Origin: Microbacterium sp.
Lineage (GTDB): Bacteria; Actinomycetota; Actinomycetes; Actinomycetales; Microbacteriaceae
Assembly (NCBI RefSeq): GCF_011620665.1
Contig: NZ_WOYQ01000049.1
Coordinates: 1 to 64,000, forward strand
Length of the DNA: 64,000 nucleotides
Direction: 5' to 3'
Shown: positions 1-64,000 of the stretch, in pieces
How the letters are laid out: each line of letters opens with the position of its first letter
How positions within the stretch are numbered: position 1 is the stretch's first letter
Position numbers and translations under genes: made by a program
The notes under the pieces: model-generated
Seen by the model: only the letters and a program-made list of their open reading frames with translations
What the model was told of the DNA's origin: nothing
Database searches by the model: none

Positions 1-50
<50 letters not shown>

Positions 51-291
51 AGAATGTTGCATTGTCGAACCGGAATGGGCCCGACTTTGCGAGTTTGAAC
101 TGACCAAAGGGATGTCATTACTGACTTCCGTTGCCGACACCGAAGTGCCGGACTTTGATCCAAAGGAATCTCATTTCACCGAAGTGAAATCGAGGTTTTT
201 TGGCATTTGACAAGTGCACGCTGTTGAGTTCTCAAGGATCGGATGCTCCTGCCGTTCAGCCTTTCGGCGTCCCCTGCAGGGCAACTTCTCT

Positions 292-320
292 ATTTTACAC
301 TTCGCTATCCCGATGTCCAA
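292..320 (-). promoter_or_regulatory. Putative rrn promoter (-35 TTGGAC, 17 bp spacer, -10 TAAAAT)
   Basis: Minus strand: TTGGAC (315..320), 17 bp, TAAAAT (292..297), upstream of 16S. Confidence 0.6.
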
Positions 321-432
321 TCGGCGCGTTCCGACTCGAGAGCCTGGCGACCGATGATGACAACGCATCTCACGAAGCTGGATTCGATGTCCCTGGTCCG
401 GCGTTCCAGCCGGTCCGTCAGACAACCTGTCC

Positions 433-460
433 ATCTTATCCCGCTCATTGTGCTTGTCAA
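433..460 (-). promoter_or_regulatory. Putative rrn promoter (-35 TTGACA, 16 bp spacer, -10 TAAGAT)
   Basis: Minus strand: TTGACA (455..460), 16 bp, TAAGAT (433..438), upstream of 16S. Confidence 0.65.
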
Positions 461-955
461 GTCGGCTGTCTGAGACCCATCGAGCGTCTCCGACCGCACT
501 CTTCGGAAGCTTTCGAGGAGCGGGATCTCATCCTAGACCCGAAGGCCCTGTTCTCTCTAGTGGAGATCCCTGGGATGAGCTGGTTCTCCACTTGAGGGGG
601 CGAGGCCTTCCGGCCTTTCGCTCTTCCCTGTGGGGCGAACAATGAATAAGCTACGCGGACGTTTCGGATCGGGCAAATCCGGCTCGCATCCCGGGCGTGT
701 CGCGCGCGTCCGGCGGGCTCTGCGTCGCGGTGCGTCCGGCGGACCCCGCAGTGGATGCCGGTGTGCGGCAGAGACGCTCGCGCGGCTGGTGCGCCATGTC
801 GAGATCGTCGCGCTGGGCTATCACCCCGCGGCTCTGGGGGCGGCTCGGATGATCCCCCGCGGCACCCGCACACACCCACCCCGGGGTCATCGTGCTTCAC
901 CTGAGCGCCTGGGGCGGCGACGCCGCGGAGTGGCGATAGTCCACACGGACAGCGA

Positions 956-993
956 TGACGCATGGCCTCCCCCGGGGAGGAGGCCATGCGTCA
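956..993 (-). terminator. Strong intrinsic-type hairpin downstream of the sugar ABC operon
   Basis: Perfect 15-bp inverted repeat TGACGCATGGCCTCC (956..970) / GGAGGCCATGCGTCA (979..993), just after the stop of the 1008..2123 CDS. No long T-tract. Confidence 0.75.
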
Positions 994-1007
994 AGACTGG
1001 AGGCCGG

Positions 1008-2123
1008 TTACTGCGCGGCCTTCACGATCTCGAGGAGCTTCGGGTTGTTGGCATATGCCTCGGCCGCATTCTCCCGCGTGACGATGACGGGCGGCAGCAG
1101 GAAGGCCGGAACAACCTTCACGCCGTTGTCGTATTGCTCAGTGTCGTTGACCTCGGGCTCCTCACCCTTCTGCAGGGAAATGATCATGTCGATCGTCTGC
1201 GCCACCAGAAGCGTGGTGTCCTTGTTGATCGTCGAGTACTGCTCTCCATCCATGATCGACTTGACCGACTCCGCCTCGGAGTCCTGGCCGGTGACGGTGA
1301 ACTTCGTGACGTCTGTCCCCGCCTGCTTCACCGAGGTGATGATGGCGCGCGCCAGCGTGTCGTTCGGTGAGAGGACGCCGTCGATCGGGGCCGACGCGTA
1401 GTTGGCGACCATGAGCGCGTCCATGCGGCTCTGTGCGTTCTCCGCCTTCCAGCCCTGTGTCGCCGTCTGTGCGACATCGGTCTGACCCGACACCACGACG
1501 AGCGTTCCATCATCGATCTTCGGCTGCAGCACTTTCATGGCGCCGTCGAAGAACACGGCGGCGTTGGCGTCGTCGGGCGAGCCGGAGAAGAGCTCGATGT
1601 TCCACGGCGCGGCGTGACCGGAGCGCGCCTCGAGACCGTCGAGAAGGGCCTGTCCCTGAAGCTCGCCCACCTTGAAGTTGTCGAACGCGACGTAGAAGTC
1701 GACATTCGGCGTGTTCTCGATCAGTCGGTCGTAGGCGATGATCTTGACGCCGGCATCCGCGGCCTGCTGCAGCTGAGTACCCAGCTGCTTGCCGTCCTTC
1801 GCGCCGATCACGATGACCTTCGCACCGTTGGTCACCATGGCGGAGATCTGGTTCTGTTGCTCGGCGACCGTGTTCGTCGCCGGCGCGTACTGCACGTCAG
1901 ACTTGAACCCGGCCTCCGTCAGCCCCGACGTGAACAGGTCACCGGCCAGGACCCAGTTCTCTGAGGTCTTGTCCGGAAGCGCAACGCCGATCGTGGCGTC
2001 CGCCGGGAACCCGGCGGCACCCGTGTCGCCGCTGGTCGCGTCGGTGCGCGCGCCGGAGCAACCGGTGAGCGCCAGCGCCGTGACGGTGGCCAGTGCGGCC
2101 GCCGCGAGAGCGATCTTCTTCAT
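1008..2123 (-). CDS. chvE: Sugar ABC transporter substrate-binding lipoprotein (ChvE/multiple-monosaccharide family)
   Basis: Lipoprotein signal MKKIALAAAALATVTALALTGC; periplasmic sugar-binding features; adjacent permease and double-domain ATPase. Confidence 0.85.
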   Translation of the reverse strand: MKKIALAAAALATVTALALTGCSGARTDATSGDTGAAGFPADATIGVALPDKTSENWVLAGDLFTSGLTEAGFKSDVQYAPATNTVAEQQNQISAMVTNGAKVIVIGAKDGKQLGTQLQQAADAGVKIIAYDRLIENTPNVDFYVAFDNFKVGELQGQALLDGLEARSGHAAPWNIELFSGSPDDANAAVFFDGAMKVLQPKIDDGTLVVVSGQTDVAQTATQGWKAENAQSRMDALMVANYASAPIDGVLSPNDTLARAIITSVKQAGTDVTKFTVTGQDSEAESVKSIMDGEQYSTINKDTTLLVAQTIDMIISLQKGEEPEVNDTEQYDNGVKVVPAFLLPPVIVTRENAAEAYANNPKLLEIVKAAQ

Positions 2124-2170
2124 TGATTCGTCACTTTCTCTTGTGAGGGGTGAGGCGAGCTTGCCCCGGA

Positions 2171-3514
2171 CTAGCCCTTGGGTAGATCTGCCGGCCGGCT
2201 CGGCTCGTTCGTTCCCGACGTCGGACTGACAGCGGGGACACTGGTGGAGAACTCCGCGTTCCGGTCGTGGCGACGCGTGAGCAGACCGATGATCGATGGA
2301 CCACCGCGACGCTTGCTGATCACGTCAACCGCGACGGCGAGCAGAAGCACGAGACCCTTGGTGATCGATACGGTGTCCGCTCCCGCGCCGACCAGCTGCA
2401 GTCCGTTGTTGAGGAACGCCATGACGAGACCGCCGATGATCGAACCGACCACCGTGCCGATCCCGCCCGAGACGGCCGCGCCCCCGATGAAGACGGCGGC
2501 GATCGCGTCCAGCTCCCAGCCGTTGCCGTCCTGCGGCCCGGAAGCCGTCGCCCGGCCGACATAGATCATGCCGGCCACCGCAGCGAGCACAGACATGTTC
2601 ATCATCACGAAGAAGTCGACGCGTCGATCCTTCACCCCTGACAGCGCTGCGGCCATGCGGTTGCCGCCGACGGCGTAGATGTGACGTCCGAAGACAGTGC
2701 TGTTGGTGAGGAAGGAGTAGACGACCACGAGCACGAGCAGGATCACACCGGAGATCGGGAAGCTGGTTCCGGGACGGCCCGTCGAGAACAGCCAGGCTGC
2801 CCAGAGGATGGCGCCGGAGAGCGCGACGACCTTGATGACCGACACCCACAGCGGAGCGGATTGCGCAGCGATCCGCTCCTGCTGGCGGCGCAGGCGCCAC
2901 TCGTTGTAGACGATCCAGCCGACGCCGATGAGGCCCAGAAGCATCGTCAGCACGTTGAAGTTCACGGCGATGGGCAGCTCGGGCAGGTATCCGGAGCCGA
3001 TGAAGCTGAACTCCGGCGGCACGGGAGTCGTCGTCGACTGACCGATCGCCTGGTTCGCACCACGGAAGATCAGCATGCCGGCGAGCGTGACGATGAAGGC
3101 CGGCACACCGACGTAGGCGACCCAGAATCCCTGCCACGCGCCGACCAGGACCCCCACGACCAGGCCGATCGCAATCGCGAACGGCCACGGGACATTCCAC
3201 TCGCTCATCGACTTCGCGACGATGATGCCCACGAAGGCCGCGACCGACCCGACCGACAGATCGATATGACCGAGGATGATGACCATCACCATGCCGATCG
3301 CAAGGATCAGGATGTACGACTGCTGGCTCACGACGTTGATGAGGTTCTGCGATGAAAGCGTCGTGCCGCCCGTCCAGATCTGGAAGACCAGGATGATCAC
3401 GATCAGAGAAGCGAGGATGCCGAACTGTCGCAGCGACGAGGTGCCTGCGCCGAACACCTTCTTCAGGTCTGCGAAGCCGCCTTCGCCCTTCGTGGAAGCC
3501 GCTTCCGTGCTCAT
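2171..3514 (-). CDS. mmsB: Multiple-monosaccharide ABC transporter permease (GguB/MmsB-like)
   Basis: Multi-TM permease of the RbsC/XylH type, operonic with an ATPase and a substrate-binding protein. Confidence 0.85.
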
Positions 3515-5058
3515 CGCCCTGCCTTCTGTCGTGCGGAGGTCATGCTGCGCATGAGATTCTCGGGTGTTGCTTCGGCGACGGGAAGGTCATCGGTGATCTG
3601 CCCCTCGAAGATCGTGTAGATGCGGTCCGAGATGCCCAAGAGCTCGGGAAGCTCGCTCGAGATGAGGATGACGCCCTTCCCCTGCGCGGCCAGCTGCTGG
3701 ATGATCGTGTAGATCTCGTACTTGGCACCGACGTCGATGCCGCGAGTCGGTTCGTCAAGGATCAGCAGGTCTGGATCGGTGAACATCCACTTCGCGAGGA
3801 CGACCTTCTGCTGGTTTCCGCCGGACAGTTTGGCGACGCCGACATCGACGCTGGGTGTCTTGATCCGCAACCGCTTGCGATAATCCTCCGCGATGCCACT
3901 CTCGGCGTACGGATCGATGACCCCCCGTCGCGCGATCTTGCCCAGCTTGGCCGAGACGACCGACCGCTTGATCGTGTCCAGCATGTTGAGGCCGAGGACC
4001 TTCCGGTCCTCGCTCACGTAGGCCAGACCGTGGTCGATGGCGGACTGGACGTCCCTCAGCACGACTTCGCTGCCGTCGATGAGCACCTGGCCCGACTCAT
4101 AGACGCCGTACGAGCGCCCGAAGAGGCTCATCGCCAGCTCCGTGCGTCCCGCGCCCATGAGCCCGGCGAGTCCGACGATCTCGCCCCGGCGAACGTAGAG
4201 GTTGGATCCCTTGCACACGAGCCGCTCGCCGATCTGCGGGTGACGAACGGTCCAGTTCCGCACCTCGAAGAACACATCGCCGATGCGCGGAGTGCGGTCG
4301 GGGTAACGGCTCTCGAGGGAGCGACCGACCATCCCGCGAATGATGCGATCCTCATCCACGCCACCGGCGTGCACGTCGAGCGTTTCGATCGTGCGCCCAT
4401 CGCGGATGATCGTGATCGCGTCGGCGATCTGCTCGATTTCGTTGAGCTTGTGGCTGATGATGATCGACGTGATGCCCTTGCCCTTGAGGCCGAGAATGAG
4501 ATCGAGCAGGTGCTGGGAGTCGTCCTCGTTCAGCGCCGCTGTCGGCTCGTCGAGGATGAGGAGCTTGACATCCTTGGCGAGCGCCTTTGCGATCTCGACG
4601 AGTTGCTGCTTGCCGACACCCAGGTTCTTGATCTGCGTATCGGGGTCATCACCGAGACCGACCCGAGCGAGAAGCTCCACGGCTCGGCCGCGTGCGGCCG
4701 ACCAGTCGATGATCCCACCACGCTGAATCTCGTTGCCGAGGAAGATGTTCTCGGTGATGGAAAGCTCCGGGATGAGCGCGAGTTCCTGGTGGATGATCGC
4801 GATGCCGGCCTGCTCGCTGGCGCGTATGTCCCTGAACTCCACGATGCGACCGCGGAACCAGATCTCACCCGAGTAGGTGCCGTAGGGATGGACCCCGGAG
4901 AGCACCTTCATCAACGTGGACTTGCCGGCACCGTTCTCGCCGCAGATCGCATGGATCTCGCCCGCGCCCACGGTGATCGACACGCTGGACAGGGCTTTGA
5001 CTCCGGGAAACTCCTTGGTGATGGAGCGCATCTCCAGAATCGGGACTGCATCGGTCAT
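3511..5058 (-). CDS. mmsA: Multiple-monosaccharide ABC transporter ATP-binding protein (GguA/MmsA-like, two ABC domains)
   Basis: Two Walker A/signature sets ([27 protein letters not shown]). Start [24 protein letters not shown] preferred over the longer ORF start at 5109. Confidence 0.88.
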
Positions 5059-5107
5059 GCGCCGCGACCTCCTCGTCGTCCGGTCCGCGCTCGTTGCGGA
5101 CCGAGCC

Positions 5108-5125
5108 AATGTGACCGTTCACATT
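5108..5125. promoter_or_regulatory. LacI-type operator candidate upstream of the sugar ABC operon
   Basis: Near-palindrome AATGTGACCGTTCACATT; closely related site at 6237..6254 upstream of the adjacent LacI-family gene. Confidence 0.65.
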
Positions 5126-5189
5126 TCTCCATCATCGTGCACCCTTCCCACCCTCGTGTCAATTCAGCCCTGGTGCCGTTACGAAAGCG

Positions 5190-6191
5190 TCATATTCCGC
5201 GATGGGGCGCCTGCGCCGTCGACTCCCGGACCACCAGGGTCGGCTCGATCGACGAGGCGACCGGCGCGACGACGTCCGTGCGGATCATCCGCAGCAGCTC
5301 AGTGACGGCTCGGCGTCCGAGGCTCGCGAACTGCTGGTGGACCGTCGACAGCGGGGGACAGCTGTGCGCCGCGAGCGGGATATCGTCGAACCCCACGACG
5401 CTGACGCGGTGCGGAACGTCGATGCCCTCATCGCGGAATCCGTGCATCAGCCCGATCGCCATGGCGTCGTTGGCGGCGAACACCGCGGTGAAATCGAGCC
5501 GATGAGACAGTTCCAGTGCCGCTCGATACCCGAAGTCCGCTGTCCAGTCGCCGAGGATCGGTGCACGAGTGGGCTGATCGGCATCCAGCAGAGCCTGCAG
5601 ATAGCCGCGCATCCGGCTCTCCGCTTCGATCCAGTCTTGCGGACCGGCGACGTGCACGATCTCGACGTGCCCGAGTCCGATGAGGTGCTCGGTGGCGAGC
5701 CTGCCGCCGAGCACCTGGTCATCGGCGAGTTCGGCGATCCCCCGCTCGGCCGAGTGCAATCCGAGGTAAGGGATGTCGACATCCAGCTCGGCGAGGACGT
5801 CGAAGACCCGCACTTGCGGGGCGTGCACGATGATCCCCTCGACCGACTGTCGACGGAGATGCTCGACAGCGGCCCGGATGGTCTCGGGCTGCGTATCGCG
5901 CAGGTATGCAGAGTTGACCCAGTAGCCTTGCTCACGGGCGGAATCCTCGAGCGCGGCGAGGCTCGATGTCGGGCCGTACTCGCCGCGAGACCCGAGGATC
6001 ACTCCGAGGGTGCTCGACCTGCTCGTCACGAGCGCACGAGCCGCCTGGTTGGGCCGGTAGCGCAACGCCTCCATCGCGTCGAGAACGCGCTGCTTCGTGG
6101 CGGGACGGATGCTGGGGTGGCCGTTCAGCACGCGGGACACGGTCTGGTACGAGACCTCGGCGACGCGGGCGACATCACGGATGCTCGCCAT
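5190..6191 (-). CDS. LacI family transcriptional regulator
   Basis: N-terminal HTH MASIRDVARVAEVSYQTVSRVLNGHPSIRPATKQRVLDAM and sugar-binding domain. Start chosen at MASIRDVA. Confidence 0.92.
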   Translation of the reverse strand: MASIRDVARVAEVSYQTVSRVLNGHPSIRPATKQRVLDAMEALRYRPNQAARALVTSRSSTLGVILGSRGEYGPTSSLAALEDSAREQGYWVNSAYLRDTQPETIRAAVEHLRRQSVEGIIVHAPQVRVFDVLAELDVDIPYLGLHSAERGIAELADDQVLGGRLATEHLIGLGHVEIVHVAGPQDWIEAESRMRGYLQALLDADQPTRAPILGDWTADFGYRAALELSHRLDFTAVFAANDAMAIGLMHGFRDEGIDVPHRVSVVGFDDIPLAAHSCPPLSTVHQQFASLGRRAVTELLRMIRTDVVAPVASSIEPTLVVRESTAQAPHRGI

Positions 6192-6236
6192 GCGCGAACG
6201 ATCTTCGCCAGGGGTCTCGTTCACGCGCCTCACCTT

Positions 6237-6254
6237 GATGTGTACGTTCACATT
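6237..6254. promoter_or_regulatory. LacI-type operator candidate (autoregulatory) upstream of the LacI-family gene
   Basis: GATGTGTACGTTCACATT, matching the 5108..5125 site. Confidence 0.6.
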
Positions 6255-6373
6255 ACCGCGGCATCCTGGTGGTCGCCATTCTCACTCTGTCCGCCGGCGA
6301 ACGACGACGAGCTCAGGCGCAGGCTGCGCACGGAGCGTGCCGAATCAGAAGCCACAGACCGCTCGAGCAGAGC

Positions 6374-7684
6374 TCAGGGAGCCTGCGAGAGGAACAGCCC
6401 CGCGAGGGTCTTCTTGCCCCGGCGCAGCACCGACACTCCGCCCGGCAGCGTGCCGGTGACGGCTGCCCCCTCGTCGGCGACCTTGACACCGTCGAGGCTG
6501 ACCCCCCCCTGAGCGATCGCGCGCCGGGCCTCCGAGAGCGAGGCGACGAGGCCCGTGTCGACAAGCGCCTGCACGACGGAGGTTCCCGCTGGGATCTCTG
6601 CGTGCGGCAACTCGGTCAGCGCCGCACGCAATACGTCCGGATCGAGCGCTGTCAGATCACCACCACCGAAGAGCGCGTCGGATGCCGCGATCGCGGCGGC
6701 GGCGGCATCCCCCCCATGCACGAGACTCGTCACCTCGAGCGCGACCCGCTTCTGTCCGATGCGGTGGAACGGCTCGGCGTTGTGCGCCGCCACGACCTCT
6801 TCGATCTCGGCACGCGTGAGAAATGTGAACACCTTGAGACGATCGGCCACGTCGGCATCATCGGTGTTGAGCCAGAACTGGTACATGGCGTAGGGGCTCG
6901 TCAGCTTCGCATCGAGCCAGATCGCGTTGCCCTCGCTCTTGCCGAACTTGCGGCCGTCACTGTTCGTGATGAGCGGCGTGCCGATCGCGTGCACGCTCTT
7001 GCCCTCGGCGCGGTGGATCAGGTCCACACCGCTCGTGAGGTTCCCCCACTGGTCGCTGCCTCCCGTCTGCAGCACGCAGCCGTACTGCAGGAAGAGCTCG
7101 CGGTAGTCGAGGCCCTGCAGGATCTGGTAGCTGAACTCGGTGTAGCTGATGCCCGCCTCAGAGCTCAGGCGTGCGCTGACGGCATCCTTCTTGAGCATCG
7201 TGCCGACACGGTAGTGCTTTCCGATGTCGCGGAGGAAGTCGATCGCGCTGAGCGGAGCGGTCCAGTCGAGGTTGTTCACGATGCGAGCGGCGTTCTCGCC
7301 GTCGAAGCTCAGGAACCGCTCGATCTGCGAGCGCAGGTATCCGACCCATTCGGCAACGGTCTCTTTGGTGTTCAGAGTGCGCTCCGCGGACGGCCTCGGG
7401 TCGCCGACGAGTCCGGTCGAACCCCCGACGAGGCCGATCGGCTTGTGACCGGCGAGCTGGATGCGGCGCATCGTGAGGAGCTGCACCAGGTTGCCCAGAT
7501 GCAGGCTCGGTGCAGTCGGGTCGAATCCGCAGTAGTACGTGATCGGCGGGCCGGCGAGTAACGCGCGCAGTGAATCCCGGTCGGTCGAAACATGGACGAG
7601 GCCGCGCCACACCAATTCGTCCCAGATGTTGTCGAACGTCGGATCGATCGCGGGGGTGCTCGGGATCAGAGCGGGAGAAGACAC
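6374..7684 (-). CDS. tyrS: Tyrosyl-tRNA synthetase
   Basis: YCGFDPTAPSLHLGNLVQLL and KFGKSEG motifs, C-terminal S4 region. GTG start (MSSPALIPSTPAIDPTFDNIWDELVWRG) preferred over the extended ORF. Confidence 0.95.
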   Translation of the reverse strand: MSSPALIPSTPAIDPTFDNIWDELVWRGLVHVSTDRDSLRALLAGPPITYYCGFDPTAPSLHLGNLVQLLTMRRIQLAGHKPIGLVGGSTGLVGDPRPSAERTLNTKETVAEWVGYLRSQIERFLSFDGENAARIVNNLDWTAPLSAIDFLRDIGKHYRVGTMLKKDAVSARLSSEAGISYTEFSYQILQGLDYRELFLQYGCVLQTGGSDQWGNLTSGVDLIHRAEGKSVHAIGTPLITNSDGRKFGKSEGNAIWLDAKLTSPYAMYQFWLNTDDADVADRLKVFTFLTRAEIEEVVAAHNAEPFHRIGQKRVALEVTSLVHGGDAAAAAIAASDALFGGGDLTALDPDVLRAALTELPHAEIPAGTSVVQALVDTGLVASLSEARRAIAQGGVSLDGVKVADEGAAVTGTLPGGVSVLRRGKKTLAGLFLSQAP

Positions 7685-7856
7685 GCGTTCGAGGGTATCA
7701 GCGGGCCCGGTCCGCGCTGGTCGGACTCCGGCGCATGATTCGGCATGGTGGCGCCGTGGAAATAGAGTGAAGTCTGCAGGCACACCTGGATACACCAGAC
7801 GGAGAACCACATGCCGGTCATCACCGCAGATCAGCCCGCGCGCCGGAGTCCTGAGG

Positions 7857-8759
7857 ATGGCAAGGCCTGACATGGCCGATGTCGAACCTGTGACTGCATC
7901 GCTGGGCACCCTCGTGCAGGCGTACGTCGATGAACAGTGCGGCGTCATCCTGGACGCGCGCGCAGCGCTCACGGCGCACGACGAAGCTGCGGTCCATCCC
8001 GTTCGTGTGGCCATCCGACGACTCCGCGCCACGCTCAGCACTTTCGGTTCGGTGTACGACGAGGACGACGCCGCGCGCCTCGCGCACGAGCTTCGCTGGG
8101 CCGGTGCCCTGCTGGGTGTCGTGCGCGATCTGCAGGTGCTCGCCAAGCGCTTCGCCGACCTCGACCGCACGACGGTCACCGAATCGACGGCGGGCGCGGT
8201 GTCGGCCGTACAGCGTGCGCTCGGCGACCGCACCGAACACGATCGCGCCTCCGCGTGGCAGGACGTGTCCATCGCGCTCAACGGCCCGCGGGGCATGGCG
8301 CTGTTCACCGAGCTCGCTCGATGGCGCGACGATCCGCCGTTCGGGCTCTGGGCCGCCCGCCCCGCGAAGAAGGCGCGGGCGGAGGTCGAGAAGGCGGACG
8401 CGCGCGTGCGGTCACGCTTGCGACGGGCGTCCGCCGCAGCGAATGCCGGGGAGGATGCGGCCGTCCGCCTCATGCATGATGCCCGCAAGGCGGCCAAACG
8501 CCATCGCTACGCGGTCGAGCTCGCCGAACCCGTGCTGGGTGTCACGGCGGACGAGATGATCGCGCGGCGGCGTGACCTGCAGGATGCTCTGGGCGCCCAT
8601 CAGGATGCGGTCGTCGCCCTCGGATACCTGCAGCGCGTCGCTCCGACCGCACAGCTGCGCGCGACGGCATCGGCGTTCAGCGAACTCATCACCCGCACGC
8701 GCGAGCAGGTCGACGATGTCTCCGGGGTCCTGAGCGAGGCCGCTCGGATCGAAAGCTGA
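7857..8759 (+). CDS. CHAD domain-containing protein
   Basis: Conserved His/Arg helices (AAVHPVRVAIRRLRATLSTFG; HDARKAAKRHRYAVEL). Start at 7857 or 7872. Confidence 0.85.
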   Translation: MARPDMADVEPVTASLGTLVQAYVDEQCGVILDARAALTAHDEAAVHPVRVAIRRLRATLSTFGSVYDEDDAARLAHELRWAGALLGVVRDLQVLAKRFADLDRTTVTESTAGAVSAVQRALGDRTEHDRASAWQDVSIALNGPRGMALFTELARWRDDPPFGLWAARPAKKARAEVEKADARVRSRLRRASAAANAGEDAAVRLMHDARKAAKRHRYAVELAEPVLGVTADEMIARRRDLQDALGAHQDAVVALGYLQRVAPTAQLRATASAFSELITRTREQVDDVSGVLSEAARIES

Positions 8760-8763
8760 GCCG

Positions 8764-11284
<2,521 letters not shown>

Positions 11285-11291
11285 GGCGTCG

Positions 11292-12215
11292 TCACTGCTG
11301 GCGCAGCAGCCACACCAGGAGGGCCTTCTGCGCGTGCAGACGGTTCTCGGCCTCGTCCCAGACAACGCTCTGCGGCCCGTCGATGACGGCGGCATCCACT
11401 TCGTAGCCCCGGTCTGCGGGGAGGCAGTGGATGAAGATGGCCTCCGGATCGGCACGCGCCATGGTCTCGGCCGTCACTTTGTACGGACCGAGGTCGCGAA
11501 GGCGCGAAGCCTTCTCCTCCTCCTTGCCCATCGACACCCAGGTATCGGTGACGACGACGTCGGAACCGGCGGCCACTTCGAGAGGTTCGGTGGACAGCGT
11601 GACCGACCCGCCCGTCCGCGCCGCGATCCGCTGTGCATCGGCCACGACGTCCGAGCGTGGCGAGAAGGATTCGGGCGAGGCGACCCGCACGTGCATCCCG
11701 GCGGTCACCCCGGCAAGCAGATACGAGTGACCCATATTGGATCGTCCGTCCCCGAAGAATGTCAACGTGAGTCCGGCGAGCTCTCCCTTATGCTCCCGGA
11801 TCGTGAGCAGGTCCGCCAGCAGCTGACAGGGGTGGAAGTCATCGCTCAGCGCGTTGATGACGGGCACGCGGGTGCCGCGGGCCATCTCCTCGAGCCCCGA
11901 CTGCGCATAGGTGCGCCAGACGATTGCCGCCACCTGGCGTTCGAGGACGCGGGCCGTGTCCGAGGGTGTCTCCTTGCCGCCGAGCTGACTGTTCGCGGTG
12001 GAGATGATCAGGGGCGATCCGCCGAGATCCGCGATGCCGACCGCGAACGACACGCGTGTGCGGGTCGAAGACTTGTCGAAGATGACGGCGACGGTCTGCG
12101 GACCCTCCAGCGGTGTCAGCTTCCAGCGGTCCTTCTTCAGCGCAAGCGCCAGGTCGAGGATCTCGGCCTGCTCGGCTGGGGTCAGGTCGTCGTCGCGCAG
12201 CAGGTGACGGGTCAT
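11292..12215 (-). CDS. argF: Ornithine carbamoyltransferase
   Basis: [12 protein letters not shown] carbamoyl-phosphate motif; HCLPADRG motif. Confidence 0.96.
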
Positions 12216-13450
12216 GCGGGCACCTCCGTGGGCGTCGTGGATGCGGGCGTGTCAGCGATCACGGTGTGCAGCGTCTGCGTGAACAGAGTGATGAACTCGT
12301 CGATCTCGGCATCGCCGATCGTCAGCGCGGGAGCGATGCGGATGGTCGAGTCATTCGCGGCATTCACGATCAGGCCGTTCTGCTGCGCCGCTGCGACGAC
12401 GGCCCCCGCCACCGGATGGGCCAGCGCGATGCCGATGAGGAGCCCTCGTCCGCGGCATCCGGTCACGAGCGGCGAACCGATCGCCCCGATCGCGGTGCGC
12501 AGCTGTTCACCGCGAGCGGCGGCGTTGTCGAGCAGACCGGCGCGCTCGATCTCGCCGAGCACGGCCGAGGCGACGGCCGTCGCGAGCGCGTTGCCCCCGA
12601 ACGTCGACCCGTGGGTGCCGGGCGAGAACAGCTCGCTCGCCGCTCCGAACGTGATCAGCGCGCCGATCGGGAACCCGCCGCCGATGCCCTTCGCGACCGT
12701 GATCGCATCGGGCGTGATGCCGTCGCGCTGGAACGCGAACCAGGCCCCAGTCCGCCCTGCACCGGTCTGAATCTCGTCCAGGATGAGCAAGGCACCGTGG
12801 CGGGCGGTGAGCTCGCGCGCGGCGACGAGGTAGCCCTCGGGGAGCTCGACCACTCCCGCTTCGCCCTTGATGGGTTCGACGAAGAGCGCCGCGACGCGCT
12901 CATCCAGCGCCTGGTCAAGCGCCTCGACCGTCGATTCGATGAACTCGACACCCGGGATCATCGGCAGGAACGGGGCCTGCATGTAGTCCTTGCCCGTGAG
13001 GGCGAGGGTGCCCATCGTGCGACCATGGAAAGCGTTGCGCAGCGCGAGGATGCGGGGACGCTCCGGACCGCCGTGCAGCCGCGCGAGCTTGAAGGCAGCC
13101 TCGTTGGCTTCAGCACCGGAATTGCCGAAGTAGACACGCCCGGACTCACCCGTGCCGGCCAGTCGTTTCAGCTGAGAGGCGAGGGCCAGCTGCGGCGGCG
13201 TCGCGAAGAAGTTCGAGACGTGCGCCAGTGTCGCCGCCTGGCGACTGACCGCCTCTACGAACACCGGATGCGCGTGTCCGAGCGAGGTGACGGCGATCCC
13301 GCCGAGAAAATCAAGATAGCGCTTGCCCTCTCCGTCCCACAGGTGCGAGCCCTCGCCGCGCGTGAACAGCGCCAACCGATCACCCGCGTTGCGCACGAGA
13401 TCGCGCGCCGCATCTTCCTGCCAGCTCGTCGCCTCTGTTTCCCCGCTCAT
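12212..13450 (-). CDS. argD: Acetylornithine aminotransferase
   Basis: Class-III aminotransferase; [17 protein letters not shown]-Lys region [13 protein letters not shown]. Confidence 0.95.
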
Positions 13451-14346
13451 CCGGCCACCACCTCAGTTCCGATTCCGTGTTCTGTGAAGATCTCCACCAG
13501 CACCGAGTGCGCCTGTCGCCCATCGATGATCGCGGCCGTATCGACCCCGCCGTCGACGGCGTCCAGGCACGCTTGCATCTTCGGGATCATCCCCGACTCG
13601 AGGGTCGGCACCATTTCGCGCAGCTGCGTCGCCGTCAGATGCGAGACGAGCGAGTCGCGGTTCGGCCAATCCGCATAGAGGCCGGGAACATCGGTCAAGA
13701 TCACGAGTTTGGTCGCGTGAAGAGCGATCGCCAGCGAAGCGGCCGCGGCGTCGGCGTTGACGTTGAGCGAATGGCCCGGATTGTCGAGGTCGGGCGCGAT
13801 GGATGAGACGACCGGAATGCGCCCGGCCGCCAGCTGGTCGAGAACCGGCTGCGGGTCGACCTCGACGACATCGCCGACGTATCCCAGATCGTGCTCGGCG
13901 CCGTCCAGGACCACGCCGCGGCGACGTCCGCCGAAGAGCCCGGCATCCTCACCCGAGACGCCGGTCGCGATCGGGCCGAACGCGTTGATCCGAGCGACGA
14001 GCTGCGGATTCACCTCCCCGGTGAGCACCATCCGGACGACGCCGATGGCCTCGGTGCTGGTCACGCGGTATCCGCCCTTGAACTCGCTGGGGATGGACAG
14101 ACGATCCAGCATCCGCGAGATCTGCGGACCTCCGCCGTGAACGACGACGGGTTTGACCCCGACGAATCGCAGGTAGGCGACGTCCTGAGCGAACGACTCC
14201 TGCAGGTCCTCCGAGACCATCGCGTTTCCGCCGTACTTGATGACGACGATCTGCTCGCGGAAACGCTGCAGCCACGGAAGCGACTCGATGAGAACGCCGG
14301 CCTTCGCCGCCGCTTGTTCGGGAGTGGTCTGCTGAAAGTCGGTCAT
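13447..14346 (-). CDS. argB: Acetylglutamate kinase
   Basis: VVIKYGGNAMV, VVVHGGGPQISRML. Start [17 protein letters not shown] overlaps the argJ stop by 4 nt. Confidence 0.95.
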   Translation of the reverse strand: MTDFQQTTPEQAAAKAGVLIESLPWLQRFREQIVVIKYGGNAMVSEDLQESFAQDVAYLRFVGVKPVVVHGGGPQISRMLDRLSIPSEFKGGYRVTSTEAIGVVRMVLTGEVNPQLVARINAFGPIATGVSGEDAGLFGGRRRGVVLDGAEHDLGYVGDVVEVDPQPVLDQLAAGRIPVVSSIAPDLDNPGHSLNVNADAAAASLAIALHATKLVILTDVPGLYADWPNRDSLVSHLTATQLREMVPTLESGMIPKMQACLDAVDGGVDTAAIIDGRQAHSVLVEIFTEHGIGTEVVAG

Positions 14347-15500
14347 GAGGAATACGCGCTGTTCTCGTGGACGTACTCGTGTGTGAGGTCGTTCGTCAGG
14401 ATCGTGGCGGCATCCGCGCCCGACTTCAGGTCGATGAGGATGCGGGTCGCGCGCGCTGTGAGGTCGACGTCCTCGCGTGGGCGGTCGGGCCCGCCGGCGG
14501 TGCAGACGCGCACGCCGTTGAAGGAGACGTCCACGTCGTACGGATCGAAGGCAGCGGTCGTCGTGCCGATGGCGGCCAGCACGCGCCCCCAATTCGGGTC
14601 GTTTCCGAAGATCGCGGCTTTGAACAGGTTGTTGCGGGCGACGGAGCGGCCGACCTCGACAGCGTCGGTTTCAGACGCTGCACCGACCACCTCGATCGCG
14701 ATGTCGTGACTGGCGCCCTCCGCATCGCTCTGGAGCTGCTCCGCCAGGTCGCGGCAGACCTCCGTCAGCGCGGATGTGAAGGAGAAAGGTTCCGGGCGGA
14801 TGCCCGAGGCGCCGCTGGCGAGGAGGGTCACCTGATCGTTGGTCGACATGCATCCGTCCGAGTCGAGCCGGTCGAAGCTCACCCGGGTCGCCCTCCGCAG
14901 GGCGCTGTCGAGTTCGAGAGAGGTGAGATCGGCATCAGTGGTGATCACCACAAGCATCGTCGCGAGTCCCGGCGCCAGCATGCCGGCTCCCTTGGCCATG
15001 CCCCCGACCGTCCAGCCATCCTGCGCGCGGACGGCGCGCTTCGGCCTCGAGTCCGTCGTCATGATCGCCTCGCTGGCCGCATCGCCGCCACTCGGCGAAA
15101 GCGCCGCGATGGCCTGCTCGACACCGTCGAGCACCTTCGCGCGGAAGAGCTCGTCGCCGGTGCCGATCAACCCGGTCGAACACACGAGGATGTCACCCGA
15201 ACTCACCGCCAGGAGACTCGCCGCTCGTTCGGCCGTCTGATGGGTGGTCTGGAAACCGAACGACCCGGTGAAGCAGTTCGCCCCTCCGGAGTTGAGCACG
15301 ACGGCCTCGGCGACACCATCCGCGATCGCCTGCCGCGACCAGATGATCGGGTTCGCCTGGGCGCGATTGCTCGTGAAGACGGCCGCCGCAGCCTTGCGCG
15401 GTCCGCGGTTGACCACGACGGCGACATCCTTCTTTCCGGTCGACTTGAGGCCGACGGCGACGCCGGCCGCCTCGAACCCCCGTGCCGCGGTCACGCTCAC
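14343..15500 (-). CDS. argJ: Bifunctional glutamate N-acetyltransferase/ornithine acetyltransferase
   Basis: Family sequence including [23 protein letters not shown] (ATML cleavage motif). GTG start overlaps the argC stop. Confidence 0.95.
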
Positions 15501-16549
15501 GGTGCCACTCCGTTCACGCTCAGTCCGCGGCCCTCGGGGAGGCCCAATGCGATGTTCATCGACTGGATGGCGGCACCCGCAGTGCCTTTGACGAGGTTGT
15601 CGACCGCTGTCACGACGACGACCCGGTGCGCCGCCCGATCGACCGCCAGGCCCATGAGCGCCGTGTTGGCCCCGAGTACGTCGGCCGTGCGGGGGAAGTG
15701 CCCCTCCGGCAGCAGCTGCACGAAGATCTCGTCGCCGTAGGCGTCTTCCCACGCGGCGCGGATCCGGGCATCGGACACGTCGCCGAGGATCGGCGCGGTC
15801 GATGTCGCGAGGATCCCACGGCTCATCGGCACGAGGACCGGAGTGAAGGAGATCCGTATGTCCTCTCCAGGCCAGACCCCGGCCGCAGCCAGAGCCTGCC
15901 GGATCTCAGGAATGTGCCGATGGGTGCCGCCCACGGCGTAAGGGTTGGCCGACCCGAGGATCTCGCTCGCGAGAAGATCCGCTTTCGGGCTCTTGCCCGC
16001 GCCGGAGGCACCGACTGCGAGAACCGTGACGATGTCGCCCGGGTCGATGACCCCGGCCGCGACCCCCGGTGCGAGCGAGAGCGCGACTGTCGATGCATTG
16101 CAACCCGGCGCGGCAATGCGTGTCGCACCGACGAGGTGCGTGCGCTGCTTGGCGCCACGAACGGGCAGCTCGGGGACGCCGTACGCCCACGGCTCGTGGA
16201 AGTCGCCGCCGTAGAAGGCATTCCAGGCATCCCAGGAGGTGAGGCGGTGATCGGCGCCCGCGTCGATGACGAGTGGCACGTCGGCCAGCACCTGCGTGTA
16301 CTGCCCGGACTGTCCATGGGGCAATGCGAGGAAGACGATATCGTGACCGGCAAGCACCTCGGGAGTCGTGTCCTGGAGGGTGAGGTGCGTGAGCGAGCGC
16401 AGGTGCGGCTGATGCTCGATCAGAGGCTGCCCGGCGTTGGAGTGCGCCGTGACGGTGCGGACCTCCACGTCGGGGTGCGCGCCCAGCAACCGCAGGATCT
16501 CTCCCCCTGCGTAGCCGGAAGCGCCGGAAACGGCGACCGAATAGGTCAT
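15497..16549 (-). CDS. argC: N-acetyl-gamma-glutamyl-phosphate reductase
   Basis: [37 protein letters not shown] active-site Cys region. Confidence 0.95.
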
Positions 16550-16658
16550 TGTCCCACCCTATTGTCTGGTGACGTGTGGTCTGCATAAAGCCCGAAGCGG
16601 GAAGCCCCACGTCTCGACCCGACCGGGAACACCGGGCTTCAGCCGGGCGCCTGCACGG

Positions 16659-19181
16659 CTATTCGCGGATCGCGGCGCCGAGCCGCTCGGCGGCGACGGC
16701 GACACCTGAGAGCTTGGCCTCCGAGGCCTCCGCTGCGGTCAGCGTACGGTCAGCCGCGCGGAACCGCAGGGCGAATGTCAGACTCTTCTTCCCGTCCGCC
16801 ACTCCCGACCCGCGGTAGTCGTCGACCAGGCGCGCATGCTCCAGCAGCGGACCGGCCCCGTCGACGAGCGCGGCGCGGACGGCCGCCGCGGGGAGGGCGG
16901 CATCCACCACAAGCGACACGTCCTGCGTCGCCGCGGGATACCCGGACAGCGTCGCCGCGACGACCCTCTCACGTGCGAGGTCCAGGACGAGATCGAGATC
17001 CATCTCGGCGACGACGACACGACCCGGCAGGTCGGCACCGGCAGACACCGCCGGGAGGAGCTCGCCGACATAGCCGACGTCGGTGTCGCCGACACGCAGC
17101 ACGCCGGTGCGACCCGGGTGAAGAGCCGCGCGAGATGCCTGCACGACCGTGATCTCCACCCCCGCCGCGGCCGCGATCGTGCGGGCGGCATCGAGCGCAT
17201 CGGCCACATCGAACGATTCAGCCGTCTGACCCGGCTGCTTCGCGATCCGATGACCGGTCAGGAGCACGGCGACGTGGCGCGGCTGCGGCGGGATCGCCGC
17301 GTCGAGCGCAGCGAGTGTCGCGGCATCCGGCCGCGCCGCCGCAGGGGGTACGGTTTCGGTGCCGTACGCGACGCCGGCTTCGGGGTGGAAGACGATGCCC
17401 GTTTCGAACAGTGCGAGGTCTGTGAGTCCGCGCGACTGGTTGCGGTGCGCGACCTGCAGGAGTCCCGGGATGAGCGATCGCCGCAGGAAGGGCGCCTGCC
17501 CGTCGAGCGGATTCGCGAGGGCGATCGACGGCACGTGCTCACCCGAGGGTGAGCCGTGCAGGTCGTTCTGGGCTTCGGTCGTGAACCCGAACGACGGGGT
17601 CTCGACAAAACCGGCCGCGGCCAGTGCGTTCGCGACCCGACGGCGCCCTGCCTGCGGGCGTGTGAAGCCCCGGCCCGAGGGGGGAATCGGCAAGACGGAG
17701 GGGATCCGGTCGTACCCGGTGATGCGCGCGACCTCCTCAGCCAGCGTCCACTTGTCGGTGAGATCCGGGCGCCAGGACGGCGGGATCACCGTCAGCGACT
17801 CGCCGGTCTCCGCCACATCGGCACCGATGGTCTCGAGCGCCGCGATCACCTCGGCGTCCGTGTAATCGACACCGATGAGGCCCGCGGTGAAGCTTCGCGG
17901 AAGGTGGACCGGCTCGAGGAACACTTCGGCGAAGAGTGCTCCGCCTTCGTCGCTCAACGTTCCGCCGGCGTAGGCGACCATGAGGTCGGCGACGCGGCGG
18001 GCAGCCACGAACGGAATGAGCGGATCGACCCCGCGCTCGAATCGCTTGGAGGCCTCGGACGGCAGCTTGTGCCGACGGGCGCTGCGCGCGATGGTGACGG
18101 TGTCGAAGACGGCCGCCTCGATCAGCACATTCCGGGTCGCATCGGTCATCTCGGTCGTCGCGCCGCCCATCACCCCGGCCAGCCCGATCGGGCCGGATTC
18201 GTCGGTGATCAGAAGATCTTCCGTCGACAGCGTGCGGTCCTTGCCGTCAAGCGTCGTCAGATGCTCCCCAGGACGGGCACGACGAACGGTGATGCCGCCG
18301 TGCAGATGATCCAGGTCGTATCCGTGGATCGGATTGCCGAGCTCGAGCATGACGTAGTTCGTGATGTCGATCAGCACGCCGAGCGACCGGATACCGGCCA
18401 GCTGCAACCGCGCGATCATCCACGGCGGGGTCGGCTTGGTCGGATCCACTCCGCGTACGACGCGCACGACGAACTCGCTCGCCCCGACGCGACCGCGAAT
18501 CGGGGCGTCGTCCTCGACGGCGACGTCGACGCCGCTCGTCGGCTGCGCGAGGTCCTCGAACGCACGCTCTCCCGGATCGCGGAAAGTCGCCCCTGTCGCG
18601 TGGGCGTACTCGCGGGCGACGCCGCGCAGCGAAAGCGCGTAGCCGCGGTCGGGGGTGACATTGATCTCGACGGCGACGTCGTCGAGGCCGAGCAGCGAGA
18701 TCGCGTCGGCGCCGACCTCCGGGTCGAGGCCGAGCTCGACGAGCCGCAGGATGCCGTCGTGCCCGTCGCCGAGACCCAGTTCGCGGGCGGAGGCCATCAT
18801 GCCGTCGGAGACATGCCCGTAGGTCTTGCGGGCGGCAATCGCGAACGGCCCCGGCAGGACTGCTCCGGGAAGTGTCACGACGACCTTGTCGCCCACGAAG
18901 AAGTTGCCGGCGCCGCAGACGATCCCGCGGATGTCATGCGCGGTCCCTGGTCCCTCGGATGCGCCGACATCGACCTGGCACCACCGGATCGTCTTGCCGT
19001 TGGTCTGGGATTCGGACTCGAACGAGACGACCTGGCCGACGACGATCGGGCCGGTCAGCTCGAACCCGTGAACATCTTCTTCTTCGAAGCCGACCGAAAC
19101 GAGCGAAGCCAGAACGTCGTCCGCTGTGGCATCGGCCGAGACGTCAACATACTCCCGCAGCCAAGACAGGGGGACGCGCAT
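16659..19181 (-). CDS. pheT: Phenylalanyl-tRNA synthetase beta subunit
   Basis: MRVPLSWLREYVDV, tRNA-binding, B3/B4 and B5 regions, C-terminal FDX-ACB domain. Confidence 0.96.
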   Translation of the reverse strand: MRVPLSWLREYVDVSADATADDVLASLVSVGFEEEDVHGFELTGPIVVGQVVSFESESQTNGKTIRWCQVDVGASEGPGTAHDIRGIVCGAGNFFVGDKVVVTLPGAVLPGPFAIAARKTYGHVSDGMMASARELGLGDGHDGILRLVELGLDPEVGADAISLLGLDDVAVEINVTPDRGYALSLRGVAREYAHATGATFRDPGERAFEDLAQPTSGVDVAVEDDAPIRGRVGASEFVVRVVRGVDPTKPTPPWMIARLQLAGIRSLGVLIDITNYVMLELGNPIHGYDLDHLHGGITVRRARPGEHLTTLDGKDRTLSTEDLLITDESGPIGLAGVMGGATTEMTDATRNVLIEAAVFDTVTIARSARRHKLPSEASKRFERGVDPLIPFVAARRVADLMVAYAGGTLSDEGGALFAEVFLEPVHLPRSFTAGLIGVDYTDAEVIAALETIGADVAETGESLTVIPPSWRPDLTDKWTLAEEVARITGYDRIPSVLPIPPSGRGFTRPQAGRRRVANALAAAGFVETPSFGFTTEAQNDLHGSPSGEHVPSIALANPLDGQAPFLRRSLIPGLLQVAHRNQSRGLTDLALFETGIVFHPEAGVAYGTETVPPAAARPDAATLAALDAAIPPQPRHVAVLLTGHRIAKQPGQTAESFDVADALDAARTIAAAAGVEITVVQASRAALHPGRTGVLRVGDTDVGYVGELLPAVSAGADLPGRVVVAEMDLDLVLDLARERVVAATLSGYPAATQDVSLVVDAALPAAAVRAALVDGAGPLLEHARLVDDYRGSGVADGKKSLTFALRFRAADRTLTAAEASEAKLSGVAVAAERLGAAIRE

Positions 19182-20221
19182 CAGACCACCATTCCGAACT
19201 GCTCGCTGAAGCGCACATCGCCCTCGGCCATGTCGCGCATGTCTTTCACGTCCGAGCGGAACATCAGCGTCCGCTCGATCCCCATCCCGAAGGCGAAACC
19301 AGAGTACTCATCGGGGTCGATACCCGCCGCCCGGAGCACATTGGGATTGACCATGCCGCATCCGCCCCACTCGATCCAGCGCGCACCGCCGGTGAAGGTC
19401 GGATGCCAGAGGTCGAGCTCTGCCGAGGGCTCCGTGAACGGGAAGTAGTTCGCCCGCAGGCGCGTCTTCGCCTCTGCGCCGAACAGGGCGCGAGCGACGT
19501 GGTCGAGCGTGCCGCGCAAGTGCGCCATCGTGATGCCCTTGTCGATCACGAGCCCCTCGAACTGGCTGAAGACGGGCAGATGAGTCGCGTCGAACTCATC
19601 GGTGCGATAGACGCGTCCCGGCGAAACGATATAGATCGGCAGGTCGCGTGTCAGCATCGACCGCATCTGCACCGGGCTCGTCTGTGTGCGCAGGAGCAGA
19701 TGCGCCTCGACGGGGTCGACGTAGAACGTGTCCTGCATCTGCCGCGCGGGGTGGTCGGCATCGAGGTTCAGTGCGTCGAAGTTGTACCACTCATGCTCGA
19801 GCTCGGGCCCCTCCGCGATCTCCCAGCCCATTCCGACGAAGATGTCGCCGACCTGGTCCTGCAGCAGCGTGAGCGGATGCCGCGCCCCCACCCGTGCCCG
19901 TTGCGGCAGCGCAGTCATGTCGATGCGCTCGGCCTCGAACCTCGCGGCCGTCTCAGCCTCCGCGAGCTCGGTCTCGCGGGCGGCGAGCGCCAGGGAAACG
20001 CGGGACCGGGCCTGCCCGACGAGCTTGCCGAGCTCCGCCTTGCGATCGCTGGGCACGTCGCGCAGACGTGCATTGAGCTGCGCGAGGGCCGACGCGTCGC
20101 CGGCGTGGGCCGCGCGGACCACTTTCACCTCGCCCGTAGAGGCAGCGACGGTGATGGCCGCGAGCGCCGCCGTGACGGCGGCCTCGACGGCGTCCGGGGT
20201 GATCTCAAGTGCGTCAGACAC
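19181..20221 (-). CDS. pheS: Phenylalanyl-tRNA synthetase alpha subunit
   Basis: HPLTLLQDQVGDIFVGMGWEIAEGPE; ERTLMFRSDVKDMRDMAEGDVRFSEQF. GTG start. Confidence 0.96.
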   Translation of the reverse strand: MSDALEITPDAVEAAVTAALAAITVAASTGEVKVVRAAHAGDASALAQLNARLRDVPSDRKAELGKLVGQARSRVSLALAARETELAEAETAARFEAERIDMTALPQRARVGARHPLTLLQDQVGDIFVGMGWEIAEGPELEHEWYNFDALNLDADHPARQMQDTFYVDPVEAHLLLRTQTSPVQMRSMLTRDLPIYIVSPGRVYRTDEFDATHLPVFSQFEGLVIDKGITMAHLRGTLDHVARALFGAEAKTRLRANYFPFTEPSAELDLWHPTFTGGARWIEWGGCGMVNPNVLRAAGIDPDEYSGFAFGMGIERTLMFRSDVKDMRDMAEGDVRFSEQFGMVV

Positions 20222-20229
20222 AAAAAACG

Positions 20230-20235
20230 AGTCTA
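20230..20235 (-). promoter_or_regulatory. Candidate -10 element (TAGACT) for a leaderless pheS transcript
   Basis: TAGACT on the minus strand ends 8 nt before the pheS GTG; no convincing -35. Confidence 0.4.
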
Positions 20236-20262
20236 CCGGCGACGTACCGGCTCCTCCGCGAC

Positions 20263-21162
20263 CTATCGACGGCCCCCGCCTGTATGCGTCTGCGCAGCGA
20301 TGATTTCCGTGTCGGTCACATCACCGACCGGGTGGTGGAGCGGATCCGCGGCGACCCTCGGCGAACTGCGCAACCGCTTCTCGAGGACATAGGCGGAATA
20401 GCTGAGCGCGAGACACATGGCGACATAGATTGTTCCGGCAATGAGGGCGGAGGGGATCAACGGGGATCCGTACACCGCATTCGAGCCGAGGAGCTTGGCC
20501 GTGTAGAGCAATTCGGGGTACGTGATGATGAAGCCGAGCGCGGTGTCCTTCAGCGTCACCACCAGTTGCGCGATGATGACCGGCATCATCGAGCGGATCG
20601 CCTGCGGCAGGAGGATCAGGCGCATCACTCCGGCCTTGCGCAGACCGATCGCATACCCGGCCTCCTGCTGGCCGCGCGGCAGCGACTCGACGCCCGCGCG
20701 GATGACCTCTGAGAGCACCGAACCGTTGTAGGCGATCAGCGCGATCACGACTGCCCAGTACGAGGGCATCTTGATGCCGATCACGGGGAGGCCGTAGTAC
20801 AGCAGCAGCATGAAAACCAGCACGGGGACCGCCCGCAGGAACTCGACGATGGCGCTGATCGGCCCGCGCACCCAGCGATGGTCGGAGAGCCGGCCGATCG
20901 CCAGCGCGAACCCCAGGATGATCGCGCCCACCGCGGCAGCGGCGAATGCCGCCAGCGTCGCCAGTGTCGCCTGCCCGATCATCTGCCACACGCGGGTGTA
21001 GGTGAACAAGCTCCACTTCTCTGCACTGAACTGACCGCTCGCCGCGAAACGCCAGAGCACGAATCCGAGAGCAGCGAGCAGAAGCACGACGGTCACGACG
21101 CCGAGAATGGCATTGCGCGCCTTCGCGCGGGGGCCGGGAACATCGTAGAGCACAGAGGTCAT
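20263..21162 (-). CDS. gluD: Amino acid (glutamate-type) ABC transporter permease
   Basis: His/Glu/Gln permease signature region ESLPRGQQEAGYAIGLRKAGVMRLILLPQAIR. Start MTSVLYDVPG overlaps the upstream permease stop. Confidence 0.88.
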   Translation of the reverse strand: MTSVLYDVPGPRAKARNAILGVVTVVLLLAALGFVLWRFAASGQFSAEKWSLFTYTRVWQMIGQATLATLAAFAAAAVGAIILGFALAIGRLSDHRWVRGPISAIVEFLRAVPVLVFMLLLYYGLPVIGIKMPSYWAVVIALIAYNGSVLSEVIRAGVESLPRGQQEAGYAIGLRKAGVMRLILLPQAIRSMMPVIIAQLVVTLKDTALGFIITYPELLYTAKLLGSNAVYGSPLIPSALIAGTIYVAMCLALSYSAYVLEKRLRSSPRVAADPLHHPVGDVTDTEIIAAQTHTGGGRR

Positions 21163-21809
21163 CGCGCCACCCGCCATCGGTTTTCGAGATAGCGCTGCAA
21201 ACTCGCCAGCACGAGCACCATGACGACGAAGACCGCCATGACGATGAGTATGGCGACCATCTGATTCTCACCCTGCTCGCTCATGTTGGCGCGGACGTTG
21301 CCGAGGTTGACGACCGAGAATCCCGATGCGACGGTCGTATTCTTCAAGAGGGCGATGAACACGCTCATCATCGGCGGGATGACCGACCGTGCGGCCTGGG
21401 GCAGCACGATCAGTCCCATCACCTGCCCGAAACCCATACCGAGGGCTCGTGCTGCCTCGGCCTGCCCGACGGGCACGGTGTTGATGCCCGAGCGGATCGT
21501 CTCGGCGACGTAGGTCGCGGTGTACAGCCCCAGACCGATGATCGCCAGCAGAAGAAAGCTGTTGCGCGGCAGGGGGACCAAGAGCGGCACGGCGAATGCG
21601 AAGAAGAAGAGGACGAGCGTCAGCGGGGTGTTGCGAATCCAGTTGACATAGACGGCCCCGACCGCTCGCGCAACCGGCACCGGCGAGACACGCATCGCGC
21701 CGACGAGCAGACCTACGACGATCGCGATGATCCCGCCGCCGGAGAACAGCACGAGGGTGCCCACGAGCGCATCGCGCCACAGATCGGGGTAGTCGAAGAT
21801 CTGATTCAT
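21159..21809 (-). CDS. gluC: Amino acid (glutamate-type) ABC transporter permease
   Basis: MNQIFDYPDLWRDALVGTLVLFSGGG; VPVGQAEAARALGMGFGQVMGLIVLPQAAR. Confidence 0.88.
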   Translation of the reverse strand: MNQIFDYPDLWRDALVGTLVLFSGGGIIAIVVGLLVGAMRVSPVPVARAVGAVYVNWIRNTPLTLVLFFFAFAVPLLVPLPRNSFLLLAIIGLGLYTATYVAETIRSGINTVPVGQAEAARALGMGFGQVMGLIVLPQAARSVIPPMMSVFIALLKNTTVASGFSVVNLGNVRANMSEQGENQMVAILIVMAVFVVMVLVLASLQRYLENRWRVAR

Positions 21810-21880
21810 CAGGCTCCTTTCATGCTGCTCGCCAGGGGGTCCGGGTGCGGGGTCGCGGCGGGGCTGCGCTGCGAAAGAAC

Positions 21881-21916
21881 GCGAGGCGCGGCACCGGAGG
21901 GGGTGCCGCGCCTCGC
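21881..21916 (-). terminator. Intra-operon hairpin between the binding protein and permease genes
   Basis: Perfect 15-bp arms GCGAGGCGCGGCACC / GGTGCCGCGCCTCGC with a 6-nt loop. Confidence 0.8.
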
Positions 21917-21921
21917 GCGAC

Positions 21922-22830
21922 TCACTCTGCCGCGTCGACGGCCGGCTGGGTACCGGTGACGCCGGCCGGGCCGAGGTTCTTGTCGAAGATCGCCGTCCAG
22001 ATGTCAGGGCCATCGGTCAGCGTCGTGTTGATGAACTCGACGAAGGCAGTGTCACCCTTCTGCACACCGATGCCGTATCGCTCCTCGCTGAACGGGTCAC
22101 CGACCACCTTGAGGTTGTCGGGGTCCTGCGCCGCATAGCCGATGAGGATCGCCTGGTCGGTCGTGACGGCGTCCACCTGGCCGTTCTTGAGCTGCTCGAC
22201 GCACTCGGAGTACTTGCTGAGCTCGACTGTCCCCGCCGGGGTCTCGGTCTTGATCCGCTCGATCGACGTCGACCCGGTCACCGAGCAGACGATGCTGTCG
22301 GCCGTGAGCGCGTCCACCCCGGTGATCGTGTCATCGTCGGCGGCGACGAGGAGTCCCTGACCGGTCACGAAGTAGGGACCGGCGAAGGAGATCTGCTCCT
22401 TGCGCTTGTCGGTGATCGAATACGTGCCGACATAGTAGTCGATGTCGCCGTTGATGATCGCCTGCTCACGGTTGGCGGAGTCGATCACCTGGAAATCGAT
22501 GTCGGCCTCGTCATAGCCGAGAGAGGCCGCCACCCAGCGTGCGACATCGATGTCGAAGCCGCTGCGCTCCCCCGTGGTCGGGTCGAGGTAGCCGAGGTTC
22601 GGCTGGTCCTCTTTCACGCCGACCTTGACCGTGCCGCGTTCGGTGATGGCGGCGACCGTGTCGCTTCCCTCGACGGCGGGCTTCGGGTCGGCGACGGTGA
22701 ACCAGACATCCGCCGCCCCCCCCTCGCTCGCGTCCGGCGTGGCACTGGGTGTGCCGCTGTTGCAGCCGGTCAGCGCCAAAGCGGCAACCGCGGTGATCCC
22801 GAGGCCGGCGATCAGTGTCCTCTTGCGCAT
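21922..22830 (-). CDS. gluB: Glutamate-type ABC transporter substrate-binding lipoprotein
   Basis: Lipobox ALTGC; SBP family 3 sequence VGVKEDQPNLGYLDPTTGERSGFDIDVARW. Confidence 0.88.
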   Translation of the reverse strand: MRKRTLIAGLGITAVAALALTGCNSGTPSATPDASEGGAADVWFTVADPKPAVEGSDTVAAITERGTVKVGVKEDQPNLGYLDPTTGERSGFDIDVARWVAASLGYDEADIDFQVIDSANREQAIINGDIDYYVGTYSITDKRKEQISFAGPYFVTGQGLLVAADDDTITGVDALTADSIVCSVTGSTSIERIKTETPAGTVELSKYSECVEQLKNGQVDAVTTDQAILIGYAAQDPDNLKVVGDPFSEERYGIGVQKGDTAFVEFINTTLTDGPDIWTAIFDKNLGPAGVTGTQPAVDAAE

Positions 22831-22867
22831 GCTGTGTCTCCTTCGTTCGTACGTTCCGGGTAGGGGT

Positions 22868-23656
22868 TCAGTGTGTGATCAGCTTGGAGAGGAAGTCTCG
22901 CGCGCGATCGCTGCGCGGATGGGTGAAGAACTCATCGGGAGCAGCCTCCTCGACGATGTGGCCGTCGGCCATGAAGACGACGCGGTCGGCCGCTTTGCGA
23001 GCGAAGCCCATCTCGTGGGTGACGACGATCATCGTCATGCCCTCTTGAGCGAGTCCGACCATGACGTCGAGAACCTCGTTGATCATTTCGGGGTCCAGCG
23101 CGCTGGTCGGCTCGTCGAAGAGCATCACCTTCGGCTGCATCGCGAGAGCGCGCGCGATCGCCACCCGCTGTTGCTGACCGCCCGACAGCTGAGCCGGCAG
23201 CTTCGACGCCTGCGCGGCCACGCCGACCCGCTCCAGCAGCGCCTGCGCCCGCGCCTCCGCATCGGCGCGCTTGAGGCCCTTCACTTTGATCGGACCGATC
23301 GTGACGTTGTCGAGGATCGTCAGGTGGGAGAACAGATTGAACGACTGGAAAACCATACCGACGTCGGCGCGGAGGGCGGCCAACCCCTTCCCCTCCTTCG
23401 GAAGCTCCGTACCGTCGATCGAGATCGAGCCGCTCGTGATCGTTTCGAGGCGGTTGATCGTGCGACAGAGAGTCGACTTGCCCGATCCGGATGGTCCGAT
23501 GACGACGACCACCTCGCCGCGGTTGACGGTCAGGTTGACATCGGTGAGCGCCTGGAAGTCACCGTAGTGCTTCTGCACGTCCTTCACGACGACGAGCGGA
23601 TCGCCCCGCCGCACAGTGATGTTCGACGTCGCAGGGGCAGGATCAGGGGTCACCAT
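22868..23656 (-). CDS. gluA: Amino acid ABC transporter ATP-binding protein
   Basis: [52 protein letters not shown]. Confidence 0.93.
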
Positions 23657-23741
23657 GGTTTCAGCCTAAGCAGGGCGCTCGGGTTCAGCCCACCCTGCCG
23701 CCTGGATCTTGACACAGTCGTAACCCGACCGGAACAATCCG

Positions 23742-24542
23742 TCATCCCTCGGAACGCTGTGCGAAGGCGGACTCGTACAAGCACACGCTGGCCGCCGTCG
23801 CGAGGTTCAGCGACTCCGCCCGTCCGTAGATCGGCAGGCGCAGCGACACGTCGACCAGCGCCAGAGCTTCGTCCTCGAGTCCACGCGCCTCGTTGCCGAA
23901 CAACCACGCGGTGGGTTCGCGCAGCACGTCTCGGCGGGCCAGGAAGTCATCTCCCCCGACGTCGGCCGCGATCACTTGCAACCCCGAGGCCCGTGCCCGC
24001 GCGATCGTCTCGGCGAGGTCCGCGCTCATCGCAACCGGCACATGGAACAGCGACCCCGTGGTGGCGCGCACGACCTTCGGGTTGTACGGGTCGACTGTTC
24101 GCCCGGTCAGCACCACGGCGTCCGCACCCGCGGCATCCGCGGCACGGATGATCGTGCCGAGGTTGCCCGGATCACGCACTTCTTCGCAGATCGCGATGAG
24201 CTTGGGCGCCGCGGCGAACACCTCGCGCAGCGACGTGAGCGCCTGGCGCGCGACCGCGACGATGCCCTGGGGAGTGACCGTGTCGGCCATCGCGTCGAGC
24301 ACGGCCTCGGTCGTGAACACGACCTCGATGCCCGCATCGCGCGCGGCGTCGCGAAGGTCCGGATGCCGTTCCATCGCCGTCGGCGTCGCGAACAGCTCGA
24401 CGACGGTGTCAGGGCGAAAGGCCACCGCTTCTCGCGCTGCTTGCGGACCTTCCAGGAGGAAGAGTCCCGTTTCTTGGCGAGCGCTGCGTTTGGTCAGCTT
24501 CGCGACGGCGCGCACGCGGGGGGAACGCGGGTTCTCGAGCAC
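23742..24542 (-). CDS. TrmH/SpoU family RNA methyltransferase
   Basis: [57 protein letters not shown]. Confidence 0.92.
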
Positions 24543-24584
24543 GCTCTCAGCATACGGGCGCGGGGGCGGCTTGCCCCGTTACGC

Positions 24585-24624
24585 GCCTCACGGGCGGCTT
24601 CCGAGCGGAAGACGCCCGTGAGGC
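24585..24624 (-). terminator. Hairpin terminator downstream of rplT
   Basis: Arms GCCTCACGGGCG (24585..24596) / CGCCCGTGAGGC (24613..24624), 18 nt after the rplT stop. Confidence 0.7.
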
Positions 24625-24641
24625 GGGTGCGTTGTATCGGT

Positions 24642-25022
24642 TCAGACGCGAGGCGCGTTGACGTCAGCCGGCAGCGCCGCCTTGGCGGTCGCGACGAGCG
24701 ACGCGAACGCGGCCGGCTCGTTGACGGCGAGCTCTGCCAGCATGCGGCGGTCGACCTGCACACCGGCCAGGCCGAGACCCTGGATGAACCGGTTGTAGGT
24801 CATGCCGTTCTGACGACTCGCAGCGTTGATGCGCTGGATCCACAGGCGGCGGAAATCACCCTTGCGCTTGCGACGGTCGCGGTACGAGTAGACGAGCGAG
24901 TGGGTGACCTGCTCCTTCGCCTTGCGATACAGACGCGAACGCTGACCCCGGTAACCGGCGGCGCGCTCCAGAGTGACGCGACGCTTCTTGTGGGCGTTTA
25001 CGGCCCGCTTGACTCTAGCCAT
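24642..25022 (-). CDS. rplT: 50S ribosomal protein L20
   Basis: [38 protein letters not shown]. Confidence 0.97.
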
Positions 25023-25051
25023 TTCTTCTTCTTCCTAACGTGCGTCGGCGC

Positions 25052-25246
25052 TCAGCGACCGAGGAGCTTCTTGGCCTGCTTGACGTCACCGGGAGCAAGA
25101 ACCTGCTCTTGGTTGAGGCGACGCGTGCGACGCGACGACTTGCCCTCGAGGTTGTGCCGCATTCCGGCCTGCTGCTTCATGAGCTTTCCGCTGCCGGTGA
25201 CCTTGAATCGCTTCTTGGCACCTGAGTGGGTCTTCTGCTTCGGCAT
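25052..25246 (-). CDS. rpmI: 50S ribosomal protein L35
   Basis: [38 protein letters not shown]. Confidence 0.97.
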
Positions 25247-25293
25247 GTTTCTTCCTTCGTTGTGGTTCCGGGCGGACCGGAGTCTGTGAGGCC

Positions 25294-25920
25294 CTACTCC
25301 GCGGGGGCGGATGCGGTGGCCGGGGCGTCCGAGTCCGAGCCCGTCCGAGCCTGGCGTGCGGCCTCGCGGTGGGCCGTGCGTTGGGCGTTCTGCTCAGTCT
25401 TGACTTCGGACTTGTTCTTGTGCGGGGCGATCACCATGACCATGTTGCGCCCGTCGATGGTGGGGTTGGACTCGACGGTGCCGAACTCGGCGACATCCTC
25501 GGCGAACTTGCGCAACAGGCGCACGCCCTGGTCGGGACGCGACTGCTCTCGACCACGGAAGAGGATCATGGCCTTGACCTTGTCTCCCGTCTTGAGAAAG
25601 CCCTCCGCGCGCTTGCGCTTGGTTTCGTAGTCGTGGTTGTCGATCTTCAGGCGGAAGCGGACCTCTTTGAGGATCGTGTTCGCCTGATTGCGGCGCGCTT
25701 CCTTCGCCTTCTGCGCGGCTTCGTACTTGAACTTCCCGTAGTCCATGATCTTCACGACAGGGGGCTTCGAGTCCGGAGCGACCTCGACCAGGTCGAGGTC
25801 GGCTTCCTGAGCCAGGCGCAGCGCGACCTCGATACGGACGACGCCGACCTGCTCACCGGCGGGTCCGACGAGGCGAACCTCGGGGACGCGGATGCGGTCG
25901 TTGGTGCGGGGATCGCTGAT
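25294..25920 (-). CDS. infC: Translation initiation factor IF-3 (ATC start codon inferred)
   Basis: [28 protein letters not shown]...; homology starts at the ATC codon with GAGGAG-type SD upstream; no ATG/GTG/TTG at the conserved N-terminus. Confidence 0.92.
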
Positions 25921-26134
25921 GTGCGGAACTCCTCTTCGTGGGGTGGCTGCCACCGGACGCACAGGAGTGCGTCTCGGGCGGAAGAGCATCACGTCCACCC
26001 CGCACGACGCACGCGCCGGCTTCGCAGTTCTTGCACCCGCATCCGATGTTCTGGACGGCCTCGCGGACGAGGCGGAGTGCGTGACCCGGTAGCCTGGAGC
26101 GGCAAGCGCGGGTGGGATGTGATCCTCTTTCGAT

Positions 26135-26153
26135 CCGGAGTAGAACACTCCGG
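26135..26153. promoter_or_regulatory. Perfect inverted repeat in the infC/DUF1844 divergent intergenic region
   Basis: CCGGAGT AGAAC ACTCCGG. Confidence 0.45.
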
Positions 26154-26182
26154 TGCCCGCTGAGTCTAGCAGAGAGCGACAC

Positions 26183-26593
26183 GTGGCCACGAACCCCGCC
26201 CCAGGCGACCAGACGAACAGTCCCCAGGATGCCGAGCGCATCGCACGGTGGGAGGAACAGGAGCGCGCCGCGTCCGCGGCATCTCGCGACATCGCCGACG
26301 TTCCGGCGGTCGAGGTGATCACGGCGGCCGCGGTACACCTCCTCAGCGCCTCGGCCGTGAAGGTCGGGCTCGCCGACGACCCGGCGAACCAACAAGACCT
26401 CGACGAAGCCCGCAAACTCATCAACTCGCTCGCGGGCCTCATCACCGCCGCAGCGCCGGAGATCAGCGACATGCACGCGCGGTCGCTGCGCGACGGGCTC
26501 CGTTCTGTGCAGCTGGCGTTCCGCGAAGCGTCGGTGATTCCCGACGCCATCGGCAAAGGCCCGGGCGAGAAGTGGACCGGTCCGGTCACCTGA
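26183..26593 (+). CDS. DUF1844 domain-containing protein
   Basis: [21 protein letters not shown]...[15 protein letters not shown] matches the DUF1844 pattern. GTG start inferred. Confidence 0.75.
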
Positions 26594-26599
26594 CGGGGC

Positions 26600-27364
26600 T
26601 CAGCGGACGAGCTTGACCGTCAGAGAGTCCACCAGCACGGCGATACGGTCATCGGCCGCCCAGCGCGTCGCGAGGCGGTGCAAGACGGCGTCGAGTTGCG
26701 TGTCGTCGAGGCCTTCGACCAGCTGAAGCCGCACGATCAGCTCGGGTCCGCGCAGACGCCCGTCCGGATCGCCGGAGGAGACAGACAGATCGAGAACGGC
26801 GAGTTCACCGCCGATGCTCTGCTGCAAGCCGGTGAACACGGCAGGTGATTCGTGCGCGGGCTCCCACGGGAGTCCCTGCGCGATGGCCCAGACCGCCGGT
26901 CGACGCAGGACGAATTCGTTGTCGGTGCCGGGATCGATGACGATGAGGTCCGTGTCGTCGGCCGTCGCCGCCAATGCCGTACGCACACCGTCGGCAGGAA
27001 CGGGGCGAGCCCGAGGATCCCACATCGACATCGCGGCGACCGACGTGAACACCGGCAGGACGCGCCGACCATCGGGAGCGGCGACCGTGACGATCGACAG
27101 ATCCTGTGTCTTGTCGACGCGCAGGCCCGTGGGTCCGATCCCCTCGTGACCCCTGTCGGCGACGAGCGGGATCAGCAGTCGTGCTTCGCGATACGCCGTG
27201 ACGATCGCGGACGCCGAACCCGTCCGCCGTCGGAACTCGATCATCGCCGCCTGCAGTGCCGGGTCAGCCGAACCGTCATCGCCGGCGTGGGGGTTGGAGT
27301 CGAAGCGACGCCCATCCCAGGGAACTCCAGCGGAGTCCGCTGCGGAGTCAGTCGCCGGCGACAT
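26600..27364 (-). CDS. SseB family protein
   Basis: [14 protein letters not shown]...[25 protein letters not shown] typical of SseB-N; sits after priA. Start [13 protein letters not shown]. Confidence 0.75.
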
Positions 27365-28094
27365 CCAGCGCCTCGGCGAGTGTGAACGCGCCCGTGTAGA
27401 GCGCCTTGCCGACGATCGCACCCTCGACGCCGAGGGGCACGAGCTCGCGGAGCGCAGCGATGTCATCCAGGCTCGAAATGCCGCCGGATGCGACGACCGG
27501 CTTGGTGGTGCGGGACGTGATGTCGCGGAGCAACTCGAGATTCGGCCCGCGCAGTGTGCCGTCCTTCGTGACGTCGGTCACGACGTAACGGCTGCAACCG
27601 GCGTCTTCGAGGCGATCCAGGACATGCCAGAGGTCGCCGCCGTCGCGTGTCCACCCGCGCGCCGCGAGAGTCGTGCCGCGCACGTCGAGACCGACCGCGA
27701 TCGCTTCGCCATAGCGCCCGATGACGTCGGCAGCCCACTCGGGGTTCTCCAGCGCGGCGGTGCCGAGGTTGATGCGCGCCGCGCCCGACTCCAGCGCCGC
27801 CTCCAGCGTGGCGTCGTCACGGATGCCGCCGGAAAGCTCGACCCGCACGCCCTTGAGCTGCTTGATGACTCGGCGCAGCACACCACTGTTGCTGCCTCGG
27901 CCGAACGCCGCATCGAGGTCGACCAGATGCACCCATTGGGCGCCATCGCGCGCCCAGGTCAACGCCGCGTCAACCGGGTCGCCATAGCTGGTCTCGGTGC
28001 CCGCCGCACCCTGAGTGAGGCGGACGGCCTTCCCATCGGCGACATCGACGGCCGGCAGCAGGATCAATTCAGGGGTGGACGCGAAATCGTTCAT
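27348..28094 (-). CDS. priA: Bifunctional phosphoribosyl isomerase A (HisA/TrpF)
   Basis: [20 protein letters not shown]; actinobacterial his cluster position. Confidence 0.93.
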
Positions 28095-28148
28095 GGCTCC
28101 AAGTGGGGGTCGTCCGGCGCGCGAGCGCGGAATGCACAGTGAGAGAGA

Positions 28149-28802
28149 CTACCCCGTCTGCGGAAGGGACGACATCCAGTTGCCCAGGAGGCGGATGCCG
28201 GCGTCGCCGCTTTTCTCCGGGTGGAACTGCGTTGCGGTCAGCGGACCGTTCTCGACGGCGGCGAGGAACGGTGCTCCGTAGTCACACCAGGTCAGCACCG
28301 GCGGCCGGAACGGCCGGATGACATCGAGGTTCCACTGCCGCGCCCCGAACGAGTGCACGAAATAGAACCGCTCGTTCTCGATGCCGCGGAAGAGAATCGA
28401 TCCTTCCCCCGCCCGAACCGTGTTCCACCCCATATGCGGGAGCACCGGCGCGTCCAGTTCGGTCACGACGCCCGGCCACTGCCCCATTCCCTCGGTGTCG
28501 ACGCCACGCTCGACCCCGCGGCCGAACAGCACCTGCATGCCCACGCAGATTCCCAGGACAGGACGACCACCGGCGAGGCGGCGCTCGATGAGCTCATCGC
28601 CACGGCTGACACGCAGCGCGGTCATGACGGCCCGGAAGGCGCCGACGCCCGGCACGACGAGGCCCGCGGCATCCTGGATCAGACCACGGTCGGCGGTCAG
28701 CCGCGCGTCGGCACCGGCCGCGACGAGCGCGGTGACGGCCGAATGGACGTTGCCGGAGCCATAGTCCAGGACCGCGACCAGCGGACGCGCGGACTCCGTC
28801 AC
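28149..28802 (-). CDS. hisH: Imidazole glycerol phosphate synthase glutamine amidotransferase subunit
   Basis: [22 protein letters not shown] nucleophile; QFHPEKSG. Confidence 0.95.
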
Positions 28803-29410
28803 AGAGCGCCCTTCGTGCTGGGGATGCCGTGGACCAGCGGATCCAGCGTCTTAGCCCCGCGAAAAGCGCGGGCGAAGGCCTTGTACTCGGCTTCGGCGAT
28901 GTGGTGCGGATCGCGGCCGCCGAGCACACGGACGTGCACGGTCAGCGCACCCTGAAAGGCAATCGCCTCGAACGTGTGCCTCACGAGCGAGCCGGTGAAG
29001 TGTCCGCCGATGAGGTGCGTCTCGAAACCCGCCGGCTCGCCGTCATGAACGAGATACGGGCGTCCGCTGATGTCGACGACGGCTTGGACCAGGGCCTCAT
29101 CGAGAGGGACGAGCGCGTCGCCGTAGCGCGAGATTCCGGCCTTGTCGCCGAGAGCCCGGTGGATTGCCTGCCCGAGCACGATCGATACGTCCTCGACCGT
29201 GTGGTGGGCGTCGATGTCGGTGTCTCCGGAGGCGCGCACGGTCAGATCCGTCAACGAGTGCTTCGCGAATGCCGTCAGCAGGTGGTCGAAAAAGGGCACC
29301 GATGTGTCGATGCGGCTCTGGCCGGTGCCGTCCAGGTCGAGATCCAACTCGACCGTCGATTCACTCGTCGCGCGCCGGATCGACGCGGTACGCGGCGCGG
29401 GGTTGCTCAT
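28799..29410 (-). CDS. hisB: Imidazoleglycerol-phosphate dehydratase
   Basis: [33 protein letters not shown]. Confidence 0.96.
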
Positions 29411-29439
29411 GGCCCCACTCTAGCGAGACGCGCGAGTCA

Positions 29440-30519
29440 TCATGCCCGGAGCGATGCCAGAGCGTCGAGGAACGCCGTCGACTCCGATTCGGTCCCCGCC
29501 GTGACACGCAGACTGTGTGGGAGTCCCACGTCTCGAATCAGGATCCCGCGGTCGTAGAGGCCCTGCCAGGTCGCTGCGGGATCGTCAACGCCCCCGAAGC
29601 AGACGAAGTTGGTCCAGCTCACGTGGGGCTCGTACCCGAGCGCGGAGAGCGTGGCGGAGATTCGATCACGCTGAGAAACGATGTCGTCGACCATGCTCAG
29701 CATTGCGGGGGCGTGTCGAAGCGCCGCCGAGGCCGCCGCCTGGGTCAACGCGCTCATGTGGTAAGGAAGTCTCACGAGCCGCAGCGCGTCGATCACGGCG
29801 GGGTCGGCGGCCAGGTATCCCACGCGCGCCCCGGCGAACGCGAACGCCTTGCTCATCGTGCGCGACACGACGAGACGCTCGCGACCCGGAAGCAGTGTCA
29901 GCGCCGACCTCTCGTCGCGCGGCGCGAACTCCTGGTATGCCTCGTCCACGATGACCATGCCCCGACTGGCCTCATAGACCGCCTCGATCACGTCGAGGCG
30001 CAGGGGGGTACCGGTCGGGTTGTTCGGGGCGCAGAGGAACACGACATCCGGATCCGCAGAGTCGATCTGCTGTGCCGCGTCGGAGGCATCCAGCGTGAAA
30101 TCCGCTTCCCGCGTGCCGGCCACATAAGACGCACCCGTGGCACGCGTCAGCAGCGGGTACATCGAATACGTCGGCGCGAACCCGAACGCGGTGCGTCCGG
30201 GTCCGGCGAACGCCTGCAGCAGATGCTGAAGAACCTCGTTGGAACCGTTCGCCGCCCAGATCTGCTCGCGGGTCAGACCGTGACCGAGATACTCAGCGAA
30301 GCCCTCTCGCAGCACCGTGAACTCACGATCCGGGTAACGGTTGATCTCGCGCAGTGCGTGTGCGAGGCCATCCAGGATGTCGTCGGCCACCGCTTCGGGG
30401 ACCGGATGGGTGTTCTCGTTGACGTTGAGTGCCACCGGAACCGTCGCCTGCGGAGCACCATACGGTGTCAGTCCTCGCAGATCGTCGCGGAGGGGAAGGT
30501 CATCCAGACGCACAGCCAC
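29440..30519 (-). CDS. hisC: Histidinol-phosphate aminotransferase
   Basis: Class-I/II aminotransferase; SRTMSKAFAFAGARVGY PLP-Lys motif. Confidence 0.95.
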   Translation of the reverse strand: MAVRLDDLPLRDDLRGLTPYGAPQATVPVALNVNENTHPVPEAVADDILDGLAHALREINRYPDREFTVLREGFAEYLGHGLTREQIWAANGSNEVLQHLLQAFAGPGRTAFGFAPTYSMYPLLTRATGASYVAGTREADFTLDASDAAQQIDSADPDVVFLCAPNNPTGTPLRLDVIEAVYEASRGMVIVDEAYQEFAPRDERSALTLLPGRERLVVSRTMSKAFAFAGARVGYLAADPAVIDALRLVRLPYHMSALTQAAASAALRHAPAMLSMVDDIVSQRDRISATLSALGYEPHVSWTNFVCFGGVDDPAATWQGLYDRGILIRDVGLPHSLRVTAGTESESTAFLDALASLRA

Positions 30520-30554
30520 GTCACCATGCTACGGCGCGGGTGCGAGCCTTATGC

Positions 30555-30929
30555 TCACTCGCCGGCGGAATACTCGAGCGGGATGCTGATCATCTGGCCC
30601 GCCTCGAGCAAACCCGAGTCGAGCGCATTGAGCCGGACGATCGCGTCGACCACGTCACGCGGGTCCGCACCGGGAGCCACCGATTCGGCGATCGACCACA
30701 GCGTGTCACCGGGCGCAACGGTGAGCTGATCGAACGTGCCCAGCGGAGCGCTGCCCTCACGCGAGGCGAGCGCGCCACCGCCCGAGACGATCGCGACCAC
30801 GAGTGAGACGACAGCCGGCAACGCGGCGAGGAGGGCCAGAACCCGACGGCCGCGGACGGTCAGGCGCAAGCGCGTCGAATGCTCGTGAGTCGACGGTGCG
30901 CCGAATGCGGTCACGTTGATGGCGGTCAT
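30555..30929 (-). CDS. LysM domain protein divergent from lexA (candidate SOS cell-division suppressor, DivS/YneA-like)
   Basis: N-terminal TM segment then LysM TVAPGDTLWSIAESVAPGADPRDVVDAIVRLNAL; lexA-divergent position. Start MTAINVTAFG. Confidence 0.8.
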   Translation of the reverse strand: MTAINVTAFGAPSTHEHSTRLRLTVRGRRVLALLAALPAVVSLVVAIVSGGGALASREGSAPLGTFDQLTVAPGDTLWSIAESVAPGADPRDVVDAIVRLNALDSGLLEAGQMISIPLEYSAGE

Positions 30930-31016
30930 GTCTGCTCCTCGGTTCGATGTGTCGGATGAGTGGAGAGATTCGCATCCACGCTCTCGGCCGGGAGAGCAGG
31001 ATGCGAACCTCTCTTC

Positions 31017-31030
31017 CGAAGCTATCTTCG
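31017..31030. promoter_or_regulatory. Candidate LexA operator (non-canonical, symmetric)
   Basis: Perfect palindromic half sites CGAAG-CTAT-CTTCG, overlapping the -10 region of the LysM-gene promoter. Confidence 0.45.
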
Positions 31031-31048
31031 ATGATGTCTTCATGTCAA
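31019..31048 (-). promoter_or_regulatory. Putative promoter of the LysM gene (TTGACA - 18 bp - TAGCTT)
   Basis: Minus strand TTGACA (31043..31048) and TAGCTT (31019..31024). Confidence 0.5.
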
Positions 31049-31226
31049 GTTCGTTCGGTTCGCAGATGAATCGAAGACGACACGCGAACGCTTGCCGGAC
31101 GAGATCGGCGATACCGGATACGGTTTCGATAGCAACACCCCATCACCGACCTCCGACATTCGAAGACGATGTCTTTTCCGGAGCGAGATGGGCCGTTGCA
31201 GCAAGCCGCTAGAGAAGGAGCGCGAC

Positions 31227-31910
31227 ATGGACGGCACCGGAGCTTCCCGCGAGAAACCACAGACCCGCCGGCGCAAGAGCCTGAGCGAGAAGCAGCTCGC
31301 GATCCTCGAGGTCATCCAGCGCTCGATCGCGCGACACGGATACCCGCCGAGCATGCGTGAGATCGGCGACGCCGTAGGGCTCAAGTCGCTGTCGAGCGTG
31401 ACCCATCAGCTCAATCAGCTCGAGCTGAGCGGATACCTGCGACGGGACCCCGGCAAGACGCGCGCCATGGAGGTCCTGATCGACCTGCCCGGGAGCGCGA
31501 CCGAGAATCCCGCCGATGAGGCGCCGCCGGTCGCCGATGCCGCGATGGTGCCGCTGGTCGGCCGGATCGCGGCCGGCGTGCCGATCACCGCCGACCAGCA
31601 GGTCGAGGAGATCTTCCCCCTCCCCCGCCAGCTCGTCGGCAAGGGTGATCTGTTCATGCTCAAGGTCAGTGGCGAGTCGATGATCGACGCCGCGATCTGC
31701 GACGGCGATTGGGTTGTCGTCCGCTCGCAGCCGACGGCCGACAACGGCGAGATCGTCGCGGCCATGCTCGACGGCGAGGCGACGGTGAAGACCTTCCGGC
31801 AGCGTGACGGACACACCTGGCTGCTGCCACGCAACACGGCGTTCGAGCCGATCCTTGGAGACGATGCAGTGGTCCTGGGTCGCGTCGTCGCGGTCCTGCG
31901 GGCAGTCTGA
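31227..31910 (+). CDS. lexA: SOS response repressor/protease LexA
   Basis: [44 protein letters not shown] catalytic Ser. Confidence 0.96.
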
Positions 31911-31939
31911 ACCGGGGCCGGCCGCAGGCGGCAACCTCT

Positions 31940-31972
31940 GCGCCAGCGACGACCGGCGGAGGTCGTCGGCGC
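31940..31972. terminator. Candidate bidirectional terminator between lexA and metE
   Basis: GCGCCagcGACGACC...GGTCGTCGGCGC imperfect hairpin between convergent genes. Confidence 0.5.
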
Positions 31973-34290
31973 TAAGCGATGACCTCCTGACGAACATTGC
32001 GACTCGCTTCGACGAGATGGCGGAGCGAGGTCACTGTCTCGTCGTATCCGCGGGTCTTCAAGCCGCAATCCGGATTGACCCAGATCTGGCGCAGCGGAAG
32101 CTCATCAGCCGCGCGACGCAGGAGCGCCTCGATCTCGGCGACGGCGGGCACCCGCGGCGAGTGGATGTCGTAGACGCCCGGGCCGATCCCGGCGGCGAAG
32201 CCGGATGCCGCAATATCGCCGATCACTTCACCGCGACTGCGCGCGGCCTCGATCGAGGTGACATCGGCATCCAACGCCGCGATCGCCTCGATGACCACTC
32301 CGAACTCGGAGTAGCACAGGTGCGTGTGCACCTGTGTCGACGGCGCCGCACCCGAAGTGGCGATGCGGAAGGCGCGGACCGACCAGTCGAGATAAGCAGC
32401 CTGGTCGGCCGTGCGCAGCGGAAGGAGCTCCCGGAGCGCGGGCTCGTCGACCTGGATGATCCGGATGCCTGCCTTCTCCAGATCGGCGATCTCGTCGCGC
32501 AACGCGAGCGCGACCTGGTCTGCGGTCTCACCCAGAGGCTGGTCGTCACGAACGAATGACCACGCAAGGATCGTGACGGGACCGGTGAGCATGCCCTTGA
32601 CATGCTTGTCGGACAGCGACTGAGCGAACCGCGCCCAGTCCACCGTGATGGGCGCGGGTCGGGACACGTCACCCCACAGGATCGACGGGCGGGTCGCCCG
32701 CGAGCCGTAGGACTGCACCCAGCCCTGCTCGGTGACGGCGAATCCGTCGAGGTTCTCGGCGAAGTACTGCACCATGTCGTTGCGCTCGGCCTCGCCGTGC
32801 ACGAGAACGTCGAGTCCGAGATCCTCCTGCAGCGCCACGACGCGCGAGATCTCCTCACGCAGGAATCCTTCGTATGCGGAGGTGGTCAGCTCTCCGCGCC
32901 CGTGCTGCGCCCGCGCCCGGCGGATCTCCGCAGTCTGCGGAAACGACCCGATCGTGGTCGTCGGCAAGAGGGGGAGTCCGAGCGACTCCTGCGCCCGCTC
33001 GCGTGTCGCCAGGTCGCCTCGATCGGCGTCCGCGGCGGAGAGACGGGCGACACGCGAGCGCACCTCTCCGTCGCGCACGCCCGCAGCCGTCGTGCGCGCC
33101 GCCAGCGCTGCGGTCGCGGCATCGAGCTCGTCGGCGATCGCGGCGCGGCCCTCCACGAGGCCGCGCGCGAGGGTGGCGACCTGGGCGACCTTCTGATCGG
33201 CGAAGGCGAGCCACGACAGCAACCGTGGGTCGAGCTTCGTCTCGTCGGCCGTGTCGTGCGGCACGTGCTGCAGCGATGCCGACGTCCCGGCGGCGACCGA
33301 AGCCGCGCCGATCGACTCGAGCTGAGCAAGACGGTCGGCCGCGCCGACCAGGTCGCCGCGCCAGACATTGCGCCCGTCGATCACGCCGCCGACGATCGTC
33401 TTCGTTTCCACGCCCGGGGCCCCGGCCGGCACTTCCCCGCGATGGAGATCGATCGCAAGGGCCTCCACGGGCGCCGCGGCCAGCGCGCGCCACGCGTCGT
33501 CGGACAGCGCACCGTAACCTGCTGCGACGAGGATCGCGGGCCGGTCGCTGGCCGCGCCCAGCACGGCATACGCGCGCGCGGCCGCCGCCGAGAGGGCGCC
33601 GGCATCCACATCGAGGCTCTCGCTCACGAGGGCGTGCTCGTCCAGCTGCACCCACTCGGCACCGGACGCACGGAGCGCCCCGATCAACTCGCAGTACACC
33701 GGGAGAAGGTCCTCGAGCCGATCGAGCGGGCGAAAACCCGTCGGGGCCTCGTCGGTGGGCTTCGCCAGCGCGAGCAGGGTCACCGGACCGACGAGCACCG
33801 GACGGACCGTGAATCCGTCCGCCTTCGCTTCCGCGACCTGTCGAGAGAATCGGTCGGTTGACAGCGCGAATGCCGTCTCGGGGCCGATCTCAGGAACCAG
33901 GTAGTGGTAGTTGGTGTCGAACCACTTCGTCATCTCGAGCGGCGCCGCCTCACCCGCACCGCGAGCCGCCGCGAAGTATGCCTCGAGCGGAATTGATCCG
34001 TCCGCGCAACGTAGGGACGCGAACCTCGCCGGAAGCGCACCCACGGCCAGTGTCGCGTCGAGCACCTGATCGTAGTAGGAGAACGACTCGGGTATCGACG
34101 AATCCGTCTGGCCCAGGCCGAGCGACGCCAGGCGTTCGCGGGTCGCGCGTCTCAGATCCGCCGCGATCGCCTCGAGCGCGGGCTCTTCGACCGCCCCGGC
34201 CCAGAACTGCTCGACGGCGCGTTTGAGCTCACGGCGCCGTCCGATGCGTGGGTAGCCGAGAATCGTGCCGGCGGGAAATGCGACAGTCAT
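31972..34290 (-). CDS. metE: Cobalamin-independent methionine synthase
   Basis: ILGYPRIGRRRELKRAVEQFWAG; LPTTTIGSFPQT; QVDEPALRELLPLR. Confidence 0.96.
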   Translation of the reverse strand: MTVAFPAGTILGYPRIGRRRELKRAVEQFWAGAVEEPALEAIAADLRRATRERLASLGLGQTDSSIPESFSYYDQVLDATLAVGALPARFASLRCADGSIPLEAYFAAARGAGEAAPLEMTKWFDTNYHYLVPEIGPETAFALSTDRFSRQVAEAKADGFTVRPVLVGPVTLLALAKPTDEAPTGFRPLDRLEDLLPVYCELIGALRASGAEWVQLDEHALVSESLDVDAGALSAAAARAYAVLGAASDRPAILVAAGYGALSDDAWRALAAAPVEALAIDLHRGEVPAGAPGVETKTIVGGVIDGRNVWRGDLVGAADRLAQLESIGAASVAAGTSASLQHVPHDTADETKLDPRLLSWLAFADQKVAQVATLARGLVEGRAAIADELDAATAALAARTTAAGVRDGEVRSRVARLSAADADRGDLATRERAQESLGLPLLPTTTIGSFPQTAEIRRARAQHGRGELTTSAYEGFLREEISRVVALQEDLGLDVLVHGEAERNDMVQYFAENLDGFAVTEQGWVQSYGSRATRPSILWGDVSRPAPITVDWARFAQSLSDKHVKGMLTGPVTILAWSFVRDDQPLGETADQVALALRDEIADLEKAGIRIIQVDEPALRELLPLRTADQAAYLDWSVRAFRIATSGAAPSTQVHTHLCYSEFGVVIEAIAALDADVTSIEAARSRGEVIGDIAASGFAAGIGPGVYDIHSPRVPAVAEIEALLRRAADELPLRQIWVNPDCGLKTRGYDETVTSLRHLVEASRNVRQEVIA

Positions 34291-35246
34291 GCGGAGATCT
34301 CCTGAGTCGTGAGGTGCGGGGCAAGGCCGGCGTCGCGGAGGACCGCGAGTACCGTGTCGTGGTTGTTGAAGGCGTACAGGTGGATGCCGGGGGCACCCCC
34401 ATCGACCACGTCTCTCGCGAGTGCGGCCGCGTGGGAGATGCCGATCCTGCGGGCGGCAGCGGCATCCGGTGCGTGCTCGAGCGCGTCGGCGAAGGCGTCC
34501 GGCCGGGGGTCTCCCGTGAGCTCCAAGACGCGCCGCAAGCGCGACGGGGACGTGACTGGCATGATCCCGGGAAGGATGGGGATCGTGACACCGGCCGCGC
34601 GAGCACGCGCGACGAAGTCGAGATACTCCCCGGCTCGGAAGAAGAGCTGTGTGATCGCCGATCGCGCCCCGGCCTCCTGTTTCGCCAACAGGGCATCGAT
34701 GTCCTCGTAGCGGTGACGAGATCGCGGATGACCGTTCGGAAACGCCGCGGCCGACACCTCGACCGTGGCCGGCTCGCCGGCGCCCGCCGCTCCCGGCGCC
34801 GCGGAAACGCCGCGTTCGCGGTCTGCCGCGCTCTCAGCGTGCACGCGTCCGATGAGCTCGATGAGCTCAGCCGAGGTCTGGAGGTCGCCGAGATCGGGCT
34901 CGCCGTCGGCGGCACCGACCGGAGGGTCACCGCGCAGAGCGAGGAAACGTGTGATTCCGGCATCCAGGAATGTGCGGATCAGCCGCGTCGCGTCGGCATA
35001 CGTCGATCCGACGCACGTGAGGTGGGCGAGTGGCGGGACATCCGTCGTGTGCAGAATGTGCGTGAGCACCTCGAGCGAACGATCCGTCGTCGATCCCCCC
35101 GCGCCGAAGGTCACCGAGATGAACTGCGGGCCGGCGGCCGCGAGGTGCTGGATCGTTTCGTGCAGCGCCGGCATCCCGTCGGGATGACGTGGCGGATAGA
35201 TCTCGAACGAGAATGGCACCGCGGGTGCAGGGGTCTCGGGGGGCAT
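34287..35246 (-). CDS. metF: Methylenetetrahydrofolate reductase
   Basis: FSFEIYPPRHPDGMPALHETIQHLAAAGPQFISVTFGAGGST; 4-nt overlap with metE. Confidence 0.94.
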   Translation of the reverse strand: MPPETPAPAVPFSFEIYPPRHPDGMPALHETIQHLAAAGPQFISVTFGAGGSTTDRSLEVLTHILHTTDVPPLAHLTCVGSTYADATRLIRTFLDAGITRFLALRGDPPVGAADGEPDLGDLQTSAELIELIGRVHAESAADRERGVSAAPGAAGAGEPATVEVSAAAFPNGHPRSRHRYEDIDALLAKQEAGARSAITQLFFRAGEYLDFVARARAAGVTIPILPGIMPVTSPSRLRRVLELTGDPRPDAFADALEHAPDAAAARRIGISHAAALARDVVDGGAPGIHLYAFNNHDTVLAVLRDAGLAPHLTTQEISA

Positions 35247-35487
35247 GGCGCGCTTTCGGTCAGGGGATCAGATGGGCCGGCGGCCGCGGACACGCGCACG
35301 ATGGCGTGTCATCACGGGCGGGTGCCGGGCTCGGCTGTCGCTCCTGCCCGGGCGTGAAGCCGACGGGCTGCCCGAACCCCTGTCGCGGGATCCGAGCGTC
35401 GATGCCACCACTCTACGACCCCCGCGACGCGACCGCACTCCTGTGACGCGATGTGACCCCGCAGCGAGCGGAGCGTACCGTGGTGCA

Positions 35488-37404
35488 ATGGTCCCCGTCC
35501 TCCCCTTCGGCTCTTGGCCCTCCCCGCTGACCGCAGCCTGGGCGGCGAAGGCCGCGCCCCGCCTGGAGGGCGGAGCACTCGTCGCCGACGAGGTGTGGTG
35601 GGGCGCATCGGTTCCCGATGAGGGCGGACGCACGACCGTGCGGCGGCGGCGGCCGGACGGCCGGATCGATGAGATGCTGCCCGCACCGTGGAACGCGCGC
35701 TCGCGCGTGCACGAGTACGGTGGCGGTTCCTGGGTCGCCACCGAGAACGGCGATCTGTTCTTCGTCGCGTGGTCCGATCAGCGTGTGTGGATGCTGCGAC
35801 CCGGCGCGGCTCCGCACGCACTCACGCCCGCCGATCCCGACGTCCGCTATGGAGGACTGCGCTGGCAAGGCGGGACGCTCCTCGCTGTGCAGGAACGCCA
35901 CGGCCATGGGCCGAGACCGTCGCGCGCGATCGTGGCGATCGGCACCGAGGGGGACCTCGTCGTCACGGAGCTCGTCAGCGATAGCGCATTCGTCGCTCAG
36001 CCCGCTCTCTCCCCCGGCGGTGACCGCCTCGCGTGGGTCGCATGGGATCACCCGCACATGCCGTGGGACGCCACCGAACTGCGCGTCGGCCGCATCGAGA
36101 ACGGCACCGTCTCAGAGTGGACGACAGTCACCTCGGGAGAATCGGCGGCGCTCCAACCGGAGTGGATCAGCGACGATGACCTGCGCTACCTCGATGACAC
36201 GACCGGACGGTGGAATCTGTGGCAGGTGCGGCTCGACGCGGGCCTCCCCCGGACGCAGCTCGCTCCCGCCGACGCCGACACCGGAGGACCGCTCTGGATG
36301 CTCGGTGCGCGGTGGCACGCAGCCCTCGACGACGGTGCGGCCGTCGCTGTGCGCACCGACGGCGACGACGCGCTCGTACGAATCTCGGCGCACGGTGAGG
36401 TCATACCGGTCGATCTGCCGGCGCGATCGAGGCTCAACATCGAATCCACCGACGGGAAGCGGGTCCTCGTGTCGGGCTCGGCGCCGGGAACGAGCGGGCT
36501 CTGGCTCATCGAGGCCTCGGGCTCAGCCCACCAGGTCGTCGGCGAGCCCCCGCCTTCGGAAATCCTGCCCTACCTGCCGACCAGTCGCGCCGTCAGCTTC
36601 GACGGCGCGCACGGGCCGGTGCACGCGTTCGACTATCCGCCCACCCATCCGCACGTGCGGGCTCCGGAGGGCGAGCGGCCACCCTACGTCGTGCTCGTCC
36701 ACGGCGGGCCGACGGCACACGTCGCTGGCGTGGCCGACAGCAAGACGGCCTTCTTCACGAGCCGCGGGATCGGCGTGCTCGACGTCAACTACGGAGGGTC
36801 CAGCGGGTACGGCCGCGCCTACCGGGAACGACTGCGCGGACAGTGGGGAATCGTCGACGTCGAGGATGTGGCGTCCGCCGCAGCGGGACTGGCCGCCGAA
36901 GGCCGCGCGGACCCCGCTCGTGTCGCGATCGAGGGCGGTTCGGCCGGCGGGTGGACGGTGCTCGCCGCCCTGGTCGGAACCGATGTGTTCGGCGCGGGGA
37001 TCTCACGCTACGGAGTCGGTGACGCCCGCGCGCTGGCCGCGGACACCCACGACTTCGAGGCACACTACCTCGACGGCCTGATCGGACCGCTGCCGGAGTC
37101 TGACGCGGTATACCGGGCCCGATCGCCGCTCAGCAGACCGGAAGGCTTCCGTGTGCCGCTGCTCATCCTCCAGGGTGCGGAGGATGCCGTCGTCCCGCCC
37201 GCGCAGGCCGAGGTCATTCGCGATGCGCTTTCGGCCCGAGGCGTGCCTCATGCCTTCGTGCTCTATGAGGGGGAAGGTCACGGGTTCCGAAGAGCCGAGA
37301 CGATCGTGCATGCGCTCGAGAGCGAACTGGCCTTTCTCGGCCAGGTCTTCGGCTTCGAAACCCCTGGAGTCGCTTCCCTCGAGCTCACCCGTCAGCGCGA
37401 GTAG
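35488..37404 (+). CDS. S9 family peptidase (prolyl oligopeptidase/acylaminoacyl peptidase-like)
   Basis: VLVHGGPTAHVAG; IEGGSAGGWTVLAAL (GGSAGG nucleophile); C-terminal D/H region GEGHGFR. Confidence 0.92.
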   Translation: MVPVLPFGSWPSPLTAAWAAKAAPRLEGGALVADEVWWGASVPDEGGRTTVRRRRPDGRIDEMLPAPWNARSRVHEYGGGSWVATENGDLFFVAWSDQRVWMLRPGAAPHALTPADPDVRYGGLRWQGGTLLAVQERHGHGPRPSRAIVAIGTEGDLVVTELVSDSAFVAQPALSPGGDRLAWVAWDHPHMPWDATELRVGRIENGTVSEWTTVTSGESAALQPEWISDDDLRYLDDTTGRWNLWQVRLDAGLPRTQLAPADADTGGPLWMLGARWHAALDDGAAVAVRTDGDDALVRISAHGEVIPVDLPARSRLNIESTDGKRVLVSGSAPGTSGLWLIEASGSAHQVVGEPPPSEILPYLPTSRAVSFDGAHGPVHAFDYPPTHPHVRAPEGERPPYVVLVHGGPTAHVAGVADSKTAFFTSRGIGVLDVNYGGSSGYGRAYRERLRGQWGIVDVEDVASAAAGLAAEGRADPARVAIEGGSAGGWTVLAALVGTDVFGAGISRYGVGDARALAADTHDFEAHYLDGLIGPLPESDAVYRARSPLSRPEGFRVPLLILQGAEDAVVPPAQAEVIRDALSARGVPHAFVLYEGEGHGFRRAETIVHALESELAFLGQVFGFETPGVASLELTRQRE

Positions 37405-38909
37405 GGCGCGAGCTCGGCGGCGAGACGCTCCCCGACGTGCGCGTGAACGGCGGTGCCACCCTCCTCGTGCGAGGTCGAGATGATGTGGCCACTCTCGTGC
37501 ACAGCGCTGACCAGGTCGCCTCGATCGTAGGGGACGAGCGCGCGGACCTCGACAGCCGGCAGGGGCAGCGCCCGCTCGATGGCGGCTCGGAGTTCGTCGA
37601 TCCCTTCGCCCGTTCGTGACGAGACGAACAGGGCATCCGGCTCGAGACCGCGCAGCACAAGCCGATCGTCGGCATCCATGAGATCAGCCTTGTTGAACAC
37701 GACGATCTCGCGGATCGAACGCGCGCCGACGTCTCCCATGACATCGCGGACCGTGGCCAGCTGCGCGGCCGGATCCGGGTGCGAGCCATCGACGACGTGC
37801 ACGAGCACGTCCGCCTGGCCGACCTCTTCCAGAGTCGAGCGGAACGCCTCCACGAGCTGGTGGGGAAGGTTGCGGACGAATCCGACCGTGTCCGTGAGCG
37901 TGTACACGCGGCCATCAGCGGCCTCAGCGCGACGAACCGTCGCATCGAGGGTCGCGAACAGCGCGTTCTCCACGAGCACTCCGGCACTCGTCAGGCGGTT
38001 CAGCAGACTCGACTTTCCTGCGTTGGTGTATCCGACGATCGCGACCGACGGGATCGTGTTGCGCCTGCGCTCAGAGCGCTTGGCGTCGCGCGCCGGAGCG
38101 AAGTCGCGCAGTTGTCTGCGCAGCTGCGCCATCTTCGTGCGGATGCGGCGCCGATCCAGTTCGATCTTCGTCTCACCCGGACCCCGCGAACCCATGCCCG
38201 CACCGCCGGCGCCGACCTGACCGCCCGCCTGGCGGCTCATCGATTCGCCCCACCCACGCAGGCGCGGGAGCAGGTACTCGAGCTGGGCGAGTTCGACCTG
38301 GGCCTTGCCCTCGCGGCTCTTGGCGTGCTGACTGAAGATATCGAGGATGACGGTCGTCCGATCGATGACCTTCACTTTCACGACGTCCTCGAGCGCGCGG
38401 CGCTGGCTGGGAGCGAGCTCCGCGTCCGCGATCACGGTGTCGGCGCCGACCGCAGCGACCAGGTCGCGGAGTTCTGCGGCCTTGCCGCGCCCGATGTAGG
38501 TGGCCGGATCCGGATGCGGACGCCGCTGCAGCACGCCGTCGAGGACCACGGCGCCCGCGGTCTCGGCGAGCGCAGCGAGCTCGCGGATCGAGTTCTCGGC
38601 ATCGATCTGCGACCCCTGCGGGTACACACCGACGAGCACGACGTTTTCGAGCCGCAGCTGCCGGTACTCGACCTCGGAGACGTCTTCCAGCTCGGTGGAC
38701 AACCCCGGAACGCGGCGAAGCGCAGCACGCTCCTCACGGTCCCATTGCTCGCCATCGGTGTCCCCATACGAAACAGTGGACTGATCCTGCAGCGCTTGGG
38801 CTGCGCCGAACACGCGCAGTCCTGAACGCGACTCTGCATGGGCGAGAACACGCTCCACCGGATCCGTCGGGGTCCCGTCGGCGCTCTCGGCGGGTGTCGT
38901 ATCGATCAT
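37392..38909 (-). CDS. hflX: GTPase HflX
   Basis: GRGKAAELRDLVAAVGADTVIADAELAPSQRRALED; G1 VGYTNAGKSSLLNRLT. Confidence 0.95.
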   Translation of the reverse strand: MIDTTPAESADGTPTDPVERVLAHAESRSGLRVFGAAQALQDQSTVSYGDTDGEQWDREERAALRRVPGLSTELEDVSEVEYRQLRLENVVLVGVYPQGSQIDAENSIRELAALAETAGAVVLDGVLQRRPHPDPATYIGRGKAAELRDLVAAVGADTVIADAELAPSQRRALEDVVKVKVIDRTTVILDIFSQHAKSREGKAQVELAQLEYLLPRLRGWGESMSRQAGGQVGAGGAGMGSRGPGETKIELDRRRIRTKMAQLRRQLRDFAPARDAKRSERRRNTIPSVAIVGYTNAGKSSLLNRLTSAGVLVENALFATLDATVRRAEAADGRVYTLTDTVGFVRNLPHQLVEAFRSTLEEVGQADVLVHVVDGSHPDPAAQLATVRDVMGDVGARSIREIVVFNKADLMDADDRLVLRGLEPDALFVSSRTGEGIDELRAAIERALPLPAVEVRALVPYDRGDLVSAVHESGHIISTSHEEGGTAVHAHVGERLAAELAPYSR

Positions 38910-38977
38910 GCAGTCCTTTCGCGGTCAGCCCTGCAGTCTACCTCCCGCACGCCCGCCAGGACCGGTACGCTCACAGG

Positions 38978-39619
38978 ATGGGGAGCGACCACTACTTCAC
39001 CGCCTCCCCGTCCAGCGCCGAAAACCTCCGCCGCATCCGGGTGAGCCTTGCCGGGCGCACCGCTGAGGTCACGACTGCGGGCGGGATCTTCAGTCCAGAT
39101 CACGTCGACGCGGGGACGTCGGTGCTCTTGGCGAACACTCCCCCGCCCCCGCCCGGGGGGCACCTGCTCGACCTGGGCTGCGGATGGGGCCCGATCGCTT
39201 TGAGCCTCGCGATCGCGTCTCCGCACGCGACCGTCTGGGCCGTCGATGTCAACGAGCGTGCGCTGGACCTCGTCCGCCGCAATGCTCAGGAGTGGGGCCT
39301 GTCGAACGTCCACGCGGTCCTGCCCGGCGAAGTTCCGAGCGACGTGATGTTCCGGACGATCCACTCCAATCCGCCGATTCGGGTCGGGAAGAACGAACTG
39401 CACAGCATGCTCGAGACGTGGATCCCGCGATTGGATGAGCGAAGCGACGCGTGGTTGGTCGTTCAGCGCAACCTCGGCTCCGACTCTCTGCAGCGGTGGC
39501 TGGCGGCGACGTTCGAACACGGGTACGTCGTGAGCAGGTCCTCGACCGGCCGCGGCTTCCGGGTGCTCAAGGTGCGTCGGCGCGGCACACCCCTCAGGGA
39601 CACCGTCAGCCCGACCTGA
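38978..39619 (+). CDS. Class I SAM-dependent methyltransferase (RsmC-like MTS family)
   Basis: HLLDLGCGWGPIALSLA; SNPPIRVGK motif. Confidence 0.9.
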   Translation: MGSDHYFTASPSSAENLRRIRVSLAGRTAEVTTAGGIFSPDHVDAGTSVLLANTPPPPPGGHLLDLGCGWGPIALSLAIASPHATVWAVDVNERALDLVRRNAQEWGLSNVHAVLPGEVPSDVMFRTIHSNPPIRVGKNELHSMLETWIPRLDERSDAWLVVQRNLGSDSLQRWLAATFEHGYVVSRSSTGRGFRVLKVRRRGTPLRDTVSPT

Positions 39620-39629
39620 CCGGGCGCTC

Positions 39630-40499
39630 TCAGGCCAGTGTGATCTCGCCGGAGAAAGCGAGGGATGCCGGGCCCGAAAGCAGCACGTGCTCGCCGTCGG
39701 CGTGAGCGACGACGCGCACGCTCAGCCGACCGCCCGGGATACCGACCGTCCAGCGATCCGGGGCCCCCGCGCCGGCCCAGTGACGGACGGCGAGCGCCGC
39801 CGCCGCCACCCCGGTACCGCACGAGAGCGTCTCGCCGACGCCGCGTTCGAACACCCGCATCCGGATCGAGCCGACCCCGGCCTGCACGAGCGGATCGGCG
39901 GGGACGACGAACTCCACGTTCGCGCCGACCGCCGGTGGGGGATCGAGCGCGGGCAGCACCGTCAGATCGAGCCCGTCGAGCTCGGCGACGCTGGAGAGGG
40001 CCACGACGACATGGGGATTGCCGACATCGATGCCCTGCCCGGGTCGCGCGACCGCCAGCCCCTTCGCACGCACGAGGACCTCCGCGTCGTCCGGGCGCCA
40101 CACGCCGAGGTCGACCTCGAAGCCGTGCTCGGAGCGCGTGAGCGTCCTGACCCCCGCGCGGGTGCCGATCCGGACCTCCGCGTCGCCGTCGAGCTGCAGC
40201 AGCCCGGAGCTGACGAGGTAGCGGGCGAACACGCGGATGCCGTTGCCGCACATCTCCGCCGCAGACCCGTCGGCGTTGCGGTAGTCCATGAACCACTCGG
40301 CGCCGGGCGTCGCGGCACCCTCCCGCAAAGCGTCGGAGCGAACCACCCGCAGAATCCCGTCACCACCGATGCCGAAACGCCGATCGCACAGCGCCGCGAC
40401 CTGGTCGTCGGTCAAATCGAGCGCACCGTCGGGGTCGGGCACGATGACGAAGTCATTGCCCGTGCCCTGGCCCTTGGTGAATGCGATGGTCTGCGCCAT
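39630..40499 (-). CDS. dapF: Diaminopimelate epimerase
   Basis: [44 protein letters not shown]. Confidence 0.96.
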
Positions 40500-40544
40500 G
40501 CCCTCAGTTTAGAGCGGCGCTACGACGCGGGCGTCTGTCTGTCA

Positions 40545-41483
40545 TCAGGCCGGCGATTCCGCCAGGACGCCTGCGTCTGCCCCCGGATCGGTCCACCGCA
40601 CGTCGGCGTAGCGGCGAAACCACGACACTTGCCGGCGCGCGTAGCGGCGCGTCAGCGCCTGCGTCTCGGCGATCGCCTGTGACTCGGGTAGTCCCCCATC
40701 GAGTTGGGCGAGTGCCTGAGCGTAGCCGATCGCGCGTGGAGCGGTGGTGCCCTCCTCGAGCCCACGGACACGCAGACGGCGCACCTCCTCGAGCAAGCCC
40801 CGCTCCCACATCCGCTCGACGCGCTCGTCCAGTTTCGCGACGAGCTCCGCGCGCCCCAGATGGACACCGATCAGCGTCGTCGGTACGTGCCACAGGACGG
40901 GCGCGCTCGGCAGCGCGGCCCCGTGCGTGGACTCCCCTTGACCGAGCACCTCGAGCGCGCGGAGCACTCGGCGGACGTTACGAGGATCGATCCGCTCCGC
41001 GGCAGCGGGATCGAGGCTCCGGAGACGGGAGTGCATGGCGTCGACACCGTCGCGCTCGAGCGCGGACTCAAGCCGCGCGCGCACGTCGTCGTCACGCGGA
41101 GGGAAGCGGAAATCGTAGATGACGCTGGAAACGTACAGTCCGGAACCTCCGACCAGGATCGCGTCGCCGCCGCGCTCAAGGATCCCCTCGATCGCGTGCC
41201 GCGCCTCGCGCTGGTACCAGGCGACTGCCGCCTCCTCCGTGACCTCGAGCTCGTCGAAGAGGTGGTGCGGAATGCCGCGGCGGTCAGCGAGCGGCAGCTT
41301 CGCCGTCCCGATGTCCATACCCCGGTACAGCTGCATGGCATCGGCGTTGACGATCTCCGCCGGACGACCGCGCGCAATCAGCGCCTCCGCGAGCCTCAGG
41401 GACACGTCAGTCTTGCCGGTGCCTGTGGCCCCGACCACGACCCACAGACGACAAACGTGTCGACGTGCGTCCGACTCGCTCAA
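40545..41483 (-). CDS. miaA: tRNA dimethylallyltransferase
   Basis: [38 protein letters not shown]. Confidence 0.95.
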
Positions 41484-43033
41484 GGTCCTGCGACGCGAAG
41501 CGCGGGGATGCCGAGGCCTACCGCCCGCGCGGAACCGTCACCGGCCGGCGAGGCGGGAACGCCGCAGGACTCGGCCTGTGTGCGGTCCCAGGCATCGCCC
41601 GCACTCGTTCGGCGGACGCGCAGAGGCGCACCGTCAGTGCTGTCGGCGAGCAGATGGAACGGCGCAGCGTGCGTGATGGTCACCGACACGATGTCTCCGG
41701 GTCGGGGACGCGCGCTCGATGCCGGCAGCTCGAAATGCACAAGGCGATTGTCTTCAGCGCGGCCGGTCAGACGGTGAGTAGCGGCATCCTTCTTGCCCTC
41801 GCCCGTCGATACCAGCACCCGAACCTCACGCCCCACCTGTTTCAGGTTCTCCTCGAGGCTGATGCGGTCCTGCAGGGCGGCGAGACGCTCGAATCGCTCC
41901 TGAACGATCGCCTTCGGGACCTGGTCCGGCATGATGGCTGCCGGTGTGCCCTCCCGGATGGAGTACTGAAAGGTGAACGCGCTCGCGAAGCGCGCCTGCT
42001 CCACGACCCGCAATGTATCTTCGAAGTCTTCGTCGGTCTCGCCCGGGAATCCGACGATGATGTCGGTGGAGATCGCGGCGTTCGGGATGCGCTCTCGGAC
42101 GCGGTCGAGGATTCCCAGGAAGCGCTCGCTCCGGTAGGACCGCCGCATCGCCTTGAGGATGCGGTCAGAGCCCGACTGCAGCGGCATGTGCAGCTGTGGC
42201 ATGACCTGCGGCGTCTCGGCCATCGCCTCGATCACGTCATCGGTGAAGGCGGCCGGGTGCGGACTGGTGAATCGGATGCGCTCGAGGCCCGAGATCTCCC
42301 CCGCCGCGCGCAGCAGCTTTCCGAACGCGTGCCGATCGCCGAACTCCACGCCGTAGCTGTTGACGTTCTGTCCGAGAAGCGTGACCTCGATCGCGCCGTC
42401 GTCCACGAGCAGTTTGATCTCGCTGAGGATGTCGCCGGGGCGGCGGTCCTTCTCTTTGCCGCGCAGGCTCGGCACGATGCAGAACGTGCAGGTGTTGTTG
42501 CACCCCACCGAGATCGACACCCAGCCGCTGTAGACCGATTCGCGCTTGGTCGGCAGGGTCGAAGGGAACACGTCGAGCGATTCGAGGATCTCCAGCTCAG
42601 CGTCGCCGTTGTGACGCGCGCGCTCCAGCAGACGCGGCAAGGACCCCATGTTGTGCGTGCCGAAGACAACATCGACCCACGGTGCCTTGACAAGGACGGC
42701 ATCCTTGTCCATCTGCGCCAGGCACCCGCCGACCGCGATCTGCATGCCCGCACGCTGGTCCTTGCGGCTCTTGAGATAGCCGAGCGTGCCGTAGAGCTTC
42801 CCGGCGGCATTGTCGCGGACGGCGCACGTGTTGATGACGACGACATCGGCTTCGGCACCGGCATCGGCGCGCACGTAGCCCGCGCTCTCCATCGAGCCCG
42901 CGAGCCGTTCCGAGTCGTGCACGTTCATCTGGCAGCCGAACGTACGCACCTCGTAGGTGCGGGGGTTTCCGTCGGCGGCGGTGGCGGCGGACGACGGCGC
43001 GATGAGTGTGGGGGCGGCGGACGGCGAAGTCAT
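41480..43033 (-). CDS. miaB: tRNA-2-methylthio-N6-dimethylallyladenosine synthase
   Basis: [17 protein letters not shown]; radical-SAM CNNTCTFC; C-terminal TRAM-like region. Confidence 0.95.
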
Positions 43034-43081
43034 GATGCCCTCATTCTACGAGGCATCGAACGGGTGGGGACCGGGGAACCT

Positions 43082-43753
43082 TCAGTCGAATCGAACGCCC
43101 CGTGCAGCGGGGCGTTCGAGCTCGGACAGGGCCTGACGCGCCACACTGAGCGCGGATCCGCCGTAGCCCCGGCGCGAGAGTTGCCCCACGAGGCGACGGA
43201 CGGCAACCTCTCGATCGAGGCCACGCATCGCGCGCGCCTTCTGCCGGGCGAACTCCAGCGCGCGTTCCGCGTCGTCGTCGGCCAGTTCGGCCAGTGCGGC
43301 ATCGGCGACGTCTCGAGGAACGCCGCGCTGCGCCAGAGCAAGGGAGATCGCCTGTCGACCCTGACCCTTGCGCGTGATCCCGGCATAGATCAGCTGCTCC
43401 GACAGCCGGACGTCGTCGAGATACCCGTGGCGCAGCAGAGCATCGATGACGTGCTCGATCCCCTCAGGAGACACGTCGTGCTCGCGCAGGAACGCACGCG
43501 CCTCGCGCTCGGAAAGGGAACGCACGCGAAGCTTCTTCATCAACCGTTTCTCGGCGAGCTCGCGATACTCCGCTTCGTCAGGCTCCACCGGCGACTCAGC
43601 GGCTCCCTCGGGCCCGGTCCACGTCGTATGCCACGCGCCATCGCTGGGGGCACCGGGCTCGAACTCACCGGGACTCCCCTGTTCGGGGGTCGCGGCCGGA
43701 GCCGACCCGCCGAACAGGGGAATCACCGGAGCGAGATGATCGTCAAAAGTCAC
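43082..43753 (-). CDS. recX: Regulatory protein RecX
   Basis: LRVRSLSEREARAFLREHDVSPEGIEHVIDALLRHGYLDDVRLSEQLI; adjacent to recA. Confidence 0.92.
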   Translation of the reverse strand: MTFDDHLAPVIPLFGGSAPAATPEQGSPGEFEPGAPSDGAWHTTWTGPEGAAESPVEPDEAEYRELAEKRLMKKLRVRSLSEREARAFLREHDVSPEGIEHVIDALLRHGYLDDVRLSEQLIYAGITRKGQGRQAISLALAQRGVPRDVADAALAELADDDAERALEFARQKARAMRGLDREVAVRRLVGQLSRRGYGGSALSVARQALSELERPAARGVRFD

Positions 43754-43756
43754 GGA

Positions 43757-44806
43757 TCACGCGGGACGGCGGGCAGCCAGATCGTCGGCCGGCTCTTCGA
43801 CGACCTTGGGCTGGCCGATGCCGAGTTTCTGCTTGATCTTCGTTTCGATGTCGGCGGCGATATCCACGTTCTTCAGCAGGAAGCTCCGCGCATTCTCTTT
43901 ACCCTGGCCGAGCTGCTCACCATCGTAGGTGTACCAGGCACCCGACTTCTTGACGATGCCGTGCTCAACGCCGAAGTCGATCAAGCTGCCTTCGCGAGAG
44001 ATCCCGACGCCGTACAGAATGTCGAACTCGGCCTGTTTGAACGGTGGCGCCATCTTGTTCTTGACGACCTTGACGCGGGTGCGGTTGCCGACAGCATCCG
44101 TCCCCTCCTTCAGAGTCTCGATGCGCCGGATGTCCAGTCGCACCGACGCGTAGAACTTCAGTGCCTTGCCACCTGCGGTGGTCTCGGGCGACCCGAAGAA
44201 CACACCGATCTTCTCGCGTAGCTGGTTGATGAAGATCATCGTCGTGTTGGTCTGGTTGAGTCCGCCCGTGAGTTTGCGCAGCGCCTGCGACATCAGCCGC
44301 GCCTGCAGACCCACGTGGGTGTCACCCATCTCACCCTCGATCTCTGCCTTGGGCACGAGCGCGGCGACGGAGTCGATGACGACGAGATCGACCGCGCCCG
44401 AGCGCACGAGCATGTCGGCGATCTCGAGCGCCTGCTCCCCTGTATCGGGCTGGGAGACGAGAAGCTGATCGATGTCGACGCCGAGCTTCTGTGCATAGTC
44501 GGGGTCGAGGGCGTGCTCGGCATCGATGAAGGCGGCGATGCCGCCGGCGCTCTGAACGTTGGCGATCGCGTGCAGCGTGAGCGTCGTCTTGCCCGAGGAC
44601 TCGGGGCCGTAGATCTCGATGATGCGCCCGCGGGGCAGGCCGCCGACGCCGAGTGCGACGTCGAGAGCGATGGAGCCGGTCGGGATGACGGCGACGGGGG
44701 CGCGATCATCGCTGCCCAGTCGCATGACCGAGCCCTTTCCGAACTGACGGTCGATCTGAGCGAGGGCCGACTCGAGGGCCTTCTCGCGGTCTGCGGGTGA
44801 GGGCAT
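43757..44806 (-). CDS. recA: Recombinase RecA
   Basis: [28 protein letters not shown]. Start [19 protein letters not shown]. Confidence 0.98.
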
Positions 44807-44846
44807 GACGTGCTCCTTCGTGCTCGTGGTTCTGCCGCCTGTAGGC

Positions 44847-44883
44847 TGTCGCGTTCCGCCCCGACGGGGCGGATTCAGCGACA
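44847..44883 (-). promoter_or_regulatory. Stable hairpin in the recA 5' region
   Basis: TGTCGC / GCGACA outer stem and TCCGCCCC / GGGGCGGA inner stem, about 40 nt upstream of the recA ATG. Confidence 0.6.
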
Positions 44884-45005
44884 AGACGTGGGATGTCCGT
44901 TGACGCTGTCCACGCTACGAAAGGGTTCCGACATCGATCGGGATTCCCGTCCGAACAGTGGAGAACGTCTCGCAAACGCCTCTTGTGCAGGAGACTACGC
45001 GCGCG

Positions 45006-45021
45006 TCGAACAGAAATACGA
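45006..45021. promoter_or_regulatory. SOS-box-like site upstream of recA
   Basis: TCGTATTTCTGTTCGA (minus), 10/12 match to TCGAAC-N4-GTTCGA. Confidence 0.6.
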
Positions 45022-45044
45022 AAGCGACACGCCGCGTCACGACC

Positions 45045-45275
45045 TCAGAGTGTGTTCTTGTTCGCGTCGATCAGACCGACGCCGTGCCGACGAGCGGGCG
45101 ACACGTCCGTGGCGTCGCACAGCGCCATCCACACATCGCGCGGCGGAACACCATCGCTCAAGGCCCGCGCGGCTGTTCGGTACCCGAGCGGCGCCAAAGC
45201 CAGATCCTCGACCAGCGAATCCCCGCGCGGGCCGAACTCGTCGGCGACCGCTCGACCGAATTCGCTCAGGCGCAC
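45045..45275 (-). CDS. DUF3046 domain-containing protein
   Basis: VRLSEFGRAVADEFG...GVPPRDVWMALCDATDVSPARRHGVGL; GTG start. Confidence 0.88.
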   Translation of the reverse strand: MRLSEFGRAVADEFGPRGDSLVEDLALAPLGYRTAARALSDGVPPRDVWMALCDATDVSPARRHGVGLIDANKNTL

Positions 45276-45276
45276 A

Positions 45277-45597
45277 TCAGCGCAACGAGAGTTCGGGGTG
45301 GATGAGGTCTTCCTCGAGCGTCGCCAGATCGTCCGGCACGACATCCGGGAACACCTGGAGGCCTTCGAGCACGGAGAGCCGGTCGCCGACCTCGCGCATG
45401 ATGATCGAGATAGGCACGTCCAACGCGTCGGCGACCGACGCGAGGATCTCGCTCGACGCTTCCTTCTGACCGCGCTCGACCTCGCTCAGATATCCGAGGG
45501 CCACGCTGGCGCGGCCGGCGACCTGGCGAAGGGTGCGCCCCTTCTGCAGGCGGAAGTCGCGCAGGACTTCACCGATTTCTTGACGAACCAGGATCAT
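45277..45597 (-). CDS. clgR: XRE-family transcriptional regulator (ClgR-like)
   Basis: IGEVLRDFRLQKGRTLRQVAGRASVALGYLSEVERGQKEASSEILASVADALDV. Confidence 0.88.
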   Translation of the reverse strand: MILVRQEIGEVLRDFRLQKGRTLRQVAGRASVALGYLSEVERGQKEASSEILASVADALDVPISIIMREVGDRLSVLEGLQVFPDVVPDDLATLEEDLIHPELSLR

Positions 45598-45751
45598 GTC
45601 GGGCCCCCTCCTCCGAGTGTGTCTCCGCGTCCCGGGTGGACAACAGTACCGGACTTGCTGGTCACAATATCCTCCGGGCGCTGTGGAATGGTTGGGAATC
45701 GCTCATACGTAACCCAGTTGTCACAGCCGGTATTCCCACTGACATCAAGGA

Positions 45752-46297
45752 TCACAGCGCGTCCAGCGCCAAGCGGATGGCGCGACCGGCAGCCTCGGCG
45801 CGGATCGAGTCGCGATCCCCACCGAGCTCCAGCGATTCGACTCGTGAACCCAACGGCGTCGAGACGGCGAGATGAACGGTGCCGACGGGCTGTCCATCCG
45901 GCGAAAGAGGGCCGGCGATTCCCGTCGTCGCGATCCCGACATCCGCCGGCACGCCGTCGCGGCCGAGGACCCGACGCACGCCCTCCGCCATCTGTCTTGC
46001 GACGCGCGGATGAACCGGCCCGTGCGCCTCGAGCAGCGTGGGATCCACGCCGAGGACACCCTCCTTGACGTCGGTGGCGTACGCGACGACACCACCCCTG
46101 AGGACCTGCGACGCGCCCGCGACCGAAACGAGGGACGCCGTCACGAGTCCCCCGGTGAGGGACTCGGCGACGGCGACGGTCCAGCCCAGATCCTTCAGGC
46201 GGTCTACAAGGCGCTCAGGCTCGGTACGGCGGCTCGTGGAGACGAGAGTGTTCTCCAGCTCATCGGACAGCTCGGGCAGCCCCGGACGCGCGCTCAC
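45752..46297 (-). CDS. CinA C-terminal domain nicotinamide-nucleotide amidohydrolase
   Basis: VAVAESLTGGLVTASLVSVAGASQVLRGGVVAYATDVKEGVLGV. Confidence 0.93.
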   Translation of the reverse strand: MSARPGLPELSDELENTLVSTSRRTEPERLVDRLKDLGWTVAVAESLTGGLVTASLVSVAGASQVLRGGVVAYATDVKEGVLGVDPTLLEAHGPVHPRVARQMAEGVRRVLGRDGVPADVGIATTGIAGPLSPDGQPVGTVHLAVSTPLGSRVESLELGGDRDSIRAEAAGRAIRLALDAL

Positions 46298-46866
46298 GAG
46301 ACGCGTCCCCGTGACCGAGCGGCCCGCACCTCAGTGAGCACATAGTCGATACCACTGGCGATCGTCAAGATCACCGCGATCCACATCGCGACGGTGTTCA
46401 CCGTGTGGATCCACTCCCCCACGACGATTCCGAAAGGCAACAGTGCGAGGGAGAGCGCGACGGCCTGCGCGACGGTCTTGAGCTTGCCCATCCACGCCGC
46501 CGCGACGACATGCGTACTGGCTACCAGGAGACGATGCACGGTGATGCCGATCTCGCGCACCAGCACGAGGATCGTGACCCACCAGGGCAGCTCGGCGAGG
46601 ATCGACAGCCCGACGAAAGCGCACCCGGTGAGCACCTTGTCGGCGATCGGGTCCAGGAGCTTGCCGAGATCGGTGACGATGTGGTGCGCACGAGCGAGGT
46701 ACCCGTCGATCCCGTCCGTCGCGATCGCGACGATGAACAGCACTGCCGCCCACCACCGGAGAGCGCCGCCGGCGCCATCGTCGGCGAGCAGCATCCAGAG
46801 GAAGACAGGGGCGCACAGGATGCGTGCGACCGTGATCGCGTTGGGGAGCTGTCTCGGGATCGCCAC
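46294..46866 (-). CDS. pgsA: CDP-diacylglycerol--glycerol-3-phosphate 3-phosphatidyltransferase
   Basis: CDP-alcohol phosphotransferase motif DGIDGYLARAHHIVTDLGKLLDPIADK. Confidence 0.93.
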   Translation of the reverse strand: MAIPRQLPNAITVARILCAPVFLWMLLADDGAGGALRWWAAVLFIVAIATDGIDGYLARAHHIVTDLGKLLDPIADKVLTGCAFVGLSILAELPWWVTILVLVREIGITVHRLLVASTHVVAAAWMGKLKTVAQAVALSLALLPFGIVVGEWIHTVNTVAMWIAVILTIASGIDYVLTEVRAARSRGRVS

Positions 46867-46879
46867 GCGTCGAGCCTAC

Positions 46880-49567
46880 CTAGTCCCGGCCTGTCAGTCC
46901 CCAGGCGTCTTCGTCGCCGGAACCGCCGTCGACGACCTCATAGCCGTCGAACTGGGCGTCAACGGCATCCGTGCCGCCCTTGGGCGGGCTCGGGGCCCGG
47001 ACATCCGCGACGGGCCCGTCCCCGCGCAAGCGCGCGAGCACCTCGGGCAGCTGATCGGGCGTCACGAGGACATCACGCGCCTTCGATCCCTCGGAGGGGC
47101 CGACGATCTCGCGCGACTCGAGCAGATCCATCAGGCGTCCCGCCTTGGCGAACCCGACGCGGAGCTTGCGCTGCAGCATCGACGTCGAACCGAACTGTGT
47201 CGAGATGATCTGCTCCGCCGCCGCGAGCAGGAGGTCGAGATCGTCGCCGATGTCCGCGTCGACCTCCTTCTTCTCGACCACGGCGGCCACATCCGTGCGG
47301 TAGTCGGGACGCGCCTGGTTCTTGACGTGGGTGACGACCTTCTCGATCTCACCCTCGGACACCCACGCGCCCTGCACGCGAATCGCCTTGGACGTGCCCA
47401 TCGGCAGGAACAGCCCATCCCCCTGTCCGATCAGCCGATCGGCGCCCGGCTGGTCGAGGATGACGCGTGAATCGGTCACGCTGGTCACGGCGAATGCGAG
47501 ACGCGACGGGACGTTCGCCTTGATGAGGCCCGTCACGACGTCGACCGACGGGCGCTGGGTCGCGAGCACCAGGTGGATGCCGCTCGCACGCGCGAGCTGC
47601 GTGATCCGGACGATCGAGTCTTCGACATCGCGGGGCGCCACCATCATCAGGTCGGCGAGCTCGTCGACGACGACGAGGAGGTAAGGATACGGCTTGAGCA
47701 CTCTTTCGCTGCCGACGGGAAGATTGATCTCGCCGGCCACGACGGCACGGTTGAAATCGTCGATATGCCGGAAGCCGAACGAAGCGAGGTCGTCGTAGCG
47801 CATGTCCATCTCCTTCACGACCCACTGCAGCGCTTCGGCGGCCTTCTTCGGGTTCGTGATGATGGGGGTGATCAAATGCGGGACACCGGCATAGTTCGTG
47901 AGCTCGACCCGTTTGGGGTCGATCAGCACCATCCGCACTTCCGACGGCTTCGCGCGCATCAGAAGGCTCGTGATCATCGAGTTCACGAAGCTCGATTTGC
48001 CCGAGCCGGTCGACCCGGCCACGAGCAGGTGAGGCATCTTGGCGAGGTTGGCCGTCACGAACCCGCCGCCGACATCCTTGCCGACCCCGATCGTCATGGG
48101 GTGCGTCTGGGCAGCCGCGGCCGGAGAACGCAGCACGTCTCCGAGCGTCACGATTTCACGGTCGGCATTGGGGATCTCGACCCCGATCGCGCTCTTGCCG
48201 GGGATGGGGGCGAGGATGCGGACTTCGTTCGAGGCAACGGCATACGCGATGTTGTTGGTGAGCGCCGTGATGCGCTCCACCTTGACGCCCAGCCCCAGCG
48301 AGATCTCATACTGCGTGACGGTCGGACCGCGCGAGAAGCCGGTCACCCGCGCATCGACGGAGAACTGCTCGAAGACACTCATGATCGCCGCCACCACGCG
48401 ATCGTTGGCTTCCGAGCGCGCCTTCGGCGGCGTGCCCTGCGCGAGCGCACCCACTGACGGCAACCGGTACGGAGCGATCGGCGGTCGCCCGTCGTGGTCG
48501 TCGCCGAGAGCGGAGAGTCCGGGGAGGACGCCGTCATCGAGAACGATCTCGCCGCTGTCTTCGCGGAGTGCGGTGTCGGTCCTGCGCGCAGCCTTCTTGG
48601 CGTTTGCGATGACCGCCGGGTCGATGATCTCCGTGGGCGCATCGAGGAGCGGCGCGGGAATCGCCGCGATCGCTTGATCGAACCCGCCCACGCCGTGGGG
48701 GTCGAGGAGTGCCGTCAGATCATCCGAGCCGAGAGCTCCGTCGGCGTCCTCCTCGCGACCGGTCTTGTTGCGTCGCCACCAGGGCAGTGCGGGTTCATGG
48801 GCCCCCGGTTCCCCCGGTTCCCCCGGAGCGAATCCGACCGTCCCGTCCGCGAAAGCGACCCCGCGCTCGGCGCCGAACATCCACGCGTACAGTTCGCCGA
48901 GTCGGCTCCCGATGCGACCGGGCGGGGTCTTGGTGATGATGAGAACGCTGAAGAACGTGACGACCGAAAGCACGATGTATGCACCGACGGGCGTCAGTAG
49001 CGCCGCGAGCGGCTCTCCTCCCATCCAGCCGAACAGTCCGCCGGCGTCGCTGAGGGCCGGCAGGCCGGTCTTCGGCTGCGGACGACCGCCGGCGAGGTGG
49101 CAGAAGCCCGCGATCGCGAGGACGAACAGCGCGACACCGATCCCGATGCGGCCGTTGTCGTGCACAGAGGGCGGATGCCGGAACAACCAGCCGGCCACAA
49201 GGAACAGCAGCACGGGGACGACGAACGCCTCGCGCCCGACGAGCGCGCCCACGGTGTAGGCGCTGATGCTGGTGCCGGCATCCGTGCCGATCAAGAACCA
49301 CTCGACGATTCCACCGGCCACCGCCAAGAGGACCAGCAGAAACGGAAATCCGTCTCGTCGCTGATCCTTCTCGAGGTCTTCGAATCCGAACGCGCGGAAC
49401 ATCCCCCCGGTCACGTGGGCCAAGCCGAGCCACGCGCGGACGGCGACAGGCGGCTTGTCGACCTCGTCGACGTAGCGCTTCGGGGCCGGTTCGATCTTGC
49501 GGGCGCGCGACGCGGTTCCCTTCGCGGACCCGCGGGCGTTCGTGGGCGTGGGCGTGCTCCTGGCCAT
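46880..49567 (-). CDS. ftsK: DNA translocase FtsK/SpoIIIE
   Basis: N-terminal TM region; [44 protein letters not shown]; gamma domain. Start [13 protein letters not shown]. Confidence 0.95.
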
Positions 49568-49644
49568 TACCCCACGGTAGGCGCAGAAGGCCGGGAATCC
49601 TCGGATTGACGCGGCCCTTCGTGGGCGAGCGGCTGGCCGCGGCC

Positions 49645-50139
49645 TCAACGCAAGCGCTTGACCATGGTGTCGCGGCCGACGCCGGGCTGAGTCACCGCGA
49701 AGCCTTCGGTGCGGTAGAGCGTGTAGGCGAAGTTGCCCCGCTCGACGGAAAGGCTGATGCGCGCGAAGCCTTGCGCTCGCGCGAGATCACACAGCCGCTG
49801 CAGGAGCGCCCGGCCCACGCCGTGCGCGCGCCAGATCGGCCGCACACCGATGATGAGCTCCGGCACTCCCGTGCCGACGTGGGCGAACCCGGGGTCGGTA
49901 CGGGGCAGCATCCGGTACCAGGCGGCACCGACCGACTCGTCGTGTCCGTCAACCGCCACGAATCCGGCGTCGCTCGGGCGCATCCACCCGGCCAGGTAGC
50001 GGCGGTAATCGGGATCGGCGATCACATCGAACCGGGGGCGAGCGCCACCCTGACGCCAGTTGACAGCCTCCACGATCATGTCCGCGAGGAACGCGCCGTC
50101 CGCCTGCACGGCGGGGCGGATGCTGAACGAAGCGGGCAT
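49645..50139 (-). CDS. GNAT family N-acetyltransferase
   Basis: [41 protein letters not shown]. Confidence 0.85.
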
Positions 50140-50162
50140 GCTCAGAGGCTACCGCGCCGGTG

Positions 50163-51839
50163 CTACGCCTCGATGACGAGAGGGACGATCATCGGCCGGC
50201 GACGGAGAGACTGGTTCACCCAGTGCCCGATCGTACGGCGCACGACCTGAGACAGCGCATGCGGGTCACGCACGCCCGACTGAGCCGCCTCGGTCAGCGC
50301 GGCGGCGATCTTGGGCTTGACCGCCTCGAAGACGTTGTCGTGTTCGGCGAATCCTCGTGCGTGGATCTCGGGTCCGGTGATGATGCGGCCGGTCGCGGAA
50401 TCGACGACGACGATGACCGAGATGAACCCCTCCTCGCCGAGGATGCGGCGGTCCTTGAGGTCGGCATCCGTGATCTCGCCGACGGTCGAACCGTCGACAT
50501 AGACGAAACCGAGGTCAAGCTGCCCCACGACCGCAGCGGTGCCGTCCTTGAGATCGATCACTGTGCCGTTCTCGGCCAGGATCGTCCGCTCGGGGGGGAT
50601 GCCGGTGGCCTGCGCGAGCTTCGCGTTCGCGGTCAGGTGCCGGTACTCCCCATGAACGGGGAGTACGTTGCGGGGCTGGAGGATGTTGTAGCAGTACAGC
50701 AGCTCGCCGGCGGCGGCGTGACCGGACACGTGCACCTTCGCGTTGCCCTTGTGCACAACGTTCGCGCCCAGCTTCGTGAGTCCGTCGATCACGCGATAGA
50801 CCGCATTCTCGTTGCCGGGGATCAGGCTCGACGCGAGGATCACGGTGTCGCCGATACCGACCTCGATCGCGTGGTCCATGTTCGCCATGCGGGAAAGCAC
50901 CGCCATCGGCTCACCCTGGGAACCGGTCGACATATAGACGATCCGGTCGTCGGGTAGATCCTTGGCCTTTTTGTAGTCGATCAGCACCCCATCGGGCACC
51001 GTCAGATAGCCGAGGTCGGCGGCGATCGTCATGTTTCGCACCATGCTGCGCCCCAGGAAGGCGACACGGCGGCCGTTCGCAGCGGCCGCGTCGATGACCT
51101 GCTGGACGCGGTGGACGTGACTGGAGAAGCTCGCGACGATCACGCGGCGCGGAGCCTTCGCGATCACCTGGTCGAGCACCGGCCCGATCGCCCGCTCCAG
51201 CGGTGTGAAGCCCGGGACATCGGCGTTGGTCGAGTCGACCAGGAAGAGATCGACGCCCCGTTCACCCAGGCGGGCGAACGCGCGCAGGTCCGTGAGGCGT
51301 CCGTCGAGCGGCAGCTGATCCATCTTGAAGTCGCCCGTGGCCAGCGCGGTGCCGCCCGACGTGTGGATCGCGACGGCGAGCGCGTCGGGAATCGAGTGAT
51401 TCACCGCGATGAACTCGAGGTCGAACGGGCCGAGCTGCTCCGTTTCGCCCTCAGCGACCGTGAGCGTGTAGGCCTTGATGCGGTGTTCCTTGAGCTTCGC
51501 CTCGACGAGGGCCAGCGTCAGCTGCGAGCCGATGAGCGGGATGTCGCTCTTGAGCTTGAGAAGGTAAGGCACCGCGCCGATGTGGTCTTCGTGGCCGTGC
51601 GTCAGCACGAGTCCGACGACGTCGTCGAGGCGCCCCTTGATCGGCTCGAAATCAGGAAGGATCAGGTCGACGCCGGGCTGGTGCTCTTCCGGGAAGAGCA
51701 CGCCGCAGTCGACGATCAAGAGCTTGCCTTCGCTCTCGAAGACGGTCATGTTTCGGCCGATCTCGCCGAGGCCACCGAGCGGGATGACCCGCAGCGTTCC
51801 AGACTCGAGAGTGGGCGGATCGTACACAGTCGGGGGCAT
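50163..51839 (-). CDS. rnj: Ribonuclease J
   Basis: Metallo-beta-lactamase HGHEDHIGAVPYLL; beta-CASP; start MPPTVYDPPTLESGTLRVIPLGGLGEIGRNMTVFE. Confidence 0.95.
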   Translation of the reverse strand: MPPTVYDPPTLESGTLRVIPLGGLGEIGRNMTVFESEGKLLIVDCGVLFPEEHQPGVDLILPDFEPIKGRLDDVVGLVLTHGHEDHIGAVPYLLKLKSDIPLIGSQLTLALVEAKLKEHRIKAYTLTVAEGETEQLGPFDLEFIAVNHSIPDALAVAIHTSGGTALATGDFKMDQLPLDGRLTDLRAFARLGERGVDLFLVDSTNADVPGFTPLERAIGPVLDQVIAKAPRRVIVASFSSHVHRVQQVIDAAAANGRRVAFLGRSMVRNMTIAADLGYLTVPDGVLIDYKKAKDLPDDRIVYMSTGSQGEPMAVLSRMANMDHAIEVGIGDTVILASSLIPGNENAVYRVIDGLTKLGANVVHKGNAKVHVSGHAAAGELLYCYNILQPRNVLPVHGEYRHLTANAKLAQATGIPPERTILAENGTVIDLKDGTAAVVGQLDLGFVYVDGSTVGEITDADLKDRRILGEEGFISVIVVVDSATGRIITGPEIHARGFAEHDNVFEAVKPKIAAALTEAAQSGVRDPHALSQVVRRTIGHWVNQSLRRRPMIVPLVIEA

Positions 51840-51893
51840 CGTATGCCTTTCGCGGAGGCGCACGGCATCCGCTCGTTCGTTCAGTGGATGGTC

Positions 51894-52871
51894 TCAGCGG
51901 GTCGTGCCGTGGACCTTGGGCAATGCGCCGCCGGCGGCGGCGTTGCGGTCGGGCCGGAAATTCGAGAAGTCTGCACCGTCGACGTTGGTCACGAGCGCCA
52001 GCTCATCCTCGATGAGTGCGGCTTCCCATTCCTCCGGTCCCACGAGGGGCAGACGGACGCGGGGGCTCGAAATGCGGCCGAGGCCGTGGAGGATGTACTT
52101 CACGCTCACGGTCGCCGGGACGTGGGTCATGACGGCACGGACGAGTGGTTCGACGCTCCGGTGCGCCGCCGTGGCCGCGGCGAGGTCGCCGCGATTCACG
52201 GCGTCGACCATCGCCCGATAGGGGGCCGCGGAGATGTTCCCGGTCACCCCGACGAGTCCGGTCGCACCGATCGCCATGTGCGGGAGCGCATTGGCATCGT
52301 CGCCGGAGAAGTACATGAGGTCGGTCTGGTTGAGCACCCGGCTGACCTCGCTGAAGTCACCCTTGGCATCCTTGATCGCCAGGATATTGGGGTGCTTCGC
52401 AAGGCGCAGGATCGTCTCGTACTTGATGGGGACGCCCGTGCGGCCCGGGATGTCATACAGGATGACGGGGAGGTCGGTCGCGTCGGCGACGAGCCGGAAG
52501 TGCGTCAGGATGCCGGCCTGGGTGGGCTTGTTGTAGTACGGCGTGACGATCATGATGCCGTCGGCGCCGGCTTTCTCGCTCGCCCGATAGAGCTCGATCG
52601 CGTGGGCCGTCTCGTTCGACCCGCCGCCCGTGATGATCTTCGCGCGACCGCCGGCGACCGCCTTGCCGACCTCGACGAGTCTGAGCTTCTCGGGGTCGGT
52701 GAGGGTCGAGGTCTCGCCGGTCGTGCCCGTGACCACGATGCCGTCCGCACCGGCGGTGATGACGTCGTCCATGTGCTTCTCAACGGCGGCCCAATCGACC
52801 TCGCCATCGGCCGTCATCGGGGTGACGAGCGCGACGAGAACCTGTCCGAATGGGTTTCCCGTATGCGTCAT
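51894..52871 (-). CDS. dapA: 4-hydroxy-tetrahydrodipicolinate synthase
   Basis: GTTGETSTLTDPEKLRL; YDIPGRTGVPI; AIKDAKGDF. Confidence 0.96.
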   Translation of the reverse strand: MTHTGNPFGQVLVALVTPMTADGEVDWAAVEKHMDDVITAGADGIVVTGTTGETSTLTDPEKLRLVEVGKAVAGGRAKIITGGGSNETAHAIELYRASEKAGADGIMIVTPYYNKPTQAGILTHFRLVADATDLPVILYDIPGRTGVPIKYETILRLAKHPNILAIKDAKGDFSEVSRVLNQTDLMYFSGDDANALPHMAIGATGLVGVTGNISAAPYRAMVDAVNRGDLAAATAAHRSVEPLVRAVMTHVPATVSVKYILHGLGRISSPRVRLPLVGPEEWEAALIEDELALVTNVDGADFSNFRPDRNAAAGGALPKVHGTTR

Positions 52872-52913
52872 GATCCCAGGCTACCGGTTCCCGCCTACCC
52901 CGGTTCCGCGTCG

Positions 52914-53402
52914 TCAAGGGCGGACGAGCGTCAGGAAGCGGTACGTCACCCCGGTCCGGGAGAGCGCCCATTCGGTCGCCTCCACCGGTTCCCAGCCGTC
53001 ACGCCTCGGCGCGTGGGTATCGCCGGCGACCTCGATATCCAACTCCGTGACCTCCAGCACATCGGCCCGACCGATCGCCGACTCATACAGCCGCCCACCG
53101 CCGATGACCCAGGCGGACTCGTCATCGGCCACGAGCGCCAGCGCCTCGTCGAGGGATGCCGTGCGCTCCGCGCCGTCGGACGCCCAGGAATCCGCGGAAG
53201 TCACCACGATGTTGCGGCGATGCGGCAGCGGCCGGAAATGCGGCGGAAACGATTCCCACGTGCGACGCCCCATGATCACGGGATGCCCGGTCGTCACGTC
53301 CTTGAAGTGGGCCATGTCCTCCGGGACATGCCACGGCATCCCGCCGCGCGCGCCGATGACGCCCCCGCGGGCTTCCGCCCAGATGAGACCGACCCGGGTC
53401 AT
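52914..53402 (-). CDS. Dihydrofolate reductase
   Basis: [49 protein letters not shown]. Confidence 0.95.
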
Positions 53403-54214
53403 ACCGCGACGTCCCCGCGAATGGCGGGATGGTGCTGGTAGTCCTCGACGAGGATGTCCTCGAACGCGTAGTCGAAGATCGAATCCGGCGTCCGCGCGAA
53501 CCGCAGCCGCGGGGAGGGGAACGCGTCCCGTGAGAGCTGTTCCCGCACCTGCTCGACGTGGTTGTCATAGATGTGGCAATCGCCACCGGTCCAGACGAAC
53601 TCCCCCGGCTCGAGACCGGTCTGCTGCGCGATCATCAGCGTGAGCAGGGCGTAGGAGGCGATGTTGAAGGGCACGCCGAGGAACATGTCGGCACTGCGCT
53701 GATAGAGCTGGCACGAGAGCCTGCCACCCGAGACGTAGAACTGGAACAGGGCATGGCAGGGGGCGAGCGCCATGTGCGGAATGTCTGCCGGGTTCCACGC
53801 AGAGACGATGAGACGGCGTGAATCCGGGGTCGCACGGATCTGCGCGATCACATCGCTGATCTGATCGATCTGTCCCCCGGACGGCGTCGGCCAGGAACGC
53901 CACTGCACCCCATACACAGGTCCGAGCTCGCCGGCGTCATCGGCCCATTCGTCCCAGATCGTCACGCCGTGTTCCTGAAGCCAGGCGACGTTCGATTCGC
54001 CCCGGAGGAACCAGAGGAGCTCATACGCGATCGACTTCATGTGCACACGCTTGGTCGTGATGAGCGGGAAGCCGTCGGCCAGGTCGAAGCGGATCTGCCT
54101 GCCGAACACACTCGTGGTGCCCGTCCCGGTGCGGTCGTCCTTGTGCACACCGTGCTCAAGGACGTCGGCCAGCAGATCCTCGTAAGGGGTGGGGATGACC
54201 TCGACGGCGCTCAC
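53399..54214 (-). CDS. thyA: Thymidylate synthase
   Basis: [58 protein letters not shown] start. Confidence 0.96.
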
Positions 54215-54316
54215 GCAGGTCAGACTACCCGCGCCACGCTTCTGCCAGAGGAAACGTGACGTCATCTAAGGCCGGGATCAGGGCCAGGCGCACCCGGGCG
54301 GATAGACTGCCACGCT

Positions 54317-54754
54317 ATGACCCTGTCGGATGCCGTCCTCATCCTCGCTGCATTGCTCGTGGTCACGATCGGCATCGGCGCCTCCCTCCGCTGGCGGCAG
54401 AATCGTCCTCGTCACCAGGATCCGAGCGAAATCGTGCAACCGCAGCGGCTGGGCGCCGCGGCGCTCGGTGAGCGCGCAACCCTGCTGCAGTTCAGTACTG
54501 AGATGTGCGCGCGGTGCCCCGGCGTCCATCGCACGCTGAGTGCGATCGCCGACAACAACGACGGCGTGCTGCATCTCGACGTCGACCTGACCCACCGCCC
54601 GGACATCGCCCAGCACTTCCACGTGCTGCAGACGCCGACCACCCTCATCGTCGACGGCGACGGCGTCGTCCAGACCCGCTTCGGCGGCACGCCTCGGCGC
54701 GACGTCATCGAGCTCGAGCTCGCGCGCGTGACAGCCGTGCGCGCCCCGGTCTGA
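54317..54754 (+). CDS. Membrane-anchored thioredoxin-fold protein (CxxC active site)
   Basis: N-terminal TM; TLLQFSTEMCARCPGVHRTLSAI; cis-Pro region LQTPTTLIVDGDG. Confidence 0.85.
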   Translation: MTLSDAVLILAALLVVTIGIGASLRWRQNRPRHQDPSEIVQPQRLGAAALGERATLLQFSTEMCARCPGVHRTLSAIADNNDGVLHLDVDLTHRPDIAQHFHVLQTPTTLIVDGDGVVQTRFGGTPRRDVIELELARVTAVRAPV

Positions 54755-54857
54755 TCGTCCTCACGACACCTGTTCCCCTGTCGGTGACTGCGGTCTAGGC
54801 TCAACGAGAGGCGAGCGCGCGCCGCCGTCGATTCCGCCGATCCGCACAGGAGGGCCC

Positions 54858-55061
54858 ATGAGCGTCACGAGCGAAGCGAGCACGAGCTGGAAAGGCAACC
54901 TCGCCGACGGCGCGGGCGACGTCGCTCTCCGCGTCGACGCAGTCATGCCGGGCCTTGCGGCAGATGACTTCGCTCGGATCGCCGCGGAGGCCAAGACCGG
55001 CGGTCCCGTCTCGGCCGCCCCCAGCGGCATCGAGATCACGGTCGAGGCGACGCTTGCCTGA
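54858..55061 (+). pseudogene. OsmC/Ohr-family peroxiredoxin with in-frame core deletion (67 aa remnant)
   Basis: N-term SEASTSWKGNLADGAGDVALRVDA joined to C-term VMPGLAADDFARIAAEAKTGGPVSAAPSGIEITVEATLA; central helix and both catalytic Cys absent. Confidence 0.65.
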
Positions 55062-55965
55062 GACCCTCGTAGAGGTCACCGATCGAGTGGTCGTCGCCGG
55101 GGCATCCGGGTTGATCGGTCGCGCGCTCGTCGACTCTCTTCGCGCCGACGGGATCGCAGTCACCCGGCTCGTACGTCGACCGGCCGAAGCGGCTGACGAG
55201 CGGGCCTGGGATCCAGGCAACGCGCCCCTCAATCCGGCGATCCTGCGCGGCGCCCGAGCAGTCGTGGGTCTGAACGGAGCCAGCATCGGCCGCTTCCCAT
55301 GGACAGCCCGGTACAAGCGCGAGCTGCTCTGGTCACGACTCACCCCGACCCAGACTCTCACCGCGGCGCTCGGCGAACTGGGCCCCGAGGGCCCCGCGTT
55401 CGTGTCGGCATCCGCCGTCGGCTACTACCCTTCCGCCCCCGGAGCGGTCCTCACCGAGGACTCGCCGCGCGGTGATGAGTTCCTCTCGGACCTCTGCGGT
55501 GAGTGGGAGTCCGCGGCGCAGCGCGCACCCGGCCGCGTCGCCCTCTTGCGCACCGCGCCGATCGTGCATCCCGAAGGTGTGCTGAAGCCGCTCATGCTTC
55601 TCACGAACCTCGGAGTCTCCGGCCCGATCGGCCGAGGCACGCAGGTATGGCCGTGGATCTCCCTCGCCGACGAGGTGCGCGCGATCCGGCACGTCATCGA
55701 CTCTGACCTGGCAGGTCCGGTCAACCTCACGGGACCTGCCCGCGCCACCGCGAACGATCTCGGCTTCGCGCTTGCACGGCGGATGAACCGGCCCTATCTG
55801 TTGCGTGCGCCGGAGTGGGCGATCTCACTCGTCCTCGGTCGCGACGCGACACGATCCCTGCTGACGGGCGACATGAACGTGGTGCCGCTGGCCCTGCAGA
55901 CATCCGGCTTCACGTTCACACACCCCACGGTCGAGGACGCCGTCGCTGCAGCGGTTGCCGCCTAG
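55054..55965 (+). CDS. TIGR01777 family NAD(P)-binding protein (epimerase-like)
   Basis: RVVVAGASGLIGRALVDSLRADG; SASAVGYYPS; TTG start inferred. Confidence 0.88.
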   Translation: MPETLVEVTDRVVVAGASGLIGRALVDSLRADGIAVTRLVRRPAEAADERAWDPGNAPLNPAILRGARAVVGLNGASIGRFPWTARYKRELLWSRLTPTQTLTAALGELGPEGPAFVSASAVGYYPSAPGAVLTEDSPRGDEFLSDLCGEWESAAQRAPGRVALLRTAPIVHPEGVLKPLMLLTNLGVSGPIGRGTQVWPWISLADEVRAIRHVIDSDLAGPVNLTGPARATANDLGFALARRMNRPYLLRAPEWAISLVLGRDATRSLLTGDMNVVPLALQTSGFTFTHPTVEDAVAAAVAA

Positions 55966-56402
55966 CGGCCGCGCTCGAGCGCGATCGCGGTGCGAATCGC
56001 CTGCCGCGCGCGGCGGCGGTCTCCCGCGCCGTCGTAGGCCAGTCCCACGCGAAACCACGCACGCCAATCATCCGGGTGAGCCTCGACGTCGGCGCGATAC
56101 GCGGGGAAGAGCTCGTCGACCTGATCGCGCTGGGGACGGCCGCTCGGGCGGACATCGAGCTCGTCTGAGGGCAGGCCGCCCTCGTCTTCGAGGCGAGCCG
56201 CCAGGGCAGAGGCGCGCATACCGAAGCGGATCTCACGCCAGATCGCCCACGCGGCGATGAGCGGCAGAACGACGAGCGCGATCCCCATGACGATGCCGGC
56301 GGGCTGCTGTGAGCCGAGCAGCAGCCACGCCCGCTGCCCGACGAGCAGGATGTAGAGCGCCAGCAGTGCCGCCATGACGGCCACGCCGATCCGGGCGCTC
56401 AT
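55962..56402 (-). CDS. Membrane protein with C-terminal TPR-like segment
   Basis: Two TM helices; DWRAWFRVGLAYDGAGDRRRARQAIRTAI. Confidence 0.7.
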   Translation of the reverse strand: MSARIGVAVMAALLALYILLVGQRAWLLLGSQQPAGIVMGIALVVLPLIAAWAIWREIRFGMRASALAARLEDEGGLPSDELDVRPSGRPQRDQVDELFPAYRADVEAHPDDWRAWFRVGLAYDGAGDRRRARQAIRTAIALERGR

Positions 56403-57214
56403 GCGCCCGTGGTGCGGGCGACCTGACCCGGCACGCCGCCTTCGTCGACCGGCGCCGAAGATCGCACGAGCGGAGTCCGCAGGCCGATGTCGATGAGTGA
56501 ATCGAGGCCGACGATGACTCCCCGGGCGTCGCGGGCGGCGGCGAGCGCGACGCGGATGCCCGGCCCGTAGGCGGCGGCCGGGTCCACGGTGTCGTGGATG
56601 AGGGTGAGCGCCTCACCGGGTCCCGAGAGGATCGTCTCCTGCCGCGCGATGATCCCGGGGCGACGCAGCGAGTGCACGGGAATGCTCGCCACCTGCTGGC
56701 CGCGAGCCCGCTGGTCGGCATAGGGGGACTCGACGGGCCCGACGTCCCGTCGAGCAGCGGCGATGAGCTCGGCTGTGCGCACAGCAGTGCCGCTCGGCGA
56801 GTCGACTTTGGTCTCGCGGTGGGTTTCGACGATCTCGATCGATGGGAAGAACGGGGCGGCGGCGGCGGCGAGCGCCGAAGCGATCACCGAGCCGAGCGAG
56901 AAGTTGGGGATGAACACCGCGCCGGTGCCGGATGCCTCCACCAGGGGCCGCACGAGCGCGATGCGTTCGGCCGACCAGCCGGAGGTGCCGACGAGCACGT
57001 TCAGCCCGCGCTCGATCGCAGCCCGCACCACGCTGATCGACACGGCGGGAGTGGACGCATCGATGACGAGGTCGGCCCCGTCGATTTCGGTCAGGTCGCT
57101 GGACGATCCGAGCAGTGCCACCGTCTCGAACCCCTCGGTGCCCTCGACGACGGACGCGATGATCGCTCCCAGCTTGCCGGTTCCGCCCACGAGAGCCACG
57201 CGCGTCGTCGTCAT
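56399..57214 (-). CDS. dapB: 4-hydroxy-tetrahydrodipicolinate reductase
   Basis: RVALVGGTGKLGAIIASVV; FIPNFSLGSVIASALAAAAAPFFPSIEIVETHRETKVDSPSGTAVRTAELI. Confidence 0.92.
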   Translation of the reverse strand: MTTTRVALVGGTGKLGAIIASVVEGTEGFETVALLGSSSDLTEIDGADLVIDASTPAVSISVVRAAIERGLNVLVGTSGWSAERIALVRPLVEASGTGAVFIPNFSLGSVIASALAAAAAPFFPSIEIVETHRETKVDSPSGTAVRTAELIAAARRDVGPVESPYADQRARGQQVASIPVHSLRRPGIIARQETILSGPGEALTLIHDTVDPAAAYGPGIRVALAAARDARGVIVGLDSLIDIGLRTPLVRSSAPVDEGGVPGQVARTTGA

Positions 57215-57258
57215 GCTCCCAGCCTACGGGGCGGGCGCGCCGCGTTACGCTCGGACGC

Positions 57259-57735
57259 ATGGTGAGCCTGCTGCCGATCCCGGCCGATGACCCACGCGCC
57301 CTCGCGCTGCTGACGGAATACTTCGAGATGCGCGGTGAGGTGTTCCCGAAGGGTCAGACCTATCGCCCGGTGTTCCCGGATGCGTCCGCCTTCAGCCCGC
57401 CCGCGGGTGTCTTTCTGATCGCCGTCGACGACGAGGGCAATGAGGTCGGATGCGGCGGCATCCGGCGCATCGCCGACGGTCCGGACGGCGTCCGCTACGA
57501 GGTGAAACACCTGTACCTCGCTCCCGAGACGCGGCGCCGCGGCTGGGGACGCGTGCTCCTCGAGGGCCTCGAAGCGCAGGCGCGTGAGTGGGGGGCCGTA
57601 GACCTCGTACTCGACACGCACCACACGCTCGAAGCGGCCGGGCGCCTCTACGCGCGAACCGGCTTCATCGCGATCGAGCCCTACAACGACAACCCGAACG
57701 CGACGCGCTGGTACGGGAAGTCGCTGCGCGCGTGA
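57259..57735 (+). CDS. GNAT family N-acetyltransferase
   Basis: VKHLYLAPETRRRGWGRVLLEGLEAQAREWGA. Confidence 0.88.
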   Translation: MVSLLPIPADDPRALALLTEYFEMRGEVFPKGQTYRPVFPDASAFSPPAGVFLIAVDDEGNEVGCGGIRRIADGPDGVRYEVKHLYLAPETRRRGWGRVLLEGLEAQAREWGAVDLVLDTHHTLEAAGRLYARTGFIAIEPYNDNPNATRWYGKSLRA

Positions 57736-57756
57736 CGCCGGAGCACGGTCGCACGG

Positions 57757-58356
57757 TCAGACCGGCGGGAGCTCCGGGAGACCGGTGCGCAGCTCGAACG
57801 GCAGGTGAGCCAGGTCGTTGTGTGAAACGAGCGTCCATGGCCGCCCGGGCCGCTGCGCGAGAACCGTGAGTCCGCAGTGCGCCTGGTTGATCGTCATCCA
57901 TCGCCACGGTGGCGCGTCCAGCACCTCGCGGACGAACCAGGCGATGACGAAGTTGTGGGTGATCAGGAGCTCATGCGCCTCGGCCTTGCGCACGAGGAAC
58001 TCCGAGACGGCATCGGCCATCTGCGCGCCGCCCGCGTCGACATCGGCGTCGCTGAACGACCCGAAGAACGACTCGTACACCGCGGGGGTGTCGGGCGTCA
58101 TCCCGGTCGGAATGCAGTCGAACAGCAGCGGCGAGGGCCGCGGGTCGACGGCGGGCAGGCGATCGCCGACGGCACGGGCGGTCTCGGCTGCGCGGTCGAG
58201 CGGGGAATGCCACACGGCATCCAGCGGGACGCCGGACAGCCGGTCTGCAAGGAGCTCCGCCTGGCGCCGCCCCCGAGGCGACAGGGGGCCGTCCTCAAGC
58301 CCGTGTTCCGCGTCCAGGTGCTCGCCGTGCCGCACCAGGTAAAGATAGTGCGTCAC
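57757..58356 (-). CDS. Histidine phosphatase family protein
   Basis: YLVRHGEHLDAEHGLEDGPLSPRGRRQAELLADRL. Confidence 0.9.
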   Translation of the reverse strand: MTHYLYLVRHGEHLDAEHGLEDGPLSPRGRRQAELLADRLSGVPLDAVWHSPLDRAAETARAVGDRLPAVDPRPSPLLFDCIPTGMTPDTPAVYESFFGSFSDADVDAGGAQMADAVSEFLVRKAEAHELLITHNFVIAWFVREVLDAPPWRWMTINQAHCGLTVLAQRPGRPWTLVSHNDLAHLPFELRTGLPELPPV

Positions 58357-58433
58357 GTCACGCTCATCTCGTCGCGGCCGGATCTGGGGCGGGTGGATTC
58401 CACCCTACGTCAGGCCCGGGCGGCCGCGCAGGA

Positions 58434-59489
58434 CTATTGTGCGGCTCGGTCGATATCGGTCAGGTGTGTACGACTGAGCTGCGGGCCGACACCCTGGACG
58501 AGTTCTTCGACGTGAGCGACGGCGTAGGTGTTGACGATCGGCGCCACCACGGTGCGCTGCGCCAGCAGCCAGGCGATGGCCACCGCCGCAGTCGGAATCA
58601 ACAGCTCTGCGCCCACCTTGTCGAGCGCCCGAAGAGTGCGCGTGCCGCGCCGATTCATCGCCGCGGCCAACTGTGCTCCGCGCACCGAGGGCGCCATCCC
58701 CGCGCGGGAACGGTGCGCTCCGGCGAGATAGCCGTGTTCGAGCGCCTGAGATGGTGTCACCGCGATTCCCTGCGCTCCGGCGACGAGCCTCAGATCGCCG
58801 TCGAACTCGTTGCGATGCAGGACGTTGTAGGGAACATCCGACACCGTCAGGCGTGGATATCCGGCCGATGCCAGAATTCGCGCCTCGACCAGCTGAGCCG
58901 CCGAATATCCGTGCGCACCGAGCGCCCTCACCTTACCGGTCTCGACGAGCCACGCGGCCGTCGCAAGAGTGTCCTCAAGCGCCGTGATCCTGTCTGCCGT
59001 GGCATCGAGGTACAAGACCTCGATCCGGTCCGTCTGCAGACGGGTGAGCGAGGCCTCGACCGACCGGACGAGGTTGACCGCACCGAGCCCGGGATGATCT
59101 GGATGGGCGCCGACGCGGACGGCCACGACAGTCTCGTCGCGCTCGCCGCGGTTCTTCATCCACTGCCCGATGATGTGCTCGCTGCGACCGGTCGAGTAGC
59201 TGTCGGAGGTGTGGATCGCGTTGCCCCCGCGGCTGCGGTAGACGTCCAGAATCGAGTGAGCCGCGCCGGAGTCGACGTGCCAGCCGAACTCGGCACCACC
59301 CAGCATGAGCGGAAAGACCTGCAGCCCGGTCTCCCCCAGAGGAACTCGCACGGTGGCGCCGATCGCAGCACCCTGAACCGGAACGGGGGACGATGGATGC
59401 GGCGCGGGCGCGATTTCGGGACCCTCCGAAGGAAGCGAAGTCCCCACTCCGCGCACGCCCATCTCACACCCCTCATCGCTGGGGCGCAT
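58434..59489 (-). CDS. Aldo/keto reductase-fold protein with degenerate active site
   Basis: HTSDSYSTGRSEHIIGQWM; LVETGKVRALGAHGYSAAQL; catalytic Lys/His not conserved. Start could also be the internal M of MGVRGVG. Confidence 0.8.
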   Translation of the reverse strand: MRPSDEGCEMGVRGVGTSLPSEGPEIAPAPHPSSPVPVQGAAIGATVRVPLGETGLQVFPLMLGGAEFGWHVDSGAAHSILDVYRSRGGNAIHTSDSYSTGRSEHIIGQWMKNRGERDETVVAVRVGAHPDHPGLGAVNLVRSVEASLTRLQTDRIEVLYLDATADRITALEDTLATAAWLVETGKVRALGAHGYSAAQLVEARILASAGYPRLTVSDVPYNVLHRNEFDGDLRLVAGAQGIAVTPSQALEHGYLAGAHRSRAGMAPSVRGAQLAAAMNRRGTRTLRALDKVGAELLIPTAAVAIAWLLAQRTVVAPIVNTYAVAHVEELVQGVGPQLSRTHLTDIDRAAQ

Positions 59490-59650
59490 CTACGTTTCCG
59501 CACCCCGATGCGTACCTCCGAGAGTAGAGCAGCCCTCCGTGAACATCGGGTCCTGCATCGATCGCGCGGTAAACATTCGATAACGCTTCGGGCCCACGGG
59601 AGACCCGGTCAGCTTCTCTGCGCCCACTCGGGCGACGCGCGCGTGAACGA

Positions 59651-59693
59651 ACGGATGCCCGCCCCTCCGGAACGGGGGGAGGCGGGCATCCGT
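59651..59693 (-). terminator. Hairpin terminator downstream of pnp
   Basis: Perfect 13-bp arms ACGGATGCCCGCC (59651..59663) / GGCGGGCATCCGT (59681..59693). Confidence 0.75.
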
Positions 59694-59727
59694 CATCTCA
59701 CACCAACGCTGGGACAGGCCGGGCGGA

Positions 59728-62010
59728 TCAGGCTTCGGCGAGGACGTCTCCGGAACCCGGGCCCGCCGCAACGGCGCTCTCGTGGCCGGCGACCTGTTCG
59801 AGCACGGGCTCGAGCGAAAGCTTGCCGCGATCGTCGATCTTGGTGATCTTCACGAGCATCTTCTGGCCGACCGAGAGCACGTCGTCGACGTTCTCAACAC
59901 GCTTGCCTCCGGCGAGCTTGCGCACCTCGCTGATGTGGAGCAAGCCGTCCTTGCCGGGCAGGAGCGAGATGAACGCGCCGAACGCCGCCAGCTTGACGAC
60001 CGTCCCGAGGAATTGCTCGCCGACCTCCGGGTTGGTCGGATTCGCGATCGCGTTGACCTGCGCGCGGGCGGCTTCGGCCGAAGGACCGTCGGTTGCGCCG
60101 ATGTACACCGTGCCGTCGTCCTCGATCGAGATCTGCGCGCCGGTCTCATCCTGGATCGAGTTGATCGTCTTGCCCTTGGGACCGATGAGCTCGCCGATCT
60201 TGTCGACCGGGATCTGCACGCTGATCACGCGCGGTGCAGTGGGCGCCATCTCGTCCGGACCGTCGATCGCGGCGGTCAGGACGTTCAGGATCGTCAGACG
60301 GGCTTCCTTGGCCTGGGTCAGAGCGGCGGACAGCACGGAGGACGGGATGCCGTCGAGCTTGGTGTCGAGCTGGATCGCCGTGACGAACTCGCTCGTGCCG
60401 GCAACCTTGAAGTCCATGTCGCCCAGGGCGTCTTCGGCGCCGAGGATGTCTGTCAGCGCCGCGTAGCGCATCTGGCCGTTGACCTGGTCGGAGACCAGAC
60501 CCATGGCGATACCGGCGACGGGAGCGCGCAGCGGCACACCCGCGTTCAGGAGCGACAGGGTGGACGCACACACGGAGCCCATCGACGTCGAGCCGTTGGA
60601 GCCCAGGGCCTCGGAGACCTGGCGGATCGCGTATGGGAACTCCTCGCGGCTCGGCAGCACGGGTACGAGCGCGCGCTCGGCGAGGAAGCCATGCCCGATC
60701 TCGCGACGCTTCGGCGAACCGACGCGGCCGGTCTCACCGGTCGAGTACGGCGGGAAGTTGTAGTGGTGCATGTAGCGCTTGTGTGTGACGGGCGACAGCG
60801 AGTCGATCTGCTGCTCCATCTTGAGCATGTTCAGCGTCGTGACACCCAGGATCTGGGTCTCACCGCGCTGGAAGATCGCGGAGCCGTGGACCCGCGGGAT
60901 GACCTGGACCTCGGCATCCAACGGGCGGATGTCAGCCAGACCGCGACCGTCGATGCGGACCCCCTCGGCGAGGATCCGTCCGCGGACGATGGTCTTGGTG
61001 ACCGACTTGTAGGCGGCGGAGAACTCCAGCGTCGCGGTGGCCGGGAGTTCTCCCGACTCCACGGCGGCGAGGACCTCGGCCTTGACGGCATCCTTGATGG
61101 CGTCGTCGGCATTCTGGCGCTCCACCTTGTCGGCGATCTGGTAGACCGGAACGAGCTTGTCGTAAGCGCGACCGGCGACGAAATCGTAGGTCTGCTGCGC
61201 ATACGGCGGGAAGACCGGGTAGTTCTGGATCTCCTTGGCGGCGGTGCGGGCCACGGCGCTCTGAGCTTCGACGAGCTGCTTGATGAACGGCTTGGACGCT
61301 TCCAGACCCTGCGCGACGATCTCTTCGCTGGGCTTGACCGCGCCGGCCTTGATCAGATTCCAGCTGTGCTCGGTGGCTTCCGCCTCGACCATCATGATCG
61401 CGACATCGCCGTCGTCGAGAACGCGGCCCGCGACGATCAGGTCGAAGACGGCATCCTCCAACTGCGTGGCCGTCGGGAAGGCGACCCACTGGTCGGCGTG
61501 CTCGCCGTGACCGGGGATGAGCGCGAGGCGGACCCCGGCGATCGGGCCGGAGAACGGCAGCCCCGAGATCTGGGTGGACAGCGAAGCCGCGTTGATCGCG
61601 AGCGCGTCATAGAACTCGCCCGGAGCGATCGAGAGGACGGTGATGACGATCTGGACCTCGTTGCGGAGCCCGTCGACGAACGACGGGCGCAACGGGCGGT
61701 CGATCAGCCGGCAGACGAGGATCGCCTCGGTGGAGGGGCGGCCCTCGCGACGGAAGAAAGAACCGGGGATCTTGCCCGCGGCATAGGACCGCTCTTCGAC
61801 ATCGACGGTCAGCGGGAAGAAGTCAAAGCCTTCACGCGGGTGCTTTCCGGCGCTGGTGGCCGAGAGGAGCATCGTCTCCTCATCGAGATACGCGGCGACG
61901 GCACCCTGTGCCTGCTGCGCGAGTCTGCCGGTCTCGAACCGGACGGTGCGGGTGCCGAAGCGGCCGTTGTCGAGAACGGCTTCGGCTGCGGTGATTTCAG
62001 GACCTTCCAA
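59728..62010 (-). CDS. pnp: Polyribonucleotide nucleotidyltransferase
   Basis: RNase PH domains, KH ([32 protein letters not shown]) and S1 domains. TTG start ([28 protein letters not shown]) with GGAG SD. Confidence 0.95.
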
Positions 62011-62114
62011 GAGGTCTCTCCTTCTTTGTTTAGACTCGCGCGCGCGTTTCGCGCACGAGCATTCGAAGGAGCAGGAACAGGCAGATTTCAGCACGCCAGG
62101 ATGATGCGCTTTCG

Positions 62115-62186
62115 CTGGCCACCAGTGGAAGTCCACCCGTCGCAGACGGCGAGATCGGCGACGGGGAGACCACCACAGGGGACCAG
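62115..62186 (-). ncRNA. Structured 5' leader of pnp, candidate actino-pnp RNA motif
   Basis: Minus strand CTGGTCCCCTGTGGTGGTCTCCCCGTCGC...GCGACGGGTGGACTTCCACTGGTGGCCAG forms a long hairpin about 100-180 nt upstream of pnp. Confidence 0.6.
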
Positions 62187-62287
62187 CATCCTGCCAGCCT
62201 GCTCCGTGAGCTCGTATTGAGTTCGTCGGATGCCGAGTGGGCAACCTCGCCGATCCTACCAGGGGGCGCGGCGCGTAGGCTGGGGGT

Positions 62288-62464
62288 ATGAGCACCGACG
62301 ACAAGGCTGCAGCCTCTGCAGAGATGAAGCGCAAGTTCAAGGAGGCGCTCGACAAGAAGAACGCGAAGCACCGCAATGGCGAAGCGCATCTGGACGGCGA
62401 CTCGGCCATCCAGGGCACGCACGGCGCGGTCACCAAGCGTGAGTTCCGCCGCAAGAGCGGCTAG
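62288..62464 (+). CDS. DUF5302-like small conserved protein (58 aa)
   Basis: [58 protein letters not shown]; absent from the supplied ORF track. Confidence 0.75.
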
Positions 62465-62527
62465 GTCGGACACTGCCTGACGTGCTGCAGAGCGCGAGTC
62501 CGCTCTGACGGGCGACCCGCCGACTGC

Positions 62528-63679
62528 TCAGTGCGGAAGCACCGCGTAGGGCGCCTCGGCGGCACGGCCCTGGAATTGAAGGATCGCAGGGTTCTGCACA
62601 TCGCCGTCGAGGACTTCGATCGCGCGTGAGACGGTGTCGCTTTCAGCCCAGGTGGGTGGGCCGGCCATGACGGTCGGGAGGAATCCGAGGAGCGCTTCGC
62701 TGATCTCCCAGCTGGCGGAGTTCCACAGGTACGACGGACTGTGGTCGACCGCGTAATAGTTCGTGCTCGCGCCGACCGTGAACATGGGCTCGGCGAAGCT
62801 CGTCGGGCGCGCCCACTCGAACCCCATGCCCTCGTCGCACGAGACGTCGACGATGAGGCTGCCGGGGCGGAAGGACGACAGATCAGACTCGCGCAGATAG
62901 AGCAGCGGGGCATTCGGGTCTTGGAGCGTGCAGTTGACGACGATGTCGCTCTCGGCCAAGAAGGGGGCGAGCGGCACACGGCCCTCGTCGGTGATGACTT
63001 CGCTCAGGTAGGGTCCGCTGTGGTCGAACTGGATCATCTGGGCGGCGTGGATCGGTGATGCCACGGACGCGGTCTGCCTGTTGGTCAGCACCCGGACATC
63101 GTGCACACCGTGTGCGCGCAGCGCCGTCACCGCTCCCCGCGCGGTGGCCCCGAAGCCGATGACCACCGCGGTGAGACGCCGCCCGTAGTCGCCTGTCGAG
63201 CCGCACAGCGCGAGCGCGTGCAGCACCGAGCAGTAGCCGGCGATCTCGTTGTTCTTGTGAAACACGTGAAGGCCGAAGGTGCCGTCGCTCCCCCAGTGGT
63301 TCATCGCCTCGAACGCGATCACCGTGAGTCTCTTGTCGAGTGCGATCTGAGTCATCACCGCGTCCTGCACGAGATGCGGCCACCCCCACAGCACCTGACC
63401 GACACGCATGTCACGCAGATCGGCGTGCTGCGGCTTGGGCAGCAGGAGTACGTCGGCTGTAGCGATGAGCTCACCGCGGTCGAGGATGCCGCCCACCAAG
63501 GGCCTCAGTTCCGCGTCCGAGACACCGAATCGCGCGCCGTAGCCCGTCTCGAGGAGCACGTTCGATCGCAGATCATCGGGAATCCGCTCGACGTGGCTCG
63601 GATGGATCGGCACGCGCCGTTCATCGGGCTTGCTCGAGGCGCCGACGACGCCCATGGTCAGCAGTGCCTGAGGCGTCAT
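62528..63679 (-). CDS. Alanine dehydrogenase/PNT-fold protein, N5-(carboxyethyl)ornithine synthase-like
   Basis: GVVGASSKPDERRVPIHPSHVERIP; NHWGSDGTFGLHVFHKNNEIAGYCSVLHAL; Rossmann VIGFGATARGAVTAL. Confidence 0.75.
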   Translation of the reverse strand: MTPQALLTMGVVGASSKPDERRVPIHPSHVERIPDDLRSNVLLETGYGARFGVSDAELRPLVGGILDRGELIATADVLLLPKPQHADLRDMRVGQVLWGWPHLVQDAVMTQIALDKRLTVIAFEAMNHWGSDGTFGLHVFHKNNEIAGYCSVLHALALCGSTGDYGRRLTAVVIGFGATARGAVTALRAHGVHDVRVLTNRQTASVASPIHAAQMIQFDHSGPYLSEVITDEGRVPLAPFLAESDIVVNCTLQDPNAPLLYLRESDLSSFRPGSLIVDVSCDEGMGFEWARPTSFAEPMFTVGASTNYYAVDHSPSYLWNSASWEISEALLGFLPTVMAGPPTWAESDTVSRAIEVLDGDVQNPAILQFQGRAAEAPYAVLPH

Positions 63680-63757
63680 CTTGGTCTTCTTCCCCCACAG
63701 GGGCCGAGTTCGACTCCATTGCCTCGACGGTATCAGGACCCGATGGGATCGCCCCGC

Positions 63758-64000
63758 TCACGCTGCGGACTGCGGCGCCCTCGTCGCTTCGCCGCGGCGG
63801 ATCAGCACATAGTCGTCGTGCTTGGCCGAGATGCCGTCGCCGGCCGTGCGTCCACGTGCCCGTCGCCACGCCCATGGCAAGGCATGACGGAGCAGCCAGC
63901 CCGACCGGGCGGGAAGATCATCGTCGGCGTGGAGCGCGGCATCAAGTCCACCCAGGGTCTCGGCGTCGGGCACCCCGAGCGCGTCGGCGGCACGGTAGGC
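63758..64000 (-). CDS. Hypothetical protein, C-terminal part (start lies beyond the window)
   Basis: Frame open to the window edge: AYRAADALGVPDAETLGGLDAALHADDDLPARSGWLLRHALPW...; no family recognised. Confidence 0.5.
   Translation of the reverse strand, partial: AYRAADALGVPDAETLGGLDAALHADDDLPARSGWLLRHALPWAWRRARGRTAGDGISAKHDDYVLIRRGEATRAPQSAA

Follow-up and report, generated by a model that had tools for sequence, protein, structure and literature searches.

A probable osmC remnant with an in-frame loss of its core in a small Microbacterium genome

In a genome of Microbacterium sp. (RefSeq assembly GCF_011620665.1) a short ORF begins and ends like the gene for the OsmC peroxidase, and the question is whether it is a decayed gene, a short protein with a use of its own or a fault of the assembly. 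The window, by which is meant the whole stretch of 64,000 nucleotides that was analysed (positions 1 to 64,000 of contig NZ_WOYQ01000049.1), carries this ORF between a thioredoxin-like gene and a gene of the TIGR01777 family (Table 1). The explanation that accounts best for the observations, and which is considered highly likely, is that of an osmC gene recently inactivated in a shrinking genome, of which the two ends survive.

Table 1. Positions of the osmC remnant, its parts and the neighbouring features in the window
Feature	Position in window	Strand	Basis
Thioredoxin-like gene (PF00085), CxxC intact, upstream of osmC	54317..54754	+	Pfam profile
Promoter-like motif GTTCC-(16 nt)-GTCTAGGCTC, ~60 nt before the ATG	54772..54802	+	Common to related genomes; putative function
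Shine-Dalgarno-like AGGAGGG before the remnant ATG	54848..54854	+	Sequence; GAGGAG / AGGAGG similarly spaced in relatives
osmC remnant ORF, 67 codons + TGA	54858..55061	+	Profile match and codon alignment
N-terminal 25 codons kept (OsmC strands 1-2)	54858..54932	+	Codon alignment with relatives; control-model strands E3-12, E19-25
Deletion junction; 222 bp missing between flanking matches to G175 and G340	54929..54932	+	BLAST blocks
C-terminal 42 codons kept (end of strand 5, helix 2, strand 6)	54933..55058	+	Codon alignment, control model
Former codon of C123, the second catalytic cysteine; reads GGT (Gly) here	55002..55004	+	Cys in 55/55 intact Microbacterium OsmCs
RBS-like GAGG and downstream TTG start, within the osmC 3' end	55044..55056	+	gtcGAGGcgacgcTTG; relatives arranged alike
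SDR/epimerase-like gene of the TIGR01777 family (YfcH type), intact, TTG start	55054..55965	+	TIGR01777 240.5 bits, above the cut-off of 207.35

Make-up of the short ORF and of the missing block

The 67 codons include the ATG, which is preceded by a Shine-Dalgarno sequence, and are closed by a TGA stop. The 67-aa product could be aligned over its whole length with the OsmC of 141 aa (TIGR03562) found at the same locus in related Microbacterium, minus one in-frame block. The NCBIfam profile TIGR03562 matched residues 22-64 of the product with E=2.9e-9 and 37.1 bits, below the curated cut-off of 85.8 bits that is the threshold for membership of the family, and an intact relative's OsmC scored 158 bits against the same profile. 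The PDB OsmC structure 1ukk matched the C-terminal part (E=1.2e-4), and Pfam profiles gave no match to the 67-aa product. An initial annotation, made from the sequence alone, had described the ORF, with its position and a length of 67 codons, and its OsmC-like ends; all of this is real, and the OsmC match on which that annotation made its reading depend was found.

Codon alignment with relatives put the deletion at 222 bp, which is 74 codons exactly and corresponds to OsmC residues 26-99 of 141. BLAST blocks against the two nearest genomes, those of Microbacterium memoriense (G175) and uncultured Microbacterium 3-1141-3Z (G340), stop at 54928 and restart at 54932, with 225 nt in each relative against 3 nt in the window. 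The frame is preserved and a central segment is missing, as had been claimed, although that segment is not of about 80 residues but of 74 codons. The initial annotation had also held that the deletion removed both catalytic cysteines. Both are indeed gone, but by different routes: the peroxidatic cysteine C60 (HSxCFSM, helix 1), a cysteine in 55/55 relatives, sits inside the deleted block, whereas the second (resolving) cysteine C123 (K-x-G-C-P-V-S) belongs to the retained part and was lost to a substitution, from TGC in relatives to GGT. Together with V104 and L129 it is invariant in 55 intact Microbacterium OsmCs, and the three residues are Gly, Met and Pro in the remnant. The invariant columns R39, E50 and E51 all fall in the deleted block; in the OsmC family an Arg and a Glu close to the peroxidatic Cys have a catalytic role (PMC8945050).

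The OsmC/Ohr monomer consists of two subdomains, an N domain of three strands and a pair of helices on a three-strand sheet, and the homodimer is the active form (PMC8945050). The remnant departs from this arrangement in having neither helix 1 nor the central strands; in the model of an intact relative the deleted block spans the helix 49-71 with C60, the strand 78-88 and most of the strand 92-103. The same intact relative aligns nearly full length with the OsmC structures 1ukk, 1nye and 1qwi (E about 1e-22 to 1e-24), in which the central helix and strands lost from the window product are present. The predicted structure of the remnant was poor, with a pLDDT of 58.6 and a pTM of 0.37 as against 80.7 and 0.76 for the full-length control, and a fold search with it against the PDB gave no match at E<=0.001, which for a model of such low confidence can be read only as 'no clear match'. 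It would appear that the product cannot act as an OsmC peroxidase, and it is probably without folding.

Comparison with relatives shows one deletion of 222 bp in this lineage, which joined codons 1-25 in frame to codons 100-141. Lost with it are the peroxidatic cysteine and its helix, the central strands and the region of the catalytic Arg/Glu. The second cysteine and other invariant residues have changed as well; the promoter-like motif and Shine-Dalgarno at the 5' end and the GAGG and TTG at the 3' end have been kept. Peroxide defence would presumably be left to Ohr and OhrR, an intact pair encoded at another place in this genome.

The locus in relatives and the genome setting

By their osmC locus the nearest genomes, M. 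memoriense and 3-1141-3Z, are at about 80-81% DNA identity. In both, a complete osmC encoding 141 aa is flanked by the same neighbours as in the window, the set common to all three being DHFR, thymidylate synthase, the thioredoxin-like gene, osmC and the TIGR01777 SDR, and the gene is also intact in the other relatives checked. The OsmCs of M. memoriense (L085/L097) and 3-1141-3Z (L064/L098) agree with the window gene in locus, neighbours, start and end and are respectively 82% and 79% identical to it over the retained residues, but they are 141 aa long with both cysteines, whereas the window gene is without residues 26-99 and C123.

The remnant was matched by 97 of the 99 genus genomes searched, its own included, yet a continuous match over residues 1-67 was found in its own genome only, and the fused form occurred in none of the other Microbacterium species with a match (0/96). 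A pattern built on the DNA at the sides of the junction matched its own genome alone among 369 genomes, and is too strict to tell more. An independent conserved 67-aa family was rejected, since the proteins of relatives are 141 aa long and no other genome has the fused form; a 67-aa length shared by close relatives is what the initial annotation had set against its own reading. A viral or plasmid origin was likewise rejected because viral contigs and plasmids held no relative of the remnant, and a defence gene because PADLOC gave no match. A literature search for osmC beside a TIGR01777 neighbour found none.

An intact copy stands at the orthologous position in close relatives and residues critical for function are lost, which are two of the marks of a pseudogene. 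In-frame deletion pseudogenes are known as a general kind in reduced bacterial genomes. They likewise show one deletion, lost catalytic residues and a shrinking genome; the present case does not differ from them in any essential way, and here the start site of the downstream gene has survived. The genome measures 2.21 Mb with 99.55% completeness; among 369 genomes of Microbacterium species no other near-complete one is as small, the next having 2.3 Mb. The deleted block was not found elsewhere in this assembly, and relocation of the core or a second osmC copy in the genome was rejected, the search having given only the remnant and a weak Ohr match.

Wider gene decay was judged on one 78.5-kb contig, C3, which carries the window. 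It lacks several stretches of 0.4-3.7 kb that are present in both nearest relatives and is net 6.0-8.8 kb shorter. Such losses also bear on the suspicion that the gene is truly intact and that 222 bp were collapsed in the assembly, a suspicion invited by a draft of 82 contigs and a species represented here by one genome. It is nevertheless very unlikely to be correct: the nucleotides common to both junction ends number about 3 at most, so that there is no long repeat that could cause a collapse, the deletion is in frame, further clean deletions occur in the same contig, and the retained part has separately lost C123, L129 and V104, in accord with a real loss of function. Of the two readings offered by the initial annotation, that of a recently decayed gene is the better supported, by the intact 141-aa orthologues at the locus, the loss of the cysteines and of two invariant residues, the collapsed fold prediction, the small genome and the other deletions.

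Stretches missing relative to G175 and G340 lie at window positions 6283-6389, 16622-16656, 52888-52910 and 57704 and at C3 positions 69444 and 75801. ORFs in the G175 versions resemble, by eye, whole lost genes, for example a PiT-like phosphate transporter (75801) and an EamA-like transporter (69444). About 3 kb at window 63662-64000, continuing to C3 66664, is absent from relatives, as are two further stretches (C3 67733-68987 and 73805-74863), each 1.0-1.2 kb long. The ORF at window 43085-43753 has an apparent internal gap of 34 aa against the relatives' orthologue (223 vs 257 aa).

The intact Ohr is encoded on contig C45 (L001), scores 175.9 bits against a TIGR03561 cut-off of 88.85 and has both active-site cysteines; the OhrR-like gene is also there. 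Ohr belongs to the OsmC/Ohr superfamily like osmC, and unlike the remnant it is intact. Besides the remnant, the OsmC-family genes of this genome are ohr and one further OsmC-like gene; relatives carry three or four OsmC-family genes. A run of about 100 N, which may be a scaffold gap, lies close to the ohr and ohrR-like genes, at about 2463-2564 of L001.

Expression signals and the downstream SDR gene

Upstream of osmC 21 other related loci also carry TCTAGGCTC, 42-74 nt away from the ATG, the distance being 64 nt in G175, 63 nt in G340 and 64 nt in the window. A scan for sigma-70 consensus promoters upstream of the remnant found nothing. The case is a clean example of gene loss inside an operon, the deletion having fallen between ends that bear expression signals. 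With the 5' and 3' signals retained ribosomes could still cross the short frame, and would end at the SDR start.

The start of the SDR gene was placed by homology with G175, which sets in precisely at residue 34 of the ORF as mechanically called, that is, at base 55054 (TTG). By way of this start the 8-nt overlap with the next gene that had been noted at the outset is real. The TTG...TGA overlap is found in 43/55 intact relatives and is ancestral, and synonymous conservation is raised over the last osmC codons in the genus (55 intact relatives). Across the junction one of the other two frames leads to a fusion to the SDR and the other to a stop at 54965, so the ancestral stop-start overlap survives only in deletions of the in-frame class. 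In-frame survival fits, without proving, selection for coupling, chance alone being one in three. The ends may plausibly have been kept to serve translation of the SDR gene downstream, a suggestion drawn only from the surviving overlap and the embedded RBS-like sequence. That the remnant is a selected 'leader' ORF bringing ribosomes to the SDR start, with the nucleotide arrangement and not the peptide under selection, is a tentative and rather doubtful proposition.

Coupling need not have played any role. In a variant that shares the core of the favoured explanation the gene simply decays, the in-frame junction being a one-in-three accident and erosion set to continue. All other features of decay are present in any case, random deletions keep the frame one time in three, the SDR has its own RBS-like GAGG and TTG, and 12/55 relatives are without the TTG overlap. 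The dependence of the ancestral overlap on the in-frame class and the raised synonymous conservation at the osmC 3' end both tell against the variant, which is given an appreciable but somewhat less than even chance of being right.

Selection on the retained codons

On the window branch the remnant had a dN/dS of about 0.22 (dN about 0.09, dS about 0.40), and most relative pairs gave ~0.09; the excess over relatives was not significant on 67 codons (Fisher p 0.11-0.32). The ratio is well below 1, which indicates that purifying selection acted over most of the branch, and the pattern is consistent with recent loss of the gene.

The same ratio might be turned in favour of the other reading of the initial annotation, by which the 67-aa product is a repurposed mini-protein kept by selection, e.g. 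one that regulates or partners another protein of the OsmC/Ohr family. Retention of the frame, of the promoter-like motif and of the ribosome-binding site could also be compatible with a short protein that is still of use. A low dN/dS is however expected if most of the branch is older than the deletion, the product is found in one genome only, three family-invariant residues have been lost from it and its predicted fold is poor and without a fold match. The mini-protein reading has no positive support and is considered highly improbable. There is no evidence for a new function, and nothing new follows for the function of OsmC from what is an ordinary case of gene decay. For annotators the case is a caution, in that the 67-aa ORF should not be labelled an OsmC peroxidase.

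The median branch dN/dS in contig C3 was 0.134 vs 0.065 in the relative pair (69 ORFs, some of which are not true genes). One protein, at window 21925-22830, is unusually fast-evolving for its surroundings, with 63% identity to G175 and a branch dN/dS of 0.465 against 0.046 for the relative pair.
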